Assembly: GCF_007004095.1 (NCBI RefSeq)
Contig: NZ_VHJK01000001.1
Coordinates: 624,501-688,500 of the forward strand
Length of the DNA stretch: 64,000 nucleotides
Direction of reading: 5' to 3'
Source: Erythrobacter insulae
GTDB lineage: Bacteria > Pseudomonadota > Alphaproteobacteria > Sphingomonadales > Sphingomonadaceae
Positions 1 to 64,000 of this stretch are shown here, piece after piece. Numbering within the stretch: the first letter of the stretch is position 1; each line of letters starts with the position of its first letter. The notes below the pieces were generated by a model. The model made no database searches. It worked only from the letters and a program-made list of their open reading frames with translations, and had not been told where the DNA came from. Made by a program: the position numbers and the translations under genes.

Positions 1-210
1 TTGGTGATAGCAAGCCGTGCATTTGTATTTGCGGCGCGTTTTTAGGAAATAGCTGTCAGCACAGCCGCAACGCGGGCAAACCGCCTCACCATCGGTTTCA
101 GGCCAACGCATCTCACAGAACAAACCGTAAGCCGCGTCCTCACCCATGCGAAACACTTTCGCCAGTGAGAGAGTGCGGGCTTTTGCCGAGAGAAGAAAGT
201 GTTGTGCCAT
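1..210 (-). CDS. IS1595-family transposase, N-terminal part (runs off window)
   Basis: Reading leftwards from an ATG at 208-210, the first 70 residues can be seen before the window ends. They contain a zinc-ribbon signature (CPRCG, then about 15 residues later CTAC) around residues 44-68, preceded by the EMRWPE-like segment usual at the N-terminus of IS1595/ISXO2 transposases. The DDE/DDN catalytic core lies outside the window, so integrity cannot be judged. The gene is divergent from the DUF6471 gene, with about 100 bp between the two starts. It probably mobilises the element that interrupts the relaxase gene to its right. Confidence 0.85.
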   Translation of the reverse strand, partial: MAQHFLLSAKARTLSLAKVFRMGEDAAYGLFCEMRWPETDGEAVCPRCGCADSYFLKTRRKYKCTACYHQ

Positions 211-260
211 TGTCATTGTTTCCGTTGCTTATGCATCGTTTATAGTGACATTGACGTATC

Positions 261-304
261 TTGTAAAGTGCAAATGTATCGCCTATGATGATATTTACAT
301 CATA
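261..304 (+). promoter_or_regulatory. Promoter with inverted repeat over the -10 box
   Basis: TTGTAA at 261-266 and TATGAT at 284-289 are 17 bp apart, a good sigma-70-like spacing for the DUF6471 gene. An inverted repeat, TATGATG at 284-290 and CATCATA at 298-304, overlaps the -10 box and ends just before the AAGGAAG ribosome-binding site. This is where an autorepressor would bind. The regulator is unknown; the DUF6471 product is one candidate. Confidence 0.4.
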
Positions 305-314
305 AGGAAGCGAT

Positions 315-545
315 ATGGCAGACGTTAAAGAGAAGGAGTGGGAGAACCGCGTTAAAGGCCTCCTGAAGGCCGAATTGAAGCGGCGTGACATAACGTATGC
401 GCAGCTAGTTGGATTATTGGCAGATCAAGGAGTTATGGACTCTGAGCCTAATATCAGGAACAAGATCAGCCGGGGAAAATTTACAGCGGTGTTCTTAGTT
501 CAATGTCTGACAGCGATAGGGGTAAACGAGATCAGACTAAACTGA
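315..545 (+). CDS. DUF6471 domain small protein
   Basis: This 76-residue protein matches my memory of the DUF6471 family: an N-terminal EWENRVKGLLKAEL helix, a YAQLVGLL segment, the NIRNKISRG motif around residues 47-55 and a hydrophobic FTAVFLVQCL helix near the end. The layout resembles a small helix-turn-helix or XRE-like fold, so DNA binding is possible, but no function is established. It starts at ATG 315, seven bases after AAGGAAG. Its last 43 bases overlap the start of the downstream membrane-protein gene in another frame, which suggests translational coupling. It lies beside an IS1595 transposase and behaves like a passenger gene. Confidence 0.75.
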   Translation: MADVKEKEWENRVKGLLKAELKRRDITYAQLVGLLADQGVMDSEPNIRNKISRGKFTAVFLVQCLTAIGVNEIRLN

Positions 546-1456
546 AGTACGCATTACACTATGCAACGCTGATAGCTGTAACTCTCATAGCGTTGCTCAG
601 TATACGTACTTGCGCTTATCAGGGCGATACCCGCGCCTATCAGACCGACAGCGCCCGCAACACCGAGAATTACATCGCGCTCGAATGCAGGCCCGGACCC
701 GATTACGCCAAATGCAAGCGCGAGATTGAACAAGCTTCCCGCCAAGAGCAACAAGCCCAGTATGATCTCAGCAGCCAGCAAACCATGGCGCTCTGGACTT
801 GGGTTATGGGCGCTATGGCAGTCTTTGGCGTCGCCCTCAGCGGGGTCGGCGTTTATCTGATTTGGCAGACTTGGCGTGAGGCTCAAGATACTGCCAAAGA
901 AGCTCGGACCTCTAACAATCTCTTTCGTGAAAACGCTCGCGCCAAACTTGTCTATGAAATTCTTGAGTATTCGATGCCCTGCGAGGAGCCGGATCAACCT
1001 AGTTGGTTCGCGGTCGCCAAAGTCCGAATTGGAAATATCGGAGATACCGCCGCAAGCCGCGTGTCCATCAAGCTTGTAACTTACCTTTGTAAAAACAAAG
1101 TCCGATACGGCACTTTGCGGGGCAGAGACTGGCTTGGAAACATCAAAGCTGGGGAAGAAGTAGTGCTTGAGATCAGATGTAAGGTGACGCCAAACGACAG
1201 GCCCAAAGTAAGGCTCAACAAAGCCGATATGGTTTTGCTTGACTGCCAATTTTCCTATCAAGACATCTTTGAACAAAACTGGCCGGACCAGTTTTGGCGC
1301 ATTGGACGAACGCGACAAAAAAGGATCATTGAAGCCGACCATGCATCTGATTCTTTCAGGGCTACTAATGCTGAATATTTCGAAAGGACGCGTCCCTTTA
1401 AATTCAAAAAGACCGACAATTCCAAGCACCCCACAAACGATGACAGCCGCCATTAG
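503..1456 (+). CDS. Two-helix membrane protein of unknown function
   Basis: The 317-residue product has one membrane segment at about residues 17-38 and a second at about 99-122. The roughly 60 residues between them are polar, with two cysteines (ECRPGPDYAKC) and a glutamine-rich stretch, probably periplasmic. The C-terminal 190 residues are soluble and may be a beta-rich cytoplasmic domain. I do not recognise the family by name; similar two-helix proteins occur as single genes in alphaproteobacterial mobile regions. The start overlaps the DUF6471 gene by 43 bp. The AT-richer composition compared with the chromosomal genes to the right fits acquisition by transfer. A long open frame on the opposite strand across this gene is the relaxase frame read through and is not taken as coding here. 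Confidence 0.65.
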   Translation: MSDSDRGKRDQTKLKYALHYATLIAVTLIALLSIRTCAYQGDTRAYQTDSARNTENYIALECRPGPDYAKCKREIEQASRQEQQAQYDLSSQQTMALWTWVMGAMAVFGVALSGVGVYLIWQTWREAQDTAKEARTSNNLFRENARAKLVYEILEYSMPCEEPDQPSWFAVAKVRIGNIGDTAASRVSIKLVTYLCKNKVRYGTLRGRDWLGNIKAGEEVVLEIRCKVTPNDRPKVRLNKADMVLLDCQFSYQDIFEQNWPDQFWRIGRTRQKRIIEADHASDSFRATNAEYFERTRPFKFKKTDNSKHPTNDDSRH

Positions 1457-1504
1457 CAGCGCAGACAAACGCCTACGCATTGGTGCGTTTCCTACATAAT
1501 GCCG

Positions 1505-2457
1505 GATCATCGCCTTGCCGCGTTCGAGCATTGACGGGCGATCATTCGCTCGCTTGGCAGCCGCTACAGTTAACTCATGCGAACGCAGCTTCGCGTCGCG
1601 CACCATCCCTTCAAGGTCGAGCCCATGATCCCATGCCTGCCCTTCCCATTGGGCCATGAGAGCACCGCGATCGACACCGCTTTGCTTGGCCTGGCGGGTC
1701 GCCAGCGCCGCCACCACACCCGCCTCAAGCCCACCGCCGCGCCGCGCTTCGAGCACCTCCTGACGCCGCGTCGAGAAGGCCATCACCGCGTCACGGTCGA
1801 TACCCTTGGCTTCGAAGTTGCCGTGTTTTCCAAATTCACCAATGCGGTAGCCAAGCTTCTCAGCCTCGATCCGGAAGCGCGCCATCGTCATGGCATTGAG
1901 CAAGGTATTGTGCTGCCACAACTTGTCGTTGCGCAGTGCCCTCCACTTGCCGTCTTTGTCCTGCGTCATATTGGCGACGACGCATGGAAGTGCAGGTTCG
2001 GTTCCTGGTTGCGGTTGGTGTCGTGCTGGAACACGGCGACGGTCAGGTTGTCGCTAGCATGCAGCCGTTCTTTGCCACCCTTCTCGGTGCGATATTGGGC
2101 CGCATTTTTCTCCGCCCATTGGAGCGTGACGACGACCGCTGAACGGTACGCGTCAATGATCCGCTGATCCTTGCCGACGAGTGCCAGAAGCGACCAGCTT
2201 TTGGGCAGCGAAAAGGTCAGATCTGTCCCGGCGCGGTGGCATTGACCCTGGTGGCCGATACGTTCGCCAGTGGGCAGTTCGCCGCGCAAGATTGCCTCAA
2301 ACGCTGTGGCATCGACCGTGCCTGAAAGACCCAGCCGCTCGGCACCTTTGCCGACCCAGATGCCGGACCGATCAGCGTCCGCCTTGGTGTAATAATTGTC
2401 GTTGGCGAAGTAGTTGGCCGCACCGCCAGCCGAGCGCACATTGGCAACCGAAAGCAT
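1505..2457 (-). pseudogene. MobF (TrwC/TraI-type) relaxase remnant, frameshifted and truncated
   Basis: From ATG 2457 the first 163 codons encode a MobF relaxase N-terminus: the YFANDNYYT segment near residue 16 holds the candidate catalytic tyrosines, and EPNLHFHA near residue 155 is the metal-binding histidine motif. After HFHA the frame is lost. An intact gene would read VVANMTQDKDGKW, and this is recovered in another frame from 1969 if one C is restored on the plus strand at about 1981. Homologous sequence then ends at about 1505, where the IS1595-type element begins, so the rest of the relaxase and its helicase part are missing here. The single-base change could be a real mutation or a sequencing error; the truncation does not depend on it. 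The gene starts four bases after the stop of the upstream small gene, as an operon. Confidence 0.8.
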
Positions 2458-2460
2458 CGC

Positions 2461-2823
2461 TCAGCGCCCCTCGCGCTTCGCGGCTTTGCGCTCGCGATAT
2501 TCGCGGATGCGTCGTTGGTAAGCGACCACCACACGGTCCCGCAATTCCTTGTCCTTGTGGGTGCGAAGCCAGCCGTCGAGGGCGATCTTGGTGAACAGCA
2601 GATCGGCCAGAACCTGATCGCGGAACGCCTCGTCCTGTGGTTCGTCTAGCGCGTCGATGACAGTGAGTTTCAGCCACTGGCTGACGCTCATATGCGCTGC
2701 ATCAGCAGCGGCTTTAACAAGCGCATGGAGGTCTTCGTCGACATAGCATTGAAGGGCAAATCGCACGGCGTCACCTGACGTTTGGCCGCCCCCCTCGGCC
2801 CAATGACCCCTCCGGACTGACAT
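2461..2823 (-). CDS. Relaxosome accessory-like small protein (TraD/MobC-like)
   Basis: This protein of about 120 residues has an N-terminal half with a ribbon-helix-helix-like pattern (VDEDLHALVKAA, then SVSQWLKLTV) and a very basic C-terminal helix rich in Arg and Glu. Small DNA-binding proteins with this layout sit directly upstream of MobF relaxases in sphingomonad plasmids and integrative elements and help position the relaxase at oriT. I chose the ATG at 2823; an in-frame start at 2868 would add 15 residues that look non-coding. The stop lies only a few bases from the relaxase start, so the two formed an operon. With the relaxase broken it probably no longer has a partner encoded here. 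Confidence 0.6.
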   Translation of the reverse strand: MSVRRGHWAEGGGQTSGDAVRFALQCYVDEDLHALVKAAADAAHMSVSQWLKLTVIDALDEPQDEAFRDQVLADLLFTKIALDGWLRTHKDKELRDRVVVAYQRRIREYRERKAAKREGR

Positions 2824-2893
2824 CAGTCTACGGCAGCGGCCGCCCTGTAGGAAAACGCTAATTTTCAATTTTAAATTAATAGCTTAGAGCCGA

Positions 2894-2913
2894 GCAACTC
2901 ACATGTGAGTTGC
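2894..2913. repeat. Perfect 20-bp palindrome, operator or oriT element
   Basis: GCAACTCACATGTGAGTTGC is identical to its reverse complement. It lies about 70 bp upstream of the relaxosome-type gene at 2823, the position expected for an oriT arm or an operator of the mobilisation operon. An AT-rich stretch (about 2860-2885) lies next to it, as is common at transfer origins. The nick site cannot be identified by eye. Confidence 0.6.
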
Positions 2914-2923
2914 GGATCGAGAA

Positions 2924-2940
2924 GTGACATCAGATGACAC
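2924..2940. repeat. 17-bp interrupted inverted repeat
   Basis: GTGACATCAGATGACAC has arms GTG/CAC and CATC/GATG around single mismatched positions and a central A. It lies 10 bp beyond the 20-bp palindrome. The two together could form the relaxosome binding region or a double operator. Confidence 0.4.
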
Positions 2941-3222
2941 TACTTGGCAACAGCTGCCGAAATCTCAGCGAAACCCGCAGAAATCCTCGCATCCCAGACA
3001 CCGGAGTTCCGGGTACGGTGTGCCCTCCAATTTCCCGTACTCCCCCACGTGACCAGACATTTCGACGGTTTGTTCTGAAGGGCTTTTCCAGCCAATTCCA
3101 AAAGGATTTCCGCGCCCGCGCGGCAAAGTAGCGAACGGAAGTGAGGCCAAGCCCAAGCACGGCAAAAGGCCGCGCTGGATCGTGCCAGCGAGGCCTTTAG
3201 GAGTGTCAGATTACGGTTGCGA

Positions 3223-3576
3223 TCAGGCGGCCTCTGCCACCCCTCCTTCCTTCGCCCTCGCAAGGAAATCGACCTTTTCTGCGATGATCTCGCATCCGTA
3301 GCGAGTTTGCCCATCGGCGTCGGTCCAGCGGCTATAGTGGATGCGGCCCGTCACCATGATCATGGCGCCCTTCGTGACGTTCTCGGCGACGCTTTTCCCG
3401 ATGCCGTTGAAACAGGTGACCCGGTGCCATTCGGTCTCAGTCTGGCGGTTGCCTTCGCTGTCCTTGAAGCTCCGCGTGGTGGCGAGCGATAGGCTGGTTA
3501 TCGTGGCGCTACCGGAAGTTTCGCGGACTTCAGGAGTGTTGCCGACAAAGCCGACCAGGATGACGGTGTTCTTCAT
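3223..3576 (-). CDS. ssb: Single-stranded DNA-binding protein, plasmid type
   Basis: The 117-residue product is a compact OB-fold SSB: MKNTVILVGFVGNTPEVR at the start, then TEWHRVTCFNGIGKSVAENVTKG, then GRIHYSRWTD and an IIAEKVDFL strand. It lacks the long glycine-rich tail and acidic tip of the chromosomal protein. Short SSBs like this are typical of conjugative plasmids and integrative elements, where they protect transferred single strands. The start at ATG 3576 is supported by AAAGGAC just upstream; an in-frame extension to 3843 has no SSB-like sequence. Its position next to mobilisation remnants supports an element-borne copy. Confidence 0.9.
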   Translation of the reverse strand: MKNTVILVGFVGNTPEVRETSGSATITSLSLATTRSFKDSEGNRQTETEWHRVTCFNGIGKSVAENVTKGAMIMVTGRIHYSRWTDADGQTRYGCEIIAEKVDFLARAKEGGVAEAA

Positions 3577-3929
3577 TGTTCGTGTCCTTTCGAGGCATTC
3601 GATCCGTCCAAGGGACAATCCCTTTGACTGAGCCCCATTGAGGCCGGGCGCGGGCAGGACTGCACCGAGCGTATGTGAGGGAAACCTCGCCCAACGGAGT
3701 GGTGCGGGCAGCCGCGCGAAGCGTGGCAACACGGTCCGAATAGGCGCGGGTTGCAGCGCCTGCCCGGGTTCGGTCAGGGGCGTGCTCAGGTCATGAAAAG
3801 GGAATGGTTCTTGCAATACGGAAGAACTCTGGAAGCCGAACACGAGGCAGCGCCTCCACTACCTGTTTCCCTCCGGCAAATCCCTGTCCTGTCTTGTGAA
3901 TCTGCCGCTTGTCGGCCAAGTATCGCGCC
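3577..3929. other. Divergent intergenic region, no gene seen
   Basis: This stretch lies between the ssb start and the methyltransferase start. Short open frames are present on both strands but none has a ribosome-binding site plus recognisable protein. It must contain the promoter for ssb and probably that of the defence-like operon. No clear -35/-10 pair stood out. Confidence 0.4.
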
Positions 3930-6686
3930 ATGAATGCAGTCGAAATCGAAGAAGCAATTTCAGAACTGGCCGCCCAGCCATTTGACAGGGCCGAGTTTCC
4001 ATTCGCGTTTCTCGAAGCGTTCGGGCGCAAGGCGAACACGCTGAAGCAATTGCGGGCCGGGACAACCAATGCCTCGGACCTTCCCGGCGGTGTCCTCCAG
4101 CGCAACAATATCCATATCGCCACTTGCGATCCGGGCACGGTCGACGAGACGCTCAAGGCCCTGCGTGAAAGCCCCAAAACGGGCGCAGCAAAAGCCAAGT
4201 TCATCCTCGCCACGGACGGCACCGACTTGCAGGCGGAGGATCTGGTCAACGGCGAATCCGTCGCCTGCACTTACAGCGATTTCCCGAACCACTTCGGCGC
4301 GTTCCTGCCGCTCGCTGGCATCACCACCGTCAAGCAAATCCGCGAGAACAGCTTCGACATCCGCGCCACCAGTAAGCTCAACAAGCTCTATGTCGAGCTG
4401 CTGAAAGAGAACCCCGACTGGGCCACGGCGGAGCGCCGGCCCGACATGAACCACTTCATGGCGCGGCTGATCTTCTGCTTCTTTGCGGAGGATACCGATA
4501 TCTTCAACGGAGAGGGCCTGTTTACCTCCACGGTGGAGCGGTTCAGCGACCGGGAAAGCTCCAACACGCACGAGATCATCTCAAACATCTTCCGCGCGAT
4601 GGACACCTCCACGCGGCACGAAGGCAGGCTGGACGATCGCTATCGCAAGGCGGCGAACATCCCTCCCCACGCGGACGCCTTCCCCTATGTCAACGGCGCG
4701 CTGTTTTCAGGCAGTGTCGAGGTGCCGTGCTTCAGCCGTATGGCGCGCAGCTATCTGCTGCATATCGGCGGGCTGAACTGGAAACAGATCAACCCCGATA
4801 TCTTCGGCAGCATGATCCAGGCGGTCGCCGATGACGAGGAGCGCGGTGCGCTCGGCATGCACTACACCAGCGTGCCGAACATCCTGAAGGTGCTGAACCC
4901 GCTGTTTCTGGACGATCTCCGCCACCAGTTGGAAGAGGCGGGAGACAACGCCCGCAAACTGCTAAATCTGCGGACCCGGATGGAGAAGATCAGGGTGTTC
5001 GATCCGGCCTGCGGATCGGGCAATTTCCTCGTCATCGCTTACAAGCAGATGCGCGAAATTGAGGCCGAGATAAACAAGCGGCGCGGAGAGAGCGAGCGCG
5101 ACAGCGACATCCCGCTCACCAACTTTCGCGGGATCGAACTGCGCGACTTCCCGGCAGAGATCGCGCGTCTCGCGCTGATCATCGCTGAGTTCCAGTGCGA
5201 CGTGCTCTATCGTGGCCAGAAGGAAGCGCTCGCAGACTTCCTGCCGCTCGATAGCCAGAATTGGATCACTTGCGGGAATGCGCTGCAAACGGATTGGCTG
5301 GGGATTTGTCAACCAACCGGTAATGGCGTCAAGGTTCGTGGAGATGACTTGTTCAATACACCTTTGGACCAAGTCGAGATAGACTTCGAGAATGAAGGTG
5401 GTGAAACCTACATATGTGGTAATCCGCCATATACGGGAAGCAAGAAATCCGAGCAAAGAGAGAAAGAGGACCTATCGCATGTCTTTGCGGGCGTTCTGAA
5501 GAAATACAAAACTCTCGATATGGTTGCAGCTTGGATTTGGAAGTCTCTCGATCTCTTGAAGCACGGAAGTGGGGGAGCCGCTTTTGTAGCTACGAAATCA
5601 ATTTGCCAAGGCGAACAAGCTGCTCAGTTTTGGCTGCCATTTTTTAAGCGCGAAGGTCGAATCTATTTCGCCCACCGTCCATTCCAATGGGCCAATTTGG
5701 CAAGTCGAAATGCTGGCGTTACGTGCATAATTGTGGGCGTGACTACCAGCCGATCAACAAATTGCTACCTTTACGAAGGTGATGAGCGTCGCGAGGTGTC
5801 CCAGATCGGTCCCTATCTGATCGATATGCCACCTATGGCAGTTTCGAAATCCACCCGTCCGTTGCACAAATTGGGACCAATGAGCTTTGGCGACCATCCC
5901 TATTATGCTGGCGAGCTTATTGTTGAAAGAGGCGAGGCTGCAACGCTTGAGGGCAATCCTGCCAGTCGGTTCCTTCTTCCGTTATTTGGCACGACCGAAC
6001 TCACCAATGGTAGGCCGCGTTTTTGCTTCTGGATTTCAGATGATCAGGCGAAGGATGCATACAAGGAAGAGTTTCTGGTCGATCGGTTTGAGCGAATTGC
6101 CGAGGTTCGTTCTTCCAAGACAAAGGACGTCGCTGCACTAAAGCTAGCGAAACAACCATTCCGTTTTAGAGACCAAGCGACTGGTCGAAGTCGTCTGGCT
6201 GTGTTCGCAAGGCATTCATCCGAAAACCGAGAATATCTTCCTTTCGACGTTTTCAGCTTCCGTGTCGTAGTTTCAGATGCGGCATTTTTCAGCCCGAATG
6301 CCTCTCCAGAGATGCTTTCAGTTTATGCCTCGAGACTTCATACCATTTGGATAGCAACAGTTTGTGGACGTATCCGGTCGGACTATCGATATTCCAACAC
6401 CCTCGGCTGGAACACTTTCCCCGTCCCCAAACTGACCGAACAACACAAAGCCGACCTGACTCGCTGCGCCGAGGACATCCTCCTCGCCCGCGAGGCACAT
6501 TTCCCCAAGACCATCGCCGAGCTCTACGATCCGGAGAAGATGCCCGAAAACCTCCGCCACGCGCACGATCGCAACGACGAGGTGCTGGAACGCATCTACA
6601 TCGGCCGCCGCTTCAAAAACGACACCGAACGCCTCGAAAAACTGTTCGAACTCTACACCAAAATGACCAGCACAAAGGCGGCGTAG
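3930..6686 (+). CDS. MmeI-like class I DNA adenine methyltransferase
   Basis: This 918-residue protein should methylate adenine in DNA and carry its own target-recognition domain. The SAM-binding motif I (FDPACGSGNFL) is at about residue 357 and the catalytic NPPY motif at about residue 498. The N-terminal 170 residues and the helical segment NHFMARLIFCFFAEDTDIF around residue 175 match the N-terminal and spacer regions of MmeI-type proteins. I do not see a convincing D-x(n)-ExK nuclease motif at the N-terminus, so cleavage may be supplied by another gene here. I chose ATG 3930 over an upstream TTG at 3909. Bases about 5290-6400, covering the part after NPPY, are AT-richer than the ends of the gene, which suggests an exchanged recognition domain. 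It heads the co-directional block that ends at 12929. The methylated sequence cannot be predicted. Confidence 0.9.
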   Translation: MNAVEIEEAISELAAQPFDRAEFPFAFLEAFGRKANTLKQLRAGTTNASDLPGGVLQRNNIHIATCDPGTVDETLKALRESPKTGAAKAKFILATDGTDLQAEDLVNGESVACTYSDFPNHFGAFLPLAGITTVKQIRENSFDIRATSKLNKLYVELLKENPDWATAERRPDMNHFMARLIFCFFAEDTDIFNGEGLFTSTVERFSDRESSNTHEIISNIFRAMDTSTRHEGRLDDRYRKAANIPPHADAFPYVNGALFSGSVEVPCFSRMARSYLLHIGGLNWKQINPDIFGSMIQAVADDEERGALGMHYTSVPNILKVLNPLFLDDLRHQLEEAGDNARKLLNLRTRMEKIRVFDPACGSGNFLVIAYKQMREIEAEINKRRGESERDSDIPLTNFRGIELRDFPAEIARLALIIAEFQCDVLYRGQKEALADFLPLDSQNWITCGNALQTDWLGICQPTGNGVKVRGDDLFNTPLDQVEIDFENEGGETYICGNPPYTGSKKSEQREKEDLSHVFAGVLKKYKTLDMVAAWIWKSLDLLKHGSGGAAFVATKSICQGEQAAQFWLPFFKREGRIYFAHRPFQWANLASRNAGVTCIIVGVTTSRSTNCYLYEGDERREVSQIGPYLIDMPPMAVSKSTRPLHKLGPMSFGDHPYYAGELIVERGEAATLEGNPASRFLLPLFGTTELTNGRPRFCFWISDDQAKDAYKEEFLVDRFERIAEVRSSKTKDVAALKLAKQPFRFRDQATGRSRLAVFARHSSENREYLPFDVFSFRVVVSDAAFFSPNASPEMLSVYASRLHTIWIATVCGRIRSDYRYSNTLGWNTFPVPKLTEQHKADLTRCAEDILLAREAHFPKTIAELYDPEKMPENLRHAHDRNDEVLERIYIGRRFKNDTERLEKLFELYTKMTSTKAA

Positions 6687-6707
6687 GATTATGCGCAGGA
6701 TTGTCAC

Positions 6708-7691
6708 ATGAGCCAGATTATGGCTCCCATCGACGCGATAATGCGCGAGCCGCCGAACGTCTGGCTCACGAGCTTCTATGGCTTCGATCCCGGCAATTGG
6801 GGTTTTCTAGGCTTCAGCACCGACAGCCAGAGACGCAGTTTCATCCGTCGTAGTGAGCCGGGTGCATTGGTCGTAATCTACGCGGTGGGCAATGCGCCAT
6901 CGGACATGCTTGGCCGGGTTGTGGGTGTGCTGCAATGTTCCCACCGCGTGAACCACGCACAAGCCTTCATGTCACCGATGGCGTGGGAGGCGAAAAAGAA
7001 CGATCCGGATCGCGAGGATCGCTGGGATCTTGGTGTGAAGGCCATTCGAGCTTGGCGCGTCGCAGCCGACGCCCGCCCTTTGATCGCAGATTTTGCAAAC
7101 GAAACCTATTCCGCTGGCAGGGCACAAACGATCGGATCGCAGGGCATGCCTCTAACCAGCGAAGAGGCGCGAAAGTTGCTCGACCTTGATCTTCAGGAGG
7201 TCTCCGTCTTTGGCGAAATTCCTGTCGACGATGCCCGCTTGGCAAAGGGTTCGGACTTGTTCGGCGTCAACAAGGCAGGGCCGGTATCGCAAAACCCGCA
7301 TATGGTACGTGAAGCTGAGGGGCCTAAGAGCCTTTATCAGCTGAAGCTTGATGGCGATATGAGCGCCTTTCTTGGCGAAGATGCTGGCGATGACATAGTC
7401 GTTAAGGTCGGGATGTCTGGCAGTCCACCGACGCGCTGCGAAGACCACAATCGCGCCTTGCCGAATGGAGCCTTCAGATGGCGCTTGCTCAGGTCGAATG
7501 AGACTGCAGGCGAGCCACATTTCCCGAATTCACGGATCGCCATTGAAGGCGAAAACGGAATGAAAAAGCTTCTGACCAAGAATGGCAAATGGCTTGGTGG
7601 TGAATTCTTCCGCGCAAGCGGTGATTTGGTCGATGAAGCGTGGGCGGTTGGGATGCGCGACGCAAAACGGTGGGCTGACCTATCCAGCTAG
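6708..7691 (+). CDS. EVE/PUA-like N-terminus fused to a GIY-YIG-like C-terminus
   Basis: The 327-residue product starts 21 bp after the methyltransferase stop, with AGGA at a suitable distance. Residues about 18-120 (VWLTSFYGFDPGNWGFLGF, then GALVVIYAVG and GRVVGVLQ) look like a short PUA/EVE-type beta barrel, a fold known in other proteins to read modified bases. Residues about 208-300 show a GIY-YIG/T5orf172-like order: SLYQLKL, then VVKVGMSGSPPTR with Arg243, then a glutamate-containing helix near 280 and GGEFFR. Neither part is a strong match by eye and the middle is unassigned. If right, it may recognise methylated or otherwise modified DNA made by the upstream enzyme, or nick invading DNA. 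The base composition is somewhat AT-richer than that of the helicase gene. Confidence 0.6.
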   Translation: MSQIMAPIDAIMREPPNVWLTSFYGFDPGNWGFLGFSTDSQRRSFIRRSEPGALVVIYAVGNAPSDMLGRVVGVLQCSHRVNHAQAFMSPMAWEAKKNDPDREDRWDLGVKAIRAWRVAADARPLIADFANETYSAGRAQTIGSQGMPLTSEEARKLLDLDLQEVSVFGEIPVDDARLAKGSDLFGVNKAGPVSQNPHMVREAEGPKSLYQLKLDGDMSAFLGEDAGDDIVVKVGMSGSPPTRCEDHNRALPNGAFRWRLLRSNETAGEPHFPNSRIAIEGENGMKKLLTKNGKWLGGEFFRASGDLVDEAWAVGMRDAKRWADLSS

Positions 7692-7719
7692 GTTCGCAGT
7701 GATCCGCCCCATCATATGA

Positions 7720-7761
7720 TTGACTTTTAGGTCCAATGGTCCCTATATCTCATTTGAGATA
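7720..7761 (+). promoter_or_regulatory. Promoter and autoregulatory palindrome of the toxin-antitoxin pair
   Basis: TTGACT at 7720-7725 and TATATC at 7744-7749 form a sigma-70-like promoter with an 18-bp spacer. A palindrome, TATCTCA at 7746-7752 and TGAGATA at 7755-7761, covers the -10 box. RelB-type antitoxins repress their own promoters through such palindromes, so this is the likely operator. AGGAG follows at 7763-7767. It would also give the downstream helicase and GIY-YIG genes a promoter of their own. Confidence 0.65.
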
Positions 7762-7772
7762 CAGGAGATGGT

Positions 7773-8084
7773 ATGAACGCCCATAGCTCAATGATTCATG
7801 TCCGGATGGACAATGATCTGAAAGACCGCGCGACCGAGGCGCTGGCGGCGATGGGTCTGTCGACCGCCGATGCCGTGCGCCTGCTGTTCCACCGCATCGC
7901 CACCGACCAGGCCTTCCCGCTAGAGCTCAAGGTTCCCAATGCGGAAACCCGCGCGGCGATGGAAGAGGCGGATGAATTCTTCAAGAATGGCGCCGCGCCC
8001 CGCTTCGACAATGCTGACGATATGTTCGCCGAGCTCGAGGAAGAGAGCAAAGCCTTGCGCGAGGCCGGAAAACAGAAGTCTTGA
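7773..8084 (+). CDS. relB: RelB/DinJ-family antitoxin
   Basis: This 103-residue protein begins with the ribbon-helix-helix pattern of RelB/DinJ antitoxins: IHVRMDNDLKDRATEALAAMGLS, then TADAVRLLFHRIATDQAFP. It should dimerise, bind the palindrome at its promoter and neutralise the YafQ-type toxin through its C-terminal half. The start is ATG 7773, with AGGAG six bases upstream. The last codons overlap the toxin start. The pair sits inside the methyltransferase-helicase block, not at its edge, so loss of the block would release the toxin. Confidence 0.9.
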   Translation: MNAHSSMIHVRMDNDLKDRATEALAAMGLSTADAVRLLFHRIATDQAFPLELKVPNAETRAAMEEADEFFKNGAAPRFDNADDMFAELEEESKALREAGKQKS

Positions 8085-8407
8085 AAAAAGCGGCTGCGAG
8101 CAAGCGCACCGCGCTGCCCCGGACGATTGGCTATGCGAAGTCGTTCCTGAAAGACTTCGAGCGGCTGTCGCGTTCGGGCCGATACGATATGAAAAAGCTC
8201 AAACAGGTGATGCTACTGCTCATCGCCAATGACGCGCCGCTCGGCCCCGAATGGAAAGACCACGCACTCAAGGGCGAATGGCAGGGGCACCGGGAATGTC
8301 ATGTCGGTGGCGATTTCCTGCTGATCTACCGCGTAGAAGACATTCCGGCACCCGGCGGCGGCATTTTCTTCACCCGCGCCGGAACACACAGTGAGCTTTT
8401 CAAATGA
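8081..8407 (+). CDS. yafQ: YafQ-family mRNA interferase toxin (RelE superfamily)
   Basis: The 108-residue product carries the YafQ signature: a basic N-terminus, SFLKDFERL, then WKDHALKGEWQGHRECHVGGDFLLIYR and a terminal THSELF. The histidines in KDH, HRECH and THS correspond to the catalytic histidines of YafQ, so it should be an active ribosome-dependent ribonuclease. The start is a TTG at 8081, overlapping the antitoxin stop by four bases, which fits coupled translation. Its own stop overlaps the helicase ATG by four bases, linking toxin expression to the helicase. Confidence 0.88.
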   Translation: MKKAAASKRTALPRTIGYAKSFLKDFERLSRSGRYDMKKLKQVMLLLIANDAPLGPEWKDHALKGEWQGHRECHVGGDFLLIYRVEDIPAPGGGIFFTRAGTHSELFK

Positions 8408-10467
8408 GCGCCAAGGATCAGATCATTCCCGCCGTATCGTTCACGACTGCCCAGACCGGCGCGTCGGCCAAGTCGGACGAACTGGGCATGCGCCCGATGC
8501 AGGCGCAAGCTTATGAGAAGCGCGGCGAGCAATATCTGCTGATCAAGTCCCCGCCCGCCTCAGGCAAATCGCGTGCGCTCATGTTCATCGCGCTCGACAA
8601 GCTGGCGAACCAAAATGTCCGGCAAGCCATCATCTGCGTGCCCGAACGCTCGATCGGCGCAAGCTTTAACACCGAACCACTGAGCAAGTACGGTTTTTTC
8701 ACCGACTGGAACGTCGCCCCGCAATGGAACCTGTGCAACACGCCGGGTGCCGATGATCCCAAGGTCGCGAAGTCCAAAGTGAAAGCGGTCGGCGAGTTCC
8801 TTGCGAGCGATGAAAAGGTGCTCGTCTGCACTCATGCAACGTTTCGCTTCGCCTTCGACGAGCTCGGACCGGAAGCGTTCGATAACCGTCTGGTCGCAAT
8901 CGACGAATTCCACCACGTCTCCGCCGATGCCGGCAACCGTCTCGGCGCGCAGCTCGCGCAGTTGATCGGGCGCGACAAGGCGCATGTTGTGGCGATGACG
9001 GGTAGCTATTTCCGTGGCGATGCCATTCCTGTGCTTGCGCCGGAAGACGAAGCCAAGTTCGAGACGGTTACCTACACCTACTACCAGCAGCTCAATGGAT
9101 ACGAGTATCTGAAGACGCTCGATATCGGCTACAGCTTCTACACCGGGCCTTACACCGAGAAGATTTCGGCGCTGCTCGATCCGACGGTGAAGACCATCGT
9201 CCACATCCCATCGGTCAATTCGCGCGAGAGCCTGAAGGACAAGCATCGCGAGGCCGAGGACATCATGAACCACCTCGGCGACTGGCAGGGCATTGATCCC
9301 GAGACAGGGTTCCACCTTATCAAGACGGCTGCCGGAAACGTTATCAAGGTGGCCGACCTCGTCGACGACGATTCCGCCAAGCGCGACCGCGTCGCCGCAG
9401 CCCTGAAATCACCCGATGCGCGATCGGATCGCGACTTTGTCGACATCATCATCGCGCTGGGGATGGCGAAGGAAGGCTTCGACTGGATCTGGTGCGAACA
9501 CGCGTTGACGGTCGGCTATCGCTCCAGCCTAACTGAAATCATCCAGATCATTGGCCGGGCAACCCGAGATGCGCCGGGTAAGACCCGCGCTCGCTTTACC
9601 AATCTGATCGCCGAACCAGCGGCGGACAGCCCGCTCGTAGTCGACGCGATCAACGATTACCTCAAGGCGATTGCGGCGAGCTTGCTCATGGAGCAAGTGC
9701 TCGCGCCCCGCTTCGACTTCACGCCAAAGGACGCAGGGCCGAAACCGGACTTCGACTACGGGCCGGGTGGATACAAGGAAGGTGAGACGAATTTTGGCGT
9801 GAACGATCACGGCCAGATGCATTTCGAGATCAAGGGTCTCAAACTGCCAAAGAGCGTCGAGGCGACGCGTATCTGCCGTGAGGATCTCAACGAGGTCATT
9901 GCGACCTTTGTGCAGGACAAGGCAGTCGTCGAACGCGGCGTATTCGATCCCGACGTTGTTCCAGAAGAGCTAACCCAGCTCAAGATGGGCAAGATCATTC
10001 GGGAAAAGTACCCCGAATTGAGCGAACACGATCAGGAAGCGGTCCGCCAACAGGCGGTTGCTGCGATGACTTTGACCCAGCAAGCCAAGGCTGTGCTGAC
10101 AAGCGATGGTGATGGCGAAATCAAGGCAAATACCGCCTTCATCGAAGGTGTGCGCAGGTTCGCGCTCAGCGTAACGGAGCTCGACATCGATCTCATCGAC
10201 CGGGTCAATCCGTTCGAGGCAACGATTGCGGTCTTGGCCAAGTCCATGGATGCAAAGACCCTGTTGCAGGTTCAGGCGGTCATCAACGCAAAGAAGGACA
10301 AGCTGACCTACGAAGATGCGCGCGCACTTGCCGAGCGAGCGCTGGAATTCAAGCGGGAGCGCGGACGGCTGCCATCGCTGACTTCTCAAGATGCGTGGGA
10401 ACGCAAGATGGCCGAGGGCATCGCTTTCCTCCAACGCCACGCCACCAAAGAGGCCAGCAATGGCTGA
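8404..10467 (+). CDS. DEAD/DEAH-box (SF2) helicase of a restriction-like system
   Basis: The 687-residue protein is a superfamily 2 helicase-like ATPase. Walker A is PASGKSR (GKS at residues 54-56), motif II is DEFH (167-170), motif III is MTGS (about 198-201), motif V is GMAKEGFDW (353-361) and motif VI is QIIGRATRD (381-389). The C-terminal 280 residues after the helicase core are unassigned and may hold a DNA- or partner-binding region. It resembles helicase subunits of type III or type I-like restriction systems and has no nuclease motif that I can see. The ATG at 8404 overlaps the toxin stop; the end overlaps the next gene by eight bases. It probably works with the GIY-YIG protein that follows. 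Confidence 0.85.
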   Translation: MSAKDQIIPAVSFTTAQTGASAKSDELGMRPMQAQAYEKRGEQYLLIKSPPASGKSRALMFIALDKLANQNVRQAIICVPERSIGASFNTEPLSKYGFFTDWNVAPQWNLCNTPGADDPKVAKSKVKAVGEFLASDEKVLVCTHATFRFAFDELGPEAFDNRLVAIDEFHHVSADAGNRLGAQLAQLIGRDKAHVVAMTGSYFRGDAIPVLAPEDEAKFETVTYTYYQQLNGYEYLKTLDIGYSFYTGPYTEKISALLDPTVKTIVHIPSVNSRESLKDKHREAEDIMNHLGDWQGIDPETGFHLIKTAAGNVIKVADLVDDDSAKRDRVAAALKSPDARSDRDFVDIIIALGMAKEGFDWIWCEHALTVGYRSSLTEIIQIIGRATRDAPGKTRARFTNLIAEPAADSPLVVDAINDYLKAIAASLLMEQVLAPRFDFTPKDAGPKPDFDYGPGGYKEGETNFGVNDHGQMHFEIKGLKLPKSVEATRICREDLNEVIATFVQDKAVVERGVFDPDVVPEELTQLKMGKIIREKYPELSEHDQEAVRQQAVAAMTLTQQAKAVLTSDGDGEIKANTAFIEGVRRFALSVTELDIDLIDRVNPFEATIAVLAKSMDAKTLLQVQAVINAKKDKLTYEDARALAERALEFKRERGRLPSLTSQDAWERKMAEGIAFLQRHATKEASNG

Positions 10468-11659
10468 ATTGAGTGACCTCGAACTGCTGGCCGAGCTTGG
10501 TGTCGAAACAGCACCCGAGCCGGTTCGAAAGCTGACCCCCCTTCAAGAACGCATTATAGCGGGATTCGAGGACATACAGCGTTTCGTCAAAGAGCATGGA
10601 CGCCTCCCCAGGCATGGGGAGGATCATGACATTTTTGAGCGACTCTATGCTGTCCGTCTTGAGAGGCTTCGCGCTCTTCCCGAAGCGCAAGAACTCTTGG
10701 CGAGCATGGACCCGGACGGCATTCTGGATGCAGCCGAGCCGTTAGGGAAACCATCGGACGAACTAGACGACACTGCACTTCTGGCAGAACTTGGCATCCA
10801 ACCGGGGTCGGAAGATGATATTACAAAGCTGCGGCATGTGAGTTCTCGGGCCGAGAAGAGAGCCGCTGAAGAAATCGCCAACCGTGAGAGGTGCGAGGAT
10901 TTCGAAGAGTTCAAGCCGCTGTTCGAGGCGGTGCAGGTCGATCTGAAGGCCGGTAGCAGACAGGCCAAGGCGCTCGGCAATTCTGAGGTCACGCTGGCCG
11001 AAATCCAGCCAGGGAATTTCTTCATCGTCGGCGGGCAACTCGCATACATCGCCGCCTCGACCGACGCCTTCACGACTCAGTATGAGCGGGCTGATCGCCG
11101 TGTCCGAGTCATATACGACAACGCAACCGAGGCGACGGTCCTTTCACGCTCATTCCAGAAGTCGCTCTATCGGGACGAGTCCGCTAGGCGCGTGAGCGAG
11201 CAAAACGCAGGACCGCTTTTTGGAGACACCGCTGAGCCCGACGATCTGGAGAGCGGCACGATCTATGTACTCCGTAGCAAATCGTCGCATCCCTATGTCG
11301 ACGAGCATCGCGAGCTGATCCATAAGATCGGCGTTACAGGGCAGCCGGTCCTCAGCCGGATTGCCAACGCGCGTAACGATCCGACTTTCCTGCTCGCGGA
11401 TGTCGAAGTCGTGGCCGAGTACAAGCTCTTCAACATCAATCGAACCAAGCTCGAACGGCTGATCCATCGTGCGCTCGGGCCTGCCCGCCTTGATCTTTCT
11501 GCAGGCGATCGATTTGGCAAAACTGTCCAGCCGCGCGAGTGGTTCCTTGTCCCGCTTTCGATCATCAACGAATTGGTGGCGCGGATCAGTGACGGTACTG
11601 TCACGCAGCACGTATACGATCCCGCAAGGGCGGAGTTCGTTGCCCAAGATGACGTCTGA
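10460..11659 (+). CDS. GIY-YIG nuclease-like protein (T5orf172/MUG113 type)
   Basis: This 399-residue protein has a C-terminal GIY-YIG-type domain: TIYVLRS at residues 267-273, HKIGVTG at 288-294, Arg300, KLERLIHRAL with Glu332, and REWFLVP at 359-365. The tyrosine of the second motif is replaced by lysine (KIG), as in T5orf172 members, whose nuclease activity is not always established. The N-terminal half holds two similar short segments, DLELLAELG at 6-14 and DTALLAELG at 104-112, and then charged helices. The start at 10460 lies within the helicase 3' end; an upstream in-frame start at 10391 is less likely. It is the best candidate nuclease of this block. Confidence 0.8.
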   Translation: MAELSDLELLAELGVETAPEPVRKLTPLQERIIAGFEDIQRFVKEHGRLPRHGEDHDIFERLYAVRLERLRALPEAQELLASMDPDGILDAAEPLGKPSDELDDTALLAELGIQPGSEDDITKLRHVSSRAEKRAAEEIANRERCEDFEEFKPLFEAVQVDLKAGSRQAKALGNSEVTLAEIQPGNFFIVGGQLAYIAASTDAFTTQYERADRRVRVIYDNATEATVLSRSFQKSLYRDESARRVSEQNAGPLFGDTAEPDDLESGTIYVLRSKSSHPYVDEHRELIHKIGVTGQPVLSRIANARNDPTFLLADVEVVAEYKLFNINRTKLERLIHRALGPARLDLSAGDRFGKTVQPREWFLVPLSIINELVARISDGTVTQHVYDPARAEFVAQDDV

Positions 11660-11693
11660 CTTGCAGTTGGACGCAATCAGGCGAAGTTAGCTC

Positions 11694-12929
11694 ATGGCAC
11701 GTCAGTTCACCCGCTCCGAGTTCTATGAGCTCGTCTGGTCCAAGCCAATGACGCACTTGGCAAAGGAATTCGGTCTTTCTGACGTCGCCTTGCACAAGAT
11801 TTGCCGCAAGCACGATGTACCCAACCCTCCGCTTGGATGGTGGGCAAAACATGCAGCGGGCCAAAGGGTCAAACGAACACCGCTACCCAGGCTGAAGTCG
11901 GGCATTTCCGACACGATCAACATCGCTGGCGGAGAGCTCCGCAACGAACCCGATTCCGTCGCGCAAATCCGCGAAGAGGCCCGCGTTCGGGCCTCGGCGT
12001 TCGATCCCAAAAAGGTCGATCAGGAACATTCCATCGTAACGCGATCGATGGCCAAGTTGCGCAAGGCAAAGCCTGACGAACGGGGATTGGTGAGGCTCGC
12101 TCAGTCCGCCTTGATCGACGCGGAATTAGCGCCGGATTCAATTGATCGGATCGAACTATCGCTCAACCGAATAGTCACGGCAGCACAGGTCCAAGGCTTT
12201 GAACTCAGCGGCAAGGCTGAACGCGCCGCGTTCACGGACGGAAACGTGATTGTCCCCTTCAGTCTAAAGGAAGCAGTTAAGCGATCGCAGCACGAGCCCA
12301 CGCCCGAGGAATTGGCGAAGGAAGAGAAGGAACGAAAACGGCGAGAGCGGCGCTGGGCACGGGACGATTGGGATTACGTCCCGAGCTTTTCCTCATTTAG
12401 CCATTGGCCAGAATGGGATTATGCACCGACCGGCAAGGTATCGTTCGAGTTCGACCTCTATCTCCGATACTCGTCATCTCTCCGCCGCTCCTTCAAGGAT
12501 GCCAAGATCCAGCGCCTGGAAAACATGGCGAACGATATCGCAGTGGGTCTTGCCGTACTGGCTTCTGCGAAGCGCGAGGATGACAGGCGAGCCGAGGAAG
12601 ACCGCATCCGTGCGGAAGAAGAAGCGCGTCGGCGCAACGAGGCTAGACGGCTAGCCTATATCGAAGACCGGCGCCTCAAGGTGCTCGATCTCGTGTTCGA
12701 GCGGGTCGAGAAACGCGACCGCCTGCGCCGCCTAGCCACACAACTAACTGAGGAACTCAAAGCCACGTCCTCGCCGCGTTCCACCGAGTTTCTTGACTGG
12801 CTCAATGCAATTGTCGAGCGAGCCGAGCGCGCTTCAAGTGTCGAAGGATTCGAGGTGTTGTTCGAGGCTCAACACGTGTTTGGACCAGACGATGATAAGG
12901 GCTTTTACCCTTCGCGCTATGGCTGGTAA
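11694..12929 (+). CDS. Helix-turn-helix plus coiled-coil protein of unknown function
   Basis: The 411-residue product starts with a segment that looks like a helix-turn-helix: FYELVWSKPMTHLAKEF then GLSDVALHKICRKHDV at about residues 10-45, followed by PNPPLGWWAKHAAG. Two long, highly charged helical stretches follow at about 205-225 and 290-355, probably coiled coils. I recognise this architecture from alphaproteobacterial genomic islands but know no assigned function. It starts 34 bp after the GIY-YIG gene in the same direction, so it may belong to the same transcription unit as a regulator or sensor. It is the last gene before the island border. Confidence 0.7.
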   Translation: MARQFTRSEFYELVWSKPMTHLAKEFGLSDVALHKICRKHDVPNPPLGWWAKHAAGQRVKRTPLPRLKSGISDTINIAGGELRNEPDSVAQIREEARVRASAFDPKKVDQEHSIVTRSMAKLRKAKPDERGLVRLAQSALIDAELAPDSIDRIELSLNRIVTAAQVQGFELSGKAERAAFTDGNVIVPFSLKEAVKRSQHEPTPEELAKEEKERKRRERRWARDDWDYVPSFSSFSHWPEWDYAPTGKVSFEFDLYLRYSSSLRRSFKDAKIQRLENMANDIAVGLAVLASAKREDDRRAEEDRIRAEEEARRRNEARRLAYIEDRRLKVLDLVFERVEKRDRLRRLATQLTEELKATSSPRSTEFLDWLNAIVERAERASSVEGFEVLFEAQHVFGPDDDKGFYPSRYGW

Positions 12930-13257
12930 CCAACATCAAGCCACATGTGACGCGGCTGATAGCCAGCCCCCACGATCTCAGGATGTCCGCTTGCATCCAC
13001 TCAAAAGTGTGGGTCTGAGTGTGGGTCTGGTGAACTCTGAAATCTCCATATCGATCTGATATCAAATCGTTATTTCAGATATAGGTCGGACTCCGCCTCC
13101 GCCACCTTTTCAATACAGAAACCTATCATTAGCCGCTCAGCTGCACTGGCGGAGCGGTGAAATCTTATTGGTGGTTTTTCGAATAGATCACCAAGTGCTG
13201 CGCCTTTTGGCGCCCAGTGGCAATCATCCTCAAAGCGACCGGCCATTCGGCCAAGGC
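12930..13257. other. Putative attachment-site region at the island's right border
   Basis: No gene is seen here. In order there are the 11-bp direct repeats, an imperfect inverted repeat (ATCTGATAT at 13054-13062 and ATTTCAGAT at 13072-13080) and the sequence 13083-13106, GGTCGGACTCCGCCTCCGCCACC-like, which resembles the T-arm and acceptor end of a tRNA or tmRNA gene. Beyond it the chromosomal catabolic genes begin. This is the layout of an att site of an integrated element, but neither the integrase nor the other att copy is in the window. A GCGCC-TTTT-GGCGC hairpin lies near 13200-13213. Confidence 0.4.
13007..13029. repeat. Tandem 11-bp direct repeat near island end
   Basis: GTGTGGGTCTG occurs at 13007-13017 and again at 13019-13029, one base apart. 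Closely spaced direct repeats near an attachment core are typical arm-type binding sites of tyrosine integrases. The repeat sits between the last island gene and a tRNA/tmRNA-like tail. Confidence 0.5.
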
Positions 13258-13815
13258 TTAGCTATTGGCGTGTTCAGCCCGTGCTATTTCGTGCAGCCAA
13301 TCGGCGTGACGCGGAGCGGTTTTTGTTTGAGACCATTCATCCAGCATCATTGGTGCCACGCGCTTCAATTCGGCGTATTGATCATCAGTGCCAATATCCG
13401 CCGCAAGTTCGACGCGGTGACCGTTTGGATCAAAGAAATAGATCGATTTGAAAATACCGTGATGGGTCGGACCAAGGACATCGATACCTTCGGCCTCGAT
13501 ATGCTTCTTGGCTTCGAGCAACTCTGCTTCTGATGCGACCTTGAAGGCGAGATGCTGTACCCAGGCTGGGGTGTTTTCGTCGCGGCCCATATCGGGTTGA
13601 TTCGGCAATTCGAAAAATGCCAGGATATTGCCGTTTCCTGCGTCCAGAAAGACATGCATGTAGGGATCATAATCCCCGGTGGACGGCACGTGATCCTCGG
13701 CAAAGGCGGTGGTGTATTCCATACCGAGGATGCGGCCATACCATTCGACCGTTTCTTTAGCATCTTTGCAGCGATAGGCCGCGTGATGAATTCCTGATGG
13801 CTTCACTGCGCTCAT
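13258..13815 (-). CDS. VOC-superfamily (glyoxalase/extradiol dioxygenase-like) protein
   Basis: This 185-residue single VOC-fold protein has GIHHAAYRC near residue 8, WVQHLAFKV near residue 85 and [10 protein letters not shown] near residue 127. These hold the His, His and Glu expected to bind a divalent metal in dioxygenase-like members. The substrate is unknown. Its ATG overlaps the stop of the 4-hydroxyphenylpyruvate dioxygenase gene by four bases, so the two are translationally coupled and probably act on related aromatic compounds. A lactoylglutathione lyase role is possible but less likely in this context. Confidence 0.8.
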
Positions 13816-14930
13816 TCGGCAGGCTCCGATGTTTTGGCATCAAGCACGCCGCGCGCGACCTGATCGCGCTCGATGCTTTCAAACAGCGCTTTGAAATTGC
13901 CTTCGCCAAAGCCATCGTCGCCTTTGCGTTGGATGAATTCAAAGAATACCGGTCCGACCTGGGCTTCGGCAAAAATCTGAAGCAACAAGCGTGGCTGCCC
14001 GCCTTCTGTGGTGCCATCAAGCAGGATTCCACGCGTTTTGAGCGCAGCGATATCCTCGCCATGTCCGGGCAGGCGCTCATCAAGCATCTCGTAATAGGTT
14101 TCAGGCGGCGCGGTCATAAACGGGACGCCGTATTCTTTCAGACGATCCCAACACGCAACGAGATCTTCGCAGATCAGAGCGATGTGCTGAATGCCCTCGC
14201 CGTTGAATTCTCGCAGGAACTCTTCGATCTGGCCCTTGCCGCCTTCACCTTCTTCGTTCAGCGGGATCCGAATCTTGCCGTCTGGCGCGGTAAGCGCCTT
14301 TGATGTCAGACCGGTATATTCACCCTTGATATCGAAAAAGCGGATCTCTCGGAAATTAAACAGCGTCTCGTAATACTCGGCCCAATACTTCATCCGGCCT
14401 GTGTAGACATTGTGCGTCAGGTGATCGATCGTGTGAAAGCCCGCGCCTTCGGGATGAGGGTCAACGCCGGGCAGATAATCGAAATCAATGTCATAAATGC
14501 TGAGACTTTTGTTTTCAGCGCCAGCATACCGGTCGACGAGATACAGAATGGCGCCGCCTATGCCGCGAATGGCAGGGATGCGAAGCTCCATCGGGCCCGG
14601 CTCATTCGCAACGGGCTCTGCGCCTTGCGCGATCAAATGGTCATAAGCCTCGGCTGCGTTGCGCACGCGGAAGGCCATGCCGCAGGCCGATGGACCATGT
14701 TCGCGGGCAAAATACCACGCCGCGCTGCGCGGTTCGTAATTGATGATGAGGTTGATCCCGCCCTGACGCCAGAGATCCACATCTTTTGACCGGTGTTTGG
14801 CAACCCGAGTGAAACCCATCGCTTGAAATACGGGTTCAAGCACGCCTTTTTCCGGCGCGCAGAATTCCACAAATTCAAAGCCGTCGAGGCCGGCTGGATT
14901 TTCGAACAGATCTCCGGGGTGGATGGTCAT
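13812..14930 (-). CDS. hppD: 4-hydroxyphenylpyruvate dioxygenase
   Basis: This enzyme converts 4-hydroxyphenylpyruvate to homogentisate in tyrosine breakdown. The 372-residue length is close to the family norm. The iron ligands are visible: His170 in [10 protein letters not shown], His249 in GIQHIAL and Glu331 in FFEFIQR, followed by the C-terminal [15 protein letters not shown] helix that closes the active site. The start is ATG 14930 ([12 protein letters not shown]); an upstream in-frame start at 15068 would run through the promoter. It is the first gene of a two-gene leftward operon with the VOC protein. The homogentisate dioxygenase gene that would follow in the pathway is not in the window. 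A palindrome upstream may be its operator. Confidence 0.95.
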
Positions 14931-14953
14931 GGAAAGCCTCAAAATTGTTAAAG

Positions 14954-14971
14954 TAGTTACGTTTGAAACTA
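14954..14971. promoter_or_regulatory. Palindromic operator candidate upstream of hppD
   Basis: TAGTTAC and GAAACTA flank a 4-bp centre; the arms match except at one position. It lies 24 bp upstream of the hppD start in an AT-rich promoter region shared with the divergent VOC gene at 15068. MarR-type repressors of aromatic catabolism use sites of this form; no such regulator gene is in the window. Confidence 0.4.
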
Positions 14972-15067
14972 AATACGCTGAATCGCTGCGCTTGTCAAAA
15001 CACAGGGTATCGAGTTGCGATTGCAAACCCGCAGGGATGCAGGCAGGCTTCGTGAAGGAGAGCAACA

Positions 15068-15601
15068 ATGATCAAAACGACGGGCATCAATCACGTGGCG
15101 CTGGTATGCCGCGACATGAAAGAGACAGTTCAATTCTACACCGAAGTCTTGAACATGCCGCTGTTCAAAACGGTCGAGTTGCCTGGCGGCGGCCAGCATT
15201 TCTTTTTTGATTGTGGCGGCGGAAACAGCGTCGCATTTTTCTGGTGGGCCGATGGCCCCCCGGCAGCCCCCGGAATAGCATCGGTGAAGAAATTCCCCTT
15301 TGATGCCAAAACAGCAGTCGGCTCCATGAACCATCTCGCATTCGACATGCCGGAAGACGAACTGGAAGCGACATTGGAGCGCCTGCAGAATGCCGGCGTC
15401 GAGCATACCCATGCAATCGTGAACCATGATGACAGCCCTGCCGGCATGACGCAGGAAATGCATGATGGCGTGTTTGTTCGCTCCGTCTATTTCACCGATC
15501 CTAATGGGATCATGTTGGAATTTGCCGCGACCACCAAAGAATTCGGGCCAGATGATATCGCCCACGAACCGGCAACCGCCGATATGCGAACGGAGGCCTG
15601 A
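15068..15601 (+). CDS. VOC-superfamily dioxygenase-like protein
   Basis: The 177-residue product has a VOC fold with [10 protein letters not shown] at residue 7, [10 protein letters not shown] near residue 88 and [11 protein letters not shown] near residue 142, giving the usual metal-binding His and Glu positions. It is divergent from hppD and is followed three bases later by a CMD-like gene, an operon. A strong AAGGAGAG ribosome-binding site precedes ATG 15068. The substrate is unknown; an extradiol-type ring cleavage or an isomerase role would both fit the catabolic setting. Confidence 0.8.
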
Positions 15602-15604
15602 TCA

Positions 15605-16249
15605 ATGCCGCGTCTGAGACAAGTTCCCAAAGCAGAAGCCAACAAAGACACCGTCCTTCCGCTTTACCACATGCTGTTCGGAGAACGCGATCCGGTTGCC
15701 GAACCCGGAACAGCAACTGGGACACCGGGCGATTGGTGGACTGTGTTTGCCAATTCACCCGACACGCTCAAACACGCGGCGCAAGGTTTCGCGTATTACC
15801 GCAGCGCAAATCGCAAACTCGATCCCGTTCTTCGGGAGCTTGGCCAGACATGGGCCGGATGGGCCACAGGCAGCCAGTTTGTGTTCTCGCAGCATTGCAA
15901 AAGCCTGCGCGGGCTTGGTGTCAGCGAAGCAAAAATCACCGCCATCACGGCATGGCAAACTGCGACATGCTATGATCCCAAGGAACGGCTCGTGCTCGCC
16001 TATGCGGATCGTTTGGTGACCCATCTGGGCCGTGTGCCGGACAGCCTTTTCGACGAGCTAAAAGCCGCGTTTTCCGACGAGGAAATTATGGAGCTGACCT
16101 ACACAACCTGCATGTATCTGATGCATGCCGTGATGAGCCGGGCGCTTCGCACGGAATTTGATGACCGCGATGATCCAATCACCGAAGTCGCAGCGCCGCC
16201 GGGCTTTTCCGCACTCGATTTTCTAGGCGGCGAAAACCGCAAGGATTAG
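15605..16249 (+). CDS. Carboxymuconolactone decarboxylase-family protein
   Basis: This 214-residue all-helical protein has the CMD/AhpD-like core: WAGWATGSQFVFSQHCKSLRGLGVSEAKI around residues 88-115, where AhpD-type enzymes carry a CxxC pair. Here only the second cysteine is present and the first position is Ser, so a thiol peroxidase activity is unlikely. Members of this kind often accompany ring-cleavage and beta-oxidation genes. It starts three bases after the VOC gene stop, in the same operon. The exact reaction is not known. Confidence 0.8.
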   Translation: MPRLRQVPKAEANKDTVLPLYHMLFGERDPVAEPGTATGTPGDWWTVFANSPDTLKHAAQGFAYYRSANRKLDPVLRELGQTWAGWATGSQFVFSQHCKSLRGLGVSEAKITAITAWQTATCYDPKERLVLAYADRLVTHLGRVPDSLFDELKAAFSDEEIMELTYTTCMYLMHAVMSRALRTEFDDRDDPITEVAAPPGFSALDFLGGENRKD

Positions 16250-16259
16250 GCGACAAGGG

Positions 16260-17786
16260 TTAGGCAAGACGCCCGATATTACGGCCGCGATCATCTTGCG
16301 TGACAGATAATTTCAGTCCGAAAGGCTCACCGCTTTCGAATGCGGCGCGGGTTGCCGCGTGATCAAGATCGGCATTGCCGCAAACGCGCTCACCCGCTTC
16401 GTTACGGCCCAGAAACACCGCGGCGCTGCCGGCCTTTGTGTGGTTGATCGTATAAGTCTCAACCGTAGCGCTGTGAAACGGTCCCGTTCCCGCCGGTACC
16501 GCGTCTTTGGCCATTGGCAATTTTTCAAATCGGTCATTGCCGGCCCAGTCAGCTGGATCAACCGAGTAGATGCCGGTCGCATATTTGCTCATCCAGCCGC
16601 CATTGGCTCCGACCAGGGCATAGGCCCCGCGGTTCGCTCTGACTTTTTGCACCGCCTCGCAGATAGCATGAGCGGAATAATTGTTTCCCGCTCCGCCGAA
16701 AAACGGCAAACCGCCCGTCAGCGTCAGCCCCCGAGGGTCATCGGCGCTCAGACCGAAATGATCGATCTGGTTGAAAACCGGGATCGCAAAGCACGAATAG
16801 AAATCAAGATACGCGATTTCGTCCATTGTTTTGCCAGCCCGCACAAGCGCTGCTTCAACGCTGGCGATCGATGCGGGGTTGGTGGAAAGATCAGGGCGCT
16901 GGGACAGTTTCAATTCGGTTGCCGCTGAAACGGCGTGAATGTGCACCCATTTTTCCTCTGGAATTCCGAGCCTGCGCGCTGTGGCAGCATTGGCGATAAT
17001 GATGGCTGCCGCCTGATTCACCTGATCGCGGGCGACTGTCATTCGCGGGTAGGGTTCTGCGACAATCCGGTTCCGCTCTGTCACCGTAGCAAGCTCTAGC
17101 GCGCTGCGCTCTAGCGGCGCGGCGGAATGGGGATTAGCGGCTGCGACTTTGGTAAAAGGGGCAAACAAAGCGCCGATATCACGGCGGTATTCGTCGAGAT
17201 TTTTGCCCGATTTGGCCCGCCGCGCATTTTCTGCCAGCGCATAAAGCGGGATTGCCCCTGTCGCACCATGTGCAAACAGCGCAGGTTCCATTAGGCCATC
17301 AACGCCAAACCCTTGATCCTCAAAATCACCTTCGACCTCTTCGGACCAATCTGGCGCCTCTCCCTTGGCCGAAAGAGCTAGGACGGTCGAGATCGCCTCT
17401 GAACCGATGATAACCGCGCATTGACTTTCACCAGCGGCGATATTGCGTGCAAATTCGCCCACCAATTGCTGGTTGGTCTGCCCTCCGGTCGTCGTGAGAA
17501 TCGCGCGGGCCGGGTTTGCCCCGACCCTGCCCGCGATCGCGCGCGGCACATTGCTGGCTGCGCCGAATGGCGGTTTACGATCCGGCCGCGACATTTCAAA
17601 AGCACGGATAGCAGCCAGCGTGTCGATCTCTGGCGAGACCGGCGCGCTCGCATTGCTATCCGTTATCGCTGCGGTAAGAGCCCTTCCGGCAAGGTCCATA
17701 TACGACAATGCCTCGTAACCGGGCTCTCCCACCCGCTCCGAATATTGCCCGACCCCGATGATGACGGGCGTATTATCAGCGATCAT
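16260..17786 (-). CDS. Thiolase-like protein without the usual nucleophile (SCP2-type acetyl-CoA acetyltransferase family)
   Basis: The 508-residue protein has the thiolase double fold. In place of the nucleophilic cysteine motif (CSSG-like) it has TTTGGQTNQQ around residue 98, so Cys is absent. DFYSCFAIPVF replaces the NEAF motif and GGLPFFGGAGNNYSAHAI the GGxxGxGHP motif. A C-terminal region of about 110 residues follows the core. Such proteins are annotated as acetyl-CoA acetyltransferases and often pair with steroid or fatty-acid side-chain genes; the chemistry may be retro-aldol or acyl binding. The start lies 13 bases after the upstream thiolase stop, in one operon. Confidence 0.75.
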   Translation of the reverse strand: MIADNTPVIIGVGQYSERVGEPGYEALSYMDLAGRALTAAITDSNASAPVSPEIDTLAAIRAFEMSRPDRKPPFGAASNVPRAIAGRVGANPARAILTTTGGQTNQQLVGEFARNIAAGESQCAVIIGSEAISTVLALSAKGEAPDWSEEVEGDFEDQGFGVDGLMEPALFAHGATGAIPLYALAENARRAKSGKNLDEYRRDIGALFAPFTKVAAANPHSAAPLERSALELATVTERNRIVAEPYPRMTVARDQVNQAAAIIIANAATARRLGIPEEKWVHIHAVSAATELKLSQRPDLSTNPASIASVEAALVRAGKTMDEIAYLDFYSCFAIPVFNQIDHFGLSADDPRGLTLTGGLPFFGGAGNNYSAHAICEAVQKVRANRGAYALVGANGGWMSKYATGIYSVDPADWAGNDRFEKLPMAKDAVPAGTGPFHSATVETYTINHTKAGSAAVFLGRNEAGERVCGNADLDHAATRAAFESGEPFGLKLSVTQDDRGRNIGRLA

Positions 17787-17799
17787 TGCCCGGCCTCGC

Positions 17800-19068
17800 T
17801 TAATCGACGAAGCCGTCTACACGCTCTATGATGATGGCCGGGGCCATTCCGCCTGCGGCGCACATGGTCACAAGACCGGTTTTAAGATCGCGGCGTTCCA
17901 ATTCATCAAGCACAGTTCCGATCAGGATCGATCCTGTCGCACCAATCGGATGGCCTAAAGCGATGGAGCCGCCGTTTACATTGACCTTGTCCCAATGAAG
18001 ACCAAGATCGCGCACGAATTTGGCGGCAACCACAGCAAAGGCTTCGTTGATTTCGAACAGGTCGATATCGTCAACGCTCATGCCAGCGCGCTCCAAAACC
18101 TTTTTGGCGGCCGGAACAGGGGCATTCAGCATCAGCGTGGGATCATCGCCCATATTGGCTGTCTGGACGATGCGCGCGCGCGGTTTCAGACCGTGTTTCT
18201 GCGCATATTCCTTGCTGACAACCAATACCGCTGCTGCACCATCAACCACGCCGGAAGAATTACCCGCATGGTGGAAATGCTGAATGTCGAGATCCGGATA
18301 TTTCTGATTGATCAGCTTGCGGAACGTCGTGCCATTCGCATCCAGCGGAACATCAGCGATCTTGGTAAACGCAGGCTCCAGCTCGCCCAGCCCTTCGAGT
18401 GTCGTCTGGGGGCGCGGATATTCATCCTTGTCGAGCAGGACATTGCCCGCATCATCTGTCACCGGAATCACAGATTTATCGAAACGGCCTTCGCTCATCG
18501 CCTCTGCGGCGCGTTGCTGCGACCGATAGCCTACTGTATCCAGATCTTCGCGGGTAAAGCCTTCCATGGTGGCAATGGCATCACCACAAATCCCCTGATG
18601 CGATTGCGGGTGAACCGTCTGTAGACGCCCGTTATAACTGCCCATCATCGGCGGCTTGATCCCGGCCTGCATCTTCTCTTTCGACATTGCCGCTGTCAGG
18701 CTCATCATTTCTGTACCGCCGGCAACGATGCAATCTTCCATGCCGCTCATAATCTGAGCCGCAGCCAGATTGACCGAGGTTATGCCGCCGCCACAAAACC
18801 GATCAAGGGTCGTGCCCGATGAGGTAACATCATAGCCCGCATCGAGGGCGGCCATCCGGCCAAGATCGCCGGCCTGCATGCCGTCCTGTGTGGACACAGA
18901 CCAGATCACGTCATCCACTGTCGAGGTATCAAGTCCGTTGCGCGCCGCGATGGCTTTCAGGACAGTTGCCGCCAAATGCTGCGGATGCTCGGCCGCCAGC
19001 GCGCCTTTGCCTTGTTTGCCAATGCCGCGCGGGGTGCGCACCGCGTCGATAATATATGCCTCGCCCAT
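17800..19068 (-). CDS. Acetyl-CoA C-acyltransferase (thiolase, FadA-like)
   Basis: This 422-residue thiolase carries the complete catalytic set: the nucleophile Cys in TTLDRFCGGGI near residue 92, NEAFAV near residue 345, GGSIALGHPIGATGS near residue 375 and the second Cys in VTMCAAGGM near residue 405. It should cleave 3-ketoacyl-CoA to acetyl-CoA in beta-oxidation. A GAGAGGATA ribosome-binding site precedes ATG 19068. It is the first gene of a leftward operon and divergent from an enoyl-CoA hydratase gene, so the two ends of the pathway share one promoter region. Confidence 0.92.
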   Translation of the reverse strand: MGEAYIIDAVRTPRGIGKQGKGALAAEHPQHLAATVLKAIAARNGLDTSTVDDVIWSVSTQDGMQAGDLGRMAALDAGYDVTSSGTTLDRFCGGGITSVNLAAAQIMSGMEDCIVAGGTEMMSLTAAMSKEKMQAGIKPPMMGSYNGRLQTVHPQSHQGICGDAIATMEGFTREDLDTVGYRSQQRAAEAMSEGRFDKSVIPVTDDAGNVLLDKDEYPRPQTTLEGLGELEPAFTKIADVPLDANGTTFRKLINQKYPDLDIQHFHHAGNSSGVVDGAAAVLVVSKEYAQKHGLKPRARIVQTANMGDDPTLMLNAPVPAAKKVLERAGMSVDDIDLFEINEAFAVVAAKFVRDLGLHWDKVNVNGGSIALGHPIGATGSILIGTVLDELERRDLKTGLVTMCAAGGMAPAIIIERVDGFVD

Positions 19069-19086
19069 GGGTATCCTCTCTCACTT

Positions 19087-19153
19087 TCAGATTTGCAGTT
19101 GACGTATCCGTAAACCGCCTGCACCACTTGCACAAGAATTCAGTTGCAAATCG
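19087..19153. promoter_or_regulatory. Divergent promoter region with GATTTGCA / TGCAAATC repeat
   Basis: GATTTGCA at 19090-19097 and TGCAAATC at 19145-19152 are perfect 8-bp inverted copies between the thiolase and enoyl-CoA hydratase starts. The right copy is part of CAGTTGCAAATCG (19141-19153), which recurs almost unchanged upstream of the flavin monooxygenase at 26083-26095. This may be an operator of a common regulator. Confidence 0.4.
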
Positions 19154-19181
19154 AAATGACAATTTAGCTAGGGAGAGCACT

Positions 19182-19955
19182 GTGTCAGATACATCAACGC
19201 AAGAAGTCCTGACGGAAGTTGATAACGGCGTTCTGATCGTCACCATCAACCGGCCAGAGGCAAAGAACGCAATGACCAAAGCCGCGGCTGAAGGTATTGC
19301 AGCGGCGATGGACCGTCTCGACAGCGAAGATGATCTTCGCGTTGGCATCCTGACCGGCGCAGGCGGTACGTTCTGCTCGGGTATGGATTTAAAAGGCTTC
19401 CTGCGGGGCGAGACACCATCAGTGGAAGGTCGCGGTTTCGGCGGTGTGGTTCAGGCCCCGCCTGCCAAACCTCTGATCGCTGCTGTCGAGGGCTATGCCC
19501 TTGCCGGCGGGCTTGAACTGATGATCGCCTGCGATCTCGTCGTCGCGAAAGACAGCGCAAAATTCGGGATTCCCGAAGTGAAACGCGGGCTTGTCGCTGC
19601 GGCAGGCGGCGTGATGATGCTGCCAGATCAAATACCAGAACGGATTGCCATGGAGCTTGCCCTGACAGGTGATTTCATCGGTGCGCCTCGCGCATACGAA
19701 CTTGGGATGATCAACAGCGTGACCGAGGGGTCCGCGCTGGATGCGGCAAAGGCGCTCGCTGCGAAAATCGCGGCAAACGGCCCGCTTGCAGTGAAGGTTT
19801 CCAAACAGATCGTGAAGGAATCGCGCGGTTGGGCGATGGATGATCGTTACACGAACCAGGCCAAGCTGATCGCACCGGTCTTCGTATCCGAAGACGCCCG
19901 CGAAGGCGCAGCCGCCTTTGCCGAAAAACGTGCACCGAATTGGAAGGGTAAATAA
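19182..19955 (+). CDS. Enoyl-CoA hydratase (crotonase family)
   Basis: The 257-residue product is a crotonase: INRPEAKNAM near residue 24, the oxyanion-hole segments AGGTFCSGMDLKGF near residue 62 and AAVEGYALAGGLELMIACD near residue 102, and GIPEVKRGL near residue 127. The position of the second catalytic Glu should be checked, because some relatives are isomerases. I chose GTG 19182, preceded by AGGGAGAG; the open frame continues upstream to 19056 across the divergent promoter, which is unlikely to be coding. It is followed immediately by an acyl-CoA dehydrogenase gene in the same operon. Confidence 0.9.
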   Translation: MSDTSTQEVLTEVDNGVLIVTINRPEAKNAMTKAAAEGIAAAMDRLDSEDDLRVGILTGAGGTFCSGMDLKGFLRGETPSVEGRGFGGVVQAPPAKPLIAAVEGYALAGGLELMIACDLVVAKDSAKFGIPEVKRGLVAAAGGVMMLPDQIPERIAMELALTGDFIGAPRAYELGMINSVTEGSALDAAKALAAKIAANGPLAVKVSKQIVKESRGWAMDDRYTNQAKLIAPVFVSEDAREGAAAFAEKRAPNWKGK

Positions 19956-19956
19956 G

Positions 19957-21120
19957 ATGCCAGCTATTAATGTAGCGCAGCCGGAATTCATGGATGACGA
20001 GGAGATTTCGATCTTCGCCGACGCCGTGGGCAAATTCTACCAGCAACACGCCCCTGAAAAACGCGTTCTCAAATGGCGTGAAGACGGCCAGGTAGAACGG
20101 GAATTCTGGAATGAAGCAGGCGGCGCAGGCTTGCTCGGCGTGTCCGTGCCAGAGGAATATGGCGGCCATGGCGGCGATTTCCGGCACGATATGGTCGTGA
20201 TTGACCAGCAATCGAAACACAATGTCGAAGGCTTCGCTGCCAGCCTGCATAATACCGTGATCCTGCCCTATCTGGTTCGCCACGGCACCGAAGAGCAGAA
20301 GAAGAAATATCTACCAAAGCTCGTGACCGGTGAACTCGTCAGCGCGATTGCCATGACCGAGCCGGGCGTTGGATCGGACCTGCAGAGCATCACAACCACC
20401 GCCCTGAAAGATGGCAACGGTTACAAGATCAACGGTGCAAAAACATACATCTCCAATGGTCAAACCGCGGACTTCATCATTGTGGTGGCCAAAACCGATC
20501 CGAAGGAACGCGCCAAGGGTATCTCCCTGATGCTGTTGGAAACCGAAGGCGCGGAAGGTTTTCAGCGCGGCAAGAAACTCGACAAAATCGGGCTGGATGC
20601 GGCCGACACTTCCGAGCTGTTTTTTGACGATGTTTTTGTACCCGCTGAAAATGTTCTCGGCGGTGTCGAAGGCAAAGGCTTCTATCAATTGATGGGTGAG
20701 CTTCCGCAGGAGCGCCTGATTATCGCCATGGGCGCGATGACCGGGATCGAAAAGGCGCTTGAGACAACCATGGAGTTTGTCAAAAATCGCAAGGCGTTCG
20801 GCCAGACGATCTGGGATTTCCAGAACACCCAATTTGTCATGGCCGATCTGGCCGCGCGCGGCACAGCCGCCCGTATTTTCGTCAACGATTGCATTGCCAA
20901 ACACCTCAAAGGCGAATTGGATGTGCCAACGGCGTGCATGGCCAAATATTGGGTAACTGAACTCCAGGGCGAAGTGGTGGACAAATGTCTGCAATTTCAC
21001 GGCGGCGCAGGCTTCATCAATGATTACCCGATTGCGCGCATGTACCGCGACAGCCGCATCACGCGGATTTTTGGCGGGTCAAACGAAGTCATGAAAATGG
21101 TGATCGCGCGGGGTATGTGA
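19957..21120 (+). CDS. Acyl-CoA dehydrogenase
   Basis: This 387-residue FAD-dependent acyl-CoA dehydrogenase shows AMTEPGVGSDLQS near residue 132, DTSELFFDDVFVP near residue 216, QFHGGAGFINDYPIARMYRD near residue 345 and the C-terminal RIFGGSNEVMKMVIARGM. It should introduce the alpha-beta double bond used by the adjacent hydratase. The start is ATG 19957, one base after the hydratase stop region, with GGAAGGG upstream. Catalytic base assignment (Glu) was not resolved by eye. A bidirectional terminator lies downstream, between it and a convergent TonB-dependent receptor. Confidence 0.93.
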   Translation: MPAINVAQPEFMDDEEISIFADAVGKFYQQHAPEKRVLKWREDGQVEREFWNEAGGAGLLGVSVPEEYGGHGGDFRHDMVVIDQQSKHNVEGFAASLHNTVILPYLVRHGTEEQKKKYLPKLVTGELVSAIAMTEPGVGSDLQSITTTALKDGNGYKINGAKTYISNGQTADFIIVVAKTDPKERAKGISLMLLETEGAEGFQRGKKLDKIGLDAADTSELFFDDVFVPAENVLGGVEGKGFYQLMGELPQERLIIAMGAMTGIEKALETTMEFVKNRKAFGQTIWDFQNTQFVMADLAARGTAARIFVNDCIAKHLKGELDVPTACMAKYWVTELQGEVVDKCLQFHGGAGFINDYPIARMYRDSRITRIFGGSNEVMKMVIARGM

Positions 21121-21252
21121 TTTCGAAGGCGTATCCGCGCCTTCGTCCTCGGTGCTATTATTCGCTTCGCTCACGTACCTGCGGGCGCGGCGTACCCCGC
21201 GTCTAGCGAGGACGAACGCCCGGATGGGTGATCACACCACAAATAAGCAAAC

Positions 21253-21289
21253 AAAAAGGGCGGCCCGGTTTTCCCGAGCCGCCCTTTTT
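21253..21289. terminator. Bidirectional intrinsic terminator
   Basis: AAAAAGGGCGGC at 21253-21264 pairs with GCCGCCCTTTTT at 21278-21289 around a short GC-rich centre, with A and T runs on the two sides. It serves both the acyl-CoA dehydrogenase and the convergent TonB receptor gene. Another hairpin without a T run, CGAAGGCG at 21124-21131 with CGCCTTCG at 21138-21145, follows the dehydrogenase stop. Confidence 0.85.
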
Positions 21290-21307
21290 CTGCCTAATCC
21301 TTTCGGA

Positions 21308-23803
21308 TCAGAACTGGAAGCGAACCGTCGCGCCGTAAGTCGCCGGTTCCTGCACGAAGGCAGAGCGGGCCGAATAGCCCGGGTTGCCGCGCAGGGTGGT
21401 GTTGAAGGTCACGCCGCGCGTGATTTCGTCCGTGATGTTCACGCCCCAGACTTCAAACGTCCAAGTCTCGTCAATCGAGCCGATACCGGCGCGAAGGTTG
21501 ATCTTGGTGTTGCTGTCCTGAACATCGAACGGAAGCAGGATTGTACCGCCGCTGCCCGGGTCGCTGGCCTGGGTTGAGGTCCGGCGATCGCTTTCGGTTC
21601 GGACCTGACCGTTGAAGAAACCGAGCAGGCTGCTGCCGATTTCACGTTCGTAGTTCACGCCGGCAATCGCAACGATGTCAGGCGCGTTGGTCAGCGTGTT
21701 TCCGCACAGCTCGGTGACCTGCGCGAAAGTAACCGAACCAGCGCAATCCTCGGGATAGCGCGCATTCGTGTAGGTGAGGCCGAGATTGAACGTCAGGTTG
21801 TTGTCCGGACGGATAACCGACTCGATCTCGACGCCCGAGCTGATCGCCTCGGGAACGTTGAAGGTCTGGAACGCGGCACCAGTGAATTCGAGGATCTGCA
21901 GGTTGGCGAATTCCTGATGGAAACCAGCGATGTTCAGCGTAACCGCATCATCGATCAATTGCGCTTTTATGCCGACTTCGTAGGCATCCACGGTTTCCGA
22001 AAGGAAGGTCGGATCAGCGCCCGCAACTGCCGCGGTGACATCAAGGTTGATGCCGCCTGCTTTATAGCCGTGGGTGAAGCTCGCATAGGCTGTAACCGGA
22101 GCTTCGAATTCATACGAAACCTTGCCGGTGTAGATCAGCTCTTCATCGCTGAAGGTCGCGTTGTATTGCTGCGGCAGAGGCAGGGTTGCCGTGCCGATTG
22201 CAGGTGCGGTGAAGCCGAAACAGCCAAGCCCGATGACAACCGCTGCCGGGATGGGCGCCCCTGCGTTCAAACGCGCAAGGCCACTCAGACAGGCTGGGTT
22301 GTTGTTGGCGAGCTGGTTGTAACCGCCGGTCTTGGTTTCATCCGAATAGCGCAGGCCAACGGTGAATTTCAGGCCATCGGCCACCTCAAGCACATTGTGC
22401 GTGAAGATCGACCAGCTTTCGGCTTCCTGCGAATAGCGGTTGGTCGCTGTCGTGCCAGCCGGATTCACGCCAGTCAGAAGCTGGATCGGCGCCGGACCCA
22501 ATATCCCGCCGACAAAGGCACCGTAGAGCAGGTCCGTATCCGCACCGAGGGAGAAATCGGTGACCGATTCAATCTCTTCGTCCGAATAGTAACCGCCGAT
22601 GAGCCATTGCAGTGCGCTGCCAAAGGCCTCGCCCTGCAAGCGCAATTCGTGGGTCATTGTGGTGATGTTGGTGTCGAGATTATCGACATCGAAGAAATCG
22701 AGACCGCTGAAATCGGTGTCGTAATTCTCACTCGATTCAAAATCGCGATACGAACCGATGTAGATCAGATCGGCATTGTCGCCGAACGGGATCGTGATTT
22801 CGCCGGTGACACCCCATTGGTTCACATCAGCCAGCGGCGGACGGTTTGCCGTCGCGGTGAGGCGGTCCATGGCCGCTTCCGCAGCGGTCTGGTCAAACGG
22901 GTTGGTCGCCGGCTGGACATGCGCATTGCCGCCACGCGGATCACCGCTGATCAAATCGAACACGCCGTTGGTTTCTGTCCGGGCCGCCAGCAATTCGATT
23001 GGCGAGCAGCAACCGTTCGAGCTTTCGGAATAATCACCGATCAAGCGGACTTTGACACCGCCTTCGCTCTCGAACCCAAGCTGGCTCCTTACGAGGAACT
23101 GGTCGATCGTGTTGGATTCGCCGATCTTGGTGCCGGCCGGATTGAGGATATCGATGTAACCGTCACGATTGCGATAGGCACCGGTCACGCGCAGCGCGAG
23201 GGTGTCTTCGATCAGCGGAGCGTTGACGGCGCCCTGAACGTTCATCAAATTGTAATTGCCATAGGTCGCATTCACGAAGCCGCCGAAATCAGAAAGATCG
23301 GGAGCCTTGGTGGTGATGTTGAGTGCACCTGCCGATGTGTTGCGGCCGAACAGCGTACCCTGCGGACCGCGCAGAACTTCGACTCGCTCGATGTCGACAA
23401 ATTCCGAAAGCGCAATGCCGGGACGCGACTGATAGGCGCCATCGACGAAGATGCCGACTGCGCTTTCAAAGCCGATGTTGTTCGATGTGGTACCCACGCC
23501 GCGAATACGCAGCACGACCGAGCCGGACGCGATCTGCGCGCTCGAAGTTGAAAAACTTGGTGAGACCTGAGTGATGTTCTGGACGTTCACGACGCCCTGT
23601 TTATCAAGCTGTCCGCCAGTTACCGCTGTAACAGCGATCGGAACATCCTGAATATTTTCAGCGCGGCGGGTTGCCGTCACGACGATTACATTGTCATCCT
23701 GCTCCGGCGCGGCTTCTGCGCCGCCGTCCTGCGCGAACGCAGGGGCGGTAAACGAACTGCAGGCCATCAGACCAGCAGCGTAGGCTGCAAGCTTACGTGT
23801 CAT
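21308..23803 (-). CDS. TonB-dependent outer-membrane receptor
   Basis: The 831-residue product begins with a signal peptide ending near AFAQ (residue 25), then a TonB-box-like VIVVTATRRAENIQDVPIAVTAV and a plug domain with VEVLRGPQGTLFGRNTSAGALNI near residue 122. The rest is a 22-strand barrel pattern that ends in RFQF with a terminal aromatic residue. It should import a bulky substrate powered by TonB-ExbBD. I chose ATG 23803, preceded by GAGAGG. It converges on the beta-oxidation operon, so its ligand may be a hydrophobic compound degraded by this cluster; no siderophore genes are nearby. Confidence 0.93.
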   Translation of the reverse strand: MTRKLAAYAAGLMACSSFTAPAFAQDGGAEAAPEQDDNVIVVTATRRAENIQDVPIAVTAVTGGQLDKQGVVNVQNITQVSPSFSTSSAQIASGSVVLRIRGVGTTSNNIGFESAVGIFVDGAYQSRPGIALSEFVDIERVEVLRGPQGTLFGRNTSAGALNITTKAPDLSDFGGFVNATYGNYNLMNVQGAVNAPLIEDTLALRVTGAYRNRDGYIDILNPAGTKIGESNTIDQFLVRSQLGFESEGGVKVRLIGDYSESSNGCCSPIELLAARTETNGVFDLISGDPRGGNAHVQPATNPFDQTAAEAAMDRLTATANRPPLADVNQWGVTGEITIPFGDNADLIYIGSYRDFESSENYDTDFSGLDFFDVDNLDTNITTMTHELRLQGEAFGSALQWLIGGYYSDEEIESVTDFSLGADTDLLYGAFVGGILGPAPIQLLTGVNPAGTTATNRYSQEAESWSIFTHNVLEVADGLKFTVGLRYSDETKTGGYNQLANNNPACLSGLARLNAGAPIPAAVVIGLGCFGFTAPAIGTATLPLPQQYNATFSDEELIYTGKVSYEFEAPVTAYASFTHGYKAGGINLDVTAAVAGADPTFLSETVDAYEVGIKAQLIDDAVTLNIAGFHQEFANLQILEFTGAAFQTFNVPEAISSGVEIESVIRPDNNLTFNLGLTYTNARYPEDCAGSVTFAQVTELCGNTLTNAPDIVAIAGVNYEREIGSSLLGFFNGQVRTESDRRTSTQASDPGSGGTILLPFDVQDSNTKINLRAGIGSIDETWTFEVWGVNITDEITRGVTFNTTLRGNPGYSARSAFVQEPATYGATVRFQF

Positions 23804-23932
23804 AAAATTTCCTCTCCAAATCCCCACGGCCTTTTGGCCTTATTGGTTCCGGGAGGTAGAATATCAGCGAGTTTGGTCCTGCCAAGAGTCTACCGCGCTA
23901 TATTCATAACCGTAGCAAAAATGCCACATATT

Positions 23933-23949
23933 ATGCTGCAGCGCAGCAT
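23933..23949. repeat. Inverted repeat in the region between two TonB receptor genes
   Basis: ATGCTGC and GCAGCAT flank AGC in the 220-bp space between the start of one receptor gene and the end of the other. It may be an operator of the downstream receptor or a termination hairpin of the upstream one. No T run follows. Confidence 0.3.
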
Positions 23950-24024
23950 TGCGTCAAATGGTGCAATTTTTCGGCAACTATATTGCTGACCGATCGGGAG
24001 GCGGCGGCGGCTGCACCGCGCTTT

Positions 24025-26049
24025 TTAAAAGCCGTAGCGAAGCCCGAACCACACCGTGCGCGGCGCGCCCAAATCGATCGCCCCACCCGAATTGCGCGTA
24101 ACAATGTCTTCATCGAAAAGGTTCTCCCCACGAACGATCAGACTAAATTGGTCCACCAAAGGCGCCTCAGCAAACAGATCCACGGTAGTTACAGCAGGCA
24201 AGATAGCCGTTTCCTGATCGTCTTCGAACTGACCGCTGACATGCCGCACTGTTCCGGCCAGCCGCCAACCGGGCGAAGGCTGCCATGCCAATGTGGCGGA
24301 TGCGGCGAAGTCTGGAGTTTGCGGCGGGCGATTACCATCAAGCGCGATGGAGCCGCCGTCGCCATCAATCGTGGCATCGGTATAGGCCAGTGATCCGTCA
24401 AAGCTGACCTCGCCAAATTTCATCGCCAGCGATGCCTCCACGCCCTGCGCGTCAATCGCCGGCAGGTTTTGACGTTGGCGAAGTGTTGGCGTCAATGTGA
24501 CATTGGCTATCGCGTTCTCCACGCGGTTATCGAATGCAGTGACCGATAGCACAATCGGATCCACCGGTTGCCATGTCATGCCGATCTCGAACCCTTCGAG
24601 CCGCTCATTCTCCAGCGCGGCGTTGGCTTGGGTCACAATGGGAAAGACCACAAATGGACGGTAAAGTTCGTTAAGGGTCGGCAGACGCAGCCCGGTATAA
24701 GCGGCCGCTCTGATATCCAGCCTGCGCGTGGCGTAGAATAAAGCGCCCGCGCGCCAGCTCATCGCCCAATCGCTGCGATCAGGTGCGATCGTTTCGCTGA
24801 CAAGCACGTTATTCGCGTCCAGCGCGCGAAAGAAACCATTGTCGATGCTGGTGTAATTGGCACGCAAACCGCCGGTTAGCAAAAGCGGTCCGATCTGCCA
24901 GTCATCCTCGACAAATAGACCCAGATTGCTGTTCGTGCCGCCCGCACGCCGGCGTTCGCGGAGATTGCCGGTAAAGGCGCTGAATGCTTCTTCCTGCAAT
25001 TCGCCATCGGATTGACGATAATCGACCCCGATGCGCAAAGTATGCGCCTCGCTGATAGGTGGACGCACCTCGATCTTGCCGCCCAGCCCGGTAGAGGGCG
25101 TGTTTCGTTGATCGAGGACTTTGACAAAGCGTGTGGAACTGATGATCACGTTCGAGAAATTTCGCGCCTGCACATAGGCCAGCGCATCGAATTCCCAATC
25201 GCCGCGTCTCACCAGACGCAGGCTAGCATCCTGACCCTCGATCTTTGAATCCGCCCCTTCGAACCGAAGCGTTCGGGTGTCTTCAAACACATTGCCGCGC
25301 GCCTGCAATTCAATGTCACTGGTAAGCGGCGCGGCGGCGCGCAGGCCGACTTGCCAGTTCTCAAAAGCGGCGCGGGCTGTGGCCGGTACGCGCTCGCTTT
25401 CAGGAGTGGTGAAGAACCCTTGCCCCCTGTCCCAGCGCCCGCTGACGACGGCAAATCCAGCGCCCAGTTTACTTGCCAATGCGGCGCTGGCCTCTGTCTC
25501 TTCGCGGTCGTTGGCGAGCAAGCTGGCCGATATAGGGCCTAGCGTTCGTGCGTCGGCGCTTTCCAGTTCAATCGTCCCGGCCAATGCGCCGGCGCCGAAC
25601 GGGCCGGCCCCACCGCCGCGCGTAACCCGGATATTTCCAAGCGTTTCAGGTGCGACGGAATTGAAGGGGATATAGCCGAAGAACGGATCGCTGATCGGAA
25701 CGCCATCGAGCAAGACAAGCGCTCTGCTCGTCGCATTGCCGCCCCAGGCGCGCAGAGTGGCCCCTTGCGCGCTGGGATTGGCTGAGCGGCTGTCCGAACG
25801 CCGGAATTGCTGAAAACCTGCGACGTTTTCCAGTACATCTTCAAGACGGCCTGAACCGCTGGAAACAATCGCTTCACGGTCAATTTCCGTCACGGAATAG
25901 GCGCCGATCGAGGGCGCTTGACGCAGCCCTTCACCTGTGACGACAATTTCGTCTTCTGGGGTTTCAGCGGCTGTTTCGTCTTGCGCGGCAAGCGGCACAG
26001 AAAGCGACAGAGCAAAAACTGAGGCGGAGAAACGGCGGGTATAGGTCAT
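24025..26049 (-). CDS. TonB-dependent outer-membrane receptor
   Basis: This 674-residue receptor has a signal peptide (MTYTRRFSASVFALSLSVPLAAQ), a TonB-box-like DEIVVTGEGLRQAP segment, a plug with LEDVLENVAGFQQFRRSDSRSANPS and a barrel ending in VWFGLRYGF. The plug resembles vitamin B12/siderophore-type receptors, but the substrate is unknown. I chose ATG 26049; the open frame extends to 26091 with no signal-like sequence. It is divergent from the flavin monooxygenase gene and shares with it the region that holds the CAGTTGCAAATTG motif, so co-regulation is plausible. Confidence 0.92.
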   Translation of the reverse strand: MTYTRRFSASVFALSLSVPLAAQDETAAETPEDEIVVTGEGLRQAPSIGAYSVTEIDREAIVSSGSGRLEDVLENVAGFQQFRRSDSRSANPSAQGATLRAWGGNATSRALVLLDGVPISDPFFGYIPFNSVAPETLGNIRVTRGGGAGPFGAGALAGTIELESADARTLGPISASLLANDREETEASAALASKLGAGFAVVSGRWDRGQGFFTTPESERVPATARAAFENWQVGLRAAAPLTSDIELQARGNVFEDTRTLRFEGADSKIEGQDASLRLVRRGDWEFDALAYVQARNFSNVIISSTRFVKVLDQRNTPSTGLGGKIEVRPPISEAHTLRIGVDYRQSDGELQEEAFSAFTGNLRERRRAGGTNSNLGLFVEDDWQIGPLLLTGGLRANYTSIDNGFFRALDANNVLVSETIAPDRSDWAMSWRAGALFYATRRLDIRAAAYTGLRLPTLNELYRPFVVFPIVTQANAALENERLEGFEIGMTWQPVDPIVLSVTAFDNRVENAIANVTLTPTLRQRQNLPAIDAQGVEASLAMKFGEVSFDGSLAYTDATIDGDGGSIALDGNRPPQTPDFAASATLAWQPSPGWRLAGTVRHVSGQFEDDQETAILPAVTTVDLFAEAPLVDQFSLIVRGENLFDEDIVTRNSGGAIDLGAPRTVWFGLRYGF

Positions 26050-26082
26050 GCCGCGGCGCTTAACCGACCAGCGCTGCAAAGT

Positions 26083-26095
26083 CAGTTGCAAATTG
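26083..26095. promoter_or_regulatory. Motif CAGTTGCAAATTG between receptor and monooxygenase
   Basis: The 13-bp sequence differs at one base from CAGTTGCAAATCG at 19141-19153. Both lie in divergent promoter regions of the same catabolic cluster. It could be a half-site of a TetR- or similar-type regulator that is not in the window. Confidence 0.35.
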
Positions 26096-26163
26096 CCATC
26101 AAGACTCGCTTTTCATCGGTTTGTGTGATTACATTGCGGCTCAAATGGGAAGAGAGAAACCTG

Positions 26164-27681
26164 ATGCTTGCAACCGCCCCTGATTTCGATGTTCTGATCG
26201 TTGGAGCCGGAATATCCGGCATCGGCATGGCGGCGCATATGGAAATGAAATCGCCGAACCATTCCTATGCGATTGTTGAGCGGCGCGATAATCTTGGCGG
26301 GACTTGGGATTTGTTCAAATATCCCGGCATCCGGTCAGACAGCGACATGCACACGCTGGGATTCGATTTTGAACCGTGGCGGCACGAAAAGACGATTGCT
26401 GATGCGCCTGCGATTATGGATTACCTCAACCAGATTGTCGATGAACGCGGAATTCGTCAGCACATTCGATATGGCCACAAGGTTGTTTCCGCCGATTTCC
26501 GCGACGATGAAGCGCGCTGGCATGTGGAGATGGAGCTAAACGACGGATCGACAACCCGTTTGACCGCGAATTTCCTGTATCTCGGATCGGGCTATTACGA
26601 TTACGACGAGGCCTATGATCCCGGTTTTGATTTCGGCGAGTTCGATGGCCAAGTCGTTCACCCACAATTCTGGCCGGAAGACCTGGATTATGCTGGCAAG
26701 AAAGTCGTTGTGATCGGATCGGGCGCAACTGCGGTTACCATCGTCCCATCCATGGCGAAAAAGGCCGCCAAAGTTACGATGCTGCAACGAACACCGACAT
26801 GGATGTTTGCCCGCCCGGCGAAAGATTGGGTCGCCAACACCTTGCGCAAAGTGCTGCCTGAAAAACTCGCCTACCGGCTGACCCGGTGGAAGAATATCAA
26901 GATGCAGGATTTCAGTTTCAAACTCGCGCGAAACAAGCCGCAGAAAATGAAAGACACTCTGCATAAGAATATCGAAAAAGCATTGGGGCCCGATTTCGAC
27001 CGCGAGACTTTCACCCCGCCTTATGACCCGTGGGATCAGCGCGTATGCCTGGTGCCTGACGATGATCTGTTCAAAGCGATGAAAGCCGGCAAAGCCGACA
27101 TCGTTACCGGCCATATCGAAAAGTTTGAAAAAGGCGGCGTGCGCCTGAAATCAGGCGATTTTCTGGAAGCCGACATTGTCATCACAGCGACTGGATTAAA
27201 ACTGGCCGTCGCTGGCAAGATCGCGATCAGCCATAACGGCGAAGCGGTGAAATTTTCTGACCGGTTCTATTACAAAGGCTGCATGTTCTCCAACTTGCCC
27301 AACCTTGCCGTTGTGTTCGGGTATCTTAACGCCAGCTGGACTTTGCGGGCTGATATCAATTCCGATTACGTCTGCCGGGTGCTCAATCACATGCGCGCAA
27401 CCGGGACGGACCTCGCAACCCCTGTACTGACGCCAACAGATGAAGCCGCGATTGAAGAAGACGATATCTTCGACTTCTCCAGTGGCTATATCCAGCGCGG
27501 CAAAAACATTATGCCGCGCAATTCCATCGAATATCCGTGGCGGCTTAATCAGGAATACGTGATTGATCGCAAACGGATGGCGGATGACCCGCTGCTTGAT
27601 GGCTGGCTCACATTCTCGCGCGCTGATGCGCGCGCAACAGGAACGAAAGATACAGGGGAGCAATTGGAAGCAGCGGAGTAA
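26164..27681 (+). CDS. Flavin-containing / Baeyer-Villiger monooxygenase
   Basis: The 505-residue protein has an N-terminal FAD-binding GxGxxG-type motif (VGAGISGIGMA, about residues 15-25), the Baeyer-Villiger fingerprint FDGQVVHPQFWP at about residues 160-171, and a second NAD(P)H-binding motif GSGATAVTIVP near residue 185. It should insert oxygen into a ketone, or hydroxylate, with NADPH. ATG 26164 is preceded by GGGAAGAG; the frame opens further upstream at 26086 without a ribosome-binding site. It is divergent from a TonB-dependent receptor. The substrate is unknown; a cyclic ketone, steroid or terpenoid would fit the beta-oxidation genes nearby. Confidence 0.88.
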   Translation: MLATAPDFDVLIVGAGISGIGMAAHMEMKSPNHSYAIVERRDNLGGTWDLFKYPGIRSDSDMHTLGFDFEPWRHEKTIADAPAIMDYLNQIVDERGIRQHIRYGHKVVSADFRDDEARWHVEMELNDGSTTRLTANFLYLGSGYYDYDEAYDPGFDFGEFDGQVVHPQFWPEDLDYAGKKVVVIGSGATAVTIVPSMAKKAAKVTMLQRTPTWMFARPAKDWVANTLRKVLPEKLAYRLTRWKNIKMQDFSFKLARNKPQKMKDTLHKNIEKALGPDFDRETFTPPYDPWDQRVCLVPDDDLFKAMKAGKADIVTGHIEKFEKGGVRLKSGDFLEADIVITATGLKLAVAGKIAISHNGEAVKFSDRFYYKGCMFSNLPNLAVVFGYLNASWTLRADINSDYVCRVLNHMRATGTDLATPVLTPTDEAAIEEDDIFDFSSGYIQRGKNIMPRNSIEYPWRLNQEYVIDRKRMADDPLLDGWLTFSRADARATGTKDTGEQLEAAE

Positions 27682-27743
27682 TTCGCCGCTTTCAGGTGTA
27701 GTAGGTGTAGTCATCGGCGCGGGCTTAGATTAGACCCCGTTTC

Positions 27744-28505
27744 ATGACCTCTTCCGATAAAATCTGGACCGCAGGCCTCGTCATCATTGGTGACGAGATC
27801 CTGTCCGGCCGCACCCATGACAAAAACATCGCGCAAATCGCCAGTTGGCTTCAGGTGCAAGGCATCCGCCTGACAGAAGTACGCGTGGTCGCCGATATCG
27901 AAGATCGCATCGTTGAAGCCGTCAATGCGCTGCGCGCGGCGAACGATTATCTTTTTACGACCGGCGGGATCGGTCCGACGCATGATGACATCACCGTGGA
28001 CGCGGTGGCAAAAGCGTTGGGAGTGCCTGTTATTATCCACCCCGAAGCGCGCGCGCTGCTTGAACGGTATTACGCCGATAAAGGCGGCGTGAATGAAGGA
28101 CGGCTTCGCATGGCGAGAGCGCCGGAAGGGTCTGACCTAATTCCCAACCGCAAATCCGGTGCGCCCGGCATCAGGCGCGGCAATGTATTCCTGATGGCGG
28201 GTGTTCCGCACATCACCGCTGGGATGCTGGATGCGTTAACAGGCGAACTGGAAGGCGGAGCGCCGCTGATTTCAGAGACTGTGGGCGGGTTCATCCCCGA
28301 AAGCGAAGTCGCCCATCTGTTGCGCGAAGTCGAGCAAGCCCACGAAAATTGCCAAATCGGCTCCTATCCCTTCTTTCGCGAAGGCAAAGTCGGTTCGAAT
28401 TTCGTAATCCGGTCAACCGACCGGGAGGCGCTGCAAAGCTGCTTCGATACTTTGTGCGAAGGCCTTGGCGAGAATGGCTGGGACTTTACGCCCGGCGGCA
28501 TTTGA
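27744..28505 (+). CDS. CinA-like molybdopterin-binding domain protein
   Basis: This 253-residue protein has the MoaB/Mog fold: VIIGDEILSGRTHDKN near residue 13 and FTTGGIGPTHDDITVDAVAKALG near residue 70. It corresponds to the N-terminal half of CinA (competence/damage-inducible protein A) and lacks the C-terminal nicotinamide-nucleotide amidohydrolase domain, as is normal for the short form. Possible activity is ADP-ribose or related nucleotide pyrophosphatase; this was not tested here. It stands alone between the catabolic cluster and the ribosomal protein genes. Confidence 0.88.
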   Translation: MTSSDKIWTAGLVIIGDEILSGRTHDKNIAQIASWLQVQGIRLTEVRVVADIEDRIVEAVNALRAANDYLFTTGGIGPTHDDITVDAVAKALGVPVIIHPEARALLERYYADKGGVNEGRLRMARAPEGSDLIPNRKSGAPGIRRGNVFLMAGVPHITAGMLDALTGELEGGAPLISETVGGFIPESEVAHLLREVEQAHENCQIGSYPFFREGKVGSNFVIRSTDREALQSCFDTLCEGLGENGWDFTPGGI

Positions 28506-28650
28506 GGCGGCCTGCCCCGCCCGATTGGACTAACCGCGCTTTATGGGAAGCTTGCGATGCCGCGCGTCAGCCGGTGATATCGGCGTACGCGGCCCTGACC
28601 CATATTGTTAGCCTTGGCCTGATCACTGGACAGATGTTCCATTGGGCAAG

Positions 28651-28689
28651 AAAAAGGGGCTGAAAGCGTTAGCCTCCAGCCCCTTTTTT
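28651..28689. terminator. Bidirectional intrinsic terminator after rplA
   Basis: AAAAAGGGGCTG at 28651-28662 pairs with CAGCCCCTTTTTT at 28677-28689. On the minus strand it ends the rplK-rplA operon; on the plus strand it may end the CinA-like gene. Confidence 0.85.
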
Positions 28690-28715
28690 ACGAATCTGAT
28701 TGCAGTAAAAAAGCG

Positions 28716-29408
28716 TTATGCGCCTTCGATATCTGCGATGTCGATCTTGAGGCCTGGACCCATGGTCGAGGTCACGGAGACCTTCCGCACATATTTGCCC
28801 TTGGAACCCGATGGCTTCGCTTTGACAATCGCTTGCGTGATCGCTTCGAAGTTCGCCTTGAGAGCATCGTCGGAGAATGACAGTTTGCCGATCCCGGAAT
28901 GGATGATGCCCATCTTCTCAACGCGGAATTCAACCTGACCGCCCTTGGCGTCCTTAACGGCCTGTTCCACGTTCGGAGTAACGGTACCCAGTTTCGGGTT
29001 TGGCATCAGGCCTTTCGGGCCGAGTACTTTACCGAGACGACCGACCACACCCATCATGTCCGGCGTGGCGATCACGCGGTCATAGTCGAGGTTGCCTGCC
29101 TGCATGTCTTCCATCAGGTCTTCGGCGCCGACTTTATCAGCGCCCGCAGCAATCGCCTTGTCAGCGTTGTCGCCTTTGGCGAACACGGCGACTTTGACGT
29201 CTTTGCCGGTACCCGAAGGCAGCGAGACCATACCGCGGACCATCTGATCTGCGTGACGCGGATCAACACCCAGGTTCATCGCGACTTCGACGGTTTCGTC
29301 AAATTTCGCTTTGTGGGTGCGCAGGGTCGAGATTGCTTCGTCGATCGTGTACAGTTTTTCACTGTCCAGCTCGGCGACGACTTTTTGCTTTTTGGTTTGT
29401 TTCGCCAT
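28716..29408 (-). CDS. rplA: 50S ribosomal protein L1
   Basis: The 230-residue product is ribosomal protein L1 by its whole sequence, with the signature [22 protein letters not shown] at about residues 122-143 and PSGSKGKYV near the end. It binds 23S rRNA at the L1 stalk and in many bacteria also represses its own operon. It starts four bases after the rplK stop and is followed by a terminator. The rplJ-rplL genes that often follow are absent. Confidence 0.97.
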
Positions 29409-29412
29409 TGGT

Positions 29413-29841
29413 TCAGCCCTTCACTTCGAGGCCCATCGAACGCACGGAGCCTTCGATGATCTTCATGGCCTGATCGATGTCGTTTGCGTTGAGGTCCTTC
29501 ATTTTGGCCTCAGCGATTTCCTTCACTTGCGCCTGTGTGACAGAGCCAGCGACGACTTTGCCCGGCTCGCCAGAACCTGATTTCAGCTTGGCAGCTTTCT
29601 TGATCAGGAAGCTCGCAGGCGGCGTTTTGGTGGTGAAAGTGAACGAACGGTCCGCGTAAACGGTGATCGTGGTCGGGATAGGGGCGTTCTTTTCAAGGTC
29701 CTGTGTTGCGGCGTTGAACGCCTTACAGAATTCCATGATGTTGACGCCGCGCTGGCCCAGCGCCGGGCCGATTGGCGGCGACGGGTTGGCAGTGCCCGCG
29801 GGCACTTGCAGCTTGATATAGCCTTCGATTTTCTTGGCCAT
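29413..29841 (-). CDS. rplK: 50S ribosomal protein L11
   Basis: This 142-residue protein is L11: [36 protein letters not shown] at the N-terminus and the rRNA-binding C-terminal domain. It forms the GTPase-associated centre with 23S rRNA. AAAGGAGG is seven bases before ATG 29841. In most bacteria nusG lies directly upstream; here about 1.2 kb with two other genes separates them, so the promoter must lie in the 29842-30177 gap. Confidence 0.97.
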
Positions 29842-30177
29842 GAATGGCCTCCTTTCGCACTGTTCCCCTCCTCTTTCGAAGCGGGGTCATGTTGAGCGGT
29901 CAAGCGGTTGACCAAATAGCCAACCTCCCGCGCGGGTTCCCGACGATGTGACGAGAAGCAGCGCACATAGCGATTTGCCCGCTGAAAGCAAGCGATTCGG
30001 GAGCAATCCGCCTTTCGGCTTTGGACCCGAATGCGCAAATGCGCGAATGCGCGATTGGTAGAAAGCTGAGAACACCTGCAGAAGCCACCTTTTGGGCGAC
30101 CTACGACCGGACCGCGCGCGTCGACGATAAGCAGCGCAAAGAACTGGGGAACGGCCGAAGGCCGGGTTTGGCAGAAA
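29842..30177. other. Intergenic region between rplK and an unknown gene
   Basis: No gene is supported. The region must hold the rplK-rplA promoter and leader. A short tandem pattern of ATGCGC-type units (about 30029-30053) is visible. A defined L1 operator structure in the leader could not be recognised by eye. Confidence 0.4.
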
Positions 30178-30819
30178 ATGTTGTCGCCAGCCAACAGGCC
30201 TGAATGGTTCGAGAATAGATTTGCGGAACTAGAGGCCGTTTTTCGTCAGAGAGGCGCGACATTTGAGGACCTGGAAAGGTATTTGGATGACCACGAAAAG
30301 CAAGGTTCAAAGCTCTCCGCCCAGAATGTCATCGATAACTTCGTCTCTGGAGGCCCCTCTGCAGAGGACGAAGCCATGGGGGCTAACCTGCGTTGGCTAA
30401 AGATGGAGAAGATCGAGTTTGCCTTCAAAAGAGGAACAGAAGATTACGGACGCGGGATCAGGGACAATTACGAAAGCGAGCGGGTATACGACCAAGCTGA
30501 CGCCGCGATGATGGGTGGGAGCGGCCAAATGGGGGTCATGATCTGGCGGGGCTCCCATCATATGAGCCGGCACGACACCTTCTATTTTGAGATTGGCACT
30601 ATGTCTGTGGGTGAATTCAAAAAGTGCTTCGAGCCGCGGCTCGTGTCTCTCAATTCGACGGTGCACCGGGCTCATCTGGCGCTGTATACCCAAAGGCTAA
30701 GGCACATCGGCGTTTCAGACGCTGTGAGGGACGCCGCAGCGCTATCGTGCTTTCGAGACGATGGGCTTGAAAGCAAAGATGTGAAGCAGATCCTCGCGCG
30801 ACTGAAACTGCCAATCTGA
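30178..30819 (+). CDS. Hypothetical protein, 213 residues
   Basis: I do not recognise this protein. It is soluble, mostly helical and charged, with WFENRFAELEAVFRQRGATFEDLERYL at the start and a final helix DVKQILARLKLPI; no signal peptide, membrane segment or catalytic motif is seen. It reads opposite to the ribosomal genes and is inserted between rplK and nusG. The composition is AT-richer than its neighbours. It starts at ATG 30178 without a strong ribosome-binding site, so expression is uncertain. It may be an insertion specific to this lineage. Confidence 0.6.
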   Translation: MLSPANRPEWFENRFAELEAVFRQRGATFEDLERYLDDHEKQGSKLSAQNVIDNFVSGGPSAEDEAMGANLRWLKMEKIEFAFKRGTEDYGRGIRDNYESERVYDQADAAMMGGSGQMGVMIWRGSHHMSRHDTFYFEIGTMSVGEFKKCFEPRLVSLNSTVHRAHLALYTQRLRHIGVSDAVRDAAALSCFRDDGLESKDVKQILARLKLPI

Positions 30820-30845
30820 CCCTTGATCGACACATCGGCGCTGCA

Positions 30846-31025
30846 TCACAAAAGCATGGAACGCGGCGTCTTCATGCCCTTGGTCCGACTTGTGAGATGA
30901 TATTTGCGGCAGAGCTCGCATTTGTAAGCGCGAAGCGTAAATGGCGCGCGGGCGGCGACGTCTTCTGCCGCTTCGCGCGTTTCAAACCGTTTTTTGCGAT
31001 TGCAGATGCCGGGGCGCGTTTTCAC
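30846..31025 (-). CDS. Small Cys-rich protein downstream of nusG
   Basis: The 59-residue product reads from GTG 31025, 17 bases after the nusG stop. It has ICNRKKRFETREAAEDVAARA, then YKCELCRKYHLTSRTKG. The CxxC with a following His and an earlier Cys suggests a small zinc-binding fold. Similar small proteins are known to me from sphingomonad genomes without assigned function. An upstream start would overlap nusG. The GTG start and weak ribosome-binding site leave the exact N-terminus open. Confidence 0.6.
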   Translation of the reverse strand: MKTRPGICNRKKRFETREAAEDVAARAPFTLRAYKCELCRKYHLTSRTKGMKTPRSMLL

Positions 31026-31041
31026 GAGCGCCCCAACCGCA

Positions 31042-31578
31042 TCACTTGACCAGTTCAACCTGTTCGAAATCAAGCTCAACCGGTGTGGCGCGGCCAAAGA
31101 TCGAAACCGAAACCTTGACCTTGGCTTTGTCGAAATCGAGTTCCTCGACGACACCGTTGAAGCTGGCGAATGGCCCGTCGAGCACTTTCACCTGATCGCC
31201 GATTTCGTAATCGACGGTGATGTCTTTCTTCGGTGCGGCCTTGGCTTCTTCGACACCGCCGAAATAGCGCGCGGCTTCTTTTTCGCTGATCGGTTGGGGT
31301 TTGTTGCCCGAACCAAGGAAGCCGGTGACCTTCGGTGTGTTTTTGACCAGGTGATACACATCATCGGTCATGTTCAGTTTGGCGAGCACATAGCCCGGCA
31401 TAAACTTCCGTTCGACCTGAACTTTCTTGCCGCGCTTAATCTCGGTGATGGTTTCGGTTGGAACTTCCACTTCCTCCACACCTTCGGACAGGCCAAGTCG
31501 ATCTGCCTCGGACAGAATCGCCTCTTTCACCTTGTTTTCAAAACCGGAATAAGCGTGGATGATGTACCAGCGGGCCAT
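31042..31578 (-). CDS. nusG: Transcription termination/antitermination protein NusG
   Basis: The 178-residue protein has the NusG N-terminal domain (WYIIHAYSGFENKVKEAI, then KFMPGYVLAKLNM) and a C-terminal KOW domain (GDQVKVLDGPFASFNGVVEELD). It binds RNA polymerase and couples it to Rho or the ribosome. AAGGATAATCC precedes ATG 31578. It follows secE by 46 bp in the usual order. Confidence 0.97.
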   Translation of the reverse strand: MARWYIIHAYSGFENKVKEAILSEADRLGLSEGVEEVEVPTETITEIKRGKKVQVERKFMPGYVLAKLNMTDDVYHLVKNTPKVTGFLGSGNKPQPISEKEAARYFGGVEEAKAAPKKDITVDYEIGDQVKVLDGPFASFNGVVEELDFDKAKVKVSVSIFGRATPVELDFEQVELVK

Positions 31579-31624
31579 GGATTATCCTTGAAAGTCGAAA
31601 TGCGTGAAAGTGCTTGGCGCTCGA

Positions 31625-31834
31625 TCAGGCGAGGGTCAGCAGGAATTTGACGATAGCATTGAACAGACTGTCAATGCCGAAGAAAAACAGCGACAGAATC
31701 ACCATGAAGATGAACACGAAAATCGACGTACGGATCGTCTCTTCGCGGGTAGGCCAGACCACCTTGCTTGTTTCCGTGCGAACCTGATTCACAAATTCGG
31801 CAGGCGATGTCTTGCGCTTTTTATCTTCGGCCAT
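31625..31834 (-). CDS. secE: Preprotein translocase subunit SecE
   Basis: This short SecE (69 residues from ATG 31834) has a basic amphipathic segment, TSPAEFVNQVRTETSKVVWPTREETI, then a single membrane helix (IFVFIFMVILSLFFFGI). It clamps SecY in the translocon. An in-frame ATG at 31855 would add seven residues. It lies directly upstream of nusG. The tRNA-Trp gene that normally precedes it is separated from it by the AGCS symporter gene. Confidence 0.93.
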   Translation of the reverse strand: MAEDKKRKTSPAEFVNQVRTETSKVVWPTREETIRTSIFVFIFMVILSLFFFGIDSLFNAIVKFLLTLA

Positions 31835-32232
31835 GGTTGGAGCCTTGTCCTTCAAAATTACGTTCTGTCATCCGGCGACACGCTTTTAGGTAGGTCTCTG
31901 GGCCGCCCCGGACAAGGTCCGGGAGGGGCTCAATGATTTCGCGATGTCGGAAAGACACAAAAGCCAATAGGCGCGAGGTCCGTCAAAAGCAAGCGCTGCA
32001 ATGTTCGCTGAGTTTTTGTTTTGCGCACGCCATTCGGCGCGCGATCTCCTCGCTCATGCGATCAAAGATCGCGTCGCTGCGGAGGGGCAGTCGCCCTTGC
32101 GGCCTCTGCGCGACCGGGGAAACGCTTCGATAAAATACTAGCCATGCTTGTGCCGCCCTACTAGCGTGCGCCGCTTACGAACGGTCCATCCGGGCCACCT
32201 GAAATTCGGGGACGCAAAAGGGGAAAGCCGCA
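31835..32232. other. Intergenic region with REP-like hairpin
   Basis: No gene is supported. CCCGGAC at 31907-31913 and GTCCGGG at 31917-31923 form a short strong hairpin of the kind found as dispersed intergenic repeats in sphingomonads. The region must carry the promoters of secE-nusG and of the divergent symporter gene. Confidence 0.45.
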
Positions 32233-33771
32233 ATGGCTGCAGCACCATCGGGCGCGGAAGCATGGATCGCGCCGATTACGAATGTTTCGGACTTTATCTG
32301 GGGCGGTACATGGAATGGCGAAGCCCTTCCGTGGTTATCCATCGGCGAACAACCAATCCCGCCAATGACGCTGATCCTGCTGGGCATCGGCATGTACATC
32401 ATGTTCGGCCTGCGGTTCTATCCCATCGTCAAGCTGGGCAGCGCGTTCAAGGGATTGTTCTCCAGCCGTAAAGGCGAAGGCGACGGTGAGATTTCTCCGT
32501 TCGCAGCGCTCTCCACCGCGCTTTCTGGGCAGGTCGGCACGGGTAATCTAGCAGGGGTTGCGACCGCGATTGCGCTCGGCGGACCCGGCGCGATTTTCTG
32601 GATGTGGATCACCGCACTGGTTGGCATGGCGCTGGCTTTTGCCGAGGGCTCATTGGCCATTCGTTACCGTGAAAAAACCTCTGACGGTGTCTATCGCGGC
32701 GGTCCGATGACTTACATCATGATGGGCCTTGGCAAGAAATGGACATGGCTCGCTATTGTTTTTTGTATCGGTACGCTGTTCTCCGCGCTTGTCACCGGTA
32801 ACTCGATTCAGGCCAACGCTATTGCAGACGGCATGAATGAACTGTTCGGCATCGAGGAATGGATCGGCGGCGCTATCACAGCGGTTCTTGTCTTCATCGT
32901 GATTATTGGCGGCATCAAGTCGATCGGTAGCGTGGCGGAGAAGATCATTCCGTTCATGGCAGGCGCCTACATTGTCATGGCGATCCTCGCGCTCGCTTTG
33001 AACTTTGGCGATCTGCCGGCGACATTTGTGCTGATTTTCGATGGCGCATTCAATCCGCAAGCAGCCACAGGCGGCTTTGCCGGTGCGGCGATTATGTTAG
33101 CGATCCGCGCCGGTGTGGCACGCGGGCTGTTCTCAAACGAGGCAGGTCAAGGCTCCACCCCGATCGCCCACGCTGTAGCTCAGACCAGTGACCCGCAGGC
33201 ACAGGGCCGCATGGCGATGCTCGGCACCTTCATCGATACGATCGTGATCTGCACCATGACGGCGCTGGTTATGCTCACGGTACAGGGCGATTTCACGGCA
33301 GGCGGGCAGGCCGTTGAACATGCGTGGAATTCCGACCTTGAAGGCTTCGCAATGACCAGCGGCGCATTTGCTGCAGCGTTCCCATTCGAAGTTATCGGTG
33401 TGCCGGTCGGCACGCTGATCGCCTCGATCGCATTGATCCTGTTCGTGTTCACCACTCTGCTGACGTGGAGCTATTATGGCGAGCGGGCGATCACGTTCAT
33501 TTACGACCGCGTGCCGGGCTCGACACGCGGCGGTGAAAAAATCCTCCACATGATCTGGCGCGTTCTTTGGTGCGTGGTGATCTATCTCGGCTCGACGCTG
33601 GATCTGACATTGGTGTGGCGCATGGGCGATATCGCCAATGCCGCCATGGCACTGCCAAACCTGCTCGCATTGCTGCTGCTGTCGGGCGTGGTGTTCAAAC
33701 TGGCGCAGGGCCAGAAAGATGCAGGGCCGACCCACATCGCAGACACACCCGAAGAGCCGAACGAATATTGA
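32233..33771 (+). CDS. Sodium:alanine (AGCS-family) symporter
   Basis: The 512-residue protein is a multi-pass inner-membrane transporter with AGCS signatures: GQVGTGNLAGVATAIALGGPGAIFWMW at about residues 95-121 and LFSNEAGQGSTPIAHA near residue 298. About ten to eleven membrane helices are visible. It should take up alanine or glycine with sodium. It stands between tRNA-Trp and secE on the opposite strand and is followed by a strong terminator. Confidence 0.93.
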   Translation: MAAAPSGAEAWIAPITNVSDFIWGGTWNGEALPWLSIGEQPIPPMTLILLGIGMYIMFGLRFYPIVKLGSAFKGLFSSRKGEGDGEISPFAALSTALSGQVGTGNLAGVATAIALGGPGAIFWMWITALVGMALAFAEGSLAIRYREKTSDGVYRGGPMTYIMMGLGKKWTWLAIVFCIGTLFSALVTGNSIQANAIADGMNELFGIEEWIGGAITAVLVFIVIIGGIKSIGSVAEKIIPFMAGAYIVMAILALALNFGDLPATFVLIFDGAFNPQAATGGFAGAAIMLAIRAGVARGLFSNEAGQGSTPIAHAVAQTSDPQAQGRMAMLGTFIDTIVICTMTALVMLTVQGDFTAGGQAVEHAWNSDLEGFAMTSGAFAAAFPFEVIGVPVGTLIASIALILFVFTTLLTWSYYGERAITFIYDRVPGSTRGGEKILHMIWRVLWCVVIYLGSTLDLTLVWRMGDIANAAMALPNLLALLLLSGVVFKLAQGQKDAGPTHIADTPEEPNEY

Positions 33772-33797
33772 TCGGTTCGATCAGCACACGCAAAATG

Positions 33798-33828
33798 GCC
33801 GGCTTGCTTCATGCAAGTCGGCTTTTTT
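33798..33828 (+). terminator. Intrinsic terminator of the symporter gene
   Basis: GCCGGCTTGC (33798-33807) pairs with GCAAGTCGGC (33813-33822) around TTCAT, followed by six T at 33823-33828. It separates the symporter from the convergent tRNA-Trp gene. Confidence 0.9.
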
Positions 33829-33845
33829 GTTGGATCTGAAGAAAA

Positions 33846-33921
33846 TGGCAGGGGCACAGAGACTCGAACTCTGGACCTTCGGTTTTGGAGACCGACGCTC
33901 TACCAACTGAGCTACGCCCCT
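33846..33921 (-). tRNA. tRNA-Trp (anticodon CCA)
   Basis: On the minus strand, AGGGGCG at the 5' end pairs with TGCCCCT near the 3' end. The D-arm AGCTCAGTTGGTAGAGC, the anticodon loop CTCCAAA with anticodon CCA (33886-33888) and the T-arm GAGTTCGAGTCTC are all present. The 3' CCA is encoded. Total length is 76 bases. Confidence 0.97.
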
Positions 33922-34048
33922 GCAGGAGCCGCGCGCAATAGCGGGGGTACGCGCCATAGGCAATACATGATCGCTGCCTGATACGGAAAACGTCCCGTCG
34001 CGTGCACTCTGGCGCGCGGGGCGATCTGGCTGCTAAAGGCGGACAATC

Positions 34049-34765
34049 ATGCATTCGCCCGTTCGCAACCTGATACCCATAGAGACGCTTTTGCTGGCCT
34101 ATCGCAGCGGGATTTTCCCGATGGCGGACACGCGTGAGGATCAGGATGTTTTCTGGGTTGAACCGCGCGACCGCGCAATCATCCCGCTAGACGGTCTGCG
34201 TGTGTCGAAATCGCTCCGTAAAGTGCTGCGTTCAGAGCGTTTTACGATCACAATTAATCAGGCGTTCGAAGAGGTCGTCCATGCCTGCGCTGCGCCGCGC
34301 CCCGGCCATCCGGAAAGCTGGATCAGCGACCGTATCGTGCGCTCCTATACCGAGCTGCACCGTGCCGGACATGCGCATTCACTGGAATGCTGGCAGGCCG
34401 ATAATATCAGCGAAACGCCAAAGCTTGTCGGCGGGCTGTATGGTGTTTCGTTCGATTCGGTGTTTTGCGGCGAAAGCATGTTCAGCCGCGCCGATAATGC
34501 CAGCAAAGTCGCACTGTGCTGGCTCGTGGCCCTGATGCGCATCGCCGGTTTCAAGCTGCTCGATTGTCAGTTTATGACCGATCACCTGGCCTCGATGGGC
34601 GCAGAGGAGCTGCCGCAGAGCGAATATCTAAAACTGGTCGCCAAAGCGAACGGGAAAACTGCTCTGACCTTGCCGCAGGCTCATGCCCGTGTGCTGGCGC
34701 AGGCCGCGACCGGCGATTATTCGCCCGGCCAGCTCATCGCGCAGTCTTTGACCCAGACATCGTAG
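34049..34765 (+). CDS. aat: Leucyl/phenylalanyl-tRNA-protein transferase
   Basis: This 238-residue protein adds Leu or Phe to the N-terminus of proteins that begin with Arg or Lys, marking them for ClpAP. Characteristic segments are AYRSGIFPMAD near residue 17, WVEPRDRAIIPLDGLRVSKSL near residue 36, WISDRIVRSYTELHRAGHAHSLECW near residue 91 and GGLYGVSFDSVFCGESMFSRADNASKVAL near residue 127. AAGGCGGA precedes ATG 34049. Its last 49 bases overlap the end of the convergent DUF2155 gene. Confidence 0.95.
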   Translation: MHSPVRNLIPIETLLLAYRSGIFPMADTREDQDVFWVEPRDRAIIPLDGLRVSKSLRKVLRSERFTITINQAFEEVVHACAAPRPGHPESWISDRIVRSYTELHRAGHAHSLECWQADNISETPKLVGGLYGVSFDSVFCGESMFSRADNASKVALCWLVALMRIAGFKLLDCQFMTDHLASMGAEELPQSEYLKLVAKANGKTALTLPQAHARVLAQAATGDYSPGQLIAQSLTQTS

Positions 34766-35199
34766 ATCGGGTGCTCGACCACATTCAGGCTGGGCGATTC
34801 CTTGAATAACCAGCCGGAAAAAACGCGGGCATGTTCGCTTTGTCCGCGATCGATAATATCGACCTGAACGAACGCGCCGGTTTCCTGCGGCATTTCCCAC
34901 GCGGCGGTGCGCTCACAGCTGGCCAAGGTGATTCTCACCGGCCCGATTTCGCGCGTTTCGCCCGGTTTGATCTCAATATCTTCGCTCAGATTGTTGCGTT
35001 TGTTCAGCAGGCCGAGCGTGGCGACGCGTTCTTCGTTGGGCGTCGCTCCATCAGTGGCAACGGGTATGTCCTCTGCCCCGGCGCTTTCGGCTGGCGCCGC
35101 TTCACCAATCGGAACTTCAACGGTCTCAGGAGCATCAGCCTCTCCGCTGCACGCAGCGACCATCAAAGCGGCAAGCGCAACTGAAGCAAAAGGCCGCAT
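34717..35199 (-). CDS. DUF2155-domain lipoprotein
   Basis: This is a 160-residue exported protein. The signal peptide ends in a lipobox-like LMVAAC near residue 17, so it is probably a lipoprotein. The conserved part is KPGETREIGPVRITLASCERTAAWEMP around residues 75-101 and VFSGWLFKESPSLNVVEHPIYDVWVKDC at the end, as in DUF2155. The function is unknown. I chose ATG 35199, 12 bases after the upstream NDUFA12-like stop; the gene order with NDUFA12 is common in alphaproteobacteria. It overlaps aat tail to tail by 49 bp. Confidence 0.85.
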   Translation of the reverse strand: MRPFASVALAALMVAACSGEADAPETVEVPIGEAAPAESAGAEDIPVATDGATPNEERVATLGLLNKRNNLSEDIEIKPGETREIGPVRITLASCERTAAWEMPQETGAFVQVDIIDRGQSEHARVFSGWLFKESPSLNVVEHPIYDVWVKDCAMSWPGE

Positions 35200-35210
35200 C
35201 ACCGCTTCGG

Positions 35211-35633
35211 TCACCCCTCGGGCGACCATGCCTCGTAATCGCCGACGGCCGCAGCCCGTTTCCCGCCGCGTTCCAGCGCGCCTTGCGGACGATAAGCCTG
35301 CGCCGTGCCAGTGGCATTGGGCGTGTAATCGACTTCCCAGATTTTGGCTGGCGGAAGATGGCTTTCCGGCACATCATCAAACGCACCATGGAGCCAGCCA
35401 TGCCATTCCGAAGGCACACGGCTCGCATCATTGGGGCCGTTGTAAATCACCCAGCGTTTTTCATTCTGCGTGTATGACCCGGTCGATGGGCCGCTAGCTT
35501 TGGCAGCTTTGCGGTAATATTTATTGCCCTCGGCATCGGTTCCGACGTGCTCACCGCCAGCGCGCATCGCCCACCACGTTGTGCCCAGCGTGGCACCGTC
35601 CCACCAAGTGAAGATTTTTCCAAAGATTCCCAT
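35211..35633 (-). CDS. NDUFA12-like NADH:ubiquinone oxidoreductase accessory subunit
   Basis: The 140-residue product matches the mitochondrial B17.2/NDUFA12 subunit, which alphaproteobacteria share: FTWWDGATLGTTWWAMRAGGEHVGTDAEGNKYY at the start, then RWVIYNGPNDASRVPSEWHGWLHG. It is a peripheral accessory or assembly component of complex I. The start is MGIFGKIF at 35633; an upstream in-frame start at 35669 is less typical. It forms an operon with the DUF2155 gene. Confidence 0.92.
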   Translation of the reverse strand: MGIFGKIFTWWDGATLGTTWWAMRAGGEHVGTDAEGNKYYRKAAKASGPSTGSYTQNEKRWVIYNGPNDASRVPSEWHGWLHGAFDDVPESHLPPAKIWEVDYTPNATGTAQAYRPQGALERGGKRAAAVGDYEAWSPEG

Positions 35634-35671
35634 GACGCGCCGATTAGCGGAAATGAGGCCCAGCGCCAAGA

Positions 35672-36220
35672 TTATTCAGCGGGATTTTCCGGCAAGGTGT
35701 ACTCAACCGCATCACCGGGCTCAATGCCCAGTTCCTCCGACAGGCCGCCCCGAATTTCGAACACGGCAGAGGCAAGGCCATCGGACGGTAGCGAATCAAG
35801 CGAATACGGTTCTGTCCGTTCGGCTATGTTGGTGATGCGATCATCCGTGCCAATAAAGATGATATCCAGCGAGATCGGCGTGTTCCGCATCCAGAAACTG
35901 CGGGTTTGCGGGACGTAAGACGGAAAAATCATCGCCTCGTCATCGGCAAGCTCTGTCCGGAACATCAATCCGCGCGTCTGCGCTTCGCCGGTATCGGCCA
36001 ATTCCGTCTTGAATGTATGGCGCGTCTCGCCGCTGACCACAGTCACATCGATAATTTCGAGGCCGGAAATCGGGTGGCGTTCATTTGATTCTTGGCCATC
36101 AGAAACAGCGGGAGGATCTTCAGCCGCGCCAACAGGTGTGCATCCGGCCATAAGCAGTGCGAGTGGCGCAAGACGCAGGCATAGGCCGGCATGGAATGGC
36201 ATTGGATCAAACGTCATCAT
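35672..36220 (-). CDS. DUF192-family exported protein
   Basis: The 182-residue product has an N-terminal signal with lipobox LLMAGC near residue 27 and a DUF192 domain: AQTRGLMFRTELADDEAMIFPSYVPQTRSFWMRNTPISLDIIFIG at about residues 80-124. The function of DUF192 is not established. ATG 36220 follows GAGGAACAGAG and overlaps the recX 3' end by 14 bases; an in-frame ATG at 36202 is an alternative. Confidence 0.85.
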   Translation of the reverse strand: MMTFDPMPFHAGLCLRLAPLALLMAGCTPVGAAEDPPAVSDGQESNERHPISGLEIIDVTVVSGETRHTFKTELADTGEAQTRGLMFRTELADDEAMIFPSYVPQTRSFWMRNTPISLDIIFIGTDDRITNIAERTEPYSLDSLPSDGLASAVFEIRGGLSEELGIEPGDAVEYTLPENPAE

Positions 36221-36887
36221 GTCTCTGTTCCTCAATCGCCTCTTCTATCCATTGCTCTATGTCGGCAATGTTCGATATATCCATAATGAAGCGAATATGC
36301 TGCATATTGTGGCCCGCGCGCAGCATTGCGGCAACCTGTTTCTCTTGCTGCTTTTGGTAGTTTACGAGAGTTGACGATTCATCATCATCGGTTTGCAGCG
36401 CCTTAGAGTACGGGCCAAAGCGTCGTTTTTTAGCCAGCGAAGCGACTGCTTCTCGTGCGGCGGCTTCCGTCGGAGAATGGTCTCGCCGCACCGCCTCATC
36501 AACGCCTGCCGCCCATAAAGCCTGTTCGACCCGCCTTGCACCATATCCGCGCGCGGTCAGATCGCGCGATTTCATCCGCGCATAGGCATCATCGTTAACA
36601 TATCCCAGCTCGATCAGGCGCGAGACCAGCGAGGGTATGTCGACATCCAAAGTCCGCCCATCGGCATCTTCGGCAATGCCGCGTTCGCGGATTTTCCGTG
36701 CCAGATAGGCCTCTACTTTCGCGCCAGTTGTCGCGAACCGCGCAGCATAGGACAGGGCAAGATCGCGCAGCCCGGTTTCATCAAGAGGTTTGCGCTTCGC
36801 ACGCTTGCGTTCGCCATCACGCTGGACCGGCGATCCGCGCTCGGACGCCGCTTTTTTGCTACTGTTTGATGACGAAAACCTATTCAA
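36207..36887 (-). CDS. recX: RecX-family regulatory protein
   Basis: This 226-residue all-helical protein has RecX repeats: LRDLALSYAARFATTGAKVEAYLARKIRERG, LVSRLIELGYVNDDAYARMKSRDLTARGYGARRVEQALWAAGV and a third helical unit near the C-terminus. RecX limits RecA filament growth. The start codon appears to be TTG at 36887. The N-terminal 35 residues are basic and low-complexity. It overlaps the DUF192 gene by 14 bases. recA is not in the window. Confidence 0.85.
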   Translation of the reverse strand: MNRFSSSNSSKKAASERGSPVQRDGERKRAKRKPLDETGLRDLALSYAARFATTGAKVEAYLARKIRERGIAEDADGRTLDVDIPSLVSRLIELGYVNDDAYARMKSRDLTARGYGARRVEQALWAAGVDEAVRRDHSPTEAAAREAVASLAKKRRFGPYSKALQTDDDESSTLVNYQKQQEKQVAAMLRAGHNMQHIRFIMDISNIADIEQWIEEAIEEQRHDDV

Positions 36888-37027
36888 TGCGACTTTTTCG
36901 CCTTATTCGTGCCACAGTCCTTATCAAATGGAAGAGAGAGGGACCGTTTTGGGATGGGAGCCTGAAACGTGAGGTACATGATAGGGCGCACTTCGCTGCG
37001 CTGCAAATAACGGGTATCGCTATAAAA

Positions 37028-38779
37028 ATGACCGACGCCGCATTGAAGCCGACGCCGAATGATTGCGAATTGCCCCGGTTACGGGCGCAATTCGCGACAT
37101 TCAATGAAGCAATCGATTACGCCGCCCGGAGTAAAAAAGGCCTCAATTTTCACGATATGCGTGGACAATTGGAGCGGGTGTATCCGTATTCCGAAATGCG
37201 CGGCGATGCGCGGGTCATGGCCCGCCGTCTGATCGCAGCCGGGATCAAGCCGCAAGATCGTGTTGCACTGATTGCGGAAACGTCCGCCGAATTTGCCGCT
37301 CTTTTTTGTGCCTGCATTTACACCGGAGCCTGGCCAGTTCCGCTGCCTTTGCCCACAACCTTTGGCGGTAAAGACAATTATATCGATCAATTGGCGATCC
37401 AGCTGCAAAGCTCCGATCCGGTAATCCTGCTTTACCCGCCGGAAATCGGCGAAATGGCGGCGGCCGCCGCTGATCGTCAGGGCTGCGCGGGGGAAGACTG
37501 GGATACGTTTGCCCAGCGCGAGGCGCCCGAATGCGATCTGCACGATTCATCACCTGAAGAGATTTGCTACCTGCAATATTCTTCCGGCTCGACCCGTTTC
37601 CCAACCGGTGTTGCTGTGACGCACAAGGCGTTGCTGCACAATCTGTACGGCCATTCGACAAGCATGCATGTGGGCGAGAATGACCGCGCGGTCAGCTGGC
37701 TGCCGTGGTATCACGACATGGGCCTGGTTGGGTGTTTCCTGTCGCTGATCGCCAATCAGGTGTCGGTCGACCTGCTAAAGCCCGATGCCTTTGCGCGCCG
37801 GCCGCTGGCATGGCTCGATATGATCAGCCGCAATGCCGGCAACACGCTCTCTTATTCGCCAACCTTTGGTTATGACATCTGCGCGCGGCGCATTTCCAGC
37901 CAGTCCAATGTGGCGGAACGGTTCGATCTGTCGCGCTGGCGGATTGCGGGCAATGGCGCGGATATGATCCGCCCCGATGTCATGCAGAATTTTGTGAACG
38001 CATTTTCCGAAGCCGGTTTTAAAGCCGCATCGTTCACACCTTCCTATGGTCTTGCAGAAGCAGTGCTGGGCGTGACTGTGATGCCGCCGGGCGAAGGCAT
38101 CCGCGTCGAACTTGTCGAAGAAGAGCGCCTTTCGGGCACTCCGCGTGATCTCACCCGCCCCGCACGTTACCGCGCGATTGTGAATTGCGGAAAAGCGCTG
38201 CCTGATATGAAGGTCGAGATTCGCGGCGAAAACGGCGACGTACGCGGTGACCATCAGATCGGCAAAGTCTGGTGCCACGGACCAAGCGTGATGCATTCCT
38301 ATTTCCGCAACGAGGAAGCGACCAACGAATGTCTTGTCCCTGACAAAGACGGACATGGGGCATGGCTGGACACAGGCGACATGGGTTATCTTGCCGATGG
38401 ATATCTGTTCATTGTCGGGCGCGCCAAAGATATGATCATCATCAATGGCAAAAACCATTGGCCGCAGGATATTGAGTGGGCTGTGGAGCAATTGCCCGGC
38501 TTTAACCACGGCGATATCGCGGCATTTTCGGTTGAAACCGAAGGCGGCGAGGAAGCCCCCGCAGTGCTTGTCCATTGCCGCGTTTCCGATCCTGAAGAAC
38601 GCGTCAAACTGCGTGAGCAGATCGCTGACAAAGTCCGCTCTGTGACCGGTATGAGCTGCGTGGTCGAACTGGTACCGCCGCGCACTCTGCCCCGCACAAG
38701 TTCCGGCAAGCTCAGCCGAGCCAAAGCGAAAAAGCTGTATCTATCGGGCGAAATCGTCCCTCTGGAGCTGGCCGCTTAA
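37028..38779 (+). CDS. Fatty acyl-AMP ligase (FAAL-type ANL-family enzyme)
   Basis: The 583-residue enzyme belongs to the adenylate-forming family. LQYSSGSTRFPTGV near residue 181 is the phosphate-binding motif, followed by SYGLAEAV near residue 340, WLDTGDMGYL near residue 446, GRAKDMIIINGKNHWPQDIE near residue 463 and the C-terminal SSGKLSR lysine motif. The GSTRFPTG form and the NHWPQDIE segment are typical of fatty acyl-AMP ligases, which load acyl chains on a carrier protein instead of CoA. The start is ATG 37028. No polyketide synthase or carrier protein gene is adjacent, so its partner lies elsewhere. Confidence 0.85.
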   Translation: MTDAALKPTPNDCELPRLRAQFATFNEAIDYAARSKKGLNFHDMRGQLERVYPYSEMRGDARVMARRLIAAGIKPQDRVALIAETSAEFAALFCACIYTGAWPVPLPLPTTFGGKDNYIDQLAIQLQSSDPVILLYPPEIGEMAAAAADRQGCAGEDWDTFAQREAPECDLHDSSPEEICYLQYSSGSTRFPTGVAVTHKALLHNLYGHSTSMHVGENDRAVSWLPWYHDMGLVGCFLSLIANQVSVDLLKPDAFARRPLAWLDMISRNAGNTLSYSPTFGYDICARRISSQSNVAERFDLSRWRIAGNGADMIRPDVMQNFVNAFSEAGFKAASFTPSYGLAEAVLGVTVMPPGEGIRVELVEEERLSGTPRDLTRPARYRAIVNCGKALPDMKVEIRGENGDVRGDHQIGKVWCHGPSVMHSYFRNEEATNECLVPDKDGHGAWLDTGDMGYLADGYLFIVGRAKDMIIINGKNHWPQDIEWAVEQLPGFNHGDIAAFSVETEGGEEAPAVLVHCRVSDPEERVKLREQIADKVRSVTGMSCVVELVPPRTLPRTSSGKLSRAKAKKLYLSGEIVPLELAA

Positions 38780-38812
38780 CGCGCCTTTATTCCGTCAACA
38801 CGGATAGGCGCG
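38780..38812. terminator. Hairpin between convergent genes
   Basis: CGCGCC (38780-38785) pairs with GGCGCG (38807-38812), and inside it TCCGT (38791-38795) pairs with ACGGA (38800-38804). There is no long T run. It lies between the FAAL gene and the convergent DUF389 gene. Confidence 0.4.
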
Positions 38813-38830
38813 CCTGCTGGCCGACGCTGC

Positions 38831-40390
38831 TTAATCGCGGGGCTGGGCCCATTCTGCGCGCACCCGGCCGCTGCCATTGCGCACTACCGACACATCAACC
38901 CCCCGGGTGCCAAGGATCTCGGCCGCTGCGGCTGCATCGGCGGCATTACCGACCAGTTGGATCGGCAAATCGACACGCGATGATGCCCATTGGACCACAC
39001 TCAGCGCACGGGTGCCTTCGACTGTGGGTCCATCATCGCCAAACGGGATCTCCAGATCGAGCGCGACAGCTGGCGGCAACAGCTCAATCGTCCATTCCGG
39101 CTCAGTCGCGGCAATCCGCATTTCGAGCGTGCGATAAGCGGCAAGCGATGCGCCATCGAGACGTTCTGAGCGCACTGTTGCCCGCCTGCGGCTCCTGTCG
39201 ACCGTGACATCTTCGATATCGACGCCCGCAACCAGCGCCAATCGCTTTGCAAGGTCATCTGCGCGTTCGACCGCGACCGCTTCTTCACTGGCGCGGGCCG
39301 CCGATAGCTGCGCCTGCTCCGCAGCTGTAGCGCCGGTTGCAACCTGATATTGCGTAAGGGTCAATTCAATAGGCCGCGAAAGCCGATCTTCGAGCGCGCG
39401 TTCAATCTCAACCTCGGCATCAGTCTCGATTCTGGGGGTAAGCATGGCCGCCGTGACCGCAATCGGATCGGTTGCAAATTCGATATTGAGGCTATCAATA
39501 ATCGAATTTTTATCGAAACTTTCCTGAATTTCGCTGCGCACAATCCGCTGGGCATTGGTTTGCCATGCGATCTGTTGCAGCGAATAGGCCAGCGGCACAG
39601 CGAGCCCGACAAACACCACCGCGACGGCGATATTCTGAAACAGGGTGTTGCGCGCGCTAAGCGTGGTTTTGAACCCGTATAGGCGCGCCATGCCCCACGC
39701 GGTCAGCGCGATAGTGATCAGGTTGGTCACATAAAGCAGCAGTGCACCCGAAAATACGGTCCAGTTCCATGTCGCGAGGCCAAACCCGACGACCGCTAGC
39801 GGCGGCATCAATGCAGTTGCGATGGCGACGCCCACAATTGTGCCTTCACGCCCGCGGATCATCGCGTAGGCACCGGCAAGCGCGGAGAAAAGCGCCACAA
39901 ACAGATCGAACAGGTTAGGCTGGGTCCGTGCGGCGATTTCCGGGGTAATCGTCTGGATCGGCGACATGTAGACTAGCCCTGCGGTTAGTCCGATACCCAT
40001 CACACTGCCCCAGGCAAGGCTGCGCGCGGATTGTTTCAGCCATAGGTAATCACCAATCGCCAAGGCAAAGCCCAGCCCCATGATCGGCCCCATCAACGGG
40101 GACAAAAGCATCGCGCCGATCACAACCGCTGGTGACGACAGCAAGAGGCCAAGCACAGCGATCCCCGCGCTCATCGCGGTCATGAACAAATACCGTTCGG
40201 ATAGCAGACAGTCTTCGCGCCGCTTTTCGATCACGCGGGATTGATTGACGGTGCCAACAACATCGCGCATCCACCAGCGCAGCAGGCTGAACTTTACAGA
40301 GCCGAAAGACGAGCGCGCCGGCCTTACGGCGGTTGCCTCTTTTTCCTCTTGGGACAAAGTCTCGTTTGGATTTGGAATGTCAGTCGACAC
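38831..40390 (-). CDS. DUF389-family membrane protein (TIGR00341-like)
   Basis: The 519-residue product starts with a GTG at 40390. Residues about 60-260 hold several membrane helices with SAGIAVLGLLLSSPAVVIGAMLLSPLMGPIMGLGFALAIGD, the hallmark of DUF389. The C-terminal half is soluble, with alanine- and glutamate-rich helices. The function is unknown; a transport or stress role is only speculation. It is a single gene between two convergent or divergent neighbours. Confidence 0.85.
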   Translation of the reverse strand: MSTDIPNPNETLSQEEKEATAVRPARSSFGSVKFSLLRWWMRDVVGTVNQSRVIEKRREDCLLSERYLFMTAMSAGIAVLGLLLSSPAVVIGAMLLSPLMGPIMGLGFALAIGDYLWLKQSARSLAWGSVMGIGLTAGLVYMSPIQTITPEIAARTQPNLFDLFVALFSALAGAYAMIRGREGTIVGVAIATALMPPLAVVGFGLATWNWTVFSGALLLYVTNLITIALTAWGMARLYGFKTTLSARNTLFQNIAVAVVFVGLAVPLAYSLQQIAWQTNAQRIVRSEIQESFDKNSIIDSLNIEFATDPIAVTAAMLTPRIETDAEVEIERALEDRLSRPIELTLTQYQVATGATAAEQAQLSAARASEEAVAVERADDLAKRLALVAGVDIEDVTVDRSRRRATVRSERLDGASLAAYRTLEMRIAATEPEWTIELLPPAVALDLEIPFGDDGPTVEGTRALSVVQWASSRVDLPIQLVGNAADAAAAAEILGTRGVDVSVVRNGSGRVRAEWAQPRD

Positions 40391-40578
40391 GTATTTCGGC
40401 CCTTTATATTTGGCCCTTAATTACGGACATTCGCGCGCAACGCAAAGCGTTCAGATCGCTCCCGCGCAATTCGTTGGAACACCGCGCCTAAAACAGCTAC
40501 CTTGAAAGGTGTGTTTTAGATCACTAATACAGTTGCAGAGGTACATGGCCGCTAGGCCAACGGAGGAAACGCGTAAGA

Positions 40579-41811
40579 ATGAGCACCGAAGCCGCACCGG
40601 AGAACAAGGTCGCCACTGCGACCAAAACCGCCACCGATTTCGAGCTTACCCCGCCCGATCCCGTGCCAGAGATTGCGCCGGAAAAAGCCGCTGGTCTCGT
40701 TCCTGTTTCAAGCGAAGAAAAATCAAAGCTGGATACAAAGGTCGATGCCTTCGTAACCGATCTGATTTCGGTTGATGCCAATTCACCGGAATTCGGCGAG
40801 AAAGTCGATCAGATCACGCGTATGGGTCAGGAACAGATTCGCGCTGCGGCTGCGCATTCCAATCGGTTTTTGGATCGCCCCGTCCGCGCGATGGACGCAG
40901 ACAGCAGCGTCGGCACCGATCTGGCGGAATTGCGCCGGACGGTCGAAGATCTTGATCCCGGCCGCAAAAGCAAACTTCTGGCCCCGCGCAAGCTGTTTGG
41001 CATCATCCCGTTCGGCAACAAGTTGAAGAACTATTTTGACAGCTACACCAGCTCTCAGGGCCATATTCAGGCCATTCTGGAGCGGCTGGAAGGCGGCAAG
41101 AAAGAACTCCATCTGGATAATGCCGCCATCGACACAGAGCGTCAAAAGCTGTGGGAGGCGATGGGCGAGCTGGAGCAGATGATCCACATCGCCAAGACTC
41201 TGGATGAACGGCTCGAGACGAAAGCTCTGGAGCTGGATTCGAGCGATCCGGCGAAGGCTAAAGCCCTGCGCGAAAGCGCGCTGTTCTATGTCCGCCAGCG
41301 GACTCAGGATTTGCTGACCCAGATGGCCGTAAGCGTTCAGGGCTATCTTGCGCTCGACCTTGTGAAGAAAAACAATGTCGAGCTGGTCAAAGGTGTAGAC
41401 CGCGCCAGCACCACGACCGTTGGCGCCCTGCGCACCGCGGTCACCGTTGCGCAGGCCATGACCAATCAGCGTTTGGTCCTGCAACAAATCACCTCGCTGA
41501 ACGAAACGACCAGCAATATCATTGATTCGACCAGCACATTGCTGCGTGAACAGACCGGCCAGATCCATGAACAGGCGGCCGCCAGCACTATTCCTTTGGA
41601 AACGCTGCAACGCGCATTCCAGAACATCTACGATACGATGGATGAAGTGGACGACTTCAAAGTTCGCGCGCTCAGCAGCATGAAACAGACTGTGAATGTG
41701 CTGTCCAATGAGGTTGAAAAGTCGAAAGGGTATATCGCCCGTGCAGAGGGCCAGGCCAAAGCTCAGGCCAAAGTGGCTTCCGAGCCATCTTTGCTGGCGC
41801 TCGATAGCTAA
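40579..41811 (+). CDS. telA: TelA-family toxic anion resistance protein
   Basis: This 410-residue, largely helical cytoplasmic protein matches the TelA family (tellurite and other toxic-anion resistance; also linked to cell-envelope stress). Recognisable parts are NRFLDRPVRAMD near residue 95, PFGNKLKNYFDSYTSSQGHIQAILERLEGGKKEL near residue 148 and a C-terminal region with ITSLNETTSNIIDSTSTLLREQ. GGAGGAAA precedes ATG 40579. Its stop overlaps the next start by one base, and the next gene is its usual XpaC-like partner. Confidence 0.9.
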   Translation: MSTEAAPENKVATATKTATDFELTPPDPVPEIAPEKAAGLVPVSSEEKSKLDTKVDAFVTDLISVDANSPEFGEKVDQITRMGQEQIRAAAAHSNRFLDRPVRAMDADSSVGTDLAELRRTVEDLDPGRKSKLLAPRKLFGIIPFGNKLKNYFDSYTSSQGHIQAILERLEGGKKELHLDNAAIDTERQKLWEAMGELEQMIHIAKTLDERLETKALELDSSDPAKAKALRESALFYVRQRTQDLLTQMAVSVQGYLALDLVKKNNVELVKGVDRASTTTVGALRTAVTVAQAMTNQRLVLQQITSLNETTSNIIDSTSTLLREQTGQIHEQAAASTIPLETLQRAFQNIYDTMDEVDDFKVRALSSMKQTVNVLSNEVEKSKGYIARAEGQAKAQAKVASEPSLLALDS

Positions 41812-42569
41812 TGGGTCAGCTCGATCTCGAAACAGAACGTGCGCTATCGGATGGCAAGCGTTTGTTGGCGGATAACCGCGAAGGCGGGCGGCATCGGCGC
41901 GCTGCTTCGATTGGCAAGGGTTCTGCCAACGTCAAGCTGAAAACATGGATCAAACGAGGGGGCTATTTCGGCCTCGCAGTGTTCGCAATCATGATTGCGG
42001 CGTCTGTCATCGGCACGATCATCAACGGCATTGGCTTTGTCGGTATTATGGCTGTTGCCATGGCAATCATGTGCGCAGCCGTGTTTTTCTCGCAATTTCC
42101 CAAAGTCAAAATTCCGAAGCGCGAAGAGCTTACCAAAGGTGATCCCAAACAGATGGTTGCCCGTACCGAGCTTTGGCTGGAGGCGCAGCGGCCCGCCTTG
42201 CCCGCCCCGGCAGCCAAGATTGTCGAAGACCTTGGCGTGCAGCTCGATTCACTCGGGCTGCAATTGGAAACCGTCGATGCCAATCACCCCTCCGTGCGCG
42301 AAGTGCGCGAGCTGGTGGGGGAGTATATTCCCGAAACCATCGACAATTACCGCAAGGTGCCCGAGCATCTTCGCGGGGAATCCCACGCCGGTAAAACCGC
42401 CGATCAGCGCCTTACCGACAGCCTCGGCAAACTATCTAGCGAGGTTGACCGGGTTACCCGGCGCATGGCCGAAGGCGCGCTGGATGATCTGGCAATCAAA
42501 GACCGCTATCTCGAATACCGATATGGCGGCGATGATCTGATCGAGGACATGACCGGCAAGACCGGCTGA
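41811..42569 (+). CDS. XpaC-like membrane protein (TelA partner)
   Basis: The 252-residue product has two membrane helices at about residues 50-72 and 75-95 and a soluble, coiled C-terminal part (VREVRELVGEYIPETIDNYRKVPEHLR). Proteins of this type, named after 5-bromo-4-chloroindolyl phosphate hydrolysis, are regularly encoded next to TelA. The catalytic meaning of that name is doubtful. One-base overlap with telA indicates co-translation. Confidence 0.75.
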   Translation: MGQLDLETERALSDGKRLLADNREGGRHRRAASIGKGSANVKLKTWIKRGGYFGLAVFAIMIAASVIGTIINGIGFVGIMAVAMAIMCAAVFFSQFPKVKIPKREELTKGDPKQMVARTELWLEAQRPALPAPAAKIVEDLGVQLDSLGLQLETVDANHPSVREVRELVGEYIPETIDNYRKVPEHLRGESHAGKTADQRLTDSLGKLSSEVDRVTRRMAEGALDDLAIKDRYLEYRYGGDDLIEDMTGKTG

Positions 42570-42578
42570 GGAATTTCA

Positions 42579-42875
42579 ATGCGTGTGAACCTTCCCCATG
42601 ACCTCGGCAAAGAAGAAGTGCGCAAACGGATGCGCGCCCGATCTCATGAGATTGCAGGCTATTTCCCGGCAGGCATGGCGACAGTCGAGACAACATGGCC
42701 AAGCGAGGACACCATGGCTTTGACGGTCACTGCCGCAGGCCAGCGGATAAAGGGATCAGTCGAAGTCGAAGACGATAACGTCGTGATCGAGATGAACCTG
42801 CCAGCAATGCTTGGATTTCTGCGTGGCACGCTTGAACATGCGGTACGCACGCAAGGCGGCAAGCTGCTCGAATAG
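42579..42875 (+). CDS. Polyhydroxyalkanoic acid system family small protein
   Basis: This 98-residue protein matches the small PHA-system family: MRVNLPHDLGKEEVRKRMRARSHEI at the start and a beta-rich second half with GSVEVEDDNVVIEMNLPAMLGFL. Its role in PHA granule formation is inferred from the family only. It starts ten bases after the XpaC-like stop, so it is the third gene of the telA operon. Confidence 0.8.
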   Translation: MRVNLPHDLGKEEVRKRMRARSHEIAGYFPAGMATVETTWPSEDTMALTVTAAGQRIKGSVEVEDDNVVIEMNLPAMLGFLRGTLEHAVRTQGGKLLE

Positions 42876-43004
42876 ATCTGGCCTGTGGCGCCATCGGCGG
42901 CAATTTCTCTGCAAAATCACGCTTTACCAAGCGTTTAACCGTATAGCGCCTCTTTCGCTGCGGCCTATATTCATGCCGAAATACTTGCATTTGAATAGCT
43001 CGAG

Positions 43005-43047
43005 TGTCATCTATGATTGACATTTGGGCTGACAGCGAAATCTGACA
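43005..43047 (+). promoter_or_regulatory. PpsR/CrtJ-type palindrome plus further TGACA boxes
   Basis: TGTCATCTATGATTGACA at 43005-43022 fits the TGT-N12-ACA consensus of PpsR/CrtJ, the redox and light-linked repressor of photosynthesis genes, with extended TGTCA/TGACA arms. Two more TGACA boxes follow at 43030-43034 and 43043-43047, about 12-13 bp apart. The site is about 65-105 bp upstream of the heme oxygenase start. The consensus is short, so chance occurrence is possible, but the position before a phytochrome operon makes it credible. Confidence 0.45.
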
Positions 43048-43110
43048 CTCAAATGCCCCGAATTTACGGCAAGGATAAAGACGATCGGCCTGACCGCTAA
43101 AACAGAAGAA

Positions 43111-43692
43111 TTGGGTCCGTCGCTGCGGGCCAACCTTAGATTCGCCACCGCCGATTCGCATGAACAACTCGACAGCGCCATGCGCTCGGCCAGCGGATGG
43201 ACTTCCACTGCGGCATATGGCCGGTTTCTTGCCCTGCAATATGCAGCGCGTATCCCGGTGGAGACATGGCTGCGCGAAAACGCCCCGAGCGACCTGAGAC
43301 CGCCGGAACAATCGCAATTGATCGCCCGCGATCTTGCCACGTTGAATATGCCGCGTCCGTCTGTAAGTTCGCCCTTCACGCTGGACGTTCTGCCGAATGA
43401 CAACGCGTCTGCTTTGGGGGCTGCATGGGTTTTGGCCGGATCATCGCTTGGCAATCGGGCGATCCTTAAAGATCTGGAGCGCAATGGCAGGAGGCATTGG
43501 CCTTCGGCTTTCTTGGGTGACCCTGGAATGCTGGCCTTTTGGAAACAGCTGCGCCCGCACATTGAAATGCCCGCCAGTCTGAAAACACTTGCTTCTGCAA
43601 CAGGGGCGGCAATCGCCGTATTCGATCACTTTATCGCAAACACATCTGAGTCTGGCGATCTGGCTCAAACTTGTCCTGCGGCTCTCGTATGA
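43111..43692 (+). CDS. bphO: Biliverdin-forming heme oxygenase
   Basis: This 193-residue protein matches bacterial heme oxygenases: SLRANLRFATADSHEQLDSAM, with the candidate proximal His in ADSHEQLD near residue 17, and ALGAAWVLAGSSLGNRAIL near residue 100 in place of the usual glycine-rich distal helix. It should open heme to biliverdin, the chromophore of the phytochrome encoded next. The start appears to be TTG 43111; CTG 43090 is an alternative and no strong ribosome-binding site is seen. Its stop overlaps the phytochrome ATG by four bases. Confidence 0.88.
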   Translation: MGPSLRANLRFATADSHEQLDSAMRSASGWTSTAAYGRFLALQYAARIPVETWLRENAPSDLRPPEQSQLIARDLATLNMPRPSVSSPFTLDVLPNDNASALGAAWVLAGSSLGNRAILKDLERNGRRHWPSAFLGDPGMLAFWKQLRPHIEMPASLKTLASATGAAIAVFDHFIANTSESGDLAQTCPAALV

Positions 43693-46241
43693 ATTTCCAT
43701 CCCAAGCCTGTCACCCTGACCGAATGTGACCGCGAACCAATTCACCACATCAGCGCGGTCCAGGACTTTGGCGCTTTGATTGCAATAAACAGCGATTGGG
43801 TCATCGCGCAGCAATCGGCCAATTGCGCCGAAACACTGGAATTGTCCGCCTTGCCCGAGATCGGCACACGCCTCGCCGATCATTTCACGCCGAATGCGAT
43901 CGAAACACTACAGGCAGCGGTCAGCCGCCTTGGCACCGGTGACATGGTCGAACGCTTGTTCGGGCTGCGGATGGTCCGGGGCGGGAAGCTGTTTGATTGC
44001 GCGGTTCATGTCAGCCGCGGGTACATTGTCATCGAATTCGAACGCCATGCCGATGCTGATTACGCAGACCATCTGGGGTTGATCGGGCCAGCGCTCTCGC
44101 GTCTGGAGCCGCTTAAAAACCTCGATAGCCTATGCGAGACCGCCGCCAAAGTGGTCCAACAGATGCTCGGATATGACAGGGTGATGGTCTACCGCTTTCA
44201 CCCTGATGAAAGCGGCGAAGTGATCGCCGAAGAGCGCCGTGATGATCTGGAACCTTATCTGGGCCTGCGATATCCGCAGGCCGATATTCCGCAACAGGCG
44301 CGGGATCTGTTCCGGCGTAACAAACTGCGCATCATCGCCGATATGGATGCCGAACCTGTCCCGATCGAGCCTGCACCATCTATCACTGGAGAGCCGCTGG
44401 ACCTTTCGATGAGCGTCCTGCGGTCGCATTCGGCAATGCATGTTCAATATATGCAGAATATGGGAGTAAAGGCCTCCCTCGCGATCGCGATTGTTCGCGA
44501 AAACCGCCTCTGGGGCATGATTTCTTGTCACCATTATGAACCACGACTGCCCGCCTATTCCCTCAGGACGGTAGCTGAAACATTCAGCCAGATGTTCTCC
44601 ATGATGCTGGACCGGTTGCTGATTGATAATTCGCAAAAATTGCGCGCGCGAGGACGCGCATTGCACGATCAATTGATGATGCGATTGGCCGGGGGCACAT
44701 CGCTGACGGACAGCCTGCCTCTGATTGAGGAAACACTGGACAACCTAATCGCGCATGATGGCATTTCTGTATGGGCAGCGGGCGGATATCGCACTCGCGG
44801 TGCGGCACCAACTCAGGAACAATTTGCCGAATTGATGGGGCCGCTGGGCCAAATACCCAACACCGGCATTTTGGCTACATCAGAACTATCGGTTCATGTC
44901 CCGGCAGCCGCCGAATTCGGCGATCTGATAGCCGGCGCATTGATATTGCCGATTTCACGAAGCCCGCGCGATTACCTGATCCTGTGGCGCAGGCCTCAAG
45001 CGCAAAAAGTTACCTGGGCGGGTGACCCGAACAAAGCCATCGCAGAGCCTCGAGAACGATTGCAGCCCCGCGGCAGCTTTGCCGCGTGGGTCCAGACGGT
45101 CAAAGCAAAAAGTGCCGAATGGAGCGAGGACGACCTGCGCATTGCCGAAGGCTTGCGGATCACCTTGCTCGAAGTGATTTTGCGAATGACCGATGAAGTC
45201 GCGATCGAACGCAAACGCGCGCAGGAACAACAAGAGCTGTTGATCGCGGAGCTTAATCACCGCGTTCGCAACATCCTGAACCTGATCCGCAGCCTTGTTT
45301 CACAATCGCAAAGCGAAGCGATGACCGTCGCCGGGTTTGCATCCATCATTGGCGGGCGCATTACTGCGCTGGCGTCTGCGCATGACAATATCACGCGGGA
45401 AAATTGGGCTCCCGCCCCGCTCTCGGCTCTGTTCGAAACTGAGCTTGGCGCGTATCTTAACGACAAGAAAAACCGGTTCGAGCTCGGCGGATCAGATGTT
45501 CTGATCAAGCCTGAAGCCTACACCGTGCTCGCTTTGGTTGTGCACGAACTCGTAACGAACTCCGCCAAATATGGCTGTCTCTGCGACAGCTCTGGCACGT
45601 TGGCGGTGAATTTGTCCTTCAACACTTTCGGCGATCTCGAGATACGTTGGCGCGAAAGCGGCGGGCCTCCGGTTAAGCCGCCATCGCGGCGCGGATTTGG
45701 ATCCACAATCATCGAGCGGTCAATTCCTTACGAATTGAAAGGCGATGCCGATCTTCGGTTCAAGCTGACAGGGTTAGAGGCCGACTTCACTATCCCGCAA
45801 CGATACATCGAAACTATCGACAACAACTCGCGATCGAACGCCATTAATACCGGTGCATCTGTCACTGTCGAGCTGGAGGCGCTCAAGCTGCCGGAGCATG
45901 TGCTGGTCGTTGAAGACAGTATGATCATCGCTCTGGATACAGAAGAGAACCTGAAACGGCTTGGCGTGAAATCGGTGCAGATCGAAAGCAGCGTTTCAGG
46001 GGCATTGGCCTCCATCAAAAAGCGCAGGCCCGATTTCGCGATCGTCGATTTCAATCTTGGCATCGAATCCAGCGAGCCGGTTGCCATAGAACTCAAACAG
46101 CGCGGCATCCGTTTTGTGCTGGCCACAGGCTATGCCGAAATGGCCGACCAAATCGAGAAATTGGGTGCCGAGGCGCTATTGAGCAAGCCGTATGGCCGCA
46201 GCGAAATAGAGAGCCTGCTGGGCGCGCAGAGCCTGAATTAA
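43689..46241 (+). CDS. bphP: Bacteriophytochrome with HWE histidine kinase and response-regulator domain
   Basis: The 850-residue red/far-red sensor has, in order, PAS, GAF, PHY, HWE-type kinase and receiver domains. Cys13 in TECDREPIHH is the expected biliverdin-binding residue. The GAF domain has RYPQADIPQQARDLFRRN near residue 197 and the SMSVLRSHSAMHVQYMQNMGVKASL segment near residue 238, close to the phytochrome norm. The following N-terminal motif, usually IPGxIQPHG, is here HISAVQDFG and so divergent. The phospho-accepting His is in ELNHRVRN (His524), and the receiver Asp in AIVDFNLG (Asp787). ATG 43689 is chosen over TTG 43671. It is coupled to bphO and its stop overlaps that of the convergent manA gene. 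Confidence 0.93.
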   Translation: MNFHPKPVTLTECDREPIHHISAVQDFGALIAINSDWVIAQQSANCAETLELSALPEIGTRLADHFTPNAIETLQAAVSRLGTGDMVERLFGLRMVRGGKLFDCAVHVSRGYIVIEFERHADADYADHLGLIGPALSRLEPLKNLDSLCETAAKVVQQMLGYDRVMVYRFHPDESGEVIAEERRDDLEPYLGLRYPQADIPQQARDLFRRNKLRIIADMDAEPVPIEPAPSITGEPLDLSMSVLRSHSAMHVQYMQNMGVKASLAIAIVRENRLWGMISCHHYEPRLPAYSLRTVAETFSQMFSMMLDRLLIDNSQKLRARGRALHDQLMMRLAGGTSLTDSLPLIEETLDNLIAHDGISVWAAGGYRTRGAAPTQEQFAELMGPLGQIPNTGILATSELSVHVPAAAEFGDLIAGALILPISRSPRDYLILWRRPQAQKVTWAGDPNKAIAEPRERLQPRGSFAAWVQTVKAKSAEWSEDDLRIAEGLRITLLEVILRMTDEVAIERKRAQEQQELLIAELNHRVRNILNLIRSLVSQSQSEAMTVAGFASIIGGRITALASAHDNITRENWAPAPLSALFETELGAYLNDKKNRFELGGSDVLIKPEAYTVLALVVHELVTNSAKYGCLCDSSGTLAVNLSFNTFGDLEIRWRESGGPPVKPPSRRGFGSTIIERSIPYELKGDADLRFKLTGLEADFTIPQRYIETIDNNSRSNAINTGASVTVELEALKLPEHVLVVEDSMIIALDTEENLKRLGVKSVQIESSVSGALASIKKRRPDFAIVDFNLGIESSEPVAIELKQRGIRFVLATGYAEMADQIEKLGAEALLSKPYGRSEIESLLGAQSLN

Positions 46242-47071
46242 AGCGCAGGCCGGATCAGGATGGTAACGCCGGCGTCGCTGAAATCGAGCATATCGATCGA
46301 GGCCGCGTAGAGGCATTCCCCTGCGCGCACCGCTCCATCGGCCTCGTCGCCGCTGCGTTGCTGTGGTGCGACTTCACCCTCCAATGGCAGAACCAACAAA
46401 CCATTCTGATAAACGGCAATCGTCTCTGCATCGGGTATGCCAGCGATGCGGTCTATCCGAAAATGTGGTCCGTCAATCAGCGTGGTTCCCCGTTCCGCCA
46501 TTGTCCCTTGATGCTGCGCGGGATACGGCACGCCGTCTGCAACCGCGATCGCACGATCAAGATGAAGCTCACGGGGCCGGCCATAATCAAACAAACGAAA
46601 CGTCGTGTCGCTGCTTTGCTGCACTTCAACCAGAGCAAGACCGGGCCCGATCGCATGGACCGTTCCCGCTGGCAGATAATAGATATCGCCTGCCTTTACT
46701 TCATGCCACGTAAGCAGATTTTCAATCGTACCATCGCGCGCCGCAGCTGCCATCTGATCCGGCGTAATTTCTTTGTCAAAACCGATCGCCAGTGTCGCTC
46801 CCGGCTCAGCATTCAGAACCAGCCAGCATTCTTCCTTGCCCGCCTCATCGTCGATCGCATTGTGATCGCCGGGATGCACCTGCACCGACAATTTCTCACT
46901 GGTGAAAAGGTATTTGACGAGAATTTGTGGCAGTTCCTGAGGAGGTTCGAACCAGATTTCGCCGATCCGTTCACCTGCTGGCGCGGCAAATGGCGATGGC
47001 AGCGAATCCCGCCCCCAAACCTTTGATACCATTTTGGTCGGAAGTTTTCGGGCCGGAACGTGTGCACTCAT
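46238..47071 (-). CDS. manA: Class I mannose-6-phosphate isomerase
   Basis: This 277-residue cupin-fold enzyme interconverts mannose-6-phosphate and fructose-6-phosphate. LSVQVHPGDHNAIDDEAGKEECW near residue 60 holds the zinc-binding residues, and YYLPAGTVHAIG near residue 130 is the second signature. It is short, as is usual for the Firmicute-like/alphaproteobacterial class I form without the long C-terminal domain. ATG 47071 overlaps the stop of the upstream manC gene by four bases. Confidence 0.9.
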   Translation of the reverse strand: MSAHVPARKLPTKMVSKVWGRDSLPSPFAAPAGERIGEIWFEPPQELPQILVKYLFTSEKLSVQVHPGDHNAIDDEAGKEECWLVLNAEPGATLAIGFDKEITPDQMAAAARDGTIENLLTWHEVKAGDIYYLPAGTVHAIGPGLALVEVQQSSDTTFRLFDYGRPRELHLDRAIAVADGVPYPAQHQGTMAERGTTLIDGPHFRIDRIAGIPDAETIAVYQNGLLVLPLEGEVAPQQRSGDEADGAVRAGECLYAASIDMLDFSDAGVTILIRPAL

Positions 47072-48108
47072 TGGTTTTTAGCTCCGGGCAATTTGCCAAC
47101 ACGCTGAGCGCCGTCGCGCGTGGTCACAAGCACGTCTCCCCCTGACACTACGATGCACAGGTCCTTCACGCCGACCGCCGAAATGCGCGGACCATCGGTG
47201 ATTGCCAGAACGCTATCACAGCCATCAAGATCAACATCGCCTTTTGTCACGCAGGCCCTATCTTGACCGGCACTTTCGTCCAACAAGGCATCTTGCAAAG
47301 CCGCCCAATTACCGATGTCAGACCATCCCATATCGGCCGGAACCATCGCAGCCCGCCGGGTATTTTCCATTACCGCATAGTCAATTGAATCGCCTTCGAT
47401 TGCGGCGAATGGCTCTGCTGCGGGATAAAACCGCGCTCCCTCTTCGCGGCCCTCGGCTACGGCCTGTTTGACGAGCTGCGCCATAATTGGTCGATGCCGC
47501 GACAGTTCATCCAGCAGATGACCCGCGCGGAACGCAAATATGCCGCCATTCCAGCTGTATTCTCCGCTCGCCAGATAACCCTCGGCCCGTTCACGATCAG
47601 GTTTCTCGACGAAACGCGCGATCTCAAACCCTCCAGTCAGCGGTTCACCGCGATGGAGATAACCGTAACCTGTTTCGGCATGGGTCGGCGCAATCCCGAA
47701 GGAGACGAGCCAGTCGTCCTGCGCAAGCTGAGCGGCTGCCAATGCCGCAGCCCGAAACGCGGATGAATCCGCAATATGGTGATCGCTTGGACAGACCAAC
47801 ATAATATCTTCAGAGGGAAGCATTGCCGCTGCGAGGGCAATCGCAGGAGCCGTATTGCGCGCGGACGGCTCGACGATAAGACGGTGCGCCCCGCCAATCT
47901 GTGCTTCGATCAGATCGATATGCTGCGGCCCGGCCACGACGACAGGCGAACCAAACCTGTTATCCCCGGCCACGCGCTCTGCTGCCTGTTCGAAGAGGGT
48001 TTGCTCCCCGATCAACGGCAAGAACGGTTTCGGTTTGACTTTGCGGCTGATCGGCCAAAGCCGGGTTCCGCTTCCACCGCACAAAATTACTGGATGGATC
48101 ATGGTCAT
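47068..48108 (-). CDS. manC: Mannose-1-phosphate guanylyltransferase
   Basis: The 346-residue protein makes GDP-mannose from mannose-1-phosphate and GTP. VILCGGSGTRLWPISRK near residue 8 is the nucleotide-binding signature, FLPLIGEQTLFEQ follows, and FVEKPDRERAEGYLASGEYSWNGGIFAF is near residue 165. It lacks the C-terminal isomerase domain seen in fused forms; the separate manA downstream supplies it. ATG 48108 is preferred; ATG 48102 is possible. Products feed polysaccharide or glycoconjugate synthesis. Confidence 0.92.
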   Translation of the reverse strand: MTMIHPVILCGGSGTRLWPISRKVKPKPFLPLIGEQTLFEQAAERVAGDNRFGSPVVVAGPQHIDLIEAQIGGAHRLIVEPSARNTAPAIALAAAMLPSEDIMLVCPSDHHIADSSAFRAAALAAAQLAQDDWLVSFGIAPTHAETGYGYLHRGEPLTGGFEIARFVEKPDRERAEGYLASGEYSWNGGIFAFRAGHLLDELSRHRPIMAQLVKQAVAEGREEGARFYPAAEPFAAIEGDSIDYAVMENTRRAAMVPADMGWSDIGNWAALQDALLDESAGQDRACVTKGDVDLDGCDSVLAITDGPRISAVGVKDLCIVVSGGDVLVTTRDGAQRVGKLPGAKNQ

Positions 48109-48219
48109 CGTCGATGGTGCTCCGCGGTGTTGCACCCAAGGGCGGGTGCTGGTTACAGGGGCTATATCATCAGGGCAGAACGATAAAAGCCCTATATTTC
48201 AGCCTGTCCCGCCTTTGCG

Positions 48220-48954
48220 CTATTGCGCGCTAAACCATCGTTGGCGCCAGTAAAACGGGGCGGCGACCGGGTTGCCGTTGGTGTCCACAGCAGGCTTAAA
48301 GCCCAATCTGTTTTCGACAAGCTGGCACGTTATCCGATCGGCTTCGGGGTCCGGGCTTGGCCGGTAGACCGAACATTGCCGGGCGCGCCCATCGGTGCCC
48401 ACAATTACGCGGACAATCACCTCGGTACCGCTGCGCGCAGATCGCCCTCCGGGTGGAACCGGATAATCGCGTGCGTTGCTGATCGTTCCTGAGATGTGAA
48501 CCGGTTTGGTGACCGCGATGCCGCCCTTGCCGCCGCCCGCATTGCCGCTGCCTGTGCCTGTTCCCTTGCCGGCGGCGCCCGTGCCGTCGCCTGTTTCTCG
48601 AGCTCCAGAACGGGTTGCTGATCCTGTCGAGGATGCTTGCGGTTTCGGGGTTGGTTTCGTTTCGATCTTGGCTTTTGGCGCAGTTACAGGCTCAGGCACT
48701 GCGTCCTGACCTGGATCACCCTGAGCACCCTCATCAGGCTCGGGCTGGTTTTCTGGCGGCGGTGGGTCCGGCGGTGCCGTAATCGTAACCGTAAATGCTG
48801 AGACAACACTCCGCTCGACCGACCCGGTGAACTCGGGGGCGAACGCGCGGCCGAGCGCATAAAGCGCAATCAGGTGCAGCACGACGATAGCCAATATCAA
48901 AGACCAGCGCGGTCGCCGAAAAGGGCTTGAATACCGTGTTTTTCCTTGGGCCAT
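48220..48954 (-). CDS. TonB-family energy-transducing protein
   Basis: This 244-residue protein has one N-terminal membrane helix (WSLILAIVVLHLIALYALG), a proline- and acidic-rich periplasmic linker (PPDPPPPENQPEPDE), a glycine-rich spacer and a C-terminal TonB domain with VIVRVIVGTDGRARQCSVYRPSPDPEADR. It should couple the proton gradient to outer-membrane receptors. I chose ATG 48954; the frame continues upstream without membrane sequence. ExbB/ExbD are not adjacent. It is divergent from the large histidine kinase gene. Confidence 0.85.
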   Translation of the reverse strand: MAQGKTRYSSPFRRPRWSLILAIVVLHLIALYALGRAFAPEFTGSVERSVVSAFTVTITAPPDPPPPENQPEPDEGAQGDPGQDAVPEPVTAPKAKIETKPTPKPQASSTGSATRSGARETGDGTGAAGKGTGTGSGNAGGGKGGIAVTKPVHISGTISNARDYPVPPGGRSARSGTEVIVRVIVGTDGRARQCSVYRPSPDPEADRITCQLVENRLGFKPAVDTNGNPVAAPFYWRQRWFSAQ

Positions 48955-49048
48955 CGTGAACTTGATACTCGCCTTTTTGATCCAGATCGGTGGCAATTGC
49001 ACCGAAAACCGCACGGTTATCTTTATACCATTCCAAAGGTGAATTGCG

Positions 49049-52000
49049 ATGGAGCGCATAATCGAGCGAGTAAAAACTGTTAAAGACGATCTCTCGGTGA
49101 TCAGACGATCTTCGCCAGATATCAATCGCGCCTGCATTCTGTGGGGCGCGGCGGGGGCCATTGTCTTTTTTGTCTTGGCGATGACCAGCCTTTCGCTGTT
49201 CAGATTCGATTCTATGCTCGCGAGCGTCTGGGTGCCGAATGCCGCGGCAGTCGCGTGCCTGCTGCGGGCCCGGCCTTCGAATGAAATCCCATTTTACACC
49301 TTTGTCTTTTTCGCGGGAATATTGGCAAATTTCCTTTCAGGCACACCGTTGGCAACTGCGGCGATTTATTCAGTCGCAAACATTGCTGATATTGCGATTG
49401 TGGTATTTCTCACGCGCCGGGGGTCTGGGCTGCGGCCTGATATGTCGCACTTGCCTGACCTTGGCAGGTTTATCTGGGTGGGTGGGTTGATCGGACCGGC
49501 GACATCCGCGCTTATTTCGTCAACTGCGATGTTGGTTGATGATCAGGCCGGCGGCCTCGGTGCGATAGCGTGGTTGATTACCGATGCGATGGGCATGGTT
49601 TTAATCGTACCCACAGCCTTGCTGGCGTTTGATGCGTGGCAAGAACGCAATGCGCGCCCGGCGGGCAACTGGCTTGAAAGATTGAGCCTGTTGGCCGGTG
49701 GTGTCGCCTGCGTGTTTCTCGTCTTCAAACAAGATGCCTATCCGCTGCTGTTCCTGATTCCCCCGATCACGTTGCTCCATGCGTTTCGATTGGGTTCTTT
49801 GGGTACAGGCTTGTGTGTGGTGGGGCTCGCATTCGTGGCCAGTTTCATGACCTGGGCAGGTACTGGTCCGATCTACGCAGCAGGGCTTTCCCTCGCATCG
49901 CAGGTGCATATGCTGCAATCGTTCATTGCCGCAAATTTCCTGACGGGATTGCCCGTCGCTGCGATTCTCGCGGGGCAGCAACGGATTATGATAGATCTGG
50001 AAACCGGCAAACGGCAGATCGACCTTCTGGCTGACAACATAACCGATGCGGTCTTGCGGTTCGACACAGATGGCCGCTGCACCTACGCCTCACCTTCGGT
50101 ACGCGATGTCCTGGATGAAGAACCTGAAACATTCATCGGACGGTTCCCCACCGATCGCATGCATGACGACGCACGTGAAACAATCAGCCTTGCCCAGAAC
50201 CGGCTGACATCCGGCCAATCCGATAAAGAACGCTTTACCTATCGACGGTTCCTGGATGCTGCCGATGGTACCGCCGTATTCATCGAAGCCGATTGCGCCC
50301 TTGCCAGAAATCCGGCCACTGGAGAGCACGAAGGAATTGTAGTCTCCGCACGAGATGTGACGGAGCGGGTTGAGCTGGAAATGCTATTAACCCGGGCCCG
50401 GCGGGCAGCAGAAAACGCGGCGAATGCGAAGTCCGAATTTCTCGCCAATATGAGCCATGAAATCAGGACCCCGATGAACGGCGTTCTCGGCTTTGCAGAG
50501 CTGATGCTGCAGGGTGATCTGGACGAAGACCAGCGGCGGCAAACCGAAATGATCGTGCAATCGGGCCGTTCCATGATGTTGTTGCTCAATGATATTCTTG
50601 ACCTGTCCAAAGTTGAAGCAGGGCAAATCTCAATCGACCGCGGCTCGATTGATCTGCATGCGACTTTGTCTGATTGTGTGGCACTGCAACGGCCCAATGC
50701 CGAAAAGAAAGGCCTGAAACTGCGCTTTGAGCGTGAATTGCATGACAACGAAGCGAGTGATCCTGATAGCAACTGGGTTATCACCGACGGGCTCCGGCTC
50801 CGCCAGATTGTTCTAAATCTGGTCGGAAATGCAGTCAAATTCACCGAGACTGGCCTGATCCATGTCAGTTACCGGGTCGATCAGGATCAGATCAGTATCC
50901 GCGTGATGGACACCGGGATCGGGATCAGCGAATCGCGCATAGATTCGGTTTTCCTGCCTTTCACCCAAGGCGAGAGCGACACGGCACGGCGGTTCGGCGG
51001 CACGGGCCTGGGGCTTACGATCAGTCGGCAACTGACCGAACTGCTCGGAGGTTTTATCGAACTGGAAAGCAAGCCGGGGGTAGGCTCGTCCTTCACCCTG
51101 ACCTTGCCGGCACCGCGCGGCACCCCGGATAGGGAGCCATCAGGGGAACTGTCCGGTTCTGATACTTTGAATATTTTCTCCGAAATGCCGCACCACGCGC
51201 GCATTCTCCTTGCCGAGGACCATGACGTTAACAGGATGCTTGCCACGGAGATGCTGGAAAGGTGCGGTCAATCCGTAGCGATTGCCCACGATGGCAACGA
51301 AGCCATTTCGATGGTGATCGACAGCATGATGCGCGGGGCGCCCTATGATCTGGTTCTCATGGATATCCAGATGCCGGGCTGTGATGGCTATGCCGCCACC
51401 AGAACGATCCGGGCCGAGGGGATTTTACCGGATTTGCTGCCAATCATCGCGCTCACTGCAAACGCCTTTCCGGAAGATATTGCCGCCGCCCGTGCAGCGG
51501 GAATGCAGGGTCATCTGTCCAAGCCGTTGGTATTTGCCGATCTGGCCCGCGCGCTGCAACGCTGGCTACCGACACGCATCATTGAAAATGAATTTGAGCC
51601 TGATGCAAGCCATGCACGCAGTGCCGGACAAACCGCGCAAGCGCCGTCGGCTTCACCCGCTCACGCAGCCCCCGAGGCCGAGCCGCACGATATTGCCGAT
51701 GCTAACGATGATCACTCGGCGTTCGTAAATAAGAGGCGGCAATCCCCGATGCTCGTGAGACGCTGGCTAGAGAGGCGCGGCGAAGCAGTAGAGGCGGTTC
51801 GGGCAGCGGCGCTGACAGGTTCGCTTACAGGCGAAGACATGAACAAACATGAGCGTGAGACGCTGGCGCGAACGGTGCATAAACTCGCCGGAACAGCGGC
51901 GATGTTCGGCGAAGAAGAATTGGGGACCCAGGCATCCGCTCTGGAGAGAGCGCTCAGAACAAAGGTGAGCGGCACAATCCAAAATGCGCTTGCCGACAAA

Positions 52001-52057
52001 TTGCTGGAGCTGGCCGACCGCGATCAATCCGAAGGTCAGGAATTGCGCGAAGCATAA
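49049..52057 (+). CDS. Hybrid histidine kinase with MASE1, PAS, receiver and Hpt domains
   Basis: The 1002-residue sensor kinase begins with about eight membrane helices of the MASE1 type (residues about 30-310), then a PAS domain (ITDAVLRFDTDGRCTYASPSV near residue 332), a kinase core with phospho-accepting His470 in NMSHEIRTPMNG and an ATPase domain (IVLNLVGNAVKF, GTGLGL). A receiver with Asp772 in VLMDIQMPGCDGY and an Hpt domain with His944 in VHKLAGT complete the relay. No cognate output regulator is adjacent. The signal is unknown. Confidence 0.92.
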   Translation: MERIIERVKTVKDDLSVIRRSSPDINRACILWGAAGAIVFFVLAMTSLSLFRFDSMLASVWVPNAAAVACLLRARPSNEIPFYTFVFFAGILANFLSGTPLATAAIYSVANIADIAIVVFLTRRGSGLRPDMSHLPDLGRFIWVGGLIGPATSALISSTAMLVDDQAGGLGAIAWLITDAMGMVLIVPTALLAFDAWQERNARPAGNWLERLSLLAGGVACVFLVFKQDAYPLLFLIPPITLLHAFRLGSLGTGLCVVGLAFVASFMTWAGTGPIYAAGLSLASQVHMLQSFIAANFLTGLPVAAILAGQQRIMIDLETGKRQIDLLADNITDAVLRFDTDGRCTYASPSVRDVLDEEPETFIGRFPTDRMHDDARETISLAQNRLTSGQSDKERFTYRRFLDAADGTAVFIEADCALARNPATGEHEGIVVSARDVTERVELEMLLTRARRAAENAANAKSEFLANMSHEIRTPMNGVLGFAELMLQGDLDEDQRRQTEMIVQSGRSMMLLLNDILDLSKVEAGQISIDRGSIDLHATLSDCVALQRPNAEKKGLKLRFERELHDNEASDPDSNWVITDGLRLRQIVLNLVGNAVKFTETGLIHVSYRVDQDQISIRVMDTGIGISESRIDSVFLPFTQGESDTARRFGGTGLGLTISRQLTELLGGFIELESKPGVGSSFTLTLPAPRGTPDREPSGELSGSDTLNIFSEMPHHARILLAEDHDVNRMLATEMLERCGQSVAIAHDGNEAISMVIDSMMRGAPYDLVLMDIQMPGCDGYAATRTIRAEGILPDLLPIIALTANAFPEDIAAARAAGMQGHLSKPLVFADLARALQRWLPTRIIENEFEPDASHARSAGQTAQAPSASPAHAAPEAEPHDIADANDDHSAFVNKRRQSPMLVRRWLERRGEAVEAVRAAALTGSLTGEDMNKHERETLARTVHKLAGTAAMFGEEELGTQASALERALRTKVSGTIQNALADKLLELADRDQSEGQELREA

Positions 52058-52119
52058 ATCCCCGCGCGGTGCCGCCTGTAATGCAGCGACTGGTCCAAGC
52101 GCGGCCTGCCAAAACGAAA

Positions 52120-52145
52120 GCGGCGGAGCCCGAAGACCCCGCCGC
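52120..52145. terminator. GC-rich hairpin between kinase and TonB receptor genes
   Basis: GCGGCGG (52120-52126) pairs with CCGCCGC (52139-52145). On the minus strand it is followed by a T-containing stretch (CTTTCGTTTTG), so it probably ends the receptor gene transcript. Confidence 0.6.
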
Positions 52146-52175
52146 TCGCGATTTATACAATGCAGTACCGACGAA

Positions 52176-55100
52176 TTAGAATTCGTAACGGGCACCGACC
52201 TGGATGCGCCAGACACTGCTGTTCACAGAGGTGAATGCTTCACCTTCAAATGCACGGAAGCTGTCGAGCACGTAGCGGCCTTCACCGTCGAATTCACCGG
52301 TGAGCAGAGCGACACGGCCATCGAAGTCACCGAACGAACGGCGAATGTTCCAACCATTGTCGATCATGTTCAGGAAGTTCGAGAAATCTGCGAACACTTC
52401 GATACGATCATTCGCAATACCCGTCAGGCTGCCGATGAACGGCAGTTCCTGGCTGATACGGAAATCCAGATCGACAAACCAATCATCGCGGCAAGTGTTG
52501 CGGGAGATGGTCTGGCCCGGGGTGAAATCGCAGTTCAGCTGGCTGACGATGCTGTCACCGCCATTCAATGCATCGAGGAACTGCGCAACGGCGCCGAAAT
52601 CGCTCGAAGGCGAGAGATTCGGATCCGTAAGGCCGGTCGGGATGTAGGCGAGGATGTTGTCTTCAGCCGAAGCCGGGTCACGGAAATCCGGTGAACCGTC
52701 ATCGAACGTAAGGCTGTATGGACGGCCTTCCGAAGCGCGCAAGAAGATACCAAGACCTGTGTCGTAGCCGCTCACGAACTCTTCACGGAAGAACATCGAC
52801 AGTGTGAAGTTGTGACGAGTCTCAAAGCCCGATTGCGAAATCGCAGGGTTCTGAGGATCGAAGACCGCTGTACCGTCAAAGGTCGATCCAGCAGTTGATG
52901 AGCGGAAGTTTACCGTCTGCTCGCTATCGTTGAACGCATAACCAAGGTTCAGGTTGACGCTGCCGCCTTCGGTGAAGAGGCCTTCACTAAAGCGCTTGGT
53001 CAGGATGAACGAAAGGTTGTGGCTATCGAAGCTGGGTCCGTTGGTGAGCTGCAAGAACTCGCCATTGCGCGAAACGTAACAATCGTCGGTGATGCCGGTA
53101 TAGGTCGGCCCGTTATCGACAAACGTTGCGTTACAGCCATCACGAAGCAAATCTACACCAGCGATGATCGGACGACCGTCAACGGTAAAGCCATTAAGGG
53201 CCTGACGCGTATCAATCGTCTGCGACAGATCGCGGATCGCGAGCGTATCGTTAAAGCGTGTGTAGATATAATCGACATTCAGGTTCCAGTTCGAGAAGAA
53301 CCCGCTGTTGGTTCCCAGTCCGGTTGCGAAACCGATATTGGCGCGAACCGCAGTTGGAATGTCGAAATTCGGATCGATGCTCTGCACTTCGCCCGTACCG
53401 CGCGCAGCGCCAGCTGCACCGGCATTGATTGCGCATTGCGGGAAGCCGGTGAAAGTACCGTTGGTTACAACGTCAATCTGTCCGGTTGTTCCGTCGGTTG
53501 TCAGATCCGCAGCAGCACAGTCGCCTGTATCGCCGGTTACCGATGCAAAACCGTCATTCGAAAACGCATTAGAGAAGTAAACGACAGGATCGCCGCCGGC
53601 AAAGACACCGACACCGCCGGTTACCCGGCTGTTGGAGAAGAACCCGTCATTGTCGAATTCATACGTCGCCGAAAGACGCGGCAGAATTACCGGGTCGATC
53701 GAGCTGAAAGCGACTGCGTTGGTAGAACCGTAACGCTCAAGGAAAAGCGGGTTCGCACGCGGCGCATCACCGTCATAAATCTGAACGCGGACACCAGCAT
53801 TAACGCTCAACTGATCCGTTGCATCCCATTCGTCCTGAACAAAGAACGAATAGGTCTGACGGCTGAAGAGTGCAGCGGCGTTGTTGATATCGCCGTTCAG
53901 ACCGGTGTTGATCGTTCCGCCACCGGCGCCATCAAAGATGTCATCTGGGCCATCAAAAGCACCGCCGGTGCCGTTGGCCAACAAACCGTTACGGAAATCG
54001 TCGAGGCCGTTGAAGAACAGTGTCCCGGTCGCGTTGATTGCGAAGAGGTTGAACACTTCGAGATCATTGAGTTCAGCACCGATTTTGAAGAAGTGACCGT
54101 CGCCTGCATCAAGGTTCATGATGAAACGCGCTTGGTCGATTTTGGTGTTGAGCTGGTTGGCCGAACGGAAGATGCCCGGACCAGTTGCTGCACCGCCATC
54201 GGCGCCGCCGGGGATTGCACCGTTGGATCCGTTAGGAAAGCCAACAACGAGGCGTACGGTTGGATCGTCCGACTGGGCTTCGCCGAAACCGACTGGGCCC
54301 TGAACATCGGCGACTTCTGCGCGGCTCACGCGCAGCTCGGTCGAGATCATGTCGTTCCAGTCGGAATACAGACGGACCGAGTAATAATCGGAGATCGTGC
54401 CTTCGTCTTCGAAGGAATTGATCCCGGTTATGGTGCGGCCACCGCCATCGAATTCGACATTGGTTTCTTCAAGACGCTGATACGTCGCTTCCAAACGGTG
54501 GTTATCGTTGATCTGCGCGTCGAGACGACCGAAGTAACGCACGTTACCTTCTGGCAGCTGGGTCGGAACAGCTCCAACGTCTTGGCCATAAACGTCGCGC
54601 GCAATCTGAGCGAATTCATTGAACTGCGCCTGGGTGATGAAGTCGACTTCGTTTGCAGCGCCCGAACCAAACGGTCCGTCGTTGTAGCCACTTGCGAGTT
54701 TAACTTCTTCATAGCCGACCGAGAAGAACAGACGATCGGGAATGATTGGGCCGGAAAGGGTTGCGCCCCAGCGCTCTTCACGGCCAGCGTTGATGCGGTC
54801 AACCGTACCGTCTGCCTGCTCCAGCTCGTTGTTCTGCATGCCCTCGTCGAAATAGGTGTAGAATGCAGAGCCGCTGAATTTGTTGCTACCCGCTTTGGTG
54901 ACAACATTCACGAGACAGCCGGTAAAGTCCGAATATTCAACATCGAAAGGTGCGAATTCGACCGAAGTCTGCTCGATGACGTCAAATGGAAGCGGCAGCG
55001 AGTTACGCGCGGCAAACGGCGTTCCGTTCAGGCCGAAAACGTCAGACTGAATGATGCCGTCAACGGTGAAAGTGTTGGTCCGATCATTGCCGCCGAGGCA

Positions 55101-55646
55101 AGAGATACGGTCAACGTTGTCGCTGTCTTCAAGGCTAACGCGCGGGTCGATACGGATAATGTCGCGTACGTCACGACTGATCGACGGGAAGTTCTCAAGC
55201 GTTTCGGTGTCGAACGCCGTGCCCGGACCAACAGCAAGCTGTGTGACCTGTGCGCGGGCGCCGCTAACAACGATGACATTGTCGCTGGAGCCCGAAACGG
55301 TCGCTGTCAGGTTGAAATCAAAGCCGGTGTTGCCGGAAATGCTTGTAAAGACGTTTTCAACTGTCTGGCCTTCGAAACCAGGCGCAGTCACTGTAACGGT
55401 GTACGGGCCGCCGGGCGGAAGCGAACCAACGCGGAAATTTCCGTTGGCACCAGCGGTTGCGGTGCGGGTCGAACCAACGCGCTCATCGGTGATTGTTACG
55501 GTCGCTCCGGGAAGAGCGTTGCCATCGGCATCAGCAACTTGACCTTCGATACCCGAAGTAATCTGCTGAGCAGTAGCAGGTGCTGCGATGGTGGCTGCGG
55601 CTGAGAGAGAGACGACGCTCGCTGCCAAAAGATATTTGATTTTCAT
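52176..55646 (-). CDS. Large TonB-dependent receptor with carboxypeptidase-regulatory-like domain (Oar-like)
   Basis: The 1156-residue outer-membrane protein has a signal peptide ending near ATAQQ (residue 28), an Ig-like CarboxypepD-reg domain (GQVADADGNALPGATVTI, then GSLPPGGPYTVTVTAPGF), a plug domain with VDGIIQSDVFGLNG and a long barrel ending in QVGARYEF. This architecture matches Oar-type and SusC-like receptors for larger substrates such as peptides or glycans. ATG 55646 gives a good signal peptide. It stands alone, so the ligand cannot be inferred from neighbours. A long antisense open frame is not regarded as a gene. Confidence 0.93.
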   Translation of the reverse strand: MKIKYLLAASVVSLSAAATIAAPATAQQITSGIEGQVADADGNALPGATVTITDERVGSTRTATAGANGNFRVGSLPPGGPYTVTVTAPGFEGQTVENVFTSISGNTGFDFNLTATVSGSSDNVIVVSGARAQVTQLAVGPGTAFDTETLENFPSISRDVRDIIRIDPRVSLEDSDNVDRISCLGGNDRTNTFTVDGIIQSDVFGLNGTPFAARNSLPLPFDVIEQTSVEFAPFDVEYSDFTGCLVNVVTKAGSNKFSGSAFYTYFDEGMQNNELEQADGTVDRINAGREERWGATLSGPIIPDRLFFSVGYEEVKLASGYNDGPFGSGAANEVDFITQAQFNEFAQIARDVYGQDVGAVPTQLPEGNVRYFGRLDAQINDNHRLEATYQRLEETNVEFDGGGRTITGINSFEDEGTISDYYSVRLYSDWNDMISTELRVSRAEVADVQGPVGFGEAQSDDPTVRLVVGFPNGSNGAIPGGADGGAATGPGIFRSANQLNTKIDQARFIMNLDAGDGHFFKIGAELNDLEVFNLFAINATGTLFFNGLDDFRNGLLANGTGGAFDGPDDIFDGAGGGTINTGLNGDINNAAALFSRQTYSFFVQDEWDATDQLSVNAGVRVQIYDGDAPRANPLFLERYGSTNAVAFSSIDPVILPRLSATYEFDNDGFFSNSRVTGGVGVFAGGDPVVYFSNAFSNDGFASVTGDTGDCAAADLTTDGTTGQIDVVTNGTFTGFPQCAINAGAAGAARGTGEVQSIDPNFDIPTAVRANIGFATGLGTNSGFFSNWNLNVDYIYTRFNDTLAIRDLSQTIDTRQALNGFTVDGRPIIAGVDLLRDGCNATFVDNGPTYTGITDDCYVSRNGEFLQLTNGPSFDSHNLSFILTKRFSEGLFTEGGSVNLNLGYAFNDSEQTVNFRSSTAGSTFDGTAVFDPQNPAISQSGFETRHNFTLSMFFREEFVSGYDTGLGIFLRASEGRPYSLTFDDGSPDFRDPASAEDNILAYIPTGLTDPNLSPSSDFGAVAQFLDALNGGDSIVSQLNCDFTPGQTISRNTCRDDWFVDLDFRISQELPFIGSLTGIANDRIEVFADFSNFLNMIDNGWNIRRSFGDFDGRVALLTGEFDGEGRYVLDSFRAFEGEAFTSVNSSVWRIQVGARYEF

Positions 55647-55670
55647 GTTTATGCCCCTGGATCAATGGGA

Positions 55671-55758
55671 GGTTTCACGGCGAAAGCTTGAAAGCACAAT
55701 CGCGATAGGGGCCTACAGCGTCTGAAAAGCTACAGTTTTGTTACAATCCCGTGAAACC
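55671..55758. repeat. Perfect 10-bp inverted repeat around the TonB receptor promoter
   Basis: GGTTTCACGG at 55671-55680 and CCGTGAAACC at 55749-55758 are exact reverse complements, 68 bp apart, just upstream of the receptor start. They could be paired operator half-sites or the two arms of a long leader structure. Confidence 0.45.
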
Positions 55759-55945
55759 TGAAAGCCCGCGCGCCAATATCCCGCATATCCTGCGAATAAT
55801 GGGGCTCGAAACCCTTGGAAATCAGGGATTCCCCAGGTCTCTGTTGCTGCAGTGCAACGTAAGCAGAGATTCTGCACAAATGCGGCTGATGAGAGCAAAG
55901 GTGTGCTGCCTTTGGGCAAATGCGTCCGAATCCCTATGGCCGATT

Positions 55946-56920
55946 TTACGCCAAATTGATCTCTCGCAGCCGCTGCATCAGGAAATCGTGCGCCGTAATA
56001 GGCTCAAATTTGCTCGATTCGGACGTGCCTGAACCGGAATTGTCCAAATCAGGGCGTTCCAACGGCTCGATCAGATAATCTGGCCTGAAATGTAGAAAGA
56101 ACGGCATCGAATAGCGCGACCGAAGCGCCGCCTCTCCACTGGGATTGACGACACGGTGCGTTGTCGATGGCAATGCGCCGCCAGTCAGGCGTTCCAGCAT
56201 ATCGCCGACATTGATAACCAGCGCGCCCTTGGGCACATCGACAGACAGCCATTCGCCAGACTTGCTGAGCAGTTCAAGACCAGCTTCTTCCGCGCCAAGC
56301 AGCAAGGTGATGGTGTTGATATCGCCATGCGCAGCGGCGCGGATGGCCCCTGCCGGTGCGTCGGGACCCAATGGCGGATAGTGCAGCAACCGCATAACCG
56401 AATTGCCATCTTCGACGGTCGGCGCGAAGAATTGCTGATCCAGACCAAGATGGAGCGCAATCGCTTCCAGAACTCGCAATCCGGTGGCTTCAAAAGCGGA
56501 ATACAATTCGGAAAAGGTCGGCTCAAACCCTTCCACTTCTGCAGGCCAGATATTCGGGCCCATAAATTCTGCCAGTTCATGCGCCGGATCGAGCGAACGC
56601 CCGACATGCCAGAACTCTTTCAAATCGAAGATATTGGCGTCTTTGGCTTTCTCTGTACCGAATGGCGTGTAACCGCGTGCACCGCCGCTGCCTTCGATCT
56701 TGTATCCGCGCTTCACATCGCCCGGCAGCGCGAAAAACGCTTTGGAATTCTGCTCTGCGCGGTCGATCAAGTCCTGCGAAATGCCGTGATCGCGTACAAT
56801 CGCAAATCCGTATTCTGCAAAGCTGTTGCCAAGTTCACCGGCAATATCGGCCAGCGGCTGGGCGAGCGAGACGCTGGCGATTCCGGCGGTCGAACGGGTC
56901 GAAGGTTCTGTCTGGGTCAT
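55946..56920 (-). CDS. 2-oxoglutarate/Fe(II)-dependent oxygenase, isopenicillin-N-synthase-like
   Basis: This 324-residue enzyme has the DIOX_N segment at the N-terminus (EYGFAIVRDHGISQDLID, then FFALPGDVKRGY) and a double-stranded beta-helix core. The iron ligands are His and Asp of AAHGDINTITLL near residue 198 and His of STTHRVVNP near residue 254. RYSMPFFLHF supplies the Arg-x-Ser for 2-oxoglutarate. The substrate is unknown. ATG 56920 starts the gene; downstream the nucleoside transporter is on the other side of a short gap. Confidence 0.88.
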   Translation of the reverse strand: MTQTEPSTRSTAGIASVSLAQPLADIAGELGNSFAEYGFAIVRDHGISQDLIDRAEQNSKAFFALPGDVKRGYKIEGSGGARGYTPFGTEKAKDANIFDLKEFWHVGRSLDPAHELAEFMGPNIWPAEVEGFEPTFSELYSAFEATGLRVLEAIALHLGLDQQFFAPTVEDGNSVMRLLHYPPLGPDAPAGAIRAAAHGDINTITLLLGAEEAGLELLSKSGEWLSVDVPKGALVINVGDMLERLTGGALPSTTHRVVNPSGEAALRSRYSMPFFLHFRPDYLIEPLERPDLDNSGSGTSESSKFEPITAHDFLMQRLREINLA

Positions 56921-56988
56921 GCAGGCCCTTTACACTCGCAAAGTCCCGCCTGCCAAGATTGCTCCGATAAAGCGTCAATTTCACGCGG

Positions 56989-58335
56989 CTAAAGGGGCAG
57001 AAAAATACTCGCCAAAGCCGCACTCATCAAATTGGCCAAGCTACCGGCCGCGAGCGCCTTTAGCCCGAGCCGCGCGATAACCGGACGTTGATTGGGCGCC
57101 AGCCCGCCTGTCACCGCCATCTGGATCGCGATTGAGGAAAAGTTGGCAAACCCGCATAATGCAAAGGTCACAATGGCCCTGCTGCGCTCTGTCAGTTGCC
57201 CATCACCCATCGCCCCAAGATCAATGAACGCCACGAATTCATTGAGCACGATTTTGGTCCCGAACAATCCACCGGCCAGCTGGGCCTGATCCCAATCCGA
57301 AATACCGATCAGGAACATCACAGGGGCAAACACATACCCAAGCAATTGCTGGAAGGTGACATCGGGAAAGCCGACAAGCCCGCCAATCCCGCCCAAAACA
57401 CCGTTTGCAAGAGCAACGAGTGCCACAAACACCATCACCATCGCGCCGACAGCCACGGCCAGTTTGACGCCGGTTTGCGTCCCTTGCGCAGCGGCCTCGA
57501 TGATATTGGCTGGGCGTTGGCCTTCTTCGAATGTTTCGGCCATTTCGACCTCGCCGGGCTTTGCGCGCTCGACAAGAGACGCAGGCCCCTCTCCGCTGAT
57601 CCTGGATTTCGGCAGATCGACATTGGCACCGGCAGGTTCGGCGCTGGCAGGTTCGCCGCCTGCATCATCAGGCATAATGATTTTGGCCATCAAAATGCCG
57701 CCCGGCGCAGACATGAATGCCGCAGCCAACAAGAAAGGTACGGCTTCGGAACCGATAAAGCTGGCATAGGCCGCCAGGATTGTCCCCGCGACGCCGGCCA
57801 TGCCAACACTCATCAAGGTAAACAGCTGCGATGGCGGCAAGGATGCCAGATACGGGCGCACCACCAGCGGGCTTTCCGACTGCCCGACAAATATGTTGGC
57901 TGCGCTGCCCAAAGCCTCAACCTTGCTTATGCCGGTGATCCAGCCGATCGCCCCGCCAACCCATCTGACCAGCCGCTGCATGATCCCGAGATGGTAAAGA
58001 ATCGAAACAATCGCCGCGAAGAAAACGATGACTGGCAAAGCCGCGATCACGAATGTGTTGGTGAACGGATTGGCTTCCATTGATCCGAACACGGCCTCGA
58101 TCCCGACCTTGGAATAATCGAGCAGCGCGATCACGCCGTCCGACAGGAACTGGATCGCCGCCACACCGAAACTCGTGCGCAGCACCAGCAGAGCCATGAC
58201 CGCCTGAAGCGCAAACGCAGCGCCGACCACGCGGAGCTTGATCCGTTTTTTACCGCTGGACAGGAGGAACGCAAAACCAAGGATGGCGAAAATGCCAAGC
58301 AGGCTAAAAAGAATGGACGAAATATTCTCGCTCAC
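56989..58335 (-). CDS. Concentrative nucleoside transporter (NupC/CNT family)
   Basis: The 448-residue membrane protein shows CNT signatures: NIFVGQSESPLVVRPYL near residue 145, NEFVAFIDLG near residue 372 and CGFANFSSIAIQ near residue 405. About ten membrane helices are present, with a polar loop of about 80 residues in the middle that is longer than usual. It should import nucleosides with protons or sodium. The GTG at 58335 is the best start; upstream in-frame sequence up to 58782 is basic and unlike the family. Confidence 0.88.
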   Translation of the reverse strand: MSENISSILFSLLGIFAILGFAFLLSSGKKRIKLRVVGAAFALQAVMALLVLRTSFGVAAIQFLSDGVIALLDYSKVGIEAVFGSMEANPFTNTFVIAALPVIVFFAAIVSILYHLGIMQRLVRWVGGAIGWITGISKVEALGSAANIFVGQSESPLVVRPYLASLPPSQLFTLMSVGMAGVAGTILAAYASFIGSEAVPFLLAAAFMSAPGGILMAKIIMPDDAGGEPASAEPAGANVDLPKSRISGEGPASLVERAKPGEVEMAETFEEGQRPANIIEAAAQGTQTGVKLAVAVGAMVMVFVALVALANGVLGGIGGLVGFPDVTFQQLLGYVFAPVMFLIGISDWDQAQLAGGLFGTKIVLNEFVAFIDLGAMGDGQLTERSRAIVTFALCGFANFSSIAIQMAVTGGLAPNQRPVIARLGLKALAAGSLANLMSAALASIFLPL

Positions 58336-58545
58336 GACCAGGCGATGCCCCCAACATAAGTGTCTTAAATGATCCCGTGCGAAGGCCCCGCCCGCGCGCT
58401 TGATCGTGGCGTTGCATTTTGACGATCCAAGCGCAAGAGCGCAGCGGCGCATTGGCCGGACCTGTTCCCTGCAAAATACAGCTTGCGGTTGAAAGCGTGC
58501 GCCCGCCGCTTTTCTTTTCCCCATTCGCACCTTACGCCAGCGGCC

Positions 58546-59259
58546 ATGAGTGAAACCAACACACCGGCCCCGGCCGCACAGCCCACTGCCCAGCGCGCAT
58601 TGGCCGCGCCGATGGGATTGTTCGTCTACATCATATTGTACGGCGGGATGACTGTTCTGGCCGGCGTCGTCGCGTTCAAGCAGGTGCAATTGTGGCCCAG
58701 CAACCTTGCCGTGGAAGCGGGCATATTCCCATTCCTGTTGCTCGTGGTGATCACCAGCACGATTGCACAGCTGTATGGACAAAAACTGGCTAACCGTCTG
58801 ATTTGGGTCGGATTTACCCCGCTCGCAATATCGGCTTTGCTGATTTATCTGGTGCTGTCGCTGCCCGCGTCTTCAGAGATGCTGGAATTTCGTTCGGTCG
58901 ATCTGGCTGCATTTGAAACGGTGCTGGGTCAGACCCCGCGCATTCTGATGGCAGGGCCTGCTGCTTACATTACATCCCTGTTGTTGAATGTCTGGATCTT
59001 CTCACGCCTTCGCGGAGAGGGAGACGCAACCACAGTTGGCCTAATGATCCGCGGCGCCATTGCCTCGGCCTTAAGCCAGGCGCTCGATTCGATTATTTTC
59101 GTAACGCTCGCGTTTTACGGAGAATTCGACATCACCAACCTGTTGATTGGACAGGTCCTTGCGAAAGTCACACTCAGCCTGGTGCTGGTGCCGTTCCTGA
59201 TCACCGGCGGGGTGAAGCTGGCTCAATGGCTCGACACGCGGGAAGTCGCCGCAGGGTGA
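58546..59259 (+). CDS. Queuosine-precursor transporter-like protein (YhhQ/VUT family)
   Basis: The 237-residue protein has six to seven membrane helices and the VUT-family segment QALDSIIFVTLAFYGEF near residue 175, with an N-terminal 25-residue polar extension. Members import queuosine precursors for tRNA modification. The start ATG 58546 follows a weak ribosome-binding site. It is divergent from the nucleoside transporter gene, so salvage of nucleobase-like compounds may be a theme. Confidence 0.85.
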   Translation: MSETNTPAPAAQPTAQRALAAPMGLFVYIILYGGMTVLAGVVAFKQVQLWPSNLAVEAGIFPFLLLVVITSTIAQLYGQKLANRLIWVGFTPLAISALLIYLVLSLPASSEMLEFRSVDLAAFETVLGQTPRILMAGPAAYITSLLLNVWIFSRLRGEGDATTVGLMIRGAIASALSQALDSIIFVTLAFYGEFDITNLLIGQVLAKVTLSLVLVPFLITGGVKLAQWLDTREVAAG

Positions 59260-59466
59260 GTTTGCGACGCTTGCGCCGCATTTATCGAAAACCCCGCGCT
59301 CAACATATCAGTAATACGGCTTGATCACGTGTTGCGGATGGCGGCGCAGCGAGGCATTTTTTGAGTAAGCCAACGCCTTCCTTCAGGGTTGCACACGTGA
59401 AGGATCTTAAGCCTTCTTCAGGCAATTTCGCGGTAGCGGAATATGTTCATACAAGTTCGTTCACGA

Positions 59467-61296
59467 TCAATAGATAACAACAATCCGGTCGCGCAATTGG
59501 TGATCTACAAGTAGCTCGGCGGCGTTTAACGGATCGCGGAATTCAATCGCCTTTCTTTGTTTGGCCAGACCCGGCTCTAGCGCTTCTCCTGCCCGAAGAT
59601 ACACGATCGCGACCTGTCTTTTTGTACCGGGAACCGTACCACGAAGACATGGCGTTGAAGCGAAGTCAGAAGGGCAGATTTCACGCGAGCCCAACTCAAT
59701 GGTCTGCTCGATAAACTGCCGCGCAGAATGGCTGGATGCCCATAATTTCTCTCTAGATCTGAAATCTTCAGCGCTCAGATCATTGTGGTCGAATTTCGCT
59801 CCGAAGTACCACTCGACGCCTGAACCGCCCGCCAGAATATGCCCCCACAAAGCTTCACGGATCAAAGCCAGGTGGTCATCTTTTGCATCAACATCCGGTA
59901 TCGCGCCATTCTGCCATGGCCCGATTTCATCCATAGTCAGCACCCAGCGATGACCCGCATCACTGGAGCGCTTGAACCACTTCACTGTTTCTGCATGGAC
60001 CAACGCCGGATCGGCAATCTGCAGGGAAAGCCCGTCTAAATCGCGTAAACCCAAAAGCGGCCCGGCTATCGCATCTTTGTCGTCTGGTTCGGCATGCGTG
60101 TGGAGCAGTATGGGATGGTTGTAGGGATCGACCTGCGTCAACCATTCAATCATCGCTCTGCGCTGTGCATCGTTCTGGCCTTCGGGTCTCCAGTGGACTG
60201 GGCCGTTCTCTTCGCCCAAATTCCAGATCAACGCATTGTGGTGGCCAAAGCGGGCGACGAGTTCCGCAATGAACAGCTTGCGGATCCGGCCCGTATCGCC
60301 GCCATCCATAAGCAGCTCATTCTCGGTTTCCTGCAGCACGACATGAAGCGCAATGCCCTGATTCTGCATATGGGTGAAAACCCGCTCCCACTGATCTAGT
60401 TTGCTGGTGTCAAAACGGGTTTGATCATTGGGGTCGATGAAGGGCCAGACATCTTTCCCGTCCCCTTCAACATTCCAAACCAGGAAATAGGCGGCATTGA
60501 TGCCATTATCGGCCAGATAATTAACTGCCCCGATCATGGAATGGCCACGCTTGTCCCCCCACTCCGGATCGCCTGGACGCCAATCTTGTTGATGCGGTTC
60601 AAACCGGTGGAGCTGTTTACCGCTATCGGATTCTCCATCTCGGGCATTGCTATCAATGCGCCACGTCCCGTCGAAACCGGAATAGCCGAGTAGATTCTCA
60701 GGACTGTTAGCGCCGGTCTTAAGCCAGACATTGCCGGAGCCAGTGGCAATCAGTTCTCCGTTTTTTGCCACCAAGCGTCCATTCGCAGAAGCCCGCCAGT
60801 CCTTCCCATCAGCCAGAGAAGGGCCGACATCAAATGATCCGCTTGATTGCGATATTGCAATCGTCGTGCCTGAAGCAACATCCTGATCAATTGCAATGTC
60901 AGAGCCCTCAGCGAGCCGCGCCGTCCAACGCCATCTACCCTCACGATCAGGGGTGAACATTGCACGCCAGACACCCCCTGAAACCGCACTGGTGTCAGCC
61001 GCATCCCCATCGGCCGCATAGAACCCGCGAATACGCGTCGGCACATCCGAACCGGGCGCATAGAAGGCGACAACCAGCCGGTAATCCGTAAAGGGGTTGG
61101 CGGCCGCAAACTCGCTCGTATCAGGGCCAGTGAATTCAAATGCCATGGGGTGGTGCAAAGAGCCGGCGCGCGGTAGCTCAGTGTCCGGGCCTGATCGCTG
61201 TTCCGATCCCGAAGGATCTCGCTGCTGCGCATTTGCGATACCGCCCAGCGCTGAAAAAGCGATTATCATTGCCGCAAAAAATATCAGTCTAATCAT
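59467..61296 (-). CDS. DUF5060-containing putative glycoside hydrolase
   Basis: This 609-residue exported protein has a signal peptide ending in ANAQQ, a DUF5060 beta domain (HPMAFEFTGPDTSEFAAANPFTDYRL, about residues 48-145) and a TIM-barrel-like domain with AAYFLVWNVEGDGKDVWPFIDP, NALIWNLGEENG (candidate acid/base Glu near residue 360) and VLTMDEIGPWQ (second Glu). DUF5060 precedes glycoside-hydrolase-like domains in polysaccharide utilisation loci. The start at 61296 gives a clean signal peptide; in-frame starts at 61308 and 61356 lie near or over a LacI-type operator candidate. It is divergent from a GH3 gene. Confidence 0.8.
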   Translation of the reverse strand: MIRLIFFAAMIIAFSALGGIANAQQRDPSGSEQRSGPDTELPRAGSLHHPMAFEFTGPDTSEFAAANPFTDYRLVVAFYAPGSDVPTRIRGFYAADGDAADTSAVSGGVWRAMFTPDREGRWRWTARLAEGSDIAIDQDVASGTTIAISQSSGSFDVGPSLADGKDWRASANGRLVAKNGELIATGSGNVWLKTGANSPENLLGYSGFDGTWRIDSNARDGESDSGKQLHRFEPHQQDWRPGDPEWGDKRGHSMIGAVNYLADNGINAAYFLVWNVEGDGKDVWPFIDPNDQTRFDTSKLDQWERVFTHMQNQGIALHVVLQETENELLMDGGDTGRIRKLFIAELVARFGHHNALIWNLGEENGPVHWRPEGQNDAQRRAMIEWLTQVDPYNHPILLHTHAEPDDKDAIAGPLLGLRDLDGLSLQIADPALVHAETVKWFKRSSDAGHRWVLTMDEIGPWQNGAIPDVDAKDDHLALIREALWGHILAGGSGVEWYFGAKFDHNDLSAEDFRSREKLWASSHSARQFIEQTIELGSREICPSDFASTPCLRGTVPGTKRQVAIVYLRAGEALEPGLAKQRKAIEFRDPLNAAELLVDHQLRDRIVVIY

Positions 61297-61356
61297 CGAT
61301 GTCCCCATCTCATACAGAGATTGCATACCACTCGTTGAATTGCAGCGCTTCACCAT

Positions 61357-61510
61357 TTGGGAGCGCTACCAAGAAGATCGCATCAAGGCAAAACCCACAC
61401 TTATCGCCACGCCATTTCGCGATGTGCGGAGCGCTGAATGTTTGTCGGCAAGAGAAGTTTCACCTCGGCCCTAGACAGCAACAGAAATTCGCTTAATGAT
61501 AGCGCTCCCA
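61357..61510. promoter_or_regulatory. Divergent promoter with two LacI-type operator candidates
   Basis: TTGGGAGCGCTACCAA at 61357-61372 is a near-perfect palindrome with the AGCGCT centre used by LacI-family sugar regulators of alphaproteobacteria. TGATAGCGCTCCCA at 61497-61510 is a second, weaker copy 140 bp away, just upstream of the GH3 start. The spacing would allow looping across both promoters. Confidence 0.5.
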
Positions 61511-61534
61511 TTTTGGGCTGAGGGGGACTTCACT

Positions 61535-64000
61535 GTGCGTTTTTATTCATTGGCAATCGCAACAGGCGCGATACTCATTTCAGGCTGCGCGACGTATCCT
61601 GTTGGCGCCGATCCGATAAGCAGCCCTGCTCCGGTCCTCGGGGAAATGGACAATAACGACACGCAGGCCGGTGTTGCAGACCCCTCGATCTGGCCTGTCT
61701 ACGAATATCCTGTCGATACATCTGACGAAACCGAAGCCCGTATCGCGCAGATAATCGCCCGCATGACGCTGGAGGAGAAGGTCGGCCAACTTGTTCAGGC
61801 CGATCTATGCTGTGTGACAGCAAAAGATGTGAAAGAATACAATCTCGGTTCAGTGCTCAACGGCGGCAATAGCGGGCCCTACGGCGACGATACCGCACCC
61901 GCCTCACAATGGCTGAAAGCTGCCGACGAATTTTACGACGCATCCGTCGACACCAGTGACGGCGGTGTGGGTATCCCGATCGTCTGGGGCACGGACGCCG
62001 TTCACGGCCATTCGAATATCATCGGTGCCACGATTTTTCCGCACAATATCGGTCTGGGCGCGATGCGTGACGCAGAGCTGGTCGAACGTATTGCGCAGGT
62101 TACGGCTAAAGAGATCCGCGTGACCGGGCAGGAATGGACCTTTGCGCCCACAGTTGCAGTCCCACAGGATTTTCGTTGGGGCCGCGCATATGAAGGATAC
62201 TCATCCGATCCCGCATTGGTCGCATCCTATGTTGGAGCGATGGTTCGCGGCCTACAGGGCGCGCCCGATTCCCAAAACCTACTCGCCGGTCCGTATGTCA
62301 TCGCGTCCACCAAGCACTATCTGGCTGATGGCGGGACAAAAGACGGCATCGATCAGGGTGATGCGGATATTAGCGAAGAAGAATTGCGCGACATTCACGG
62401 GGCACCTTACGGTCCCGCAATCGAAAATGGCGTGGCGACTGTCATGGCCAGCTTTTCGAGCTGGCAAGGTAAGAAGATGACTGGCAATCGCAGTCTCCTG
62501 ACCGACGTCTTGAAGGATCAAATGGGCTTCAAAGGCTTCGTGGTTTCTGACTGGAATGCCCATGGGCAAGTCGAAGGCTGTACCAATGAAAGCTGCCCGA
62601 AGGCCATTACCGCAGGCATCGATATGTTTATGGCTCCTGACACGTGGAAAGCGATCTACGCAGACACGCTGGCCAAGGCCAAGGACGGAACAATACCAAT
62701 GGCGCGGATCGACGAGGCTAATGCCGCCGTTCTACGTGTAAAAATGCGCCTTGGACTGTTTGAAGCTGGCAGACCTTCAGAGCGGCTGTTGTCCGGTCAG
62801 TATGAGTTGCTGGGTGCTCCTGAGCATCGTGCGGTCGCTCGCGAATCGGTGCGCAAATCGCTCGTTCTGCTCAAGAATTCCGGGATCTTGCCTTTAAAGG
62901 CTAATGCCAATCTGCTTGTCGCTGGCGATGGCGCCGACGACATTGCGCGCCAGTCCGGTGGATGGACAATTTCATGGCAAGGCACCGGTATCGGCAATGA
63001 CTCGTTCCCCGGTGCGACCTCCCTCTTTGCTGGGATCAAGACAGCCGTTGCTCAAGCTGGCGGAACCGCCCAATTGTCACCTGATGGCAGCTTCACCAAG
63101 AAACCTGACGCCGCCATCGTCGTGTTCGGCGAGACACCTTATGCGGAGTTTCAGGGAGATCGAGCCACGTTGGCGCTCGATACCGAACTAACCGCTCCTT
63201 ATGAAACAATGCGAAAGCTTAAGGCGCAGGGTATTCCGGTTGTCGCGGTGATGATCACCGGACGACCACTTTATGTGAACCCTGCACTTAACATCGCGGA
63301 TGCATTTGTCGTGACGTGGCTTCCGGGCTCGGAAGGCGGCGGCTTGGCTGATGTATTGATTGGCGGCCCCGATGGGAACGCGCGCTACGATTTCACCGGC
63401 CAACTGCCGACAGCATGGCCCAAGACCCCTGATATGGGTGACGGGGTGCTGTTCCCGTTCGGATACGGTTTAAGCTATACTATGCCGGCGCCGGCATGGC
63501 AGCCGTTGACCGAGGTCGATACTGCGAATGCAGGTGACAGCCGGAATTGGTTGAAAGCAGGGGTTCCAGCATCCAGCTGGTCGCTATTGGTCGAGGGTGC
63601 CGGTTCCGGCGAAGAGACTCGCATAACAACCGTACCCGTCGAGGCTTTGAATGGCCGCGTCCGCGTGACAGCGAGCGACTATATCGTTCAGGAAGGAGCG
63701 CGACGGTTCGTGATTTCGAGCGGGCAATCTTCGGTTACCTTGCGAAACTTTGAAGCGATCGATCTTGACCGGGAAACAAATGCAGATGTTCTGCTGTTGT
63801 TTACTGCCAAAACCTGGACCGCGCTGAAGAACGCCAAAATCGGTGCATCGGGGAATTCCAGCGAAGGAATGGTCGCCCTGTCATTGCCGAAAACCGAAGG
63901 GTATGTCCGGTATGGCATCCCGCTCAAATGCTTCCGCACGAAAGGCGCAGACATGACCGCTCTGACCAAACCGTTCGTTTTGGAAACCGCCGGCCCGGCT
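61535..64000 (+). CDS. Glycoside hydrolase family 3 beta-glucosidase/exo-glucanase, C-terminus outside window
   Basis: From GTG 61535 an open frame of 822 codons runs off the window. It starts with a lipobox-type signal (LISGCATYP, Cys near residue 18). The GH3 N-terminal domain has MTLEEKVGQLVQADL near residue 77, WGTDAVHGHSN near residue 152, KHYLADGG near residue 259 and the nucleophile Asp339 in VVSDWNAHG. A GH3 C-terminal domain (SLVLLKNSGILPLK near residue 446) and the start of a further beta domain follow, as in ExoP-type enzymes. GAGGGGGA precedes the start. It should release glucose from beta-1,3/1,4-glucans at the cell surface. The gene is divergent from the DUF5060 gene. Confidence 0.92.
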   Translation, partial: MRFYSLAIATGAILISGCATYPVGADPISSPAPVLGEMDNNDTQAGVADPSIWPVYEYPVDTSDETEARIAQIIARMTLEEKVGQLVQADLCCVTAKDVKEYNLGSVLNGGNSGPYGDDTAPASQWLKAADEFYDASVDTSDGGVGIPIVWGTDAVHGHSNIIGATIFPHNIGLGAMRDAELVERIAQVTAKEIRVTGQEWTFAPTVAVPQDFRWGRAYEGYSSDPALVASYVGAMVRGLQGAPDSQNLLAGPYVIASTKHYLADGGTKDGIDQGDADISEEELRDIHGAPYGPAIENGVATVMASFSSWQGKKMTGNRSLLTDVLKDQMGFKGFVVSDWNAHGQVEGCTNESCPKAITAGIDMFMAPDTWKAIYADTLAKAKDGTIPMARIDEANAAVLRVKMRLGLFEAGRPSERLLSGQYELLGAPEHRAVARESVRKSLVLLKNSGILPLKANANLLVAGDGADDIARQSGGWTISWQGTGIGNDSFPGATSLFAGIKTAVAQAGGTAQLSPDGSFTKKPDAAIVVFGETPYAEFQGDRATLALDTELTAPYETMRKLKAQGIPVVAVMITGRPLYVNPALNIADAFVVTWLPGSEGGGLADVLIGGPDGNARYDFTGQLPTAWPKTPDMGDGVLFPFGYGLSYTMPAPAWQPLTEVDTANAGDSRNWLKAGVPASSWSLLVEGAGSGEETRITTVPVEALNGRVRVTASDYIVQEGARRFVISSGQSSVTLRNFEAIDLDRETNADVLLLFTAKTWTALKNAKIGASGNSSEGMVALSLPKTEGYVRYGIPLKCFRTKGADMTALTKPFVLETAGPA

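Follow-up and report, generated by a model that had tools for sequence, protein, structure and literature searches.

The methylase locus of Erythrobacter insulae analysed here is probably a DnmA-YeeB-YeeC restriction-modification operon whose internal slot is occupied by accessory defence genes. In the window, which is the whole 64,000-nucleotide stretch of DNA analysed, all seven co-directional open reading frames (ORFs) of the forward strand were confirmed at the positions given by a first-pass annotation. The features of the locus are as follows, with L034 to L038 denoting related loci:

3930..6686, + strand: 918-aa adenine DNA methyltransferase of DnmA type, a nuclease-less MmeI-family protein that is also the specificity subunit (Pfam MmeI domains, 5hr4 match)
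5431..6384, + strand: methylase segment for target recognition that has been exchanged (bounded by DNA breakpoints relative to L034/L035/L036)
6685..7744, + strand: variable cargo segment in the methylase-helicase slot (unalignable to L034/L035/L036)
6708..7691, + strand: slot cargo 1, 327-aa protein combining EVE with a T5orf172/GIY-YIG-type domain, predicted to be a Type IV-like nuclease dependent on DNA modification (AlphaFold2 fold, homologue domains)
7773..8084, + strand: slot cargo 2, RelB/DinJ antitoxin (Pfam RelB, E 1e-15; kept in L034-L038)
8081..8407, + strand: slot cargo 2, YafQ-family toxin, overlapping the antitoxin and helicase genes (Pfam YafQ_toxin, E 5e-28; kept in L034-L038)
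8404..10467, + strand: YeeB-type SF2 helicase/translocase, 687 aa (Pfam DEAD/ResIII; PPASGKS, DEFHH, QIIGRATRD)
10460..11659, + strand: 399-aa T5orf172/GIY-YIG protein of YeeC type, the putative nuclease subunit (Pfam MUG113/T5orf172)
11694-12929, + strand: helix-turn-helix gene (RWP-RK sub-threshold, E 0.004)

A three-gene core of the DnmA-YeeB-YeeC type

Sequence comparison shows a conserved core of three genes on one strand, an MmeI-like methylase without a nuclease followed by an SF2 helicase and a T5orf172/GIY-YIG protein. Core order and strand were kept in 94 of 94 assessed related loci (92 distinct), from Proteobacteria to Bacillota (Cohnella, Fictibacillus), which is more than expected by chance; the order is intact in the window even though slot genes separate the methylase and the helicase. 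A single scan of one-per-species genomes returned at least 551 stretches with the core family, which was also found on 262 plasmid records (117 typed as conjugative). One plasmid homologue carries the annotation 'restriction/modification system component YeeB'. Among phages, the core was represented only by two short contig fragments (23% coverage). The scan for promoters and terminators gave no excess over shuffled sequences.

The methylase is spanned entirely by Pfam MmeI_N, hel, Mtase, TRD and C domains (E down to 1e-106) and has near full-length homology to the MmeI structure 5hr4 (E 5e-117). Its start at 3930 is correct, since the MNAVEIE sequence is conserved in the family, as are the FDPACGSGNF and NPPY motifs among the homologues. 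The first-pass annotation saw no nuclease motif in this protein, and a search of the N-terminal 110 residues of 86 methylases for a PD-ExK motif (D-x(8-14)-[DE]xK) found none; PADLOC nevertheless scores the methylase as REase_MTase_IIG (854 bits). In 84 of the 86, positions 806/808, which form the specificity pair of MmeI, hold E-R, K-D or R-D; the C or G meaning of each pair is taken from the MmeI code.

The helicase motifs PPASGKS, DEFHH and QIIGRATRD are conserved in 16 homologues, and a sequence search for relatives with solved structures found none. The gene is under strong purifying selection (dN/dS 0.01-0.07), and the GIY, EVE and YafQ genes are also under purifying selection. The YeeC-type protein matches Pfam MUG113/T5orf172 (E 1e-12), and its family conserves IYVLRS, HKIGVT, an R, E..H and EWF across 98 proteins. 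A PDB search with its predicted structure (mean pLDDT 77) gave no GIY-YIG match, the sole result being an EF-P/KOW-like part. The longest ORF for this gene starts at 10391, but the residues upstream of the ATG at 10460 are unconserved. With the start at 10460, the gene overlaps the helicase gene at 10460-10467, and all three overlaps reported in the first pass (8081-8084, 8404-8407 and 10460-10467) are correct.

The combination of methylase, helicase and GIY-YIG protein is that of the dnmA-yeeB-yeeC cluster of Bacillus subtilis (PMC7261158, PMC9973331). There, DnmA lacks an endonuclease motif and makes m6A at GACGAG, yeeB and yeeC follow, and a 'Type I-like' restriction-modification role has been suggested in the published work on the cluster. 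Compared by family, order and strand, the three core genes of the window agree with DnmA-YeeB-YeeC (formerly YeeA-YeeB-YeeC) of B. subtilis and Vibrio crassostreae. Both have an MmeI-like methylase without a nuclease motif, an SF2 helicase and a T5orf172/GIY-YIG C-terminus, and both lie in a horizontally acquired island with recombination and toxin-antitoxin genes nearby. The B. subtilis control genome also matches the MmeI_TRD profile. The first pass knew of no named system with this exact set; the core is that of dnmA-yeeB-yeeC, and the remaining genes vary. By family, order and strand, the window core is this known, little-studied cluster, and the novelty lies in the slot.

Exchange of target recognition and slot cargo

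The three genes are contiguous in B. subtilis, whereas the EVE-GIY and RelB-YafQ genes lie between methylase and helicase in the window. Four near-identical operons from three genera have methylases that share 91-96% identity except in the target-recognition domain, where identity falls to 34-43%, and no two of their slots hold the same gene. DNA similarity between the window and the near-identical operons L034, L035 and L036 is lost between 5428-5471 and 6334-6390, and the flanks of the unalignable segment at 6685..7744 align to the same operons at 87-88% and 93-95%. Different target-recognition domains and different cargo in operons otherwise so similar show that specificity and cargo were swapped separately. 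We found neither the slot nor the target-recognition exchange described in the published dnmA-yeeB-yeeC work (PMC7261158, PMC9973331).

The slot is open in 46 of 94 operons and closed in about half. Its fillers are YhcG, AlbA_2, GmrSD, RhuM, Fic, PLD, PDDEXK_4, RelB-YafQ and EVE-GIY; GmrSD, of the modification-dependent class, occupies it at three loci. In the window, a RelB/DinJ antitoxin gene lies directly 5' of the YafQ toxin gene. The EVE-GIY protein, described in the first pass as EVE/PUA-like and GIY-YIG-like, matches Pfam EVE below threshold (E 0.05), but its AlphaFold2 model (mean pLDDT 86) has as its top four PDB matches 1zce, 6n0s, 2ar1 and 2gbs, all EVE-type or McrB N-domains (probability 0.96-0.99, E 0.003-0.015), and thus supports a predicted EVE/PUA-like fold. 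T5orf172 (4e-8) and MUG113 (2e-9) match its homologues, not the window protein itself. These matches and the invariant residues (Y210, K233, G235, R243, E282 and EFF) support a GIY-YIG-type C-terminus with Tyr210, Arg243 and Glu282 as putative catalytic residues. A profile comparison placed this protein and the YeeC-type protein in register, at a level that is not significant. In an unbiased search, all four close EVE-GIY homologues (43-49% identity) were inside this same slot. EVE-GIY and RelB-YafQ are exchangeable passengers of the slot and not conserved components.

The diversity of the cargo, with unrelated genes in near-identical operons, is also what a neutral insertion spot would produce, its passengers riding the operon's promoter and mobility without a functional link to restriction. 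This reading, which concerns the slot alone and is compatible with a restriction core, is possible but somewhat doubtful, given that known defence families (YhcG, GmrSD, RhuM, Fic, PDDEXK_4 and AlbA_2) recur at this one junction and on the operon strand.

Activity of the core and relation to other systems

Genetic work on B. subtilis raises the possibility that the methylase is in effect an orphan with an epigenetic role and that the helicase and GIY genes are left over from a restriction system no longer active. Deletion of dnmA, yeeB or yeeC left the plating of three phages unchanged, the dnmA deletion left transformation unchanged, DnmA had effects on gene expression, and the authors call the system a relic (PMC7261158, PMC9973331). 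V. crassostreae is reported to become more sensitive to some phages when dnmA or yeeB is deleted (PMC9973331). In the window, both the helicase gene and the GIY gene are complete and retain every motif, they are under strong purifying selection (with the low dN/dS given above for the helicase), and in other genera their counterparts, at 94-99% identity, accompany a replaced target-recognition domain. Retention of the partners while specificity changes is not expected of relics, and we regard this explanation as unlikely for the window.

A single new system dedicated to defence and made up of all seven genes, as their shared direction and overlapping start and stop codons might imply, is highly improbable, since no more than three of them are conserved and the slot genes and the downstream helix-turn-helix gene vary independently. 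The helix-turn-helix gene lies next to the core in no relatives other than the two closest; around five full-length homologues at other places, no core gene is present within roughly 1.5 kb, and the gene was rejected as a component. The first-pass proposal of a functional restriction-type unit is supported for a smaller and already known unit; conserved co-occurrence and order extend to the core genes and not to the slot and helix-turn-helix genes. A BREX/DISARM-like affiliation is not supported. BREX, DISARM, MADS and Dnd were rejected as the home of the block on local matches only, and the methylase matched the full-length methylases PglX, DrmMI and MAD2 of the first three locally and far below cut-offs.

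The window methylase shares with MmeI (Type IIL/IIG) the residue code of the target-recognition domain, but MmeI carries its own PD-ExK nuclease in the methylase chain, whereas here the helicase and the putative nuclease are each encoded separately. Type I and Type ISP enzymes likewise combine a methylase/specificity part, a translocating SF2 motor and a nuclease; the window core instead puts specificity and methylation in one MmeI-like chain without HsdS, and its putative nuclease is of GIY-YIG type and a protein of its own. BREX with BrxU (GmrSD) resembles the locus in pairing a core that spares methylated DNA with an embedded enzyme against modified DNA, but the core genes are unrelated and the window has no BREX-type PglX. 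Accessory genes such as RhuM and Doc/Fic embedded in restriction-modification operons are already known (PMC3710099). EVE-GIY-YIG fusions, the domain pair of the window protein, have been predicted to act in modification-dependent restriction (PMC7641849), although the window protein falls below the Pfam EVE threshold; the text of that paper does not mention MmeI, YeeA, YeeC or the DnmA operon.

Proposed mechanism and significance

The locus appears to combine a Type I-like restriction core with an exchangeable Type IV-like second layer. By the MmeI residue code, the methylase would recognize an asymmetric site, roughly 5'-NNGRAG, and mark one strand with m6A. At an unmethylated site it would recruit the YeeB helicase for translocation leading to cleavage by YeeC, as in Type I, ISP and III enzymes. 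EVE-GIY may work on its own as an enzyme that recognizes base modifications and cleaves modified phage DNA beyond the reach of the core. RelB-YafQ may stabilize the locus or arrest the cell upon its loss or inhibition.

Although at least 551 genome stretches contain the family, the methylase is scored as 'Type IIG', the helicase often bears the name 'pseudomurein-binding repeat protein', and the published genetic test in B. subtilis gave a negative result. The novelty is an inbuilt slot just 3' of the methylase gene, where additional defence genes replace one another. Four near-identical operons that differ in target-recognition domain and cargo amount to a natural swap experiment on restriction and a possible second layer, and the site is quickly testable because the MmeI residue code makes it predictable. 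More tentatively, and with a little less than even confidence, we suggest that DnmA-YeeB-YeeC operons may be a modular platform of wide distribution. Its translocating restriction core would stay fixed, with the specificity domain and the internal slot exchanged independently, and the slot would supply either toxins or modification-dependent nucleases such as EVE-GIY or GmrSD as a second layer against phages that evade the first.

The operon and its counterpart

The seven genes that the first-pass annotation had joined into a candidate new restriction or anti-phage module are all present in the window, on a single strand and with the start–stop overlaps it described:

3930–6686, +, DnmA-type methylase
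6708–7691, +, EVE-GIY protein
7773–8084, +, RelB
8081–8407, +, YafQ
8404–10467, +, YeeB-type SF2 helicase
10460–11659, +, YeeC-type GIY protein
11694–12929, +, helix-turn-helix (HTH) protein, outside the restriction unit

Along its whole length the first protein matches the domains MmeI_N, MmeI_hel, MmeI_Mtase, MmeI_TRD and MmeI_C. Pfam assignments are also clear for the RelB and YafQ families, the helicase and, in the GIY protein, the terminal MUG113/T5orf172 domain; those of EVE and HTH are weak. We placed the GIY gene start at ATG 10460 because upstream residues are not conserved among the 98 proteins compared. Methylase, helicase and GIY genes are a dnmA-yeeB-yeeC arrangement, with family, order and annotation suggesting orthology to the B. 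subtilis proteins; one plasmid homologue of the helicase carries the annotation YeeB. According to PMC7261158, MmeI's endonuclease motif is missing from DnmA, the genes downstream are yeeB (helicase) and yeeC (endonuclease-like), and a Type I-like system has been suggested. Their gene order is conserved (PMC9973331).

Scanning one genome per species with the helicase returned at least 551 relatives, the best 80 of which were used; a class-wide genome sample added 16 loci, with matches in 16 of its 385 genomes, among them the window's own. In all 94 loci readable on both sides, methylase and helicase genes share a strand, with the methylase first (92 distinct loci, because two contigs came up twice, L021/L073 and L022/L067). 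The GIY gene follows except in L100 (contig end) and L027 (gene apparently truncated). Hosts among the matches listed were Alpha-, Beta- and Gammaproteobacteria, Bacillota (Cohnella, Fictibacillus) and others from metagenome bins. The helicase is also found in 262 plasmid records (117 typed conjugative); in records H2–H8 public annotation misleadingly calls it a 'pseudomurein-binding repeat-containing protein' after a short C-terminal match.

Genes beyond ~13257–13280 are present in 59 of 61 sampled genomes of the genus and similarity to five relatives ends at that point, which sets the right edge of the island. The broken MobF relaxase and transposase-like gene on the left place the operon within the remains of a conjugative element, the split relaxase being its decayed trace:

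window 554–2457, −, MobF/TrwC relaxase N-terminal pieces in two frames
L148 (G000 contig 1, upstream of the window) 15662–17680, helicase-like C-terminal part of the relaxase
L148 18752–19432, transposase-like gene between the relaxase parts

A separate locus, L162, has an HTH gene fragment near a 33-residue helicase fragment, perhaps what is left of an operon that was deleted.

A nuclease-less methylase and its predicted site

The methylase aligns to the MmeI structure 5hr4 across most of its length (E 5e-117), and FDPACGSGNF and NPPY are conserved across 86 family members. Within residues 1–110, D-x(8-14)-[DE]xK occurs in none of these 86; without a PD-ExK-type motif, restriction must act in trans or not at all. 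MmeI positions 806/808 determine base pair 6 (in MmeI-family enzymes, E-R for C and K-D for G). Their equivalents in the 86 methylases are E-R in 35, K-D in 28, R-D in 21 and other in 2. The window's methylase has R-D, which by analogy may be read as K-D. Its equivalents of 751/773 are R/D, a pair published as changing position 3 to G:C, and those of 774/810 are A/R, MmeI's own residues for R:Y at position 4. The predicted site would be 5'-NNGRAG, with the A methylated and positions 1 and 2 left as N.

Two separate exchange points

Operons near-identical to the window's in helicase (98–99%) and GIY protein (94–98%) occur once in Qipengyuania sp. XHP0207 and twice in Croceicoccus hydrothermalis. 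In all six pairs of the four methylases, residues 1–490 and 820–918 are 91–96% identical and residues 505–818 are 34–43% identical. The four operons diverge at the DNA level first at about 5431–6384 and again at 6685–7744, where each has a different gene: EVE-GIY in the window and a 352-aa, 194-aa or 113-aa protein of no known family in the others. The same RelB-YafQ pair follows in all four. The methylase C-terminal segment between the breaks is conserved; thus, specificity and cargo were swapped separately. The two C. hydrothermalis copies (L035 and L036) lie in one genome and differ in target-recognition domain and slot gene, giving two predicted specificities.

The methylase–helicase gap, or slot, is ≤150 bp in 47 of the 94 loci, 215 bp in one and >250 bp in 46.

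Slot content by homology (number of loci)
YhcG: 6
AlbA_2: 5
RelB-YafQ: 5
EVE-GIY: 4, or 5 with L070 (EVE gene before the interval scored)
PDC-S67-like: 4
GmrSD: 3
PDDEXK_4: 2
PLD: 2
RhuM: 2 (a single contig entered twice)
Fic: 1
Family-less proteins: 254-aa, 5; 137-aa, 3; 277-aa, 2
No content class by homology: 7

Several of these are PADLOC candidate defence families. Accessory toxins embedded in restriction-modification operons are an established idea, as with PrrC in a type I system. Other embedded accessory genes of such operons are RhuM and Doc (PMC3710099). We found no published description of the slot in DnmA operons in the limited open-access literature. By eye, in L019 (2951–7201) a DnmA-type operon is directly followed by McrB-like (EVE-like N-terminus) and McrC-like genes, another modification-dependent companion, downstream of the core rather than in the slot.

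The EVE-GIY protein

AlphaFold2 gave a confident two-domain model of the EVE-GIY protein (mean pLDDT 86), whose best four PDB fold matches are EVE-type domains, an archaeal McrB N-terminal domain included (E 0.003–0.015). These matches are supportive rather than decisive for a predicted EVE fold. T5orf172 and MUG113 matches occur in its homologues, and the invariant residues (Tyr210, Lys233-x-Gly235, Arg243, Glu282 and an EFF motif) fit the GIY-YIG pattern. Fusions of this kind are predicted to act as modification-dependent restriction enzymes (PMC7641849). When 401 genomes of the order were searched for EVE, four close homologues (43–49%) came up, all between a DnmA-type methylase and helicase, and three distant ones (27–30%) outside the slot. 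This ties the window's clade, but not the wider family, to the slot. Two distant homologues (L130, 6914–7873; L131, 6703–7725), from two genera, lie directly downstream of a GMP synthase (guaA)-like gene, as if at a common insertion spot. The operon on a contig labelled Arthrobacter (L040) encodes an EVE-GIY protein with 64% identity to that of the window, an odd label or transfer.

Restriction or relic

The strongest evidence against restriction comes from B. subtilis, which showed no phenotype: phage tests of dnmA-yeeB-yeeC were negative there; positive tests were reported for Vibrio crassostreae (PMC9973331). The methylase could instead be an orphan, with the helicase and GIY genes as relics. 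However, purifying selection on the helicase (dN/dS of 0.01–0.07 between copies) speaks against a decaying relic, and we regard this explanation as unlikely.

The YeeC-type protein (10460–11659) also has, at residues of about 185–235, a predicted EF-P domain I-like part (KOW/SH3-type barrel). This part has no Pfam annotation; its model matches 5wxk_B with an rmsd of 2.0 over 53 columns, and its position was taken from the strand pattern.

A restriction system carrying exchangeable slot cargo is the reading we consider probable. The DnmA-type methylase would methylate the sites to which it is directed, ATP-driven translocation would start at unmethylated sites and YeeC would be the cleaving component, while the EVE domain of the cargo may read modified bases.

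Follow-up and report, generated by a model that had tools for sequence, protein, structure and literature searches.

An EVE-GIY-YIG fusion protein inside a DnmA-YeeB-YeeC operon of Erythrobacter insulae, a candidate modification-dependent endonuclease

A gene of Erythrobacter insulae that joins a putative modified-base reader to a putative nuclease, and that stands beside a DNA methylase gene, raises the question of whether its product senses the mark made by its neighbour or acts on its own. The window, that is, the whole stretch of DNA analysed, comprises 64,000 nt (NZ_VHJK01000001.1, positions 624,501-688,500, forward strand). The open reading frame at 6708..7691 (+ strand) is present and encodes a protein of 327 aa, referred to below as EVE-GIY, which consists of an EVE-type (PUA-like) domain and a T5orf172/MUG113-type GIY-YIG domain. 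The EVE half (6756..7202, +) covers residues ~17-165 and carries conserved P28, Y58, W106, R114 and W116; the GIY-YIG half (7317..7688, +) covers residues 204-327 with Y210, K233-V-G235, R243, E282 and E299-F-F301. The sequence-only reading of this DNA had named both domains, at residues ~18-120 and ~208-300, and had suggested that the fusion senses DNA modification, with a hint that the mark is that of the adjacent methylase. The two-domain call was confirmed by the Pfam scores of homologues, by profile matches in the PDB and by AlphaFold/Foldseek comparison, and its boundaries agreed with the Pfam, profile and structure matches; sensing of the neighbour's mark was not supported, as described below. 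We consider it probable, from sequence, structural models and analogy with known enzymes, that EVE-GIY is an autonomous type IV-like (modification-dependent) endonuclease, an accessory that complements an operon attacking unmarked DNA.

Relatives of the protein, full-length or nearly so and ~26-95% identical, were found at 15 loci outside the E. insulae genome. When the window protein itself was compared with Pfam, neither half reached the curated cut-off: the only weak match was to EVE (PF01878; 14 bits, cut-off 23; E=0.052), and no T5orf172 or MUG113 profile match rose above its cut-off. The fusion call was settled because homologues do reach these cut-offs, and one of them (L017; 30% identical, E 3e-33) passed those for EVE, T5orf172 and MUG113 in one chain. 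EVE matches (E<=1) were obtained in 6 of 11 homologues, the best being that of L017 at 24.4 bits, above the cut-off of 23, and the T5orf172 and MUG113 cut-offs (20 and 22.3) were passed in L017 and L018 with best scores of 33.8 and 37.9 bits, respectively. A PDB sequence search with the single window protein gave no match; an 11-member family profile had as its two best PDB matches the GIY-YIG protein 1ywl (residues 238-298, E=0.015) and the EVE protein PH1033 (1wmm; residues 39-89, E=0.059), each in the expected half. No match to the single protein was detected in phage records or IMG/VR, and a profile search of viral contigs returned one, L044. PHROGs, NCBIfam and PADLOC contained no family covering EVE-GIY.

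An AlphaFold model of the whole protein (5 sequences, pLDDT 75.8) was compared by Foldseek with 350,542 PDB chains. Ranks 1-3 were occupied by 1wmm, 6n0s (the EVE-like N-domain of McrB) and 2eve, with probabilities of 0.91, 0.89 and 0.21 and TM scores by target of 0.40-0.52, so that the model points to a PUA-like EVE fold, though the E-values are weak (0.03-0.33). Comparison of the model with a viral model library gave many T5orf172 models at probability 1.00. The C-terminal domain modelled alone (pLDDT 93.9) showed the strand-strand-helix-strand-helix order of a GIY-YIG-like domain, and a GIY-YIG fold is predicted despite the fact that no GIY-YIG entry stood among the PDB matches listed by Foldseek for this domain. 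At another locus (L039:6603-8339), where a Vsr gene lies close by, the GIY half of the family was fused behind an N-terminus resembling DUF3427; the EVE and GIY halves therefore recombine independently.

Within the EVE half, the conserved P28, Y58, W106 and W116 are candidates for a hydrophobic pocket that would hold a flipped modified base. Within the GIY-YIG half, Y210, K233, G235, R243 and E282 were present in 18/18 homologues aligned over the region. Of the residues earlier proposed as critical, Arg243 and Glu282 are thus conserved and Glu280 is not. Tyr210, Arg243 and Glu282 are accordingly named here as candidate catalytic residues, with the proviso that the second motif reads KVG, the YIG tyrosine being replaced by lysine. 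The alignment of homologues also revealed no conserved Asn of the I-TevI kind. Cleavage by the fusion is not assured, because KVG lacks the YIG tyrosine and T5orf172 is often described as DNA-binding; in PMC9973331 it is called mostly uncharacterised, with DNA binding as its predicted role. These features would fit a GIY-YIG half that is catalytically dead or only binds DNA, in a protein serving the operon as regulator or targeting adaptor. We regard this as unlikely, since the three candidate residues, whose loss one would expect in a dead domain, are retained down to ~26% identity. A separate arrangement bears on the same point: in L014 the space between the methylase and helicase genes holds a 144-aa protein of unknown kind, a separate EVE-only protein and then a PLDc-like nuclease protein, which suggests that the reader requires a nuclease as its partner.

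The gene preceding the fusion, which had been read earlier as a methylase, encodes by Pfam an MmeI-type DNA methyltransferase (dnmA/yeeA-like; 3909..6686, +; 925 aa, likely true start 3930; MmeI_Mtase 1.3e-106, TRD 1.3e-60, N 2e-33). Its domains are MmeI_N, helical, MTase (DPACG, NPPY), TRD and C, and it matched MmeI in the PDB (5hr4, 5e-117) from residue 97 onwards. DPACG and NPPY were retained in an alignment of 21 homologues, and inspection of the window DnmA and 20 aligned relatives showed no N-terminal D...E-x-K nuclease motif, so that DnmA would not be a nuclease-active MmeI (type IIL) enzyme. Further along the same strand lie a yeeB-like superfamily 2 helicase gene (DEAD/ResIII; 8404..10467, +; Pfam DEAD 1.5e-7, ResIII 2e-4), whose product shares ~66-69% identity with the best homologues on plasmids (YeeB is the annotation of one of these), and a yeeC-like gene (10460..11659, +; reading frame open from 10391, likely start 10460) with a C-terminal T5orf172/GIY-YIG domain (MUG113 1e-12, T5orf172 1e-12). 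YeeC is the second GIY-YIG protein of the locus and was absent from the earlier reading. With a methylase devoid of the nuclease motif, an SF2 helicase and a T5orf172 protein in this order on one strand, the locus is a DnmA(YeeA)-YeeB-YeeC system, a point that the earlier reading had missed as well. The gap between dnmA and yeeB has a second occupant, a RelB-like antitoxin gene (7773..8084, +; Pfam RelB 1.3e-15) with a YafQ-like toxin gene (8081..8407, +; Pfam YafQ_toxin 5e-28), and this pair is confined to the window and L002 (Croceicoccus gelatinilyticus). A profile-profile comparison of the GIY half with the C-terminal domain of YeeC gave no significant match (E 0.036, probability 1.4), and EVE-GIY is therefore no recent copy of YeeC. 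To the left of dnmA, TrwC relaxase remnants in two frames and an SSB gene (554-2457 and 3226-3843, both on the minus strand) are the relic of a conjugative element.

The three core genes stand in the same order as in Bacillus subtilis, where the cluster likewise comprises a methylase without the nuclease motif, a helicase and a T5orf172 protein (PMC7261158, PMC9973331). There, dnmA-yeeB-yeeC carries no insert, whereas here EVE-GIY and RelB/YafQ lie between dnmA and yeeB. The B. subtilis DnmA makes GACG-m6A-G and was noted to be without the nuclease motif of MmeI, and the tests performed revealed no restriction (PMC7261158, PMC9973331); the B. subtilis system has been described as a relic of dead restriction whose methylase is an orphan. 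Homologues in Vibrio crassostreae affect phage sensitivity, and an uncharacterised family has been remarked on as a possible further member of the locus (PMC9973331).

Could EVE-GIY be a working part of this system, its EVE domain reading the m6A made by DnmA, or the absence of it, and licensing or blocking cleavage? Its position speaks for such a role. EVE-GIY occupies the gap between dnmA and yeeB in six Sphingomonadales loci (the window, L002, L003, L004, L015 and L016); it overlaps dnmA by 4 bases in L003, L004, L015 and L016 and also overlaps yeeB in L003, L015 and L016, and the arrangement is therefore operon-like. The DnmA homologues, moreover, have no nuclease motif of their own. Against it, a GIY-YIG nuclease is already supplied by YeeC, and EVE-GIY is missing from most DnmA-YeeB-YeeC loci, being found in 0 of the 14 class-sample loci other than the window; it is therefore a minority occupant of the gap. 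Conversely, most EVE-GIY homologues occur without DnmA/YeeB. Among 10 other genomes with a homologue, YeeB was absent in 8 and an MmeI-type methylase, the only methylase type searched for, in 5, and EVE-GIY is therefore independent of the DnmA operon elsewhere. Some of its relatives adjoin genes of other restriction-modification (R-M) systems: in L040 an EcoRII-type system that includes Vsr, in L044 type I HsdM/HsdS, in L013 an HsdS gene and in L037, beside a relative matching in the EVE half only, a type I system. A Gabija-like OLD/UvrD pair is the neighbour in L020, and no obvious R-M neighbour was seen at L017, L018, L019, L034 or L035. The homologues in L017 and L018 directly adjoin guaA (GMP synthase, by inspection), a known site of island integration.

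A further contrast between the fusion and the methylase came from the closest pair of loci. Comparison of the window with L002 by blastn gave two blocks, 3010-5432 (90.6%) and 6415-13109 (95.4%), with nothing between them. The replaced part of dnmA (5433..6414, +; ~residues 509-835) encodes the late MTase and the target-recognition domain; DnmA protein identity is 4-52% there and elsewhere mostly ~90-100%. A swap of this kind inside a ~10-kb block (3010-13109) that is otherwise 90-95% identical reads, on sequence comparison, as a natural replacement of specificity. EVE-GIY remains 95% identical between the two loci while the recognition half of DnmA is unrelated. A reading of DnmA's mark is disfavoured by this swap, by the genomes without YeeB or an MmeI-type methylase and by the relatives that adjoin other R-M types or the Gabija-like pair, and these same observations leave the earlier hint that the adjacent methylase's mark is sensed without support. 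A sequence-independent m6A reader would be compatible with the exchange of the recognition half. We judge it improbable that EVE-GIY is a working part of DnmA-YeeB-YeeC, and the stricter idea of EVE-GIY as the obligatory nuclease of DnmA was rejected on the distribution and the recognition-domain swap.

An autonomous modification-dependent endonuclease thus stays our preferred reading of EVE-GIY. A modified base in DNA entering the cell would be flipped out and gripped by the EVE domain at the N terminus, while the GIY-YIG domain, tethered at the C-terminal end, would make the cut close by. Host DNA would be marked with m6A by DnmA, DNA lacking that mark would be attacked by YeeB and YeeC, and phages shielded from this attack by their modified bases would fall to EVE-GIY. 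The insert in the operon probably lets one locus act against both unmodified and modified phage DNA. Sensing of modification is a reasonable expectation from the EVE family. The data show the two domains, the conserved candidate catalytic residues, the operon-like position, the variable gap and the occurrence without DnmA/YeeB elsewhere; binding of modified bases, cleavage and the division of labour with the operon are predictions. As a likely type IV enzyme, EVE-GIY would close an escape route of modified-DNA phages, and it is a candidate tool for modified-base detection. The finding suggests that DnmA-YeeB-YeeC, widespread and poorly understood, is active in defence and serves as a platform on which accessory genes gather.

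Known enzymes offer close parallels. VcaM4I, an EVE-HNH modification-dependent endonuclease, flips 5mC/5hmC with pocket residues P24, W82 and Y130 (PMC7897488); like EVE-GIY, it has its EVE reader at the N terminus and, tethered to it, a nuclease domain at the C terminus, which is HNH there and GIY-YIG here. CMoRE, a GIY-YIG type IV enzyme, cuts 5hmC/5ghmC DNA (PMC12923530) and likewise combines a GIY-YIG nuclease and a modification-sensing domain in a single chain (sensing being predicted for EVE-GIY), but its domain order is reversed, and its sensing domain is not EVE and is without known homologues. EVE-GIY-YIG fusions are already a described class, placed by Bell et al. 2020 (PMC7641849) among predicted modification-dependent (type IV) restriction enzymes, with both domain superfamilies in one chain and the same predicted role as here; the main text of that paper mentions neither MmeI nor T5orf172, and no account of the embedding in DnmA-YeeB-YeeC or of the variable slot was found in it. 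The literature searched, mainly the main texts of openly accessible papers, likewise gave no description of EVE-GIY inside this operon or of a variable slot.

The PUA/EVE relatives include some RNA-binding proteins. The EVE domain might accordingly read modified RNA, in an RNA-directed abortive-infection or toxin-like nuclease, and the toxin-antitoxin pair adjoining EVE-GIY would suit such a role. This is very unlikely: RelB/YafQ is a separate insertion limited to two loci, at several loci the family adjoins DNA restriction systems, and the GIY-YIG enzymes characterised so far are, to our knowledge, DNA cutters.

The gap between dnmA and yeeB varied from locus to locus. Among the loci inspected that had not been selected for EVE-GIY, roughly half had no gene there (L047, L049, L070, L072, L074, L079, L080, L081 and L082). 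Elsewhere it held a PDDEXK_4 (PD-(D/E)XK) protein (L068), RhuM (L071), RhuM with YhcG/DUF1016 (L076), a Schlafen/AlbA_2 protein with an unknown (L046), toxin-antitoxin genes (L051) or unknowns (L050, L052, L075 and L078). Proteins of the RhuM, YhcG/DUF1016, AlbA_2 and PDDEXK_4 kinds, seen among the gap occupants of L045, L046, L068, L071 and L076, are frequent in type I R-M operons too. The gap might be reserved for exchangeable nucleases and effectors of a shared DnmA/YeeB targeting complex, with EVE-GIY a docked effector and no independent enzyme; we find this quite doubtful. On Thioclava plasmid p6 (L014:585-4954) the MTase and TRD are missing from dnmA without a break in the reading frame, and yeeB is truncated (464 aa). 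Chimeric remnants were observed within the gap at L004:10930-11166 and L076:2544-2771, where a yeeB start is joined to a dnmA end at nearly the same codon; they suggest that two tandem operons collapsed via deletion, a process that would stack slot cassettes.
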